Below the pieces are notes generated by a model. The model saw only the letters and a list, made by a program, of their open reading frames with translations. It ran no database searches and was not told the DNA's origin. Shown one piece after another: positions 1-34,267 of a stretch of 34,267 nucleotides of DNA. How positions within the stretch are numbered: position 1 is the first letter of the stretch; every line of letters starts with the position of its first letter. This DNA comes from Armatimonadota bacterium (GTDB taxonomy: Bacteria; Armatimonadota; UBA5829), in the NCBI GenBank assembly GCA_026392045.1, contig JAPLCU010000027.1:1-34267 (forward strand). The letters are read 5' to 3'. The translations under genes and the position numbers were made by a program.

Positions 1-156
1 CCCGCGCAATCGCTGAGCAGTCGCTTCAAACCAGCCATTACTGACTAGCCTGGACTGGCAGCTAACTGTCGAATAAGCAATTACAGTCCGGCCACTTTCA
101 GGCCGGTGAGTGACACAAGCTTAGCTTGGCGCACCGAAACAGCTAAGCCGATACGG
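1..156. other. Intergenic start of window, no gene seen
   Basis: No reading frame with recognisable protein similarity was found here. A segment near 117-146 (CAAGCTTAGCTTGGC, then CGAAACAG) resembles 2287-2324 (AAGCTTAGCTTTGGCTC, then GCGAAACAG). The region therefore looks like repeat-derived spacer, not the end of a gene cut by the window edge. Confidence 0.4.
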
Positions 157-180
157 TTTCGGGAAAGGGGTTTCCCGAAA
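157..180. repeat. Palindromic intergenic repeat, TTTCGGGAAA family, copy 1
   Basis: A 24-base inverted repeat: TTTCGGGAAA, a four-base GGGG centre, then TTTCCCGAAA. Similar copies lie at 13562-13585, 20708-20731 and 20753-20775. This copy and the one at 20753 are both followed by TAACT. It sits directly before the surviving transposase frame. Confidence 0.75.
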
Positions 181-183
181 TAA

Positions 184-321
184 CTCAATATAATTACCGA
201 AGCAAGCAGGAATATTTATAATTATGTAGAAGTATTATGTAATAGAGTAAGGCTTCGTTCAATTCTTGGCTATATGAGCGCGGAGGAGTTTGAAGCGCAA
301 TACAAATCAAGGGCGGCTTAG
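184..321 (+). pseudogene. IS3-family transposase, C-terminal remnant
   Basis: The frame opens after a stop at 181-183 and runs to TAG at 319-321. It reads ..EASRNIYNYVEVL.. followed by ..RSILGYMSAEEFEAQY... Known IS3/IS150-type OrfB transposases end with a stretch like 'ar..IF.YIEvFYNr.R.HSaLGYmSPeeFE', so this is the last 45 or so residues after the DDE core. The DDE catalytic residues and start codon are absent, and a palindromic repeat abuts the upstream edge. The sequence just after the stop (329-342, GTGTACATTTTAGG) resembles the terminal inverted repeat of such elements, which usually begins TGTCCACTTTT. The element is dead. Identification rests on motif recall, not a search. Confidence 0.65.
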
Positions 322-410
322 CAACAACGTGTACATTTTAGGCTGCGCAGGTCAAACAGCCACCTGCGGATCCAGCAGTCGAGCACAAACACTGATTACG
401 GAGGCAGAAG

Positions 411-1085
411 ATGCAGAGACCTGATTTCTCTAACTATGTGGCTCATTTTACCAAGGACGCCGATCCCTGCGGCAACAAGGATTGTCTTGATAACAACGCT
501 GCAAAAGCGATTAGCGGCAATGCCTATGAGCGCCTAATAAGTATCCTCAAAAGTCAGAAAATCCATGCAACACCTATGCCTTGGACGGGTGCCCAGGCGG
601 TCGCGTTCACCGAATGTCCCTGGTGGTCAATGTTGCACCATGCGGAAGCATACTCACCTTACGGCGTAGGTTTTACAAAACCCCATCTATTCGCAGCTGG
701 CGGCGGTCCAGCGATATACCTTCGACCAGATCTCTACAATATCCAGGGAGAGTTTGTACACAAGGATCACCCGGAATTGCATGGATTCCATTCTGCGGTG
801 CATGCGTTCATTACCCCTTTTGCTCCTCCGTATGCTCCCAAAAAAATCCGTGATGATCACTGGAATCGCGGTCACATTGACTATTCTCATGAGCGGGAGT
901 GGCGTGTACCTCATGATTTCACCTTTGATTACGATGAGGTACAGTTCGTCGTTGTAAAAACCTACGAAGATATGGCGAAGATTGAGAGAGAGCTGAAGAA
1001 TGTAATCGGCAGAGAGAAATTCCTGATAATGGATATCCACAGAGAAATCGAGCGCCTTTGGCCAACGCATGTGCAAAATAACTGA
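411..1085 (+). CDS. AbiGi-like protein (putative abortive-infection antitoxin family)
   Basis: The 224-residue protein starts at an ATG preceded by a good ribosome site (ACGGAGG). It opens with RPDFSNYVAHFTKDAD, then has a repeated ..ERLISILKSQKIHAT.. helix, a ..AVAFTECPWWSML.. strand, ..YSPYGVGFTKPHLFAAGGG.. and ..YSHEREWRVPHDF... This order (HFT, L..IL....I, FTE.P, YGI.F.K..L...GG.P.IY, EREWR) is what I associate with the AbiGi/DUF2971-type families and loosely with ART-like folds. The residues near 25-35 (CGNKDCLDNN) extend the usual N-terminal spacing. No partner toxin (AbiGii-type nucleotidyltransferase) is adjacent; the next gene encodes a membrane protein. It follows an IS3 remnant, so acquisition by transfer is plausible. 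The family name is moderately secure, the function not. Confidence 0.5.
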   Translation: MQRPDFSNYVAHFTKDADPCGNKDCLDNNAAKAISGNAYERLISILKSQKIHATPMPWTGAQAVAFTECPWWSMLHHAEAYSPYGVGFTKPHLFAAGGGPAIYLRPDLYNIQGEFVHKDHPELHGFHSAVHAFITPFAPPYAPKKIRDDHWNRGHIDYSHEREWRVPHDFTFDYDEVQFVVVKTYEDMAKIERELKNVIGREKFLIMDIHREIERLWPTHVQNN

Positions 1086-1100
1086 GCAGCGCTTTCGCTC

Positions 1101-1140
1101 TTCCGGGATTTGAATGAAGGCGTAAGCGGTATGGAAATTA
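1101..1140 (+). repeat. Intergenic repeat, GGGATTTGAATG family, copy 1
   Basis: TTCCGGGATTTGAATGAAGG is followed by a diverged CGTAAGCGGTATGGAAAT. The same layout recurs at 2237-2276 and, inverted, at 13616-13659, where the best copy has GGGATTT and AAATCCC arms around a CCGCAGGCGG core. Confidence 0.6.
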
Positions 1141-1212
1141 CAAAACAAGAAGGAGTGCCGGAATACAACGTGTTGGGGCGGAGCGGCGCCTTCCGCCCAG
1201 AAAGAGGAACCT

Positions 1213-2199
1213 ATGAGACTGAGGTGGATACTCGCTTTTGCTCTGCTAGTAGCCCTGGGTTATACAGCTTTCCCATTGCTGCAACAAGTAACTGCTGACG
1301 GAAGTTGGGGATCACAAGGGCTGACGCAGAACGCAGTGTCCCACGCTGGCGTTCTTGGCTTGCTGGCAGGTTTTGTGGCGACTATTGTCGTGATCTTTCT
1401 GACAAGGGAAGAAGCAGGCGATAGTGAAGACGCACCAGAAGGCGGCTTGCCGGAGGAAGACCAAGAGAGCTGGTTCAAGTACGGCGCCATAGCGACATTC
1501 CTTTGCACCTTTTTCATAGCCATACTGGGCAGTTTTCAATATGCGTCCTTTACTGGTCTAGCAGAGTACTGGGTCAACCTGGGCATAGCTGTGGATCCAG
1601 CGCGGCCGTGGCTGACACAGGTAGCGGCCGAATACCCTGGCTTGGTGTTTAACATTCTTTCTGTAGATTACCTACTGGCTGTTTATCTGAGCTTCTACGG
1701 TTTGGTTCTCACTATGCGGTTCTGCGTGCCAAGGATTACCGGTTTGCACATACTGACCTACTACCTTCTTACGATGATATTCCTATTGGGGTCTTTATGG
1801 GTGTTCCTCGACTATGCACTAACCAACTTTCGCGTGACGCAGACGGTGAACTTTGCACTGCTGGGAAAGTGCTACCTGGGACTGGTTATCACGGCGCAGT
1901 TGCTTTCCGTGCTGTTCTGGCGCGCCATCCGTCCGCGGGTCATGGGCTTGCTTTACATCGGCCTGGCTGTGTGCGTTGGATTTGTGGTAGGTTGCGGAGC
2001 TATGTTCGCAAGTTACTCCTCGGCCTCGCCCGAATTAGCTCAGAGCTACTTGGCCTCGACGCATACCGTAGTCTGGGTCATCGGCATGTGTATGGCAGCA
2101 CTATTCGCGTGGTTCACACTCTGTCTCAACGTTCTGCTTCTCAACACTCGGGCAGACAAGCGCCTTGTGCCTCGGAAGCAAACAACGCGTCGTCCGTGA
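1213..2199 (+). CDS. Eight-helix integral membrane protein, function unknown
   Basis: I do not recognise this 328-residue protein. About eight hydrophobic segments are visible: residues 4-23, 47-63, 90-108, 144-168, 181-203, 214-236, 244-266 and 286-310. A charged, acidic cytosolic-type loop (64-89, rich in E/D) separates helices 2 and 3. The N-terminus MRLRW followed by a hydrophobic run could be an anchor or signal. An AAAGAGG ribosome site precedes the ATG. There is no obvious ligand motif, no histidine-kinase or ABC signature, and no neighbour in the same direction that would indicate a role. The 3' end is arginine-rich (RKQTTRRP). The gene stands alone between two copies of the same repeat family (1101-1140 and 2237-2276), so it may be an accessory insertion. 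Confidence 0.6.
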   Translation: MRLRWILAFALLVALGYTAFPLLQQVTADGSWGSQGLTQNAVSHAGVLGLLAGFVATIVVIFLTREEAGDSEDAPEGGLPEEDQESWFKYGAIATFLCTFFIAILGSFQYASFTGLAEYWVNLGIAVDPARPWLTQVAAEYPGLVFNILSVDYLLAVYLSFYGLVLTMRFCVPRITGLHILTYYLLTMIFLLGSLWVFLDYALTNFRVTQTVNFALLGKCYLGLVITAQLLSVLFWRAIRPRVMGLLYIGLAVCVGFVVGCGAMFASYSSASPELAQSYLASTHTVVWVIGMCMAALFAWFTLCLNVLLLNTRADKRLVPRKQTTRRP

Positions 2200-2236
2200 C
2201 ACATATGCTCAACCTCTGGACTAGCTGTTTTCCGTC

Positions 2237-2276
2237 TTCCAGAATTCAAATGAAGCCGCAGGCGGAATGGAAATCC
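2237..2276 (+). repeat. Intergenic repeat, GGGATTTGAATG family, copy 2
   Basis: Reads TTCCAGAATTCAAATGAAGC followed by CGCAGGCGGAATGGAAATCC. The 3' half is almost identical to the reverse complement of the 13616-13659 copy. Confidence 0.65.
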
Positions 2277-2305
2277 ATAAACAACCAAAGCTTAGCTTTG
2301 GCTCA

Positions 2306-2358
2306 TCAGAGATGAGCGAAACAGTCTGAACGGGCGCATCAGAGATTGCGCCCGAACA
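2306..2358 (+). repeat. Two hairpin repeats sharing a CATCAGAGAT loop
   Basis: GCTCATCAGAGATGAGC (about 2311-2327) and GGGCGCATCAGAGATTGCGCCC with tail GAACA (2332-2358) share the central CATCAGAGAT but have different, self-complementary stems. The second belongs to the 'GCCCGAACA' family also seen at 9715-9820, 29541-29571 and 30784-30833. Confidence 0.55.
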
Positions 2359-2450
2359 TTGTTTCATCCTCCCCTTCCCCCAACTCATAATTCATAACTC
2401 AAAACTCGCACCCAAACTCGCGCCATAACTCGCACGAAGGCGCGTCAACT

Positions 2451-2458
2451 GTTATAAT
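2451..2458 (+). promoter_or_regulatory. Candidate -10 element for folC
   Basis: GTTATAAT contains a perfect TATAAT at 2453-2458. It overlaps the first in-frame ATG (2457), so transcripts would begin near 2464. No convincing -35 is visible. This favours the downstream ATG at 2499 as the folC start. Confidence 0.4.
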
Positions 2459-2498
2459 GGACTCTGATCTAATAAAGGAAAGTGCAAAGAAAACCCTT

Positions 2499-3797
2499 AT
2501 GAATTTTGACCAGTCGGTAGAGTATCTGGATGGGCTTATAAAATTTGGAATCAAGTTTGGCTTGGAGCGGATTACGGCGCTTTGCGAAGCGTTTGGCAAC
2601 CCGCAAAATAAGCTGAGGGTCATACACGTCGCCGGCACAAACGGCAAGGGATCAACCTGCACTTTCATAGCATCCATTTTGAGCGAGGCAGAGCATAGAA
2701 CCGGGCTTTACCTCTCGCCGTATGTATTCGACATACGCGAACGCATTCAGATAGACGGACGAATGATCTCCAAAGATGCTTTTGCCGAAATCATGACCGA
2801 GATCAAACCCGTTGCAGACCAGATCGGCGAAACCGACCTTGGCCCGGTCACCGAATTTGAAGCAAAGACCCTTGCGGCTTTCATCTATTTTGCGCGGCAA
2901 AATGTGGATTTTGCGGTAATCGAAGTTGGAATGGGCGGCAGGTTCGATGCGACAAATATCGTCGATCCGCTGGTGGCAGTCATCACGAACATTAGCCTTG
3001 ATCACACTGAGCGGCTTGGAGACACCATAGAAAAGATAGCGTTTGAAAAGGCGGGGATCATCAAGACCGGAGCCGTTCTGATAACCGCCGTAGACGATCA
3101 AGCCGCGTGGCAGGTCATTCTGAACCGTTCGCGCCAAGAAGGGGCCGAAGTTTGGCGGGTAATCGAATCGCCCGCAAAGAAAGCGATTTCTCATTCGGCG
3201 GATGTGCATATTCGCTACACAAGCAAATGGGACTGTTTTTCGGTCAATGGCGCTGAGTTCCACTACAATGACCTCAAACCAGGTCTTGCAGGAGCTTTTC
3301 AACACATAAATGCCGCAACAGCCATCGCCGCGATAGTTGCGCTGCGAAAATATGAAGTTAGAATCCCAACTCGAGCAATCTCTTCGGGTGTCGCCAACGC
3401 CTACATCCCAGGCAGGCTGGAAGTTCTGCAGGAGCATCCCAAGGTCATCATAGACGGCGCCCACAATGCCGACGCCGCCCTGCATCTAGCCCGCGCAATC
3501 AACCAAAGTATGCGCTACGATCAAATGATTCTGGTAATAGGAATGCTGAACACCCACCCCACCGATGGCGTATTGCTGAACCTGGCTCCGATGGCATCCA
3601 AGATAATCGCCACGCAATCCAAATGGAGCAAAGCGCTGCCCGCCGCCGAAATGGCCGAAGCAGCCCGGCGATTCTGCGAAGATGTCGAGGTAATAGACAA
3701 CGTCCCAGACGCCGTAAGGAGTGCGATAGAACTTGCAGGCGATGATGGCCTGGTGCTAGTCACCGGCAGTTTCTATACCATTGGGGAAGTCGGCTAA
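2499..3797 (+). CDS. folC: Bifunctional folylpolyglutamate synthase / dihydrofolate synthase
   Basis: A cytosolic Mur-ligase-family enzyme that adds L-glutamate to dihydropteroate or folates using ATP. Seen from the start: YLDGLIKFGIKFGLERI, the P-loop HVAGTNGKGSTCTF, ..LYLSPYVFDIRERIQIDG.., ..EVGMGGRFDATN.., ..ITNISLDHTERLGDT..AFEKAGIIK.. and the C-terminal ..PGRLEVL..IIDGAHNADA... All are hallmark FolC motifs. From 2499 the protein has 432 residues, normal for the family. The frame is open back to an ATG at 2457 (446 residues), but that codon overlaps a TATAAT and has no ribosome site, and FolC proteins usually begin close to the YLD..FGIK helix. The gene stands alone, with hairpins and the pst promoter following. 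Confidence 0.93.
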   Translation: MNFDQSVEYLDGLIKFGIKFGLERITALCEAFGNPQNKLRVIHVAGTNGKGSTCTFIASILSEAEHRTGLYLSPYVFDIRERIQIDGRMISKDAFAEIMTEIKPVADQIGETDLGPVTEFEAKTLAAFIYFARQNVDFAVIEVGMGGRFDATNIVDPLVAVITNISLDHTERLGDTIEKIAFEKAGIIKTGAVLITAVDDQAAWQVILNRSRQEGAEVWRVIESPAKKAISHSADVHIRYTSKWDCFSVNGAEFHYNDLKPGLAGAFQHINAATAIAAIVALRKYEVRIPTRAISSGVANAYIPGRLEVLQEHPKVIIDGAHNADAALHLARAINQSMRYDQMILVIGMLNTHPTDGVLLNLAPMASKIIATQSKWSKALPAAEMAEAARRFCEDVEVIDNVPDAVRSAIELAGDDGLVLVTGSFYTIGEVG

Positions 3798-3811
3798 GAG
3801 CGTCGGATAAA

Positions 3812-3834
3812 GTCCGGGAACAGATTTCCCGGAC
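3812..3834 (+). terminator. Hairpin after folC
   Basis: GTCCGGGAA / loop CAGAT / TTCCCGGAC is a perfect 9-bp stem 14 bases after the folC stop. No T-run follows, so termination is uncertain. Confidence 0.5.
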
Positions 3835-3850
3835 GATCATAACTTAACTA

Positions 3851-3882
3851 TGCTTCGAGGGCTCGTTTTTTGCCCCGAAGCA
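3851..3882. repeat. TGCTTCG hairpin repeat, copy 1
   Basis: TGCTTCG(A)GGG pairs with CCCCGAAGCA around a T-rich loop. A sister hairpin with the same ends and T-rich loop lies at 21955-21984, after the FGE-like gene. Both follow a gene's 3' end and may act as terminators. Confidence 0.5.
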
Positions 3883-3907
3883 AATTTACTGAAATCTTAT
3901 GCCATCC

Positions 3908-3935
3908 TTGCACACTCCTAAAAACATACTATATT
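3908..3935 (+). promoter_or_regulatory. Promoter of the pst-phoU operon
   Basis: TTGCAC (3908-3913), a 16-base spacer, then TATATT (3930-3935; TATTAT two bases on is an alternative), about 46 bases before the pstS ATG. I could not identify a Pho box with confidence. Confidence 0.5.
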
Positions 3936-3981
3936 ATATAGTCGATGATATCCGAATTTTATTCTGAAAGAGAGATTTAAC

Positions 3982-5052
3982 ATGAATCAAAAAACACTGA
4001 AACTGATTTTACTTGCAATTTCTATCACCGCGGCCCTGTCCATCGTAGGATGCGGCAAGGGCGGCGCCAAGTCCGGCAGCAAAATTAATGGCGCAGGGGC
4101 CACTTTCCCTGCCCCGGTATACACCACATGGGCCGACCAATACAACCAGATCAAGGGCGTGCAGGTAAATTATAACGCCATCGGATCAGGCGGCGGAGTT
4201 CAGCAGATCAAGGCAAAAACGGTCGATTTCGGCGCTTCCGACGCCCCTTTGACCGCAGATGAACTTAAAGAAGCAGACCTGATGCAGTTTCCGATGATTA
4301 TGGGTGGAGTTGTGCCCGTGGTGAACATCGCAGGAATCAAACCAGGGCAACTCCAGCTCACCGCGCAGGTTATATCGGATATCTATCTAGGCAAAATCAA
4401 AAAATGGAACGACCCCGCCATAGCAAAAGCCAACCCCGGCCTGACTCTGCCAGCTACGAACATCACAGTAGTTGCCAGAGCAGACGGCTCCGGCACATCT
4501 TGGATATTTACCAATTATCTGGACAAAGTTTCCAAAGAATGGCATTCAAAGGTCGGCTTCGGCAAGACTGTAAACTGGCCCGCAGCAGGCACAACCCGCG
4601 GCAAAGGCAATGACGGCGTAGCGGCATTCGTAAAGCGCATTGATGGGGCCATCGGCTACGTTGAATACGCCTATGCCCTGCAAGGTAAAATGTCCCATGT
4701 TAAGCTGCAAAACAAATCAGGCAAGTTCGTGGAACCGTCCGTGGAGACATTCCAGGGCGCTGCCGCTGGAGCGGATTGGAAAAACGCCCCCGGCTTTTAT
4801 GTGGTGCTCACAGATCAGCCCGGCGAAAAGAGTTGGCCGATCACCGGCGCGTCCTATATCATCGTCCAAAAGAAGATGACCGATGAAAAAGTCGCCAAAG
4901 CAATACTGGAGTTCTTCGATTGGAGCTATCGCCACGGCCGGGATATGGCAAAAGAACTTGACTACGTTCCAATGCCCGAAAACGTAATTAAATTGGTCAC
5001 CGAAAAATGGAAAACCGAACTAACAATCAACGGCAAACCAGCCTGGAAGTAG
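3982..5052 (+). CDS. pstS: Phosphate ABC transporter, substrate-binding lipoprotein
   Basis: Binds inorganic phosphate outside the membrane and delivers it to PstCA. The 356-residue precursor has a lipoprotein signal: basic N-terminus, hydrophobic run, and lipobox IVGC with the lipidated Cys at residue 24. Phosphate-binding motifs typical of PstS are present: GAGATFPAPVYTTWADQY, YNAIGSGGGVQQI, DFGASDAPLT, RADGSGTSWIFTNYL and TRGKGNDGVA. The ribosome site is GAAAGAGAG. It is the first gene of pstSCAB-phoU, with its own promoter, and only 49 bases separate it from the pstC start. Expression is expected to rise under phosphate limitation (family knowledge); no phoB/phoR is in the window. Confidence 0.96.
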   Translation: MNQKTLKLILLAISITAALSIVGCGKGGAKSGSKINGAGATFPAPVYTTWADQYNQIKGVQVNYNAIGSGGGVQQIKAKTVDFGASDAPLTADELKEADLMQFPMIMGGVVPVVNIAGIKPGQLQLTAQVISDIYLGKIKKWNDPAIAKANPGLTLPATNITVVARADGSGTSWIFTNYLDKVSKEWHSKVGFGKTVNWPAAGTTRGKGNDGVAAFVKRIDGAIGYVEYAYALQGKMSHVKLQNKSGKFVEPSVETFQGAAAGADWKNAPGFYVVLTDQPGEKSWPITGASYIIVQKKMTDEKVAKAILEFFDWSYRHGRDMAKELDYVPMPENVIKLVTEKWKTELTINGKPAWK

Positions 5053-5101
5053 ATTGGTATTAGATGGGCCTGGAAATCCGGTCCCTGTCCCTTGGATAAC
5101 G

Positions 5102-6061
5102 ATGGCTATCAACATAGAACAACCAAATATAAGCCAAAGGCCGCACAAGTCGCCTGCTAATAAGCTATTCAGAATGCTTGGGGCAGCTTGCTGCTGCCTG
5201 ATTGTTCTGGTAATGGCGGGAATAGTAATCGAGCTGTTTATCAAATCACAGCTTTCGATGAACACATTCGGCTGGGGATTTCTCACATCATCTACATGGG
5301 ACCCGGTCAATGGCAAGTTCGGCGCGCTGAGCAGCATTTCGGGCACAATAGTTACCACAATCATCGCGCTGATAATCGCGGTTCCGATGAGCCTGGTAGT
5401 TTCGATATTCCTGGTGGAATTAGCTCCCGAAAAGCTCAGCGGCATCTTTGGGACTGCAATTGAGCTCTTGGCCGCCATCCCCAGCATTATCTATGGAATG
5501 TGGGGGCTGTTCGTGTTTGTGCCAATCATGGGCAAATATATCAACCCGTTGCTCAGCAAGTGGTTTGGCAATACTTTTTTGTTCTCCGGCCCGTCTTCCT
5601 CCGGTTTGGGAATATTGACGGCAGGCTGCATTCTCGCGCTGATGGTATTGCCGTTTATTACCTCAGTAATGCGAGACATCCTGATGATGGTGCCGCCCGT
5701 GATGAAAGAATCGGCTTACGGCTTGGGCGCCACCACCTGGGAAGTCACCAAAGACGTTTCCATTCCTTACGGTCTGCGCGGAATGGTCGGAGCGGTTTTC
5801 CTGGGCCTGGGCAGAGCGATTGGTGAGACAATGGCTGTAACATTTGTTTTGGCAAACGATCACACTCTATCGTCGTCACTCTTCGCAGGCGGCAACACCA
5901 TCGCCTCCACCCTTGCGGTGGAGTTCACCGAAGCCTCAGATGGCCTGTATCTGAGCTCACTGGTTCAGCTAGGATTGGTGCTGTTCCTCATAACGGCAAT
6001 CTTCCAGATAATCGCTCAAGTCTGGCTAAAATATGCCGGTAAGAACGGAGGCCGAAGTTGA
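5102..6061 (+). CDS. pstC: Phosphate ABC transporter permease PstC
   Basis: One of the two membrane subunits forming the phosphate channel. From the ATG at 5102 it has 319 residues, matching the family. The frame is open to a TTG at 5054, but the extra 16 residues (..GNPVPVPW..) are not PstC-like. Hydrophobic segments start with LGAACCCLIVLVMAGIVIEL. The ABC-permease core includes ELLAAIPSIIYGMWGLFVF, ..SAYGLGATTWEVTKDVSIPYG.. (EAA-type loop contacting PstB) and GLGRAIGETMAVTFVLAND, all characteristic of PstC. The ribosome site is weak. The stop overlaps the TTG of pstA, implying translational coupling. Confidence 0.93.
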   Translation: MAINIEQPNISQRPHKSPANKLFRMLGAACCCLIVLVMAGIVIELFIKSQLSMNTFGWGFLTSSTWDPVNGKFGALSSISGTIVTTIIALIIAVPMSLVVSIFLVELAPEKLSGIFGTAIELLAAIPSIIYGMWGLFVFVPIMGKYINPLLSKWFGNTFLFSGPSSSGLGILTAGCILALMVLPFITSVMRDILMMVPPVMKESAYGLGATTWEVTKDVSIPYGLRGMVGAVFLGLGRAIGETMAVTFVLANDHTLSSSLFAGGNTIASTLAVEFTEASDGLYLSSLVQLGLVLFLITAIFQIIAQVWLKYAGKNGGRS

Positions 6062-6906
6062 GACCTCGCTCTATCACACAGCGCAAAACCCTCAACGGCG
6101 TGGTCACGCTAATTGCCGGGTCAGCCGCTGTGTTTGGCCTTTGTATGCTGGTTTGGATTCTATACACAGTGGTCAGCCGAGGCATTGGAGCCATTAACTG
6201 GGATTTCTTCACACAACTACCCAAGCCACCGGGAATGTCTGGCGGAGGTGTGGCCAATGCGATACTCGGGACCGTTATGATCACCGCTGCTGCCACGATC
6301 ATTGGGGTACCGATAGGCATGATGGCGGGGATTTATCTCTCAGAGTTCGGGCAGGAAAGCAAATTTGCTAACACGGTGCGGTTCGTCGCAAATATAATGA
6401 TGGGCGCGCCGTCCATTGTGATCGGCGTTTTCGCATACACTATCATCGTGCTCAGATTCGGGTTTTCCGGGTATGCCGGAGCCATCGCGCTGGCGATTAT
6501 AATGCTGCCGATTGTCACGCGCACCACCGAAGATATTCTCAAACTTGTGCCGAACACTCTGCGCGAATCAGCCCTTGCGCTGGGCGCACCCGAGCACAAG
6601 ATGATATTTGAAGTAGTCTTCAGGGCAGCAAAAAGCGGCCTTGTGACCGGCGTAATGCTCGCAGTCGCCCGTGTGAGCGGAGAAACCGCGCCCCTGCTAT
6701 TCACCGCAGTAAATAGCAAGTTTTGGAACTGGCTAATGGTGGGAGAGACCGGCAACCTGACCGTCACAATCAACGACTACGCCAAATCGGCCTTCAACGA
6801 CCAAAACACCATGGCCTGGGGAGCATCATTACTGATAACAGCAGGAGTGCTATTCTTAAATATCACGGCGCGCCTGATATCAAGAGACAGGAAAGCTAAA
6901 CGATGA
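6058..6906 (+). CDS. pstA: Phosphate ABC transporter permease PstA
   Basis: The second phosphate channel subunit, 282 residues. The start is TTG at 6058, overlapping the pstC stop (TTGA), with a strong GGAGG eight bases upstream, so a TTG start is well supported. PstA hallmarks include GIPxGxxAGIYLSE-like [28 protein letters not shown], ..[21 protein letters not shown].. (EAA loop) and [20 protein letters not shown]. About six transmembrane segments are visible. The ATG of pstB overlaps its stop (ATGA), so the operon is tightly coupled. Confidence 0.94.
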
Positions 6907-7676
6907 GCGAAGTTATTATACAAAACCCGAAGATATCCGTGCGAGATCTGAACTTCTACTACGACGGGCATCAGGCGCTGAAGTCGAATGATCTGGATAT
7001 AGCCGAAAACCGAGTCACCGCGATCATTGGGCCGTCCGGCTGCGGAAAATCTACGCATATCCGCACCTACAACCGCATTTTCGAAATGTATAAAGGCCAA
7101 AAGGCCACCGGCGAGATCATAATGGACGGCGAGAATCTACTTGACCCATCAATTGATCTCATAGACCTGCGGCTAAGGATTGGAATGATCTTCCAGCGTC
7201 CGACGCCATTTCCAATGTCGATTTATAACAACGTGGCATACGGCCTGCGCCTCAAAGCAAAAACCAGCAAAAACGAGCTTGATGACAAAATAGAAGAATC
7301 GCTCATCAAGGCGGCGCTGTGGAACGAAGTCAAGGACAAGCTGCATGAGTCCGGCACACACCTTTCCGGCGGACAACAACAACGGCTGTGCATAGCCAGA
7401 GCCATTGCGGTAGAGCCCGAAGTTCTACTGATGGACGAGCCCGCATCAGCAATAGACCCGGTGGGAACAGCAAAAATCGAAGAACTGATAGAAAAGCTGA
7501 AAGAATTGTATACTATAGTTGTGGTTACGCATAACATGCAGCAGGCAGCGCGTATCTCAGATTACACTGCATTTTTCTTCGAAGGCGATGTAATCGAATT
7601 CGGCATAACCAGCGACATGTTCAGCCGACCAAAAAAACAGCAAACCGAGGACTACATAACCGGCAGGTTTGGATAG
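6903..7676 (+). CDS. pstB: Phosphate ABC transporter ATPase PstB
   Basis: The cytosolic ATPase that powers PstCA. In its 257 residues: Walker [10 protein letters not shown] near residue 40, Q-loop in [20 protein letters not shown], signature [14 protein letters not shown], Walker [14 protein letters not shown] and H-loop [15 protein letters not shown]. The phrase [14 protein letters not shown] is specific to PstB among ABC ATPases. After Walker A it has HIRTYNR where many PstB proteins have FLR.LNR, a lineage variation and not a defect. It starts four bases inside pstA. A spacer of 98 bases without a visible terminator separates it from phoU. Confidence 0.96.
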
Positions 7677-7774
7677 GATTTCGAACGCAGCAATGACAAT
7701 CTAACGCGAGGCAGTGGATTCCGGGGCTTTCTGCTTTCCGCTTTCCACTTTCAGCTACTCCGAAGGAGTTACCA

Positions 7775-8446
7775 ATGAGCACACATTTGCATAGAGAAAT
7801 CGACAAACTCAAAAAGAAAATCCTCTTCATGGGGGCAGAAACTGAAGAGACAGTGCGAAAGTCCATCGACGCCTTAATCACTCGCAATGAGCCTCTTGCT
7901 CAACAAGTGATAGTTGGCGATGAAGTGTTGGACAATCTGGAAGTCGAGATTGAGGAAGAATGCCTGAAAATTCTTGCGCTCTACCAACCGGTAGCAAGCG
8001 ACCTCAGATACGTTATCGCGGTGCTGAAGATAAATAACGATCTCGAGCGCATAGGCGACCTGGCCGTGAACATCGCCGAGAGAGCCGCATATCTTTCCGG
8101 TCACGCGCCAATCGAGGTATATCTCGACTTCAAAAGCATGGCCGACAACGCACAACTCATGCTAAAACAAAGCCTCGATGCCCTGGTAAACTCAGACACA
8201 ACGCTTGCCCGGCAGGTGCGGTCCGAAGACGAAGAAGTCGACACAGCTAACCGCAATATGTTTGAGCTTATAGAAAACTACATAAAGCAAAATCCCGACC
8301 GAGTTGCCGGAGCGCTGCACCTGATCTCAGTCTCCCGCCACCTCGAACGCATAGGCGACCAGGCCACAAATATCGCCGAAGACGTGATATATATGGTTGA
8401 AGGCGAAATTGTTCGCCACCAACCGGAGGATTTTGCCAGCGCATGA
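7775..8446 (+). CDS. phoU: Phosphate transport accessory/regulatory protein PhoU
   Basis: PhoU links PstSCAB activity to PhoR signalling and prevents phosphate over-uptake (family knowledge). The 223-residue protein shows the two-repeat helical PhoU fold. Repeat 1 carries NDLERIGDLAVNIAER and repeat 2 carries RHLERIGDQATNIAED; these E..xD motifs bind metal clusters. The N-terminus HLHREIDKLKKKILFMG is typical. The ribosome site is GAAGGAG, seven bases from the ATG. It ends the pst operon. The phoBR partners are not nearby. Confidence 0.94.
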   Translation: MSTHLHREIDKLKKKILFMGAETEETVRKSIDALITRNEPLAQQVIVGDEVLDNLEVEIEEECLKILALYQPVASDLRYVIAVLKINNDLERIGDLAVNIAERAAYLSGHAPIEVYLDFKSMADNAQLMLKQSLDALVNSDTTLARQVRSEDEEVDTANRNMFELIENYIKQNPDRVAGALHLISVSRHLERIGDQATNIAEDVIYMVEGEIVRHQPEDFASA

Positions 8447-8508
8447 TATAACACCTTATCTGAGAGTTTCACCCAATAAGATTTCTCAAGTGTGCGGGAG
8501 GATTAGCA

Positions 8509-9672
8509 GTGGCAAAGCAAAAGATAAATGTTGGTATGGTCGGTTACGCGTTCATGGGCAAGGCTCACAGCGTTGGTTACCGTGATGCGGCGTGGGCTTT
8601 CCCGGATATAAAGGCCGCGCCCGTTATGAAAGAACTCTGCGGGCGCAACGAATCCGCCGTAAAAGAAGCTGCCGAGCTATTCGGTTGGGAACGATACAGC
8701 ACAGATTACAGGCAATTGGCGCTAGCGAAAGACATCGACCTGGTGGATATCGGCACCGGCAACGACACCCACAAAGAAATCGCGCTGGCAGCAGCAGCCG
8801 CCGGTAAGCATATTTTCTGCGAAAAGCCGCTGGCAATGAACGTCGCCGAGGCCAAAGAAATGGTTGCGGCGGTCGAAAAAGCTGGCGTTATGCACATGGT
8901 CAACTTCAATTATCGCGTGGTCCCCGCCATCGCTTTGGCAAAGAAGATGATCGATGAGGGAATGGTGGGTAAACCATATCACTTCCGGGCTGTTTACCTG
9001 CAAGATTGGATTATGGACCCGGAGTTTCCGCTTGTTTGGCGGCTTAAGAAAGACAAAGCCGGGTCAGGTTCGCATGGCGACCTCAACGCTCATATTATCG
9101 ACCTTGCCCGCTATCTGTGTGGAGAATTCGACTCTGTATGCGGCCTCTTGAAGACATTCATCGACAAGCGACCCATTGTGCAGGCTCAGGCAGGTGGATT
9201 GGCCGCCGCGCAAGGCTCAAAAGAGATGGGCCAGGTAACGGTAGACGATGCCGCGCTTTTCCTGGCTAAGTTTGCCAACGGCGCCGTGGGCACATTCGAA
9301 GCCACGCGCTTCGCAGGCGGTGGAAAAAACGCCATGCGCTTCGAGCTCAACGGCAGCACGGGCAGCATTCGTTTCAACCTCGAACGCCTGAACGAACTCG
9401 AATACCTCAGCATGACCGACAAGCCCGAATATCAGGGCTGGAAGAATATCATGGTCACAGACGGCTCCCAGCCTTACGCGGGCGCGTGGTGGCCAGGCGG
9501 ACACATCATCGGCTGGCAGCACACCTTCGTTCACCAGGTCTACAACATGATGAACGGCATTGCAGACAACATCTGCCCCACCCCGAATTTCGTAGACGGC
9601 CTCAAGTGCCAGGAAGTTCTCGAAGCGGTGGCAAACAGCTCAGATACCGAGAAATGGGTGAAGGTAAGTTAG
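8509..9672 (+). CDS. Gfo/Idh/MocA family oxidoreductase
   Basis: An NAD(P)-dependent sugar or cyclitol dehydrogenase-like protein of 387 residues. It starts at a GTG with a GGGAGG site seven bases upstream. The N-terminal Rossmann fold begins KINVGMVGYAFMGKAHSVGY (the glycine-rich loop reads GYAFMG). ..VDIGTGNDTHKEIALAAAAAGKHIFCEKPLAMN.. contains the EKP motif with the conserved lysine. The C-terminal α/β domain includes GSGSHGDLNAHIIDLARYLCGEF, with the histidine expected near the active site. The substrate cannot be told from sequence. It follows phoU by 62 bases, but that spacer has no function in common; a separate unit is likely. The large glycoside hydrolase at 17.9 kb could supply related sugars, which is speculative. 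Confidence 0.88.
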   Translation: MAKQKINVGMVGYAFMGKAHSVGYRDAAWAFPDIKAAPVMKELCGRNESAVKEAAELFGWERYSTDYRQLALAKDIDLVDIGTGNDTHKEIALAAAAAGKHIFCEKPLAMNVAEAKEMVAAVEKAGVMHMVNFNYRVVPAIALAKKMIDEGMVGKPYHFRAVYLQDWIMDPEFPLVWRLKKDKAGSGSHGDLNAHIIDLARYLCGEFDSVCGLLKTFIDKRPIVQAQAGGLAAAQGSKEMGQVTVDDAALFLAKFANGAVGTFEATRFAGGGKNAMRFELNGSTGSIRFNLERLNELEYLSMTDKPEYQGWKNIMVTDGSQPYAGAWWPGGHIIGWQHTFVHQVYNMMNGIADNICPTPNFVDGLKCQEVLEAVANSSDTEKWVKVS

Positions 9673-9714
9673 ATAGTTCGATAGTCTGATGGTTCGATGG
9701 CTGGAGAATGCTCT

Positions 9715-9820
9715 GTTCGGGCGGAATCTCTAATCCGCCCGCAATATATACTTTCGTTCGGGCGGAATCTCCGATCCGCCTGGTAACTCACGCCCGCATC
9801 AGAGATTGCAGGCGAACAAG
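9715..9820. repeat. Three hairpin repeats of the GCCCGAACA family
   Basis: Copy a (9715-9741) and copy b (9756-9780) read GTTCGGGCGGAATCTC then ATCCGCC, each a GGCGGA/TCCGCC stem. Copy c (9791-9820) is opposite: CGCCCGCATCAGAGATTGCA then GGCGAACAAG. They share the GAGAT core and GAAC end with copies at 2332, 29541 and 30784. The following 9821-9862 is a CCCTGTTCCCTGTTCCCTG-like low-complexity run. Confidence 0.6.
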
Positions 9821-9882
9821 TCCCTTCTATTCCCTGTTCCCTGTTCCCTGCCCTATTCCCTAGCGCTTCCAATAAGTGGTAT

Positions 9883-9888
9883 TATAAT
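9883..9888 (+). promoter_or_regulatory. Candidate -10 element
   Basis: TATAAT 29 bases before the ATG at 9917, with an AGGAGG ribosome site between them. No clear -35 is seen in the low-complexity DNA upstream. Confidence 0.4.
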
Positions 9889-9916
9889 AGCGATACAATC
9901 AGTAGGAGGCACATGA

Positions 9917-10594
9917 ATGGCAGAACTCAAAACCGGCAATGGTGTGATGATCAAAACCAGAGAGGTCACACCAGAGGATATAAAGTCGGGGTTATATTTT
10001 TTATATTTTGGTGGGCTGGTGGGCAAGGTCGACCGCATCTATGACGATGGCTCCGTATGCATTGAAGTGGACATCGACAGCCTCAGCAAAGAAGCCCGCA
10101 GCAGACATTTGGCAATGCAGGAAGCTGAGCGCAGACGTTGGCTGGAGAATCTTTCGGGCGAGGCTCGCAACAGGCTAACACCTGAACAAAGGCAGCTCAG
10201 AATCAGCTATAAGCTGCTTGTGTCTAAGAAAGATTTGGAGCCTCACAAAGGCTTCGGCATCAGGATACCGAAGCAAATGAGTGGAGAGCAGAGAGTGGAG
10301 AGTGGAGAGCCCGTGCTTCGAGAGCCTCAGCATGGCGAGGTGGAGCCTGCGCATGGCGAGGTGGAGCCTCAGCATGGCGAGGTGGAGCCTCAGCATGGCG
10401 AGGTGGAGCCTCAGCATGGCGAGGTGGAGCCTCAGCATGGCGAGGTGGAGCCTCAGCATGGCGAGGTGGAGCCTGCGCATGGGGAAGCGGGGAAGGAAGT
10501 CGATAACGAAGAAGAGCCCATAAAAAGGCCCACCGAGGCAGATTTAGAAGCCAGGGAAGAAGAATTCCTGAAATCACTGCAAGAAAAACAGTAA
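9917..10594 (+). CDS. Hypothetical protein with eight tandem heptapeptides
   Basis: I do not recognise the family. The 225-residue protein starts with an ideal AGGAGG site. Residues 1-60 are a short β-rich stretch (GNGVMIKTREVTPEDIKSG, then YFLYFGGLVGKVDRIYDDGS) that could be an SH3/KOW-like barrel. Residues 60-115 are charged and helical. Residues 136-191 are eight copies of E-P-Q/A-H-G-E-V, encoded by a 21-bp tandem repeat (10322-10489). The C-terminus is an acidic/basic helix ending LKSLQEKQ. No signal peptide or membrane segment is seen. The codons just before the array (GAGAGTGGAGAGCCCGTGCT region) are also low-complexity. The conserved head suggests a real gene whose linker has expanded. 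Confidence 0.65.
   Translation: MAELKTGNGVMIKTREVTPEDIKSGLYFLYFGGLVGKVDRIYDDGSVCIEVDIDSLSKEARSRHLAMQEAERRRWLENLSGEARNRLTPEQRQLRISYKLLVSKKDLEPHKGFGIRIPKQMSGEQRVESGEPVLREPQHGEVEPAHGEVEPQHGEVEPQHGEVEPQHGEVEPQHGEVEPQHGEVEPAHGEAGKEVDNEEEPIKRPTEADLEAREEEFLKSLQEKQ
10322..10489 (+). repeat. 21-bp tandem repeat, eight units, in frame
   Basis: The unit is GAGCCTCAGCATGGCGAGGT plus G. Units 1 and 3-7 are identical at the protein level; units 2 and 8 have GCG (Ala) for CAG (Gln), and unit 8 ends GGGGAAGCG. The sequence leading in, CTTCGAGAGCCTCAGCATGG, closely resembles the dispersed intergenic element at 22644 and 27592 (CTTCGAGAGCCTCAGGATGG). The repeat is open in several frames on both strands. Confidence 0.95.
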
Positions 10595-10663
10595 TCATCA
10601 ACTAGGTGTTGGGTGTTGGGGAGGGCTAAGCCCAATTGCCTAAGTATATTTCAAGAATGAAGT

Positions 10664-10680
10664 CCCCGATTTAATCGGGG
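10664..10680. repeat. Palindrome CCCCGATTTAATCGGGG, copy 1
   Basis: Perfect 17-base inverted repeat just before the ribosome site of the next gene. Related copies are at 10928-10943, 17865-17881 and 34023-34039. Confidence 0.8.
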
Positions 10681-10692
10681 CGGGAGGCTAAA

Positions 10693-10914
10693 GTGCTGGA
10701 TATTTATGACATTGCGGCAAGGCTGGAAAATGATGAGCATCTTGAGATTACCTACGAGGTAGCTGTTCGCTCAAGAGACGGCCAAATCGTCCAGGAAACT
10801 CGCCAGAGTAGGCTTTTGGATGTGGCAGAAGAATCCGGGCTTTATTACGTCTCTCACAAAGGGCATATAATCTGGGTCAAGGCCAACGAAGTATTGAAGA
10901 TCAATCCCCTTTAG
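10693..10914 (+). CDS. Small hypothetical protein, 73 residues
   Basis: The GTG start has GGGAGG six bases upstream. The sequence opens MLDIYDIAARLENDEHLEIT and continues with a predicted β-strand pattern (YEVAVRSRDGQIV, then GLYYVSHKGHIIWVKANEVL). It looks like a compact, soluble, mixed α/β domain. I know no family for it. It converges with the AI-2E permease gene, with only three bases between the two stops. Coding periodicity and a good ribosome site support a real gene. Confidence 0.6.
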   Translation: MLDIYDIAARLENDEHLEITYEVAVRSRDGQIVQETRQSRLLDVAEESGLYYVSHKGHIIWVKANEVLKINPL

Positions 10915-10917
10915 CTG

Positions 10918-11994
10918 CTACGCGCCGCCCCGATTAGATCGGGATGTTTCCTGAGAACCATCATCCAGTTTTCTCACTTGCCGACTTATATGAAGCTCGT
11001 CATATAATACCGAAATGGTCGCGGCAGCGGGCGTTGCCAAAAATATACCAATAATCCCAAACATGCCATTCAAGACCACTACCGCAAATATAACTGTTAC
11101 GGGGTGCAGCGACAACTGCCGCGACATTACCATCGGCACCAAAATATTGCTTTCAAACTGCTGGATTATTATGAAAGCAAGAATAATCCAGATTACCAGC
11201 ACCGGGTTATAGGTCAGGGCCACAACAATCGGCGGAACTGCTGAAAGCACAGGTCCAAGTATTGGCACAGCCTCCAAGAGACCTGCAAACACAGCAAATA
11301 AGAACGCCTGCTTTATCCCTATAATGGATAGCGCGACCCAGGTTAGCAGAAATATAGCGAACATACCGATGAGCAACCCAAGACTCCATGCCTGAATCTG
11401 TTTGCCTAAATGCTCGGCAATACCCTCAATTTTACGTCGGGTTTGGGCAGTGAACAGCAACAATAAGCCATTTGCCAACGGTTTGGGGTTGGCCAGTATG
11501 TAAATTGTGCTAATGAATGCTACAAGCATCGCTGCAATGAGTCCCGCGATGTTTGCGGTAAGTCTGGTGGCGCCTCCCAATAATGGCTTCAACGCTGAGA
11601 GAGTGTTATTATCCAAACTCTGCATCAGCTTGTTGATAACAGGGTATTTATCTGCCAGTTTTGATATCGCGCGCTGCAATGCCTCGGCAGACTGCGGCAA
11701 TTGCTGGGCTAATTCGCTCATCTGCTTGGAAGCAAGAGGAATCACTAAATAAAGAGCTAGAACAACAAGTCCGATAACGCTCAGCGCCAGCAAAGCCGCT
11801 GAAACAGCACGCGGAATGCGCCTGCATTCCAGCCAGGTTACCACGGGGTTTAGAACAACCACAGCCAAAAGAGTTATGCTGAAAAGCAACAACACATCTG
11901 CTATCTGAGATATGAATCGCAGCGCAAAATAAACCAGCGCCGCAAAAATCACCGTGCTATAAAGGTCTCGCCTGGTCAGGCCTCGCAATGGCAT
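10918..11994 (-). CDS. AI-2E family transporter (UPF0118/PerM-like permease)
   Basis: A multi-pass inner-membrane permease of the TqsA/YdiK/PerM family; substrates differ (AI-2 export, ions) and cannot be assigned. From the ATG at 11994 (MPLRGLTRRDLYSTVIF) it has 358 residues, normal for the family, with a GGAG ribosome site in CTTTGGAGACATTAAA. The frame is open to 12090, but that extension would cross a 15-bp terminator hairpin, so I reject it. Family features: N-terminal helix pair, ..LLFSITLLAVVVLNPVVTWLE.., a soluble helical loop (ASKQMSELAQQLPQSAEAL), and the C-terminal conserved GLLEAVPILGPVLSAVPPIVVAL with ..SRQLSLHPVTVIFAVVVLNGMFGIIGIFLATPAAA... The last residues (ETSRSNRGGA) are encoded by a CCCGAT palindrome copy. 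Confidence 0.88.
   Translation of the reverse strand: MPLRGLTRRDLYSTVIFAALVYFALRFISQIADVLLLFSITLLAVVVLNPVVTWLECRRIPRAVSAALLALSVIGLVVLALYLVIPLASKQMSELAQQLPQSAEALQRAISKLADKYPVINKLMQSLDNNTLSALKPLLGGATRLTANIAGLIAAMLVAFISTIYILANPKPLANGLLLLFTAQTRRKIEGIAEHLGKQIQAWSLGLLIGMFAIFLLTWVALSIIGIKQAFLFAVFAGLLEAVPILGPVLSAVPPIVVALTYNPVLVIWIILAFIIIQQFESNILVPMVMSRQLSLHPVTVIFAVVVLNGMFGIIGIFLATPAAATISVLYDELHISRQVRKLDDGSQETSRSNRGGA
10928..10943. repeat. Palindrome CCCCGATTAGATCGGG inside the 3' end of a gene
   Basis: A one-mismatch copy of the CCCGATTTAATCGGG family. On the minus strand it encodes the residues SRSNRG just before the permease stop, so the element has become coding sequence or has replaced the original end. 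Confidence 0.7.
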
Positions 11995-12032
11995 TTTAAT
12001 GTCTCCAAAGAATGAATGCTTAATGATAACAT

Positions 12033-12070
12033 AGAAACCGGTGGAAAGTAATACATTTCCACCGGTTTCT
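12033..12070 (-). terminator. Terminator hairpin between truncated peroxiredoxin and permease
   Basis: AGAAACCGGTGGAAA / GTAATACA / TTTCCACCGGTTTCT is a perfect 15-bp stem. In the minus direction it follows the peroxiredoxin stop by 43 bases and precedes the permease start. The T-tract is poor (TTTCT). Confidence 0.7.
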
Positions 12071-12113
12071 ATTCTCAACTTTCTCACCAATTCTATATAA
12101 GGCAGATCTGCAA

Positions 12114-12320
12114 TTATCCTGCGCTGCCGAGGTCTTTGAAATCCTTGATTCGCCTGCTGAACGCCGTCACCTCAGTGGGGCAAACAAACGTGAAATCCAA
12201 AGGCCAGAAAAACAAAACCACCCATTTGCCGTGATAATCACCTAACGAAATAGTCTGAAAATTGCTATCAACTACCGCTTCCATCTCGAAATCAGGAGCT
12301 AATTGACCAACTTGAAGCAT
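12114..12320 (-). pseudogene. Truncated 2-Cys peroxiredoxin (AhpC type)
   Basis: Peroxiredoxins reduce peroxides through a peroxidatic cysteine. This 68-residue frame starts at the ATG with a GGAGG site (12320). It contains LAPDFEME, the strand [20 protein letters not shown] with the peroxidatic Cys47, and [12 protein letters not shown], then ends SAG-stop. Family members run to about 190 residues with a resolving Cys in a VCPA motif; that half is missing. Sequence after the stop does not resume the fold in any frame I read, so this is a true 3' truncation and not a simple frameshift. A strong hairpin follows directly. Either a pseudogene or a stub; it should not be active as a 2-Cys enzyme. 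Confidence 0.8.
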
Positions 12321-12399
12321 ATACTCATCCTCCGTTTTCTTAATGCTCAGCATATATATACCCGTCTTATTGCTCAGCTAGCCATAATATTTCGGGCTC

Positions 12400-13404
12400 C
12401 TATCGGGAATACTTTGCTGCCCAAAGGATTTGATAATTCAGCAGGCCGCTAGACCATGTGATCAGATCGTTGCATACACGCAGCTTGGTCTGATCGCCAG
12501 TCAGCACGCTCACCGGAAACTCCTTTTTAAGCGCCCAATCGTATCCATATATATCAATGCCCGTTCGAGCTCGATTGCGAGCGTCCTGCCAGAATATAGC
12601 GCCCTTGCCGGCCTCGGGGCTTGGAGGGTTTGCGGCAGTATAGGCTATCGTTCTGATCTCGCCGGTGGAAATATCCATTCCAACAATATTCCAACCAGCG
12701 CCGTTAATTTCAGCCCATGCGACAAGATTCCCGCACACCGAGGGCTCAATCCCATTGCGAGCGGCAATGGTAAACTCAATCGGCGCATTGAAATATACGC
12801 CGCAGATGCGAACATCACCAGGGCCATAATATGCTCTGTAGACGATCAGATTGCCATCGTGGGCGAATTGGCTCTTCTCGGAATCACTTATGAGAAATGG
12901 CGTGAGCGTGCCGCCAAGCATATTAATACAATAGAGATAAACTGGGTAATGGTCGCCAGCCAGGAAAGCGCGATACTGACCGAATATACACCGCGTATCA
13001 GCCATCCCACAGCCCACCTGTTTCTGAGAACTTGGGCAGGCGATGCTGACAAATTGATGGTCAACATCATGCGCCATAAGCCGATCCAGACCATTTATCT
13101 TATCGATATACATCAGCCACTTAATCGCAGAACCCAACGGCTGCCATGCTCCCGGTCGAGGAACCTTAAGCGTGAGCCTGCTCTTGCGTACCGGGTCAAT
13201 ATAATAGCATGTGCGTCCCTTACCCGGCAGGTCTTCGGTGACCATCAACCACGTCCCGAATTGCTGCCACACTATCGGGTTCTTGGCTGATAACAGTATC
13301 TTGTAAGGCGTTGAAACGCCCGCCGATGCTCGGCAGATGAATCCGGCGATCAACCACCAAATAAGAACCACCCAAATCATCGCGCGTCTTAGTGTAATTG
13401 ACAT
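12400..13404 (-). CDS. Secreted protein, probable TolB-like β-propeller
   Basis: A 334-residue protein with a Sec signal peptide (residues 1-28: RRAMIWVVLIWWLIAGFIC then RASAGVS). The rest has repeating strand patterns of the type '..G..L.V....' plus 'I...D...G': KWLMYIDKING, NLIVYRAYYGPGDVRICGVYF, NLVAWAEINGAGWNIVGMDI and GAIFWQDARNRARTGIDIYG, spaced about 45-50 residues apart. These resemble the W/Y-x-D..N blades of TolB/WD40-like propellers of envelope proteins. AAGGAGAA lies ten bases upstream of the ATG. No partner genes (TolQRA, Pal) are adjacent. Role unknown; binding of a cell-surface ligand or protein is the usual inference. Confidence 0.6.
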   Translation of the reverse strand: MSITLRRAMIWVVLIWWLIAGFICRASAGVSTPYKILLSAKNPIVWQQFGTWLMVTEDLPGKGRTCYYIDPVRKSRLTLKVPRPGAWQPLGSAIKWLMYIDKINGLDRLMAHDVDHQFVSIACPSSQKQVGCGMADTRCIFGQYRAFLAGDHYPVYLYCINMLGGTLTPFLISDSEKSQFAHDGNLIVYRAYYGPGDVRICGVYFNAPIEFTIAARNGIEPSVCGNLVAWAEINGAGWNIVGMDISTGEIRTIAYTAANPPSPEAGKGAIFWQDARNRARTGIDIYGYDWALKKEFPVSVLTGDQTKLRVCNDLITWSSGLLNYQILWAAKYSR

Positions 13405-13513
13405 AAACAGATTCTCCTTGGCCCTGTCTATTGCCCTTAGCTATAATTCACCAAATCCGTGCCAGGCAAACATTATTTTGAGTAATAATTGTGAGTTTTA
13501 GCCTAAGGTGAAC

Positions 13514-13660
13514 ACACGGGTTCGCCCCTACACCGAATAATTCGGTGTTTAAGTTAAGTTGTTTCGGGAAACCCCTTTCCCGAAACCCTGCGTGTATCAT
13601 GTTTGCTTTAGTTCTTTCGGGATTTCCATTCCGCCTGCGGCTCCATTCAAATCCCGAAAC
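13514..13660. repeat. Cluster of three palindromic repeats in a 263-base gap
   Basis: The gap between the propeller gene and xth holds ACACCGAATAATTCGGTGT (about 13531-13549, perfect palindrome) preceded by GGGTTCGCCCCTAC, then the TTTCGGGAAA/TTTCCCGAAA repeat (13562-13585), then an inverted copy of the GGGATTTGAATG family (13616-13659). No gene was found here. Confidence 0.7.
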
Positions 13661-13667
13661 ACCGAGG

Positions 13668-14456
13668 CTAAATCTGAAAATCGGCGCAGATGAATGTATG
13701 GTCCGATGGTTTTTCGAGGAGGCGGGGAGCGGTGTCTACCCAGCAGTCTATGCAAGCCTCGGCGAGGGGTTTGGTAGCCCAGATATGATCCAATCGCCAG
13801 CCTATCCTGCGCTTGAAGGCGTTAGGCACCCTGTAATCCCAGAATGTATAGAGGTTCGGCTCGTTGGCGTGATGTTTGCGAAAAACGTCCGTAAAACCCC
13901 ATTCTTTAACGTAATCAAGCGCTTTGTGTTCTTCGGGGTTATAGCAAACACTTCCCAGGAGAGCATCGGGGTCGTAGACATCTATCGGCTCGCGGGCGAC
14001 ATTAAAATCCCCCACCCACAGAACCGAAGAATCAGCAGAAAAATCTCGGCTGAAATACTCGCGCATCGCCACCAACCAATCCAGCTTGTATTGGAACCTG
14101 GGAGTGCTCACGGCGGTGCCTTGCGGAACATAACAATTGACGATTGTTATGCCGTTTACCGTCGCTCTGATAAGGCGCGCCTCTTCGTCCCATTCGGCGT
14201 TTCCGATGCCGATGCGAACATCTGAAAGCTCATGAGGGGAAATAATCGCGACGCCATTATAGGATTTCTGACCCGCAAACACGCAGTTATAGCCAGCTTC
14301 TGAGATAGGCGCGATAGGGAAATCGGCATCGGTAACCTTGGTTTCCTGCACGCAGAGCACATCGCACCCCTGCTCCCGCATCCAGTTAAGAATAATATCC
14401 ATCCTGCTTCTGATAGAGTTTGCATTGAAGCTGGCTACGCGTAGTTTGTTTTGCAA
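13668..14456 (-). CDS. xth: Exodeoxyribonuclease III (AP endonuclease)
   Basis: A Mg-dependent endonuclease/exonuclease/phosphatase-fold enzyme that cuts abasic sites and removes 3'-blocking damage. It has 262 residues. Motifs in order: VASFNANSIRSR, VLCVQETKV (metal-binding Glu), YNGVAIIS, NCYVPQG (catalytic Tyr), WVGDFNVA (Asp/Asn pair), YTFWDYR, GWRLDHIWAT (Asp) and EKPSDHTFICADF (catalytic Asp-His). All key residues are present. It is the last gene of the rubrerythrin-desulfoferrodoxin-rubredoxin run, 54 bases after the rubredoxin stop, and fits a response to oxidative DNA damage. That spacer is low-complexity (GGGAGGGCGAGGCTCCCGCC on this strand). Confidence 0.94.
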   Translation of the reverse strand: MQNKLRVASFNANSIRSRMDIILNWMREQGCDVLCVQETKVTDADFPIAPISEAGYNCVFAGQKSYNGVAIISPHELSDVRIGIGNAEWDEEARLIRATVNGITIVNCYVPQGTAVSTPRFQYKLDWLVAMREYFSRDFSADSSVLWVGDFNVAREPIDVYDPDALLGSVCYNPEEHKALDYVKEWGFTDVFRKHHANEPNLYTFWDYRVPNAFKRRIGWRLDHIWATKPLAEACIDCWVDTAPRLLEKPSDHTFICADFQI

Positions 14457-14510
14457 TTCGGTTTCCCTTCGCAGCTACAAGGCTCGGCGGGAGCCTCGCC
14501 CTCCCGCCTG

Positions 14511-14669
14511 TTAAACCTCGCTGAACGAGTCCTTGCCCACGCCGCACAACGGGCACAGCCAATCCTCTGGAACATCTTCCCAGGCTGTGCCGGCCGCAAC
14601 GCCGTTATCCGGATCCCCAGCTTCGGGGTCATATATATAACCACATAAATCGCATATATATTTTGTCAT
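14511..14669 (-). CDS. Rubredoxin
   Basis: A 52-residue iron protein carrying one electron on an Fe(Cys)4 centre. The start [20 protein letters not shown], the middle ..[15 protein letters not shown] and the end [15 protein letters not shown] match classic rubredoxins. The four ligands are Cys6, Cys9, Cys39 and Cys42, each pair in CxxCG, and the length is exactly that of the family. It lies only two bases downstream of the desulfoferrodoxin stop, so the two are co-transcribed. It is the likely electron donor to the superoxide reductase and rubrerythrin. Confidence 0.95.
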
Positions 14670-14671
14670 AA

Positions 14672-15049
14672 TTATGCCTTCCATAGTCCGTGAAGATTGC
14701 AGTAAGCTCGCGCTGTAACATCAGAAACCTCTCCGCATTTGAATATTACTTCGGGGATGTCGCCCGGCTTGAAGAACTTTCTGCATGATCTATCACCGAT
14801 GATGACTTCAACCCATTCAATATAGTGCATTTCTTCCATGGGATGCGGAACGCTGCCAACGCTCACCCTGATGCTGCCGTCCACTTTTTCAACTACCGGC
14901 ACATGTTTCTCTTTTGCCGCATCGGTGGTGTTGGCTATCAGCAAATGCATTGGCTCACCGCAGCAAATCATTTTGCTTGCTCCGCTATGCAAAATCTGAG
15001 CAATAATGCCGCAGTGGTTGCACTTATATACTTCCATTGCGCTCGTCAT
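14672..15049 (-). CDS. dfx: Desulfoferrodoxin / superoxide reductase
   Basis: Reduces superoxide to hydrogen peroxide without making oxygen, as anaerobes do. It has 125 residues. The N-terminal desulforedoxin domain (YKCNHCG ... MICCGEPM) holds a rubredoxin-type Fe centre, so this is the two-centre class. The C-terminal SOR domain has [12 protein letters not shown] (catalytic Glu-Lys-His), [19 protein letters not shown] (His ligands) and [12 protein letters not shown] (Cys/His ligands). The ATG at 15049 has AGGAGG seven bases upstream. It lies between rubrerythrin (30-base gap) and rubredoxin. Confidence 0.96.
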
Positions 15050-15079
15050 AAGTTTCCTCCTAATAAGATATTGGTCTCT

Positions 15080-15655
15080 CTACCAATTCTCGCCCAGAAT
15101 CTCGAAATGAGCCTTCGGATGAGCACATGCCGGGCAAACATTCAGGGCTTCTGTTCCCTCATGAACGAAACCGCAGTTTCGGCAGCGCCATTTAACGGGA
15201 GTATTGCGAGCGAAAACTTTACCGGCCTCGATATTCGCAGCCAGATCAGCATAGCGCTTGCCGTGCTGCTTTTCCGCAACAGAGATCATTTCAAAAAGCT
15301 TTGCAACGCTCTCAAAGCCCTCTTCACGGGCGACAGCGGCAAAGTTCGGGTAAATCTCGCCCCATTCCTCGCCCTCGCCTGCAGCGGAAGCTTTGAGGTT
15401 TTCAAGGGTAGCGCCGACAATACCCGCGGGGAAAGTTGCTGTTATTTCCAGCGGGCCGCCCTCAAGCATACTAAAGAATCTCTTGGCATGCTCTTTTTCC
15501 TGATTCGCAGTCTCTTCATAAATCGCCGCTATCTGCTCATAACCATCTTTTCTCGCCTGACTGGCAAAGAAAGTATAGCGGTTTCTCGCCTGCGATTCGC
15601 CTGCAAAAGCCTTAAGCAGGTTCACTTCTGTCCTGGTTCCTTTGATACTTGCCAT
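15080..15655 (-). CDS. rbr: Rubrerythrin
   Basis: A non-haem diiron peroxidase that reduces hydrogen peroxide with electrons from rubredoxin. The 191-residue length is normal. The ferritin-like four-helix domain contains FAGESQARNRYTFFA, EETANQEKEHAKRF and SVAEKQHGKRY, supplying the E/H diiron ligands. The C-terminal rubredoxin-like domain has WRCRNCGFVHEGTEAL and VCPACAHPKAHF. AAAGGAGG lies twelve bases before the ATG. It is the first gene of the unit rbr-dfx-rubredoxin-xth, which handles superoxide, then peroxide, then DNA damage. The divergent intergenic region (15656-15806) holds an imperfect inverted repeat CTTGCA-N7-TGCAGA, a weak operator candidate. Confidence 0.96.
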   Translation of the reverse strand: MASIKGTRTEVNLLKAFAGESQARNRYTFFASQARKDGYEQIAAIYEETANQEKEHAKRFFSMLEGGPLEITATFPAGIVGATLENLKASAAGEGEEWGEIYPNFAAVAREEGFESVAKLFEMISVAEKQHGKRYADLAANIEAGKVFARNTPVKWRCRNCGFVHEGTEALNVCPACAHPKAHFEILGENW

Positions 15656-15771
15656 AACTATCCGTCTGCCTCCTTTGAAAGGTCTATGCTAATGAGATTC
15701 GCTTTTTTGTTGCATAAATCCTGCGGCAGCAAGCAAGTCTTGCATTATTATTGCAGAAATTCTGTTTTTTA

Positions 15772-15800
15772 TTGACTTGCCCATTGCTGGATGATAATGT
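15772..15800 (+). promoter_or_regulatory. Promoter of methyltransferase gene, probably leaderless
   Basis: TTGACT (15772-15777), 17-base spacer, TAATGT (15795-15800; GATAAT two bases earlier is an alternative). The ATG follows six bases later with no ribosome site, so transcription would start at or next to the start codon. Confidence 0.5.
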
Positions 15801-15806
15801 ATACCC

Positions 15807-17834
15807 ATGGTTCACACGATATCGACAAAACAACTTGCCGCCATACTTGCGCATTTTGCAGGCGAAATAAGAGAAATCGACAGTGATTTCGTCGCCCAGA
15901 CGGCCGCTTATGGCTTGTTTCTCTCGCGACTTCAGAACAACGATTTGAAGTATTGCGATATGATCAACAATGCATCGGATAATGAGCTTGTCACGCGAAC
16001 TAAGCAAATGCTCAGTGAGATTGAGCTTGATAAGGTTTTCGAGCAATACTTGGCGCAGGGCAAGAACCCGGCGATTTATTTCTATGAGGAATTCTTGAGG
16101 GCGTATGATGCCAAGGCAGCGAAGGGCCGTGGAGTGCATTACAGCCCGCCGGCAGTTGTCGATTATATGCTCAGAGGCATTGGGGCTATTCTTCAGGAGC
16201 AATTCGGAGAGACGGCTAAGAATGCTGTTTTGCTGGACCCTTGCTGCGGGATCGGGACTTTTCTGCAGCGCCGGGATGCCGCCGCCCTACCCTATCGCCG
16301 AGCCATTGGGATGGAGATTTCCGCTCCTGCCGCTGCATTGGCGGCAAAGCTTTGCAATTGCGATATATTCAACTCCGATAGCCTGCAAGAAACAGACTTA
16401 CAACTGAATGGCGCACCGTTGGTCGTGCTTGGGAATCCGCCATACTCCGGCCACTCGGCAAACGCGGGCGCGATAGCCGATCTGATGGCGGATTACAAGG
16501 TTGGCCTCGATGAACGCAACCCGAAGTGGCTGCAGGATGATTATGTGAAGTTCATCAGAATGGCGCAGCATAGAGTCGAGCAAGCTGGCTGCGGGATCGT
16601 GGCATTCATCACAAACCACAGCTATCTGTTCAATCCAACATTCAGAGCCATGCGCTCCAGTCTGATGAATAGCTTTGATCAAGTTTATGCCTTAAACCTA
16701 TACGGAAACAGCAAGACGCATCAGGAATCCGAGTGTCTGGATGAGAACATATTTCCTATCCAAATGGGGGTCGCCATAGCGTTTTTTGTAAAGACATCAA
16801 ATTCGTCAGAATGCAAAGTTATGCATTCCGGAATCAGGGGGACGCGTGAAGAAAAGCTCAGCAAACTGGCAGAATTGGGCTTCCACAGCACACCATGGGA
16901 GGAAGTGAACCCAGCCAAGCCTTTCAGCGTGTTCATACCATCGAACGCAGATCTGCAGCGTGAATTCTATGGGTTCGCATCGCTGTTCGATATTTTTCAC
17001 GAGCACAGCGTTGGGTTTGTGACCTCTCGCGATTCGTTTGCTGTGGACAGAGATCGAGGCGCGCTAACCGAGCGCATCGCAGCGCTTAGAAACCCCAATT
17101 TTAGCGCAGATGAGATCAGGGCGCGGTATCGAGTCTCTGATCTGGATATAGAAAAGGCCCGTAAAGCGCTGCTTGCAGACCCGATTTGGGAAGAGAAAAT
17201 CATCGAAGTTCTTTACAGGCCTTTCGACACGCGCTGGGCGTATTATTCGGGGTTGGTGATGGAACGGCCGCGCCTGCCGTTTATGAAGAATCTTATGCAT
17301 GAGAACCTCGCGCTGGCGATCGGGCGCGCCGGACAGGTGACGGGATCAGATACCTGGGACGTTGCTTTCATTACAGATAAGCCGACAGACCTTAATTTAT
17401 TTCGCCGTGGAGGGGCTATGCTCTTTCCGTTGCACAGCCTTGCTAGAGTTAACACAGAATTCTTATACTATATATACGCCATTCTATTCAGCAACATCTA
17501 CAGAAATCGATACGCTGATTTCCTGAAAATGGATTATCCGCGCGTTCCATTGATACCTGATAATCCGCTATTCCGATCACTCTCTGAACTCGGTGAAGAA
17601 CTGGCGAATGTTCATCTGATGCGCTCCAATCTTTCCACCACGGCAATGATTGATGATATTTCACTGCGCATAGGCGGTTGGGAAATCCCCGGCAAGTATC
17701 TCAAAGACCGCAGAGGAGAAGAACTTATCGCAGAAGAATACAATCATCTTAATCGCATTCGAGAGGCGGCGGCAAGGACTATTGAGCTGCAGGATAGAAT
17801 AGATGCGTTAATATCCACGAATGTGCCCTGGTGA
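15807..17834 (+). CDS. Orphan adenine-specific DNA methyltransferase, type ISP-like
   Basis: An N6-adenine DNA methylase of 675 residues. After a helical N-terminal region (with ..GRGVHYSPPAVVDYMLRG..), motif I is DPCCGIGTFL (residues 144-153) for S-adenosylmethionine and motif IV is NPPYSG (from residue 210) for catalysis. The second half, with VTSRDSFAVDRDRGALTERI, IIEVLYRPFDTRWAYYSGL and ..ENLALAIGRAGQVTG.., resembles the target-recognition region of type ISP enzymes such as LlaBIII. In those, an N-terminal nuclease and helicase are fused; both are absent here, and no restriction gene adjoins. It could be an orphan regulator of gene expression, or the remaining part of a restriction or phage-defence system. 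Divergent from rubrerythrin; leaderless start likely. Confidence 0.82.
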   Translation: MVHTISTKQLAAILAHFAGEIREIDSDFVAQTAAYGLFLSRLQNNDLKYCDMINNASDNELVTRTKQMLSEIELDKVFEQYLAQGKNPAIYFYEEFLRAYDAKAAKGRGVHYSPPAVVDYMLRGIGAILQEQFGETAKNAVLLDPCCGIGTFLQRRDAAALPYRRAIGMEISAPAAALAAKLCNCDIFNSDSLQETDLQLNGAPLVVLGNPPYSGHSANAGAIADLMADYKVGLDERNPKWLQDDYVKFIRMAQHRVEQAGCGIVAFITNHSYLFNPTFRAMRSSLMNSFDQVYALNLYGNSKTHQESECLDENIFPIQMGVAIAFFVKTSNSSECKVMHSGIRGTREEKLSKLAELGFHSTPWEEVNPAKPFSVFIPSNADLQREFYGFASLFDIFHEHSVGFVTSRDSFAVDRDRGALTERIAALRNPNFSADEIRARYRVSDLDIEKARKALLADPIWEEKIIEVLYRPFDTRWAYYSGLVMERPRLPFMKNLMHENLALAIGRAGQVTGSDTWDVAFITDKPTDLNLFRRGGAMLFPLHSLARVNTEFLYYIYAILFSNIYRNRYADFLKMDYPRVPLIPDNPLFRSLSELGEELANVHLMRSNLSTTAMIDDISLRIGGWEIPGKYLKDRRGEELIAEEYNHLNRIREAAARTIELQDRIDALISTNVPW

Positions 17835-17864
17835 TTTGCTGGCTAGCGCCTTGCGGGCGGATCA

Positions 17865-17900
17865 TCCCGATTTAATCGGGACGCCCGAACAAAGTCTGGC
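17865..17900. repeat. Palindrome TCCCGATTTAATCGGGA with GCCCGAACAAAG tail
   Basis: The palindrome (17865-17881) is the third copy of the CCCGAT family. It runs into CGCCCGAACAAAGTCTGGC, a tail also found at 29561-29579 (CGCCCGAACAAAGACTAGC). Two repeat families are therefore joined here, between the methyltransferase stop and the glycoside hydrolase. Confidence 0.65.
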
Positions 17901-17906
17901 TTTTAG

Positions 17907-17915
17907 TGGTATACT
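17907..17915 (+). promoter_or_regulatory. Candidate extended -10 element
   Basis: TGGTATACT resembles an extended -10 (TGN then TATACT). It would start transcription about 20 bases before the glycoside hydrolase ATG. No ribosome site is seen before that ATG. Confidence 0.35.
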
Positions 17916-17942
17916 CTCACTGCAAATGCGTGCGAGCTTGAG

Positions 17943-20699
17943 ATGATGCGCGAAAAGGGCATTGGCGATGTGGTTGTGCATCCCCGATACGCCCTGGAGG
18001 TTGAATATCTCTCTGAGGAGTGGTTTGAGATCTTCGGATGGTGCTTGCGCGAGGCTAAGGCGCGGGGAATGCGGCTTTGGATTTGCGATGATCTCAATTT
18101 GCCCAGCGGCACCGCAGGGATGCGTGTGCAGAAAATCGATCCCAATTTCCGCAGCAAGCATCTATCGGTGGAAGCTAAGCCGCTTTCTGAGATCGATTTG
18201 GCAGGTTTTCAGCCCGGAAAGGTGGTTATCGCCGCGAATATCGAGGGCGGGCGGGTTACCAAGACCCGGCTGATAGATGATCTTGACGCGCTTAGCTCGC
18301 TCACAGGCAATTGGACGGTTTTCAACTGCACCCTTTGCTATGATGAGTTCTATGTGGACACGCTTTCGGTCGCAGCGGTCGAATGCTTCAAAAACCTCAC
18401 CCACGAAGAGTATTTCAAGCGCTTTGGAGATGATTTTGGCAAAACCATTCGGGCATTTTTTACCGATGAACCGTCTATTTACTGGGTAAGCGCCGGTCAC
18501 GACGACTGGAATCTGCCCTATACCGATGATTTCTTTGAGACTTTCGAGGAGCGCTTCGGCTACTCACCCGCAGAGCGTATTCCGTATCTGTTCTATCCCG
18601 GCAACGCTGCTTTTCGCGCTGATTTTTGGGATCACGCGGGATATCTTTTCAATGAGCGCTACCATGGCGCTCTCGGCAAGTGGTGTCGGGAGCGCGGCGT
18701 CATTTACACGGGCCATAACCATTACGAAGAGCCGCTCAGGTATCAGGTGAGATTTCAAGGCAATATGTTCGATGCCATGCGCTCGATGGATATCCCCGGC
18801 ATCGATCACCTCGGCAAAACCACGCTCGGCAATTATTATATATCAATCATCGGTCATAAGATTTGCTCCTCGGTCGCTCATTTTTCCGGCAAAGCGAGGG
18901 TTATGAGCGAGAGTTTCGGGGCTATGGATTGGGACACCACATTCGCAAATTTGAAGCGCGTTGCCGATTGGCAGTTTGCGCTGGGCATAAACTTGCTGGC
19001 GCCGCATGCGTTGTATCATACGATTTCGGGTCCCGCCAAGCGTGAATGTCCGCCGAGTTTCTTCTATCAATCGCCGCATTGGGATGACTTCGGCCACTTC
19101 GCCGAGTATATCAACCGAATGGAAGACATGCTCACCGGCGGCAGGCACATTTGCAAGACAGCCGTGATGTATCCGCAGAGCGGGCTGTGGGCAAGTTATC
19201 AAACCGATAGAAATACATCAGATTTTGAACACACTGACAATTTCCTGAATTCGCTTTGCCTGGAATTGGTGAAGCATCAGGTAGATTTCGATATATTGAA
19301 TTTCAACGCCTTGAGTGAAGCGGAGCTGGCGGATGGCAAGCTCAAGATCGCAGATGAGGAATATAGCGTGCTGATCGTGCCTTCAACGCCGTATATGCGC
19401 CCGAACGAGGTGCGCAGGCTTACGGAGATCGTCAAAGCGGGGGTCTATACGGCGCTCTGCCATAAGTCGATGGAACCCGGTCCGCAGAATATGCCAGACA
19501 GCCTCAAAGGCGCGAACTTTGTGCGAGGTGATGAGCTTGTGAACTTCATTGAGATTCTGCGCAAGAACCTTAATGATGACATAATAATTGATGGCGGCGG
19601 CACGGGTGATATTATGATTTACAGGCGCGAAAAAGACGGCCGCAAGATCACTTTTCTGCTGAACCGCTCCGAGAAGCACCGCAAGGTGATGGCGATGATT
19701 AAGGACTACCCTGACCCTGCCATTTTTGACCACGAAACCGGTTCCTATACTCGCTTGGAGGGGCGCAAGATTGGGGCGCGAATGCAAGCCGAGCTGCGCT
19801 TCCAGCCGGGGCAATCGTATTTTATTGTGAGCAATGCGCCGGACGCCGCTCCATTGGTTAGCTTGCCCTCTGACGCAGTCGCAATCCCAATCAAGAACCT
19901 GACCGCGAGCGTGCCGTTTAATGTGGCATCTATTTACAATTTCAGTTATTCAAAAGACAGCATCGCGCCCATAGACGTGGATATCCGCGCGAATCCGCGC
20001 TTTATTCCAGTAAGTTGGGATAAAAACCCGCCGCGCTTCGAGGAATATGCGGGGGTTTATGAGGCGGAGATTGAGATCAATTTGCCCGGCGAGGGTATCA
20101 AGCTCGTTCTGGACAAAGATTATGCCAACTGCGAGGTCAACGTGAATGACACCCGCGTCCAGCTTCACCCAATAAGCGATGAGGACAAACTGCCGACATC
20201 GTCGGGCTATTTGACGGACTTTCAGGAGCTTTGGGCAAACGTCGAAGCGCTGCTCAAGATGGGCAAAAACACATTCAGGGTGGTGTCGCCAACCAAGCTC
20301 AGCGAACCTCTGAGGCTGGTCGGCGATTTTCGTGTACATGTCGCAGGCAGATTGTTGGCGCTGGTTCCGCCTGGCAAAATCGACCCACTGCAGTTGGATA
20401 AAGACTACCCGTTCTACTCTGGCACAGTCACCTATCGCGCCGAATTCGATCTGCCAAGCGCATATTCGCCGCAGGAGCTGGTTTTGCACAACGTGAATGA
20501 TACGGCAGAGTTCTGGGTGAATGGCCAACTCGCAGGCAGGCGGCTTTGGGCTCCCTATGTGCTGGATATTGCTCCGTTCACGCACATTGGAGCAAACACG
20601 CTGGAGATTAAGGTCAGGAATAACATGGCGAATCTGATATTGGGATCAGCAAATCCGCTTGGGCTGGGTAAAGCGCCAAGTTTGGCGGGTTATGAATGA
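17943..20699 (+). CDS. Large glycoside hydrolase, α-L-rhamnosidase (GH106)-like, N-terminus short
   Basis: A 918-residue, probably cytoplasmic, sugar-cleaving enzyme. The TIM-barrel region begins abruptly: MMREKGIGDVVVHPRYALEV, ..EYLSEEWFEIFGWCLREAKA.., RLWICDDLNLPSGTAG; then FFTDEPSI (Asp175-Glu176, candidate catalytic acid) and GVIYTGHNHYEEP. A β/α amidotransferase-like domain follows (HQVDFDILNF, then YSVLIVPSTPYMRPNEV). The C-terminal third is β-sandwich: VTYRAEFDLP, LHNVNDTAEFWVNGQLAGRR and APYVLDIAPFTHIGANTLEI, a GH2-type sugar-binding fold. Relatives normally begin 30-60 residues earlier with a W-x-W/N strand. An in-frame TAG at 17904 blocks extension, so the first barrel strand is missing. 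No signal peptide. Substrate unproven. Confidence 0.75.
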   Translation: MMREKGIGDVVVHPRYALEVEYLSEEWFEIFGWCLREAKARGMRLWICDDLNLPSGTAGMRVQKIDPNFRSKHLSVEAKPLSEIDLAGFQPGKVVIAANIEGGRVTKTRLIDDLDALSSLTGNWTVFNCTLCYDEFYVDTLSVAAVECFKNLTHEEYFKRFGDDFGKTIRAFFTDEPSIYWVSAGHDDWNLPYTDDFFETFEERFGYSPAERIPYLFYPGNAAFRADFWDHAGYLFNERYHGALGKWCRERGVIYTGHNHYEEPLRYQVRFQGNMFDAMRSMDIPGIDHLGKTTLGNYYISIIGHKICSSVAHFSGKARVMSESFGAMDWDTTFANLKRVADWQFALGINLLAPHALYHTISGPAKRECPPSFFYQSPHWDDFGHFAEYINRMEDMLTGGRHICKTAVMYPQSGLWASYQTDRNTSDFEHTDNFLNSLCLELVKHQVDFDILNFNALSEAELADGKLKIADEEYSVLIVPSTPYMRPNEVRRLTEIVKAGVYTALCHKSMEPGPQNMPDSLKGANFVRGDELVNFIEILRKNLNDDIIIDGGGTGDIMIYRREKDGRKITFLLNRSEKHRKVMAMIKDYPDPAIFDHETGSYTRLEGRKIGARMQAELRFQPGQSYFIVSNAPDAAPLVSLPSDAVAIPIKNLTASVPFNVASIYNFSYSKDSIAPIDVDIRANPRFIPVSWDKNPPRFEEYAGVYEAEIEINLPGEGIKLVLDKDYANCEVNVNDTRVQLHPISDEDKLPTSSGYLTDFQELWANVEALLKMGKNTFRVVSPTKLSEPLRLVGDFRVHVAGRLLALVPPGKIDPLQLDKDYPFYSGTVTYRAEFDLPSAYSPQELVLHNVNDTAEFWVNGQLAGRRLWAPYVLDIAPFTHIGANTLEIKVRNNMANLILGSANPLGLGKAPSLAGYE

Positions 20700-20707
20700 G
20701 AATGTTG

Positions 20708-20775
20708 TATCGGGAAACCCCTTTCCCGATACCGACACATGCGCGAGGAGGATTTCGGGAAAAGGGTTTCCGAAA
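20708..20775. repeat. Two TTTCGGGAAA-family palindromes side by side
   Basis: Copy 20708-20731 is TATCGGGAAA, CCCC, TTTCCCGATA, with matched changes in both arms, which keeps the stem paired. Copy 20753-20775 is TTTCGGGAAA, AGGG, TTTCCGAAA, with one arm base lost. Compensatory change suggests the stem itself is maintained. Confidence 0.75.
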
Positions 20776-20788
20776 TAACTGTAATATA

Positions 20789-20817
20789 TTGACATTAACA
20801 AAAACCCGAGGTACACT
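20789..20817 (+). promoter_or_regulatory. Promoter of the FGE-like gene
   Basis: TTGACA (20789-20794), 17-base spacer, TACACT (20812-20817): a near-consensus σ70-type promoter about 76 bases before the gene. Confidence 0.65.
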
Positions 20818-20895
20818 CAACTAAGTAATCTGAGAAATCAGCAACAAACGGGATTCCTAAATCTTATATGGGTTATCTCGGATTAAGGAGATATG

Positions 20896-21864
20896 ATGAA
20901 AAGAACAATTGTCATAACAACGGTGGCCGCCCTTGCGCTTATCGGCTTGTTGGGCTTTGCGGTCCCCATTGTCATGAACTCGCTTAAGAAGGACGGAGAG
21001 GCGGTAGTCGCGGCGAAGTTGCCCTCGAATCCGATTCCGGAGAAGGATATGATCAGCATCCCCGCCGGAACTTTTCTTATGGGGAACTCAGGCATTGGCG
21101 ATGATGCTACTGATTCCAACCTTTCCGCGGAACTCCCGCAGCATTCCGTCTATCTCTCCGCCTACTCGATAGGCAAGTATGAGGTGACGCGCGGGCAATA
21201 CCGGAAGTTCATGGAAGCAGGCGGGTATTCCACCAAGGCATACTGGTCGGACGAAGGCTGGCAATGGAAAGAGACGGAGAAACGCGTGGAGCCTAGCGAC
21301 TGGGCACCCGAGGATTGGGGATCTGGTCAGCCGTTCACTCAGACCGATAACCACCCTGTAGTAGGTGTGACCTACTATGAGGCTGAAGCATTCTGCAATT
21401 GGGCTGGAGGTCATCTGCCCACAGAGGCTCAGTGGGAGAAAGCAGCCAGGTGGGATGCAGCCACGAGTCACCCGAACGTCTATCCTTGGGGTGATGTTTG
21501 GGACGCCGAAAAATGCAACAACCTGGATGACCACAACTCCGCCGGCGGGGGCTACGGGGCGGGCCAGGCTGCACCCGTGGGCAGTTATCCGTCTGATGCA
21601 AGTCCTTCCGGCTGCCAGGACATGGCTGGCAATGTGGAGGAGTGGTGCAAGGACTGGTATCAGAACACTTATTATTCTCAAAGCCCTACAAGCGACCCAC
21701 AGGGGCCTGCGACCGGGGGCTATCGTGTCCTGCGGGGCGGTAGTTGGGGCTCCACCATCTCCACCTTCTACCTCAACATCTTCTACGACCTCCGATGCGC
21801 TTACCGCTCCTGCGACACCCCGAACTACTATGACGTCGACTTCGGGTTCCGCCTAGCCCGCTAG
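20896..21864 (+). CDS. Membrane-anchored FGE-sulfatase-domain protein with DGR-like variable tail
   Basis: A protein of 322 residues with the C-type-lectin-like fold of formylglycine-generating enzymes. AAGGAG lies five bases before the ATG at 20896 (two from that at 20893). Residues 4-27 form a hydrophobic anchor or uncleaved signal, so the domain faces outward. FGE motifs: MISIPAGTFLMGN, IGKYEVTRGQYRKFMEAGGY, HPVVGVTYYEAEAFCNWAGG, LPTEAQWEKAARW, YPWGD, GCQDMAGNVEEWCKDWY, YRVLRGGSW and a final GFRLAR. The segment between GGSW and GFR has almost only NNC codons, the mark of a diversity-generating retroelement target (see separate entry). It is thus more likely a variable ligand-binding protein than an enzyme. 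It has its own promoter and a downstream hairpin; no reverse transcriptase is in the window. Confidence 0.88.
   Translation: MKRTIVITTVAALALIGLLGFAVPIVMNSLKKDGEAVVAAKLPSNPIPEKDMISIPAGTFLMGNSGIGDDATDSNLSAELPQHSVYLSAYSIGKYEVTRGQYRKFMEAGGYSTKAYWSDEGWQWKETEKRVEPSDWAPEDWGSGQPFTQTDNHPVVGVTYYEAEAFCNWAGGHLPTEAQWEKAARWDAATSHPNVYPWGDVWDAEKCNNLDDHNSAGGGYGAGQAAPVGSYPSDASPSGCQDMAGNVEEWCKDWYQNTYYSQSPTSDPQGPATGGYRVLRGGSWGSTISTFYLNIFYDLRCAYRSCDTPNYYDVDFGFRLAR
21748..21852 (+). other. Candidate DGR variable region (VR)
   Basis: In the 32 codons 21748-21843, 28 end in C (exceptions CGA, GCT, CCG, TAT), while first and second positions carry all four bases. Codons just upstream, such as CGG GGC GGT AGT TGG, do not show this. 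In known DGRs, AAC codons of a template are rewritten at adenines, giving NNC codons. The invariant residues (LRCA-R and GFR) sit where typical VRs keep them, so the template would plausibly read as N-rich with LRCANR and GFR. Confidence 0.75.
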
Positions 21865-21906
21865 TCTTGCCCTTTTCTCTTTTACTCTCTTACCCTTTAC
21901 GGGGGT

Positions 21907-21937
21907 CCAGGGGCTTTCGCCCCTGGGCGATTTTTTT
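21907..21937 (+). terminator. Hairpin with T-run after the FGE-like gene
   Basis: CCAGGGGC / TTTC / GCCCCTGG (21907-21926), then GCGA and seven T. It is a textbook rho-independent terminator, but it also sits where DGR variable regions carry a stem-loop needed for retargeting. A pyrimidine-rich run (CCCTTTTCTCTTTTACTCTC) lies between stop and stem. Confidence 0.75.
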
Positions 21938-21954
21938 ATGCTTTTTATGCTTTA

Positions 21955-21984
21955 TGCTTCGGGACTGTTTTTCGTCCCGAAGTA
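21955..21984. repeat. TGCTTCG hairpin repeat, copy 2
   Basis: TGCTTCGGGAC / TGTTTTTC / GTCCCGAAGTA, sister of 3851-3882. An AATTCATAACTCATAATTCA low-complexity run follows at about 22020-22045, as also near 2382-2402 and, inverted, 30754-30775. Confidence 0.55.
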
Positions 21985-22048
21985 TATCAAAGGCTTGGTT
22001 AACACGGCATCCCTTCCCCAATTCATAACTCATAATTCATAACTCGCG

Positions 22049-22492
22049 CTAAGGTGCGATTGGCGCTTCTACACTCACCGGCTCTGAGGACGCAGTGTTG
22101 CCGACGGTGTCTGTGGCTTCCACTACGGCAGTGTAAGTAATAGGCTCAGTCTCTGTGGATGCGGCCTCAAAAGAGCCTTCGAATTTACCTTCAGAATTTG
22201 CTGTAAGTATAATCTCAGTGGGTTGTGATTCGCCGGATCTGAATATTCTGGCGATAACTTCTTTAATGGATGAGCCGGATACGATATCTGCAACAATACC
22301 GATCATCGCTTTGCTTGCGTTCCATTGCTTCTGCACATCAGCCGCAACTTTGACGACCTTGATCAGACTAGACACTCCTGCCGCGCCTCCACAGCCCGAT
22401 AGCAGCGTCACAACCGATAGCATAACAAGCGCTAGCGCTGTAGTTCTAAGCTTTCTTAAACCAGCCAACTTAAACCCGCCTTTCTCTTCCAT
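22049..22492 (-). CDS. Small lipoprotein with Ig-like C-terminal strand
   Basis: A 147-residue precursor. The N-terminus is basic (LRKLRTT), followed by a hydrophobic run and lipobox LLSGC, with lipidated Cys34. Residues 40-90 are helical (SSLIKVVKVAADVQKQWNAS). Residues 90-147 form strands ending YTAVVEATDTVGNTASSEPV, as in bacterial Ig-like/cadherin-like domains. The ATG at 22492 has no clear ribosome site. No family assigned. It converges with the FGE-like gene, which is also surface-directed, but a link is only positional. Confidence 0.65.
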   Translation of the reverse strand: MEEKGGFKLAGLRKLRTTALALVMLSVVTLLSGCGGAAGVSSLIKVVKVAADVQKQWNASKAMIGIVADIVSGSSIKEVIARIFRSGESQPTEIILTANSEGKFEGSFEAASTETEPITYTAVVEATDTVGNTASSEPVSVEAPIAP

Positions 22493-22643
22493 TCATGTTA
22501 TCACACTTGGTGGTGGAGCGAAACACAAGAATAGAAAGGTAAGAGCTCACACTTGATGATTACAATGTGAGCATGCTGAGCAATCCTGAGCAGCGTCAAA
22601 GGACGAAGCACGCGGCTGGGAAATTACATTTGATTAAACTTAT

Positions 22644-22714
22644 CCGCACCCTTCGTCCTTCGAGAGCCTCAGGATGGCTCAGGATGCTAGTTTGCATGAA
22701 CATTCTCACGAAGA
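22644..22714 (+). repeat. Dispersed CTTCGTCCTTCGAGA element, copy 1
   Basis: CCGCACCCTTCGTCCTTCGA, then GAGCCTCAGGATGGCTCAGG, ATGCTAGTTTGCATGAA and CATTCTCACGAAGA. It matches 27592-27681 almost base for base, except that the second copy has one extra CTCAGGATGGCTCAGGATG unit. Shorter related pieces lie at 22572-22612 and 23270-23340. The 269-base gap 22493-22761 holds no gene. Confidence 0.8.
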
Positions 22715-22761
22715 GTGAGCTTTTACTAATAATAGAATGGTCGAATCAGAACTCTTACAAC

Positions 22762-23208
22762 TCAGCCGGTTTCTTCATCCGGTGTAAACTTGTTTGGCAT
22801 CACCTCAAGGGCTGGTTCGTCGCCTACCATTTCCTGCGTCACCATACCCAACTCGTGCACATGCTCTTCCACTATTTCATCCATGTTATCCGTGGCGTAG
22901 GTATCGACGGCATCCGAGTAGTGCTCCTCATAGTCGGTCGGCAGCATATCTCGGTCAGCCATGCGCCATGGTTCATCCATATCTTTTTTGCGCCTGGTGC
23001 TCATCAATTCGACATCCGCAGTAACATGGCGCTTTGGGTGCGGAAAAGTAAGCGCTTCGTCTACATCTACCACCTCGCCAATCTCAACATCTTCTTCCAG
23101 CGCATCTATTTCGTCCGGAGCATACAATTTGCGCTCGTCATGCGCGTCTATGATATCATCCAGGTTCTGGATGTTGTCGTTATCCTCTCTAAGTCTATCA
23201 TTTTTCAT
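22762..23208 (-). CDS. Acidic hypothetical protein, 148 residues
   Basis: I do not recognise this protein. It is strongly acidic (many D/E: NDNIQNLDDIIDAHDE, EIDALEEDVEIGEVVDVDEA), with a positively charged break near residue 71 (STRRKKDMDEPWRM) and a histidine/glutamate patch (EIVEEHVHELG). There is no hydrophobic core, signal or membrane helix, so it is probably soluble and partly disordered. GAGGAGAG before the ATG is a fair ribosome site. It is transcribed away from obgE; the intergenic gap (23209-23425) holds CTTCG repeat fragments. Real but unassigned. Confidence 0.6.
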   Translation of the reverse strand: MKNDRLREDNDNIQNLDDIIDAHDERKLYAPDEIDALEEDVEIGEVVDVDEALTFPHPKRHVTADVELMSTRRKKDMDEPWRMADRDMLPTDYEEHYSDAVDTYATDNMDEIVEEHVHELGMVTQEMVGDEPALEVMPNKFTPDEETG

Positions 23209-23411
23209 AGTAAACTCTCCTCTACAATAAGATTACCCGCGCAGCGCCGCATTGAACCGACAATGTCCAATGACGAAGGGCACGGTCAAGTCCAGCCGCA
23301 TGCTTCGACAGAGCTCAGCATGCTGGGTCTGCATACATCGCGAAGCCGTTTTTCATTATGATGCGTTTGCCCTCTTGCAATGCGCCACCCTCACACATCT
23401 TATTCGCATTA

Positions 23412-23420
23412 TGGTAAAAT
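23412..23420 (+). promoter_or_regulatory. Extended -10 directly before obgE (leaderless)
   Basis: TGGTAAAAT is an extended -10 (TGN then TAAAAT). The ATG is only six bases after it and lacks a ribosome site, so the transcript should begin at the start codon. Confidence 0.5.
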
Positions 23421-23425
23421 AGGGT

Positions 23426-24712
23426 ATGCAATTTGTAGATCAGGTAGAGATAGAAATAAAAGCAGGCGATGGCGGCAATGGTATTGTTGCTTACCGGCAG
23501 GAGAAATTCATGCCGCGTGGAGGGCCATCTGGTGGAAATGGCGGCAAGGGCGGCAGCGTCACAATCGTTGCCAACGCCAAAATCAACACCCTTGTGGACC
23601 TTCGATATAAGAAACACTATAAGGCCGAGCGCGGCGGCGATGGAGGCAGAAATGACATGCACGGTAAAAATGGTGAAAGCCTCGTTCTGAGAGTGCCTGT
23701 TGGAACGCTTGTTTTTCGGGCGGATACCGGCCAGTTATTGGCAGACCTAACACATGATGGCCAGGAATGCGTGGCATCCAAAGGCGGCGTGGGAGGTCGG
23801 GGCAACGCATCTTTCTCGACAGCAATACTGCAGACTCCAAAGTTCGCGGAAAAAGGCGAGCCGACCGATATCATCCCCATCAGGCTTGAGCTAAAGCTGC
23901 TGGCAGATGTTGGATTGGTTGGCTTTCCGAGCGTTGGCAAATCCACATTGATTTCCAAGATCAGCGCAGCCAAGCCAAAGATAGCGGATTACCCTTTCAC
24001 CACGCTTGTTCCCAACCTTGGCGTAGTGCAAATCGCCGACACCAGCTTTGTGGTAGCGGACATGCCCGGGCTCATCGAGGGCGCCCACGAAGGCGCAGGG
24101 CTTGGTCATCAATTTTTGAGGCATATAGAAAGAACCCGCTTACTCGTTCACCTGATCGATGTGTCGGGTTTCAGCGGCCGCGATCCTATGAATGATTTCG
24201 ACGCCATCAACGTCGAACTCAAAGCGCACAGCGAAAGACTGGCGGCGCTGTATCAGATAGTGGCTCTTAACAAAGTCGATTCACCGGAATCGGTTGATAT
24301 TATCGAGCTTCTTAGACCTGAGCTTGAGGCCAAGGGCCTCGAGATATTCGAAATATCATCACTCACCGGTCAGGGCGTTCAGCCGCTGCTTTATCGTATA
24401 GCGCAACGGCTTGAGGAGCTTCCGAGGCAAGACCTGGAGCCAGTGGACGAAGTCGTAAGATTTACGGTCGAAGCCGAAACCAATACGTGGGACGTTATCA
24501 AGCGTGACGGCGAGTTTATAGTCGAGGGGAAACCCATCGAAACACTCGTGAAACGAACAGATATCAACAACGAATATGGCCTGCGGCGATTGCATACGCA
24601 ATTGGACAAAAAAGGCGTTATCAGGCGTCTGCGCGATATGGGCGCACAGCACGGCGATACAGTCAAGATCGGCAACTATGAATTCGAGTTCCATGATGAA
24701 GCTTATGAATAA
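23426..24712 (+). CDS. obgE: GTPase ObgE/CgtA
   Basis: A ribosome-associated GTPase for 50S assembly and stress control. It has 428 residues in three parts. The N-terminal glycine-rich Obg fold has GDGGNGIVAYRQEKFMPRGG and GRGNASFSTAILQTPKFAEKG. The G domain (about 160-330) has G1 GFPSVGKST, switch YPFTTLVPNLGVV, G3 DMPGLIEGAHEGAGLG and G4 NKVD. The C-terminal OCT domain (340-428) has VEAETNTWDVIKRDGEF and ends GNYEFEFHDEAYE. OCT is not universal, so its presence is worth noting. It leads a core cluster; proB starts inside its last codons. Confidence 0.96.
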   Translation: MQFVDQVEIEIKAGDGGNGIVAYRQEKFMPRGGPSGGNGGKGGSVTIVANAKINTLVDLRYKKHYKAERGGDGGRNDMHGKNGESLVLRVPVGTLVFRADTGQLLADLTHDGQECVASKGGVGGRGNASFSTAILQTPKFAEKGEPTDIIPIRLELKLLADVGLVGFPSVGKSTLISKISAAKPKIADYPFTTLVPNLGVVQIADTSFVVADMPGLIEGAHEGAGLGHQFLRHIERTRLLVHLIDVSGFSGRDPMNDFDAINVELKAHSERLAALYQIVALNKVDSPESVDIIELLRPELEAKGLEIFEISSLTGQGVQPLLYRIAQRLEELPRQDLEPVDEVVRFTVEAETNTWDVIKRDGEFIVEGKPIETLVKRTDINNEYGLRRLHTQLDKKGVIRRLRDMGAQHGDTVKIGNYEFEFHDEAYE

Positions 24713-25817
24713 TATCTCGAAGCGAGTTGTTGTCAAAATCGGCACGAGCAGCCTTGTGCAAGAAAATGGATCGCTGGATCGCGAGAAAATGGCCGGTATA
24801 ATCGGCCAGCTTGCGCAAATCAAGCAAAGCGGCAGCGATGTCATTCTTGTTTCATCGGGCGCGATTCGGGCTGGAATGGAAAGGCTTGACCTCAGCGAGA
24901 GGCCCAAGAACATGCCGGACCAGCAGGCCACCGCCGCCGTGGGTCAGAGCGTGCTCATGCAGACCTACACTGAGCTTTTGTCCCAGCACGCCATAATACC
25001 CGGCCAGATACTCCTGACACGCGACGATTTCGACCACCGCATACGCTATTTGAATGCGCGCAACACGCTTCTGAGGCTGCTGGCGTTTGGCTGCCTGCCT
25101 ATTGTGAACGAAAACGACACGGTGGCAACAGAAGAGATCAAGTTCGGCGAAAACGACACCCTCGCGGCATTGGTAGCTGCATGCGCGGATGCCGATCTGA
25201 TGATGAATCTCTCGGACGTGGATGGTCTCTATGACGGCGACCCGCGCATTGACCCGACCTGCAAACTCATTGAGGAAGTGCCGGCAATAACCCCGGAAAT
25301 TGAGCGGCTGGCAGGAGGAACACACGGACTCAGCGGCAGCGGCGGAATGCATACCAAAATCGAGGCCGCAAAGATAGCAACAAACTCGGGCGTACGAATG
25401 GTGATCGCAAATGCTGCCAGACCCAACGTGATTTCGGATGTGGTCGCCGGCGAAAACATCGGGACTAGCTTCCTGGCGAGCGATATTGGCCTGAGCCACC
25501 GAAAACGATGGATTGCATTCGGTAGTCGAGCGAAAGGCTCTGTTGTAATCAATGATGGCGCGGTGCAGATGCTCATCAAACACGGCAAAAGCCTGCTGCC
25601 CGCCGGTGTGATCGACATAGATGGTCCGTTCAAAATCGGCGACCTGGTGGCGATAGTTGACGCAAGCCGCCGCGAAATCGCAAGGGGCCTCACCAATTAT
25701 TCTTCTATCGAAATTGCGCTGATCAAAGGAAAGCACACAAGCGAAATAGAAATATTACTCGGCTACAAGGACTACGACGAAATTATTCATCGGGACAATA
25801 TGGCGCTGGGGATGTAA
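24705..25817 (+). CDS. proB: Glutamate 5-kinase
   Basis: First step of proline synthesis: ATP-dependent phosphorylation of glutamate. From the ATG at 24705 (MNNISKRVVVKIGTSSLVQ) it has 370 residues, as in E. coli. An in-frame ATG at 24693 is possible. Its start overlaps the obgE stop by eight bases, so translation is coupled. The amino-acid-kinase domain shows VILVSSGAIRAGMERL, ..FGENDTLAALVAACADADL.., LSDVDGLYDGDP and GSGGMHTKIEAAKIA. The C-terminal PUA domain (about 275-370) has RWIAFGSRAKGSVVINDGAV and reads on to the stop. Normally followed by proA; here a GxxExxY gene lies between. Confidence 0.95.
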   Translation: MNNISKRVVVKIGTSSLVQENGSLDREKMAGIIGQLAQIKQSGSDVILVSSGAIRAGMERLDLSERPKNMPDQQATAAVGQSVLMQTYTELLSQHAIIPGQILLTRDDFDHRIRYLNARNTLLRLLAFGCLPIVNENDTVATEEIKFGENDTLAALVAACADADLMMNLSDVDGLYDGDPRIDPTCKLIEEVPAITPEIERLAGGTHGLSGSGGMHTKIEAAKIATNSGVRMVIANAARPNVISDVVAGENIGTSFLASDIGLSHRKRWIAFGSRAKGSVVINDGAVQMLIKHGKSLLPAGVIDIDGPFKIGDLVAIVDASRREIARGLTNYSSIEIALIKGKHTSEIEILLGYKDYDEIIHRDNMALGM

Positions 25818-25832
25818 GGTTGATCGGGTCGA

Positions 25833-25870
25833 TTAATCGCGAAATATCGAAAAACTGCGAAAATGCGAAA
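25833..25870 (+). repeat. Left 38-bp inverted repeat flanking the GxxExxY gene
   Basis: TTAATCGCGAAA at one end and GCGAAAATGCGAAA at the other match the reverse complement of 26288-26325 at 32 of 38 positions; all differences are in two triplets (positions 13-15 and 22-24). It starts 16 bases after the proB stop. Confidence 0.85.
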
Positions 25871-25883
25871 CGGGAAAAGATGT

Positions 25884-26270
25884 ATGGGTTTTACATTTGA
25901 TGAGTTGTCCAGCAAGGTGATAGGCGCTGCAATAGAGGTGCATCGCCAACTTGGTCCCGGTTTTCTGGAGTCAGCCTATGAACAGGCGTTGCGAGTTGAG
26001 CTTTCTAAGCGCAATCTTCAGTTTGAATCGCAGAAATCGGTAAGGCTTTGCTATGCTGGACACGTTATAGGCAATCATATAATGGATATCGTCGTCGAAA
26101 ACTGCTTGGTATTGGAACTAAAAGCCATAAGCAGTCTCGAAGACATCCATTTCGCCCAACTCCGGTCCTATCTGCGCGCATCGGGAATCAAAGTAGGCTT
26201 GTTGATCAATTTCAACACAACGACACTCACAGTAAAACGTGTAGTCTACAACTATGAACCTGCGCCATAG
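25884..26270 (+). CDS. GxxExxY protein (PD-(D/E)XK-like)
   Basis: A small protein of unknown function. The start at 25884 gives 128 residues (GFTFDELSSKVIGAAIEVHR..), as usual for the family; an upstream ATG at 25863 lies inside the inverted repeat. The naming motif is GFLESAYE (G-x-x-E-x-x-Y). The later stretch VRLCYAGHVIGNHIMDIVVE followed by LVLELKAI gives the D-(x)n-E-x-K pattern of nuclease-like folds, then LRASGIKVGLLINFNT. Family members occur sporadically in many bacteria. Here the gene sits between proB and proA within matching 38-bp inverted repeats, so it looks like a mobile cassette or the cargo of a short element. No transposase is present. Confidence 0.85.
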   Translation: MGFTFDELSSKVIGAAIEVHRQLGPGFLESAYEQALRVELSKRNLQFESQKSVRLCYAGHVIGNHIMDIVVENCLVLELKAISSLEDIHFAQLRSYLRASGIKVGLLINFNTTTLTVKRVVYNYEPAP

Positions 26271-26287
26271 AATATTTTCAATACCGA

Positions 26288-26325
26288 TTTCGCATTTTCG
26301 CTACTTTTCGCGCTTTCGCGATTAA
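26288..26325 (-). repeat. Right 38-bp inverted repeat flanking the GxxExxY gene
   Basis: Begins TTTCGCATTTTCGCTACTTT and ends GCGATTAA. It is the counterpart of 25833-25870. The proA start is 15 bases after it, and the repeat itself is followed by GAGAGATAAC, the proA ribosome site. Confidence 0.85.
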
Positions 26326-26339
26326 ATGAGAGATAACAA

Positions 26340-27584
26340 ATGACTAAAGTAGAACAAAAGTGCAGAAACGCAAAGGCAGCGTCTGTGATGCTGGCGACTT
26401 TAAGTTCGCTGGAAAAAGATGCTGCGCTTCTTGCAATGGCTGACTCATTTGAAGCTAATTGTGATATCATATTCGAGGCAAACAAACGCGACCTCGCCGC
26501 AGCCGATTGCGCGGGTATTAGCAGCGCCATGCGCAAGCGGCTGGAGCTGACGAGTGAGAATATCCAGCAGATGGCTGAGGGTGTGAGGCAAATCGCCGCA
26601 TTGCGCGACCCCATTGGCGAGACTATTGAAGGTTACATCCGTCCGAATGGCATGGAGGTTCGCAAGGTTCGCGTGCCGATTGGCGTAATAGGGATTATTT
26701 ATGAATCGCGCCCGAATGTGACCGCCGATGCTGCCGCGCTATGCCTTAAGGCGGGCAATGCAGTTGTTTTGCGAGGCGGCTCAGAAGCTATCAACTCGAA
26801 TCTGGCAATCGAGAAGCTAATCGATGAATCAATCACACGCGCTGGGATTCCGGCGGGCGCTGTGCAGATTATCGAAACTACGGACCGCGCCGCAGCCAAT
26901 GAGCTGATGAAAATGAAGCAGTATATAGACTGCCTCATCCCGCGCGGCGGCAAGGGTCTAATACAGACCGTGGTCGAAAACTCGACCATCCCGGTGATTG
27001 AGCACGGCGACGGCAATTGCCATGTATATGTAGACGGCGCAGCGGATTTGGCGATGGCCGAAAATATCGTTTTTAACGCCAAAGTGCAGAACCCTAGCGT
27101 GTGCAACGCCATGGAAACGCTGCTCGTCAGCGAACAAGTTGCGTCGATATTTCTCCCGAGAGTATATGGAAAGCTGGCAGGCGCAGGAGTCGAGATAAGA
27201 GGCTGCGAGAAAACTCAGGCTATCATATCCGTGAAGCCTGCTTGCGAAGAAGACTGGGAAACCGAATTTCTGGATTTGATACTTGCAGTGAAAGTGGTTT
27301 CTGGCATTGATGAAGCAATTGAGCACATTCGCAAGTATGGCAGCGGGCACTCGGAGGCGATTGTTACCGAGAACCTTTCAGCAGCTAAGCGTTTTACAAA
27401 TGAGATTGACGCCGCTGCGGTGTTTGTAAATGTCTCGACCAGATTCACCGATGGCTATGAGTTCGGCAAGGGCGCGGAAATGGGCATAAGCACGCAGAAG
27501 CTGCACGCCCGCGGCCCGATGGGTATCGAGGAAATCACGACCTATAAATATGTGGTGACCGGCAGCGGGCAGGTCAGGCAATAG
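26340..27584 (+). CDS. proA: Gamma-glutamyl phosphate reductase
   Basis: Second step of proline synthesis: NADPH-dependent reduction of γ-glutamyl phosphate to glutamate-5-semialdehyde. The 414-residue length is normal for ProA. Aldehyde-dehydrogenase superfamily motifs: VPIGVIGIIYESRPNVTADA, KAGNAVVLRGGSEAINSN, ..DCLIPRGGKGLI.., the catalytic cysteine in NPSVCNAMETLLV, and the C-terminal EFGKGAEMGISTQKLHARGP. The ATG has GAGAGA nine bases upstream. Its spacer from proB is occupied by the GxxExxY cassette, so the pro operon is interrupted but both genes are intact and in the same direction. Confidence 0.96.
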   Translation: MTKVEQKCRNAKAASVMLATLSSLEKDAALLAMADSFEANCDIIFEANKRDLAAADCAGISSAMRKRLELTSENIQQMAEGVRQIAALRDPIGETIEGYIRPNGMEVRKVRVPIGVIGIIYESRPNVTADAAALCLKAGNAVVLRGGSEAINSNLAIEKLIDESITRAGIPAGAVQIIETTDRAAANELMKMKQYIDCLIPRGGKGLIQTVVENSTIPVIEHGDGNCHVYVDGAADLAMAENIVFNAKVQNPSVCNAMETLLVSEQVASIFLPRVYGKLAGAGVEIRGCEKTQAIISVKPACEEDWETEFLDLILAVKVVSGIDEAIEHIRKYGSGHSEAIVTENLSAAKRFTNEIDAAAVFVNVSTRFTDGYEFGKGAEMGISTQKLHARGPMGIEEITTYKYVVTGSGQVRQ

Positions 27585-27591
27585 ACGATTC

Positions 27592-27681
27592 CCGCACCCT
27601 TCGTCCTTCGAGAACCTCAGGATGGCTCAGGATGCTCAGGATGGCTCAGGATGCTGGTTTGTATGATCATTCTCACAAAGA
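27592..27681 (+). repeat. Dispersed CTTCGTCCTTCGAGA element, copy 2, with internal duplication
   Basis: Same element as 22644-22714, between the proA stop and nadD. CTCAGGATGGCTCAGGATG occurs twice in tandem here and once there. It ends at CATTCTCACAAAGA, just before the nadD ribosome site. Confidence 0.8.
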
Positions 27682-27694
27682 AGGATTATAGAAT

Positions 27695-28294
27695 TTGAAT
27701 CGAATAGGAATAATGGGCGGCACATTCGACCCTATACATTATGGGCACCTGATCCTTGCCGAACAGGCCAGGGAATGCTACAATCTCGACAAGGCGCTCT
27801 TCGTGACAGCCGCCGACCCACCGCATAAAAACGGCCTGGAGATCACGCCTGTCCACCACAGGCATCAAATGGCCTGTATTGCGGTAAATAATAATGAGCG
27901 CTTCGAATGCTCAAGAATCGAGATAGATCGCCCGGGTCCATCTTATACAATCGACACTTTAAGGCAGATTGTTGGAACTTATGGCGATGATATTTGCGTC
28001 TATCTATTGGTAGGCGCAGACGAAGCGGCGGCGCTGATGAGCTGGCGCGAGCCTTATGAAATACAGAAACTGGCGACCATTGTGGTCGCTAACCGTCCGG
28101 GGCAGAGTGTGGAGAGCGTTCTCCAGGAGCTGCCGGAGGATTTTGCTCGGCATATAGCTCCGCTTCAGATGCCGGGGGTGGATATTTCATCTACCGACCT
28201 CCGCGAGCGCGATCGCTGCGGCAGGTCGATCAAATATCTGGTTCCTGATGCGGTTGAGAACTATATATTAAAAGAGGGGTTATACAGGGGGTAA
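27695..28294 (+). CDS. nadD: Nicotinate-nucleotide adenylyltransferase
   Basis: Makes deamido-NAD+ from nicotinate mononucleotide and ATP. The 199-residue protein starts at a TTG (AAGGA ten bases upstream), giving MNRIGIMGGTFDPIHYGHL; the next ATG would cut off the first strand of the fold, so TTG is preferred. The nucleotide-binding motif is GGTFDPIHYGH and the second is SSTDLRER (SxTxxR type), near the C-terminus. ..VYLLVGADEAAALMSWREP.. is typical. The LCP gene begins two bases after its stop. The order nadD-LCP-rsfS is a common core arrangement. Confidence 0.95.
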   Translation: MNRIGIMGGTFDPIHYGHLILAEQARECYNLDKALFVTAADPPHKNGLEITPVHHRHQMACIAVNNNERFECSRIEIDRPGPSYTIDTLRQIVGTYGDDICVYLLVGADEAAALMSWREPYEIQKLATIVVANRPGQSVESVLQELPEDFARHIAPLQMPGVDISSTDLRERDRCGRSIKYLVPDAVENYILKEGLYRG

Positions 28295-28296
28295 GG

Positions 28297-29535
28297 ATGC
28301 GAGGCACATCCTGGTGGTTGATCTTAATTACGGTAATAGTTGGCGCGTCGGTGGGTGTTTACGGCGGGTCGAAATTGGCATTCGTCCAGAAATCCGGCGT
28401 GTCCATTGGTGAATATATCGGCCCTCCATTTGGCGGCGAACGGTATGTGCGCATTCTCATGATTGGAGAGGATAACATTGGGCGCGGCCTCTCAGACACA
28501 TTGGTCGTGATGGCGATAGATACGCAAACCAGGGAAGTGCGTGCGATATCCATCCCTCGTGACACGATGGTCGAGTTCGACGGTATAACACATAAAATCA
28601 ACTCCGCCAACGCGGAAGGTGGGCCGGAAAAGGCGAAGGAAGTTATTCAGGACCTCCTGGGAGTAAGCATAAATGGCTATATCGCAACAACCACCAAAGG
28701 CCTCAGAGGAATGGTGGAAATGGTTGGCGGCGTATATATAGTGGTCGAAAAGGACATGAAATACACTGACCACAAGCAAAAGCTCTATATCAATCTTAAA
28801 GGCAGCGCTGAAAAACAACTCTTAAACGGCGAGCAGGCTGAAGGTTATGTCAGGTTCAGGCATGATAGTGACGGCGACACCGGCTTTAGAGTCATAGATG
28901 GAAAGATAGTATCGGTAGGCCGTATCGTTCGCCAGCAGAAGTTTATGCGGGCTCTTGCCAATCGTATTCTAAGCAAAGGTTCGAAGGAAGAAAGACTGAG
29001 CATATTGCTGAAAGCTCGTGAAAAAGGATATATGGAGGACAATCTCGAGCTCAAAGACTGGAAAGGTCTGATGGAGATCCTCAAAGATTTCAAGCCTGAG
29101 ACAATGAACATGGCTGTGCTTCCTGGCGAAACCAAAACTATTAATGGCGCTAGTTACGTGATTCCAGACACCGAGAAGGTCAGTTTGATTGTTGCGCAAA
29201 ACCTGCTGTTTGAAACTGCTCCGGTATCTGATGCTGCTTCTGCTCCTATTGAAGAGTTGCCGACGATTGAGGTGCTCAATGGCTCCAGAATCAGAGGCGC
29301 TGCAAGGAAAGTTTCAGACAAGCTTAAAGAACTCGGTTTCGAAGTCGAACGCACCTCTAACGCGCCGAAACACACGTACGTCGATAGCTGCATAATCACC
29401 CGAGCGGGCAAGACAGCCATTATTGACAAAATCGCGCAATCAATCAATTGCGTCGATATACGCGAAGAACCGATGGAATCCGGCAAACCGGATGTCACGA
29501 TCATAGTAGGCAACAACTTCAGCGCAATGCTATAA
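28297..29535 (+). CDS. LytR-CpsA-Psr (LCP) family cell-wall protein
   Basis: LCP proteins transfer polyprenyl-linked glycopolymers to peptidoglycan. The 412-residue protein has an N-terminal membrane anchor (WWLILITVIVGASVGVYGG). The LCP domain (about 50-300) holds RILMIGEDN, SDTLVVMAIDT, AISIPRDTMVEF (Arg/Asp for the pyrophosphate), ITHKINSANAEGG and YVRFRHDSDGDTG. A C-terminal LytR_C-type domain (from about 320) has IEVLNGSRIRGAARKVSDKL. Between GDTG and R..RQQKF there are about 13 extra residues (FRVIDGKIVSVGR) compared with the usual GD.GR..RQQ. It is coupled to nadD. Confidence 0.9.
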   Translation: MRGTSWWLILITVIVGASVGVYGGSKLAFVQKSGVSIGEYIGPPFGGERYVRILMIGEDNIGRGLSDTLVVMAIDTQTREVRAISIPRDTMVEFDGITHKINSANAEGGPEKAKEVIQDLLGVSINGYIATTTKGLRGMVEMVGGVYIVVEKDMKYTDHKQKLYINLKGSAEKQLLNGEQAEGYVRFRHDSDGDTGFRVIDGKIVSVGRIVRQQKFMRALANRILSKGSKEERLSILLKAREKGYMEDNLELKDWKGLMEILKDFKPETMNMAVLPGETKTINGASYVIPDTEKVSLIVAQNLLFETAPVSDAASAPIEELPTIEVLNGSRIRGAARKVSDKLKELGFEVERTSNAPKHTYVDSCIITRAGKTAIIDKIAQSINCVDIREEPMESGKPDVTIIVGNNFSAML

Positions 29536-29540
29536 CATAA

Positions 29541-29614
29541 CGGGCTGGATTGCAAATCCGCCCGAACAAAGACTAGCATTAAGTGTCACCCTGATCCTGA
29601 ATCAAGTTCAGGAT
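29541..29614. repeat. GCCCGAACA repeat plus ATCCTGAA/TTCAGGAT hairpin
   Basis: 29541-29571 is a copy of the GCCCGAACAAAG hairpin family (GGATTGCAAATCC arms). 29594-29614 is ATCCTGAA / TCAAG / TTCAGGAT, framed by TGTCA and TGACA. The second resembles palindromes widely scattered in bacterial intergenic DNA and could act as a terminator for the LCP gene; there is no T-run. Confidence 0.6.
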
Positions 29615-29653
29615 GACAGATGGCGAGTCCATTCGTGAAATAAGGAGTTTAAT

Positions 29654-30025
29654 ATAGAAACACAAGAAAAACTGGACATAATCCAAAGAATACTGGATGA
29701 AAAGAAGGCGGTAGATGTCGAGGTTCTCGATGTCACCAGCCGCACTCTGCTTGCCGATTACTTCGTGATCTGCAGCGGGACTTCCAACATTCACATCAAA
29801 GCCATCTCGGACGGCCTGATAGTGGACGGCAAGTCCGTCGGTCTTCGCAAGGACCATGCCGAGGGCTACGCGCAGGGCAAGTGGGTGCTGGTAGACTACG
29901 GCGATATTGTGGTGCATGTATTCGCGGCCGAAGAACGTGAATTCTACGATATCGAATCACTCTGGAGGCAAACAGCAGCCAGGCTGGAGACCGCAGAACC
30001 AGCGGTCAAAGAAGCCAATACCTAA
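29654..30025 (+). CDS. rsfS: Ribosomal silencing factor RsfS, apparent AUA start
   Basis: RsfS binds L14 (uL14) and blocks subunit joining in starvation. The family's full N-terminus is coded from 29657: ETQEKLDIIQRILDEKKAVD, VEVLDVTSRTLLADYFVICS, GTSNIHIKAI and, later, KWVLVDYGDIVVHVFAAEER then FYDIESLW. All are hallmark motifs. The first in-frame ATG/GTG/TTG would lose the N-terminal helix. An AAGGAG (29642-29647) sits six bases before ATA at 29654, exactly where a start codon belongs. From ATA the protein has 123 residues, as expected. AUA initiation is rare; an assembly or sequencing error (ATG) is the alternative. Confidence 0.85.
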   Translation: METQEKLDIIQRILDEKKAVDVEVLDVTSRTLLADYFVICSGTSNIHIKAISDGLIVDGKSVGLRKDHAEGYAQGKWVLVDYGDIVVHVFAAEEREFYDIESLWRQTAARLETAEPAVKEANT

Positions 30026-30043
30026 GGCCTAAGACCTATTTCA

Positions 30044-30733
30044 ATGGAAAGACCAACCTCGACAAATCTGGATGATGTAAGAAAGCAGGCCGAGTTCGAC
30101 CGGCACATGAGTTTCGCGCGCGTAAACCGAATGCGAGGCGATTACGGCCAGGCGGCGGAATCCGTGAGATTGGCGCTGCAGGTCAAACCGGATGATGCTG
30201 AAGCTCTGGAGTTCGCCGCAGACATCCTCGCTGCCCGCGGCGAGCTTCAAAAGGCCTCGGAAATATACAAGAGCCTGTTCGAAGCAAACCCCGCTCGCAC
30301 CTCCGCCGAGCAAAAGTTCGCCAGACTGACCATTCAAATTGCAGAAGGCGCTCGCCAGCAAGGCCTTCTCAAAGAAATGGCCGAGAATCCTGCTAAATCT
30401 CAAGCGGCGCGAGGCGCACGCAGCCCTCTTTACGCTGCTCTATTATCATCAGCGCCCGGCTTTGGGCAAATATATTGCGGGCAGTTCGTGAAGGGCGTTG
30501 TCATCTGCATCACCGTTTTGGTTAGTTGGTTTTTCTTTCGTCTATTGGCGCCGGATGTCAGCTTTTATGCGCCTGATGCGCGACTTGGAATGTTCGCAAA
30601 GAACATGAGTCCAATGGCGCTAGTGTTCGCTCTGATTGCATTCTTTGTTCATTTATATGCAATTGTTGACGCCCCTGTCTATGCTTATAAACTCAAGGAA
30701 AACGAAACCAAAAACGGCTCTGAGCCGGAATAA
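30044..30733 (+). CDS. TPR protein with two C-terminal membrane helices
   Basis: A protein of 229 residues. Residues 14-100 hold two to three tetratricopeptide-like helix pairs (NRMRGDYGQAAESVRLALQV, KPDDAEALEFAADILAARGE, LQKASEIYKSLFEANP), a scaffold for protein binding. After a linker, SPLYAALLSSAPGFGQIYCG leads into transmembrane helices near 148-170 and 190-215. The SA.PG.GQ.Y.G.. motif also occurs in small DUF5683/TM2-like membrane domains. The ATG is 18 bases after the rsfS stop and has no obvious ribosome site, so coupling is possible. Function unknown. Confidence 0.7.
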   Translation: MERPTSTNLDDVRKQAEFDRHMSFARVNRMRGDYGQAAESVRLALQVKPDDAEALEFAADILAARGELQKASEIYKSLFEANPARTSAEQKFARLTIQIAEGARQQGLLKEMAENPAKSQAARGARSPLYAALLSSAPGFGQIYCGQFVKGVVICITVLVSWFFFRLLAPDVSFYAPDARLGMFAKNMSPMALVFALIAFFVHLYAIVDAPVYAYKLKENETKNGSEPE

Positions 30734-31276
30734 TGCACCCCGCCCAAATATTGAATTATGAATTATGAGTTATGAAGAAGGGACGGGCTGGATTGCAAAT
30801 CCGCCAGAACAGAGCAAATCCGCCAGAACAGAGATTTACCCCACAAAACAAACTCATCGCTGAGCTCAAATTGAGCGTGAGTTCGTTCCAACAAAAGTGG
30901 AAAGCTGAAAGCCCAGAAGGGATTCGGGCTGGCTCCGCCCCCTATTATTTGTCCAGAAAATTTGTCTCTCATGTACTAGACGGCGAGAATGCCCTTTTTT
31001 GGCCTAATTTTCGGTATATTTTGATTAAATCTTGTTCACAAGTTGTGCGCAGGGATGATTTTGAGCTCCTGAACCGCTAAGACGCTGAAGGGAATGAAGG
31101 GGATGAAACTAGGATTGGGGGGTTTATCTGTCAGGCGTCAGGCAGGTTAGTTTCGGGATTTCCGGGTTGGGTTAAGCACTTGGCCAGTGGTTTTATAGGT
31201 TTTGGGGCAAGAGCGCGAATGGCGCGTGCCAATATTCAATGCACATGCAATTTGCGGCATTGATACGTTACAAGTA
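30734..31276. other. Long intergenic region, repeats only
   Basis: This 543-base stretch holds a GAATTATGAATTATGAGTTA low-complexity run (about 30755-30774), two tail copies of the GCCCGAACA family (30784-30833, here with CCGCCAGAACAGAG) and no protein I can support. A 102-codon open frame (30772-31080) starts inside the repeats and has no family resemblance. The base composition shifts towards T/G from about 31080 on, ahead of the promoter at 31277. Confidence 0.6.
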
Positions 31277-31305
31277 TTGACATTTGTGTTTGCAAACAGT
31301 ACAAT
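31277..31305 (+). promoter_or_regulatory. Consensus promoter with a 12-bp palindromic operator
   Basis: TTGACA (31277-31282), spacer of exactly 17, TACAAT (31300-31305). Within the spacer TGTTTGCAAACA (31287-31298) is a perfect palindrome, ideally placed for a repressor dimer. The strongest promoter of the window, serving the small protein/OLD pair. Confidence 0.75.
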
Positions 31306-31376
31306 ATTTTGGTAAAGTTGCTAACGAACAAGACAGCCCACCGATGGAAGGATGGATGCAAAAAGGAGCCACCGAC

Positions 31377-31700
31377 ATGCAACATAATGATCATGAGATT
31401 TTCGTCAACGCAATTCACGGAAAGAACAAGCTCATTGTCACATTCTTCAGCAAAGAAGACCGCAGCCAGCTAGTTCGCACTTGCGCCCCATTCGACTTTG
31501 CCGCGAGTACAAGAGCGAAAGATAAGACGCCGCGTTACCACTTTTGGGATTATGATAGCGACAAAGAGCGTCATACGCTGAGCCTGCTTTCTGATCAGAT
31601 CATCAAAATGGAGTTGATCAATGAAACGTTCGACCCAGCTGATATAGTAAAGTGGAGCCCGACTTGGACGTTACCACGAAACTGGGGGCAATACAGCTAG
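31377..31700 (+). CDS. Small protein upstream of OLD nuclease, WYL-like
   Basis: A protein of 107 residues. The start at 31377 has AAGGAG eight bases upstream and lies downstream of the promoter; the frame is open further up, to 31284, but that would begin inside the promoter. The sequence HEIFVNAIHGKNKLIVTFFS, then ..RTCAPFDFAASTRAKDK.., YHFWDYDSDKERHTLSLLSD and QIIKMELINETFDP resembles the 'AI..kk.L.i.Y....' and '..Y..G.....fsLdrI' pattern of WYL-type β-domains, here without a DNA-binding head. I am not sure of the family. It overlaps no other gene and is three bases from the OLD gene, so the two are co-expressed. It could be a ligand sensor or regulator of the nuclease. Confidence 0.5.
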   Translation: MQHNDHEIFVNAIHGKNKLIVTFFSKEDRSQLVRTCAPFDFAASTRAKDKTPRYHFWDYDSDKERHTLSLLSDQIIKMELINETFDPADIVKWSPTWTLPRNWGQYS

Positions 31701-31703
31701 ACA

Positions 31704-33551
31704 ATGCTGCTAAAGAAGCTTACTCTGAAAAATTTTCGTTGTTACGACGAGTTCGCGTTGCCAGTGGATGGTAGACTGTCCATCTTAATAGGGGAGAATG
31801 ACTGTGGTAAGTCGGTAATCCTGGATGCAATACACGCTCTATTGTCCCCACAAGGTTGTCGCGATCAGGATGTTAGGATTACTCCAAAACAAAAGCGCGC
31901 AGAACCGAGTTGTATCACGGGCGAGTTCGTTGTTGAAAGTCATGATGCGCTTCCAGAGGAATACCGAAGCGGAGATAACGGCAATATGTTTGTTATCAGG
32001 CGATCATTCGAAAAGAATGCTGCAAAGACCTTTGTAGTTGGATACAGCTACAGTGACACCCGGTTTGACGATAGCAATTTCAAAGGAGCGGATATCCAAA
32101 AGAACCTGCTAAAGGAATATGGACTCAAGCCTGCTGGTAAAGAACTGGACAGGAGAGCGCAACGAACTGAGCTAATCAATCAGAAGAAACTAACCCAGAC
32201 GAGGGCAGAGATAGAACTGCCAAGCTGGAACGCCGTAATGCCATATTTACCACGCACTGAGCGAATCGACTCAACCGAGTATCGCCATCCTGACGCGATG
32301 ATACAACGGGCACTCCAGTCGGTTGTGTCTAATGTCATCACTCCAATAGATCCGAAAACCGGTGAGCCCAGAGAACTCGCCAGCCTGCGCACTGTGCGAA
32401 GAAAACTAAAGGAACGATTGGATCAGGAAATCAGTAAGGCCAAGACCACTCTTCAAGTCAGCCACCAACGACTTCGTAACCTGTCCATAGAACCAAATAT
32501 CGACTTCTCGCGCTGCTTGACAACTGGCAATATCGCGATAGATATCGGCGCTGGCACCCATCTTATAGAATCTTATGGCGAGGGTACAAAAAAGCGAATA
32601 TGGATGGGCTTGCTGGAGTGGGAAAGAGAAACAAGCGGCAATTTCGCCCAATCAGTAGTCCGTTTGTATGACGAACCCGACGTCAATCTCCACTATGAAG
32701 CACAGAGAGAGCTTTTCAAAACTATTTTTGGGCTGACAGCCAACGATGAACTCAAAATGCAGTGCTTTGTCTGCACTCATTCAGTATTTCTTATCGATCG
32801 GGCACCGCTGAATGCCATAAATTTGATAAAGATGAAAGATGAATCCAGACGCAGTCTGACAAGAGTAGCCACACCAGAGACCGGCAGCATTGTCGGATTC
32901 TTAAACGATATCGGCAAATCAGTCGGACTGACAAATACAACTCTGCTGTACGAGAGGGCATTTTTGTCAGTAGAAGGGGAAAGCGAGGAAGCCTCAATTC
33001 CTATTATCTACACTGAGCTATACGGCACGACAATGGCGGAAGACGGCATCGTACTCATCAATCTTCATAGTTGTAGTGCTTGGAAATCGATTTTGGAGCT
33101 TCTTTTGAGGAACCGAATTGCCGTAACCTACATGCTGTTAGACAATGACTGCCGTGACATCAATTCATCAGCTCGCTTAACTAAGCAAGAGTTGTCGACC
33201 ATCGGATGTAGCGCGGACTATCTCAGCAATAACGTGACATTCATTGGCACAAAAGAATACGAAGATGCGTTCTCCGATGCCGCAATCTGCACTGCTCTGA
33301 ACAACCACTACCCTTTGGAGAACGGCGATTGCTGGTTACCATCCGACATTGCTACTTTGCGCCTGAAAAGCACAAAGTTCTCAGATGACCTGCGCAATGA
33401 AATCAGATCAAGATGCATAATAAGGCAGCGGAATAATACAAGAAAACCAGAGATCGCACGCGCAATTGCCGCGTCCATGGGGCGCGCAGATGTACCCGAA
33501 GACTTGCGCAAGGCACTATCGAAGGTACGTCGTTTGGCTGGATACCCATAG
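31704..33551 (+). CDS. OLD-family ATP-dependent endonuclease (AAA-TOPRIM)
   Basis: A 615-residue protein with an ABC/SMC-type ATPase N-terminus and a TOPRIM C-terminus, the architecture of OLD nucleases used in phage defence. Walker A is GENDCGKS (30-37) after LKKLTLKNFRCYDEF. A signature-like SYGEGTKKRIWMGLLEW precedes Walker B, RLYDEPDVNLH (Asp323-Glu324), and FVCTHSVFLIDRAP holds the switch His. The TOPRIM metal motifs are SVEGESEE (Glu424) and LLDNDCRD (Asp480, Asp482). No UvrD-like helicase (GajB) or reverse transcriptase is beside it, so it is a class 1 or stand-alone type, paired with the small upstream gene. No ribosome site directly precedes its ATG; coupling is likely. Probable defence function is an inference from the family. 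Confidence 0.85.
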   Translation: MLLKKLTLKNFRCYDEFALPVDGRLSILIGENDCGKSVILDAIHALLSPQGCRDQDVRITPKQKRAEPSCITGEFVVESHDALPEEYRSGDNGNMFVIRRSFEKNAAKTFVVGYSYSDTRFDDSNFKGADIQKNLLKEYGLKPAGKELDRRAQRTELINQKKLTQTRAEIELPSWNAVMPYLPRTERIDSTEYRHPDAMIQRALQSVVSNVITPIDPKTGEPRELASLRTVRRKLKERLDQEISKAKTTLQVSHQRLRNLSIEPNIDFSRCLTTGNIAIDIGAGTHLIESYGEGTKKRIWMGLLEWERETSGNFAQSVVRLYDEPDVNLHYEAQRELFKTIFGLTANDELKMQCFVCTHSVFLIDRAPLNAINLIKMKDESRRSLTRVATPETGSIVGFLNDIGKSVGLTNTTLLYERAFLSVEGESEEASIPIIYTELYGTTMAEDGIVLINLHSCSAWKSILELLLRNRIAVTYMLLDNDCRDINSSARLTKQELSTIGCSADYLSNNVTFIGTKEYEDAFSDAAICTALNNHYPLENGDCWLPSDIATLRLKSTKFSDDLRNEIRSRCIIRQRNNTRKPEIARAIAASMGRADVPEDLRKALSKVRRLAGYP

Positions 33552-33699
33552 AATCCCTACAACAGCAAGCATTGCTGACGTGAGCAAGCAACACAAATCA
33601 CTTCTAAGTGCGCCGGTTCACACCGGTCTTTAAGGCGACTAGCACAGTAATCGACTCATGATTTCTGGCCACGTGTCCCTAAACAAAACACTTCAAACC

Positions 33700-33840
33700 C
33701 TAAATCTCAAAAGCCGGTATAGCACAGCGTTTATGCTCTGATACAGCTATCATTTTGCGGACTTGTTTCACTTTTTTGGGGTCGATTTGCGCGAGTTCGT
33801 CTGATTCTATGCCCTCGAGAATGGCAAGAATCAACAACCA
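33700..33840 (-). pseudogene. NAD+ synthase (nadE), C-terminal remnant
   Basis: The minus strand has an open stretch ending at a stop at 33700-33702: ILAILEGIESDELAQIDPKK, VKQVRKMIAVSEHKRCAIPA, FEI. NadE proteins end with '..ILx.LIE.g.s.eEIa...D...V.rV.r.v..sEHKRr.PP..k.', so about the last 46 residues are present and the upstream part is lost (in-frame stop at 33841-33843). The enzyme would amidate the product of NadD, whose gene is 5.5 kb away. It is a fragment without function. Identification is by motif recall. Confidence 0.5.
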
Positions 33841-33898
33841 TCATTGGCAAAAAGAATGGAATAAACCATGTGACACCCTTTCAAAGGAGTTAATACAC

Positions 33899-34147
33899 AT
33901 GGATATTAAAACCAAAACCAAGGTCTATCTTCTTATTCTTAGCGTGATCATGTCCCTGATGGGCATGATCATTATGAAATTGCACCAAAGTGGTCCGATG
34001 GTAAGCGCAGGCAAGCCTATAACCCCGATTAAATCGGGGCAGCTTAAAGCGCTCGAGAAGTTCGGGTCCAAGTCGCCGGAGATGTCTAAATTCCTGCAAC
34101 ATGAGACTGAGGTACGAGAAGCTAACCAAGAAGCCGTTGATCAATAA
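33899..34147 (+). CDS. Small single-helix membrane protein, 82 residues
   Basis: The start at 33899 has AAAGGAG nine bases upstream (the frame is open further up, but that part overlaps the nadE remnant). The N-terminus MDIKTKTKVY is followed by one hydrophobic helix (LLILSVIMSLMGMIIMKL, residues 11-28). The rest is a polar tail (SGQLKALEKFGSKSPEMSKF) likely to lie outside or inside the membrane as a short rod. No family recognised. The middle residues ITPIKSGQ are encoded by a CCCCGATTAAATCGGGG palindrome, so a repeat has become coding sequence. Confidence 0.55.
   Translation: MDIKTKTKVYLLILSVIMSLMGMIIMKLHQSGPMVSAGKPITPIKSGQLKALEKFGSKSPEMSKFLQHETEVREANQEAVDQ
34023..34039. repeat. Palindrome CCCCGATTAAATCGGGG inside a gene
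   Basis: Fourth copy of the CCCGAT family, perfect over 17 bases apart from its centre base. It supplies part of the 82-residue membrane protein. Nothing recognisable follows the gene's stop in the final 120 bases. Confidence 0.8.
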
Positions 34148-34267
34148 TCACCCCTATAACATTAAACTGGTGTTCATGGACAAACTTCCCCATTGCGCCT
34201 AAAAAACAATTCATCCCTCTAACCTGGAGCGCCCATTTTGCCGATACTTCAATTAGTCATGTGTCGG

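Follow-up and report, generated by a model that had tools for sequence, protein, structure and literature searches.

We conclude that a run of C-ending codons at the 3' end of an FGE-fold gene in an Armatimonadota genome is very probably the variable region (VR) of a diversity-generating retroelement (DGR) target, rewritten from an AAC-rich template by a cassette located elsewhere; the genome's own cassette most likely lies in an assembly gap. The gene is in the window, by which we mean the entire 34,267-nt stretch of DNA that we analysed. The source genome (G000) is a MAG of 3.55 Mb in 206 contigs that is 98% complete, and one genome was used per species. In the mechanism that we propose, an AAC-rich template RNA would be copied by an error-prone DGR reverse transcriptase (RT), with misincorporation opposite template adenines, and the cDNA would replace the homologous 3' end of the FGE-fold gene. 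AAC codons would thus become NNC codons in the part of an anchored cell-surface protein that presumably forms its exposed binding face. At least 15 genes at scattered loci would have been rewritten in this way, from two templates related to each other, and for this reason we infer that the cassette of RT and template works, or once worked, in trans. The window genome presumably has a template of its own, the one compared here being from another family of the class (genome G027), and the DGR may still be acting on the window VR at present.

The gene and its surroundings contain the following features:

20893-21864, plus strand: target (variable protein) gene with an FGE-sulfatase / C-type-lectin-like domain (PF03781), 323 aa
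20893-20991, plus strand: N-terminal hydrophobic segment, MMKRTIVITTVAALALIGLLGFAVPIVMNSLKK, a putative anchor judged from its sequence and from paralog N-termini
about 21717-21871, plus strand: variable region including its invariant ends, homologous to the G027 template repeat; 23 of 38 template adenines differ, as do 3 of 82 other bases, with one 24-base in-frame length difference
21748-21792, plus strand: first NNC tract, with 15 codons where the G027 and G022 templates have 7
21808-21819, plus strand: second NNC tract, 4 codons
21823-21843, plus strand: third tract, 7 codons, all NNC except a TAT that is also in the G027 template
21844-21871, plus strand: invariant VR end common to the template, GGGTTCCGCCTAGCCCGC-AGTCT-GCC; candidate initiation-of-mutagenic-homing (IMH) region, a role suggested by knowledge of other DGRs
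21907-21926, plus strand: GC-rich hairpin, CCAGGGGC TTTC GCCCCTGG (stem 8 bp, loop 4 bases), followed by a T run; DNA fold z -3.2

Between positions 21748 and 21843, 28 of the 32 in-frame codons end in C, more than in any other stretch of that length when all six reading frames of the window are compared; in the same scan, every 32-codon stretch with at least 24 C-ending codons overlaps this site. Third-position C stands at 32% in the remainder of the gene, such that the binomial chance of 28 or more C-ending codons in 32 is about 8e-11. This confirms the count in a sequence-only reading of the same DNA, which had placed the codons between RGGSW and GFRLAR motifs; both motifs are present. That reading had delimited the VR as 21748-21852, which is the right site, but by homology to the G027 template the region is longer, extending about 7 bases beyond the stop codon. 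The exceptions among the 32 codons are CGA, GCT, CCG and TAT. The last three are at the same places in the G027 template, and the window's CGA is CGC in G027. The stop codon, TAG, is inside the invariant VR end, where the G027 template has AAG.

The G027 template was found by way of its RT rather than by similarity to the VR. Using a DGR-RT profile built from four DGR RTs, we searched the 28 genomes of the class, of which only G022 and G027 gave true DGR RTs. The G027 RT (positions 57-1118 of contig C165, locus L039; E 2e-124) has the motifs GIPIGNLTSQ and YVDD, and an AAC-rich template follows it directly. The window VR differs from this class relative's template almost only at template adenines (p = 9e-12), with 79 of the 82 non-adenine bases matching. 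Hence, the near-identical sequence beside a DGR RT, differing only at A, that the sequence-only reading called for does exist in a relative of the same class, but was not found in the window's own genome. Two other RT matches were rejected as DGR RTs, both with scores far below those of the true ones: a second match in G027 (contig C123), and the sole RT match in the family (G013, L023), which has QGLPVSP instead of the DGR-type IGNLTSQ. The G027 RT also has an in-frame insert, GARASSLASGADEDVRAPG, immediately before its IGNLTSQ motif; this insert belongs to a dispersed family of GGAGCGCGAGCGTCCTCGCTCGC-type repeats, with further copies on the upstream side of the RT and beyond the gene that follows it.

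The same type of template, RGGSWNNNDNNNRCANRNNNNPNNNWNNNGFRIAR, is present in G022, a member of the same class. A pattern scan of GTDB-species contigs with a guessed template core detected templates in seven genomes, one of which, the Armatimonadetes MAG WAS_Bin_18 (L034), is G022. An IGNLTSQ-type DGR RT adjoins the template in four of the seven (L033, L035, L036 and L037), and an Avd-like ORF adjoins the RT of L037. An order-wide scan with the template pattern found none. The RT detected in G022 is part of another DGR, the second type seen in the class (contig C54, L044), with RT, VR gene and its own template in cis on a 3.6-kb contig.

The target protein matches PF03781 as a full-length domain over residues 50-323 (E 9.6e-60). 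A phmmer search with it matched FGE structures and the Treponema denticola variable protein TvpA (2y3c; E 9.5e-12); judged by sequence, the protein has the C-type-lectin/FGE fold, with the VR at its C-terminus. An AlphaFold model made from four input sequences had a pLDDT of 36. In FGE enzymes, the two active-site cysteines are catalytic. The VR occupies the position of these cysteines, and in an alignment to FGE structures both align with non-cysteine residues of the target protein, so it is probably a binding protein rather than an enzyme, like TvpA of T. denticola. Lipobox-like cysteines are found at the N-termini of two paralogs (L002 and L006), at the place of the hydrophobic segment of the target protein, which is predicted to be membrane-anchored by its N-terminus. 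The VR would then be displayed at the cell surface on a putative exposed binding face, where it may bind ligands.

The hairpin that follows the gene has counterparts at the equivalent place after L006, L008, L021 and L007. In known DGR targets, hairpins have GC-rich stems of 7-10 bp and 4-nt loops, and lie 4-34 bp from the VR (PMC3240598). The spacer in the window is about 35 nt, just outside the published range, and the hairpin is also terminator-like; it may be a terminator, a DGR target hairpin or both, and possibly a terminator only. On the other side of the gene, at 20713-20779, there is an inverted repeat, CGGGAAACCCCTTTCCCGAT...ATTTCGGGAAAAGGGTTTCCGAAAT; it looks like a dispersed repeat, since a similar one follows the L005 gene.

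There are about 20 FGE matches in G000, and 15 of the FGE genes (the window gene and 14 sisters, on 12 contigs) have VR-type C-termini, as judged by eye. Ten of these, including the window's, form class A, with the arrangement RGGSW/GW-VR-RCAxR-VR-P-VR-GFRLAR followed by the stop codon. The other five form class B, with the arrangement RGGSF-VR-LQSSxR-VR-GFRVSEVPEPSSII and a tail resembling PEP-CTERM (PF07589, E 0.0008, slightly below the cut-off). Diversity among the G000 paralogs at codon positions 1, 2 and 3 is 0.48, 0.48 and 0.19 in class A VRs vs 0.27, 0.24 and 0.50 in the gene bodies; for class B, the values are 0.43, 0.39 and 0.05 vs 0.14, 0.16 and 0.31. This inversion between VR and gene body is what adenine-directed rewriting of AAC codons predicts. 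Fourteen VRs from G000, G018 and G027 together have 254 NNC codons, the commonest being TAC (53), GGC (30), GAC (30), AAC (25) and AGC (24); C is the rarest first base, and the rarest new first base among outcomes for AAC. The Bordetella DGR RT acting on AAC yields mainly Tyr, Ser and Asp (PMC12875486).

We consider it very improbable that ordinary diversifying selection, gene conversion or local codon bias produced the NNC codons without any retroelement. Such a process would be compatible with the identical VRs of L006 and L021, where VR-to-VR copying or a misjoined assembly may be involved. Nonetheless, the difference from the template is specific to adenines, and that template is beside a DGR RT; third positions are held while first and second positions vary, which is the reverse of normal coding drift; and C is scarce at third positions in the rest of the gene. 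The identical VRs are about 100 bases long (L006 2188-2290 on contig C175; L021 109-213 on contig C180), have diverged flanks and are both near contig ends, and they reflect either copying between VRs or an assembly error. The claim of the sequence-only reading that the window holds the VR of a DGR in an FGE/C-type-lectin protein, diversified from elsewhere, is therefore supported by the G027 template and by the codon signature of the paralogs, with trans action as its more conjectural part.

Some of the sister loci call for separate comment. The class A gene L010 (contig C105) is frameshifted by an extra G in an GGGGGGGG run at 2165-2180, just before its VR, and is either a broken gene or an assembly error. 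A VR-tail fragment lies about 480 bp after the VR gene of L005 (contig C88, 67349-67370), with no gene around it; it is not a template. A match to the class B core on contig C182 (L062) was rejected as a VR gene because it is not in an FGE gene. Lastly, the long tracts of L004 and L020 share a match of 13 bases; its p of 0.007 holds for that pair, one of 66 pairs, and the match is not significant after correction.

Several searches of the 206-contig G000 assembly were made for the cassette. Neither PF00078 (RVT_1), which does detect DGR RTs, nor the DGR-RT profile had a match. There was no AAC-rich template matching CCGCAACAACAACAAC within 1 mismatch, several other template patterns gave only the VR itself or nothing, and the conserved post-template element was not found within 3 mismatches. 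The gene after the G027 template encodes an alpha/beta hydrolase, and a similar gene is there in G022; no homolog of this hydrolase was found in G000, and synteny therefore gave no location for the cassette. The sequence-only reading would have abandoned a DGR if the complete genome had neither an RT nor an A-rich template and population reads showed no allelic diversity at the site. The first half of this holds for the 206-contig assembly, but a MAG is not a complete genome.

An assembly gap is the likelier cause of the cassette's absence, because this template adjoins a contig break in each of the two relatives possessing it. Only 57 bp separate the start of the G027 RT from a contig end. 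The template contig of G022 starts some 70 bp ahead of the template's GFR end region and only about 100 bp ahead of the template end, so that the contig start falls within or just before the template and the RT side is cut off. If both breaks were combined, the RT would be left on a contig of roughly 1.3 kb, shorter than those usually binned. We think that the cassette of the window genome is most likely in such a gap, with loss of the RT as the alternative. Three further genomes, G005, G017 and G018, are 95-100% complete and have VR-type genes, and the DGR-RT profile found no DGR RT in any of them. The explanation thus needs a locus that is hard to assemble, since chance loss from four assemblies would otherwise be awkward.

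It is possible, although we think it the less probable course of events, that the cassette was lost from the window lineage, and from G005, G017 and G018, leaving VRs that are frozen products of past rounds and are now drifting. RT and template are missing from four VR-gene assemblies that are 95-100% complete; three G000 VRs (L003, L005 and L009) have decayed, with 20, 17 and 15 non-A differences, respectively, which shows that some targets are out of use, and the L010 gene is frameshifted; and T. denticola strains with target genes but without the core DGR are known (PMC4891356). By contrast, the window VR and that of L006 have just 3 and 5 non-A differences in 82 from a template of another family, whereas gene bodies vary at about half of their third positions among paralogs, which argues that VR rewriting is recent on the time scale of the gene bodies.

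We regard it as unlikely that the RT and template are on an unbinned plasmid, phage or other mobile element that serves several hosts of the class in trans. Its absence from several near-complete bins and the strong conservation of the template sequence between families speak for such an element. The contig of the G027 cassette, however, is 28.7 kb long, includes transporter and glycosyltransferase genes and looks chromosomal; the G027 RT has no close relative in viral contigs (best 29-37% identity), plasmid RTs reach at most 44% among the best matches listed, and the FGE protein has no close relative in viral contigs. No class A template was found in viral contigs, and the seven matches there to the class B VR core were rejected as chance matches in unrelated frames.

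Returning to the DGR that we favour, the VRs have changed in length as well as in sequence. The first tract has 15 codons in the window vs 7 in known templates, 12 in L002 and 13 in L073 (G018); in class B, L020 has about 14 vs 6-7. On contig C54 of G022, where RT, template and VR are together, the VR has 8 codons vs 5 in the template in the first tract, and 5 vs 4 in the second. All length changes are of whole codons and are restricted to AAC tracts, and the G027 template has no NNC-tract expansion. Slippage by threes on AAC repeats has already been proposed, as stated in PMC12875486 with reference to Wu et al. 2018. The whole-codon changes are natural support for that proposal, and no new mechanism is involved.

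One of the closest likenesses is to the TvpA-type DGR of T. denticola, whose FGE-sulfatase-fold targets, many with lipoprotein signals, number up to seven, are scattered far from one RT/template, and have VRs that differ from the template mostly at adenines (PMC4891356). Both systems have scattered FGE lipoprotein targets, and some T. denticola strains, like the G000 assembly, have targets without RT and template. G000 differs in belonging to another phylum, in having 15 targets, in having two template classes (one on PEP-CTERM-like proteins) and long in-frame tract expansions, and in that the question of loss or gap concerns a MAG. Thiohalocapsa PB-PSB1 also has FGE/C-type-lectin targets, and some have been argued to be diversified in trans by RTs and templates elsewhere in the genome (PMC10907252); there, however, the RTs are in the genome, activity is seen in metagenomic data, and the FGE targets are fused to putative conflict-system domains, whereas the window protein is probably a simple anchored protein and the cassette is absent from the G000 assembly. 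The prototype, the Bordetella phage BPP-1 DGR (PMC3240598, PMC12875486), shares adenine-directed rewriting of AAC codons, a C-type-lectin gene that has its VR at the 3' end and a GC-rich hairpin after the VR, but its cassette is in cis beside a single target, in a phage. Apart from adenines, the template of the G027 DGR (L039) is almost the same as the window VR; this DGR differs in having RT and template present, in its family and in the unexpanded tracts of its template. Scattered FGE targets served by one cassette, and targets without an RT, have therefore been described before in T. denticola, and trans action has been argued for Thiohalocapsa PB-PSB1 as well; what is added here is two template classes, strong variation in loop length and a number of targets that exceeds the number in those strains of T. 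denticola.

Elsewhere in the window, PQHGEVE-type repeats are arrayed in tandem in the C-terminal half of the ORF at 9917-10594. Two possible defence genes are those at 15807-17834, for a Type ISP restriction-modification-like protein (Type_ISP_C, N6_Mtase), and at 31704-33551, for an OLD-like AAA ATPase with a TOPRIM domain.

RT-based surveys of DGRs in MAGs can miss lineages in which the cassette is in an assembly gap. The 15 VRs with their two template classes form a set for measuring the spread, decay and loop-length change of DGR repertoires. More speculatively, and in our view improbably, a trans DGR network may extend across the whole class in Armatimonadota; its genomes would keep up to 15 targets with no resident RT, and an RT on another replicon or in another cell lineage, or VR-to-VR copying as the identical VRs of L006 and L021 may reflect, would supply diversity. 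Through the AAC-repeat templates, loops would also gain or lose whole codons (from 7 to 15 in the window gene, from 5 to 8 in the G022 cis pair). Our findings place a many-target DGR, with a cassette that would act in trans, in Armatimonadota; in the literature that we searched, only one paper names DGRs and Armatimonadetes together.
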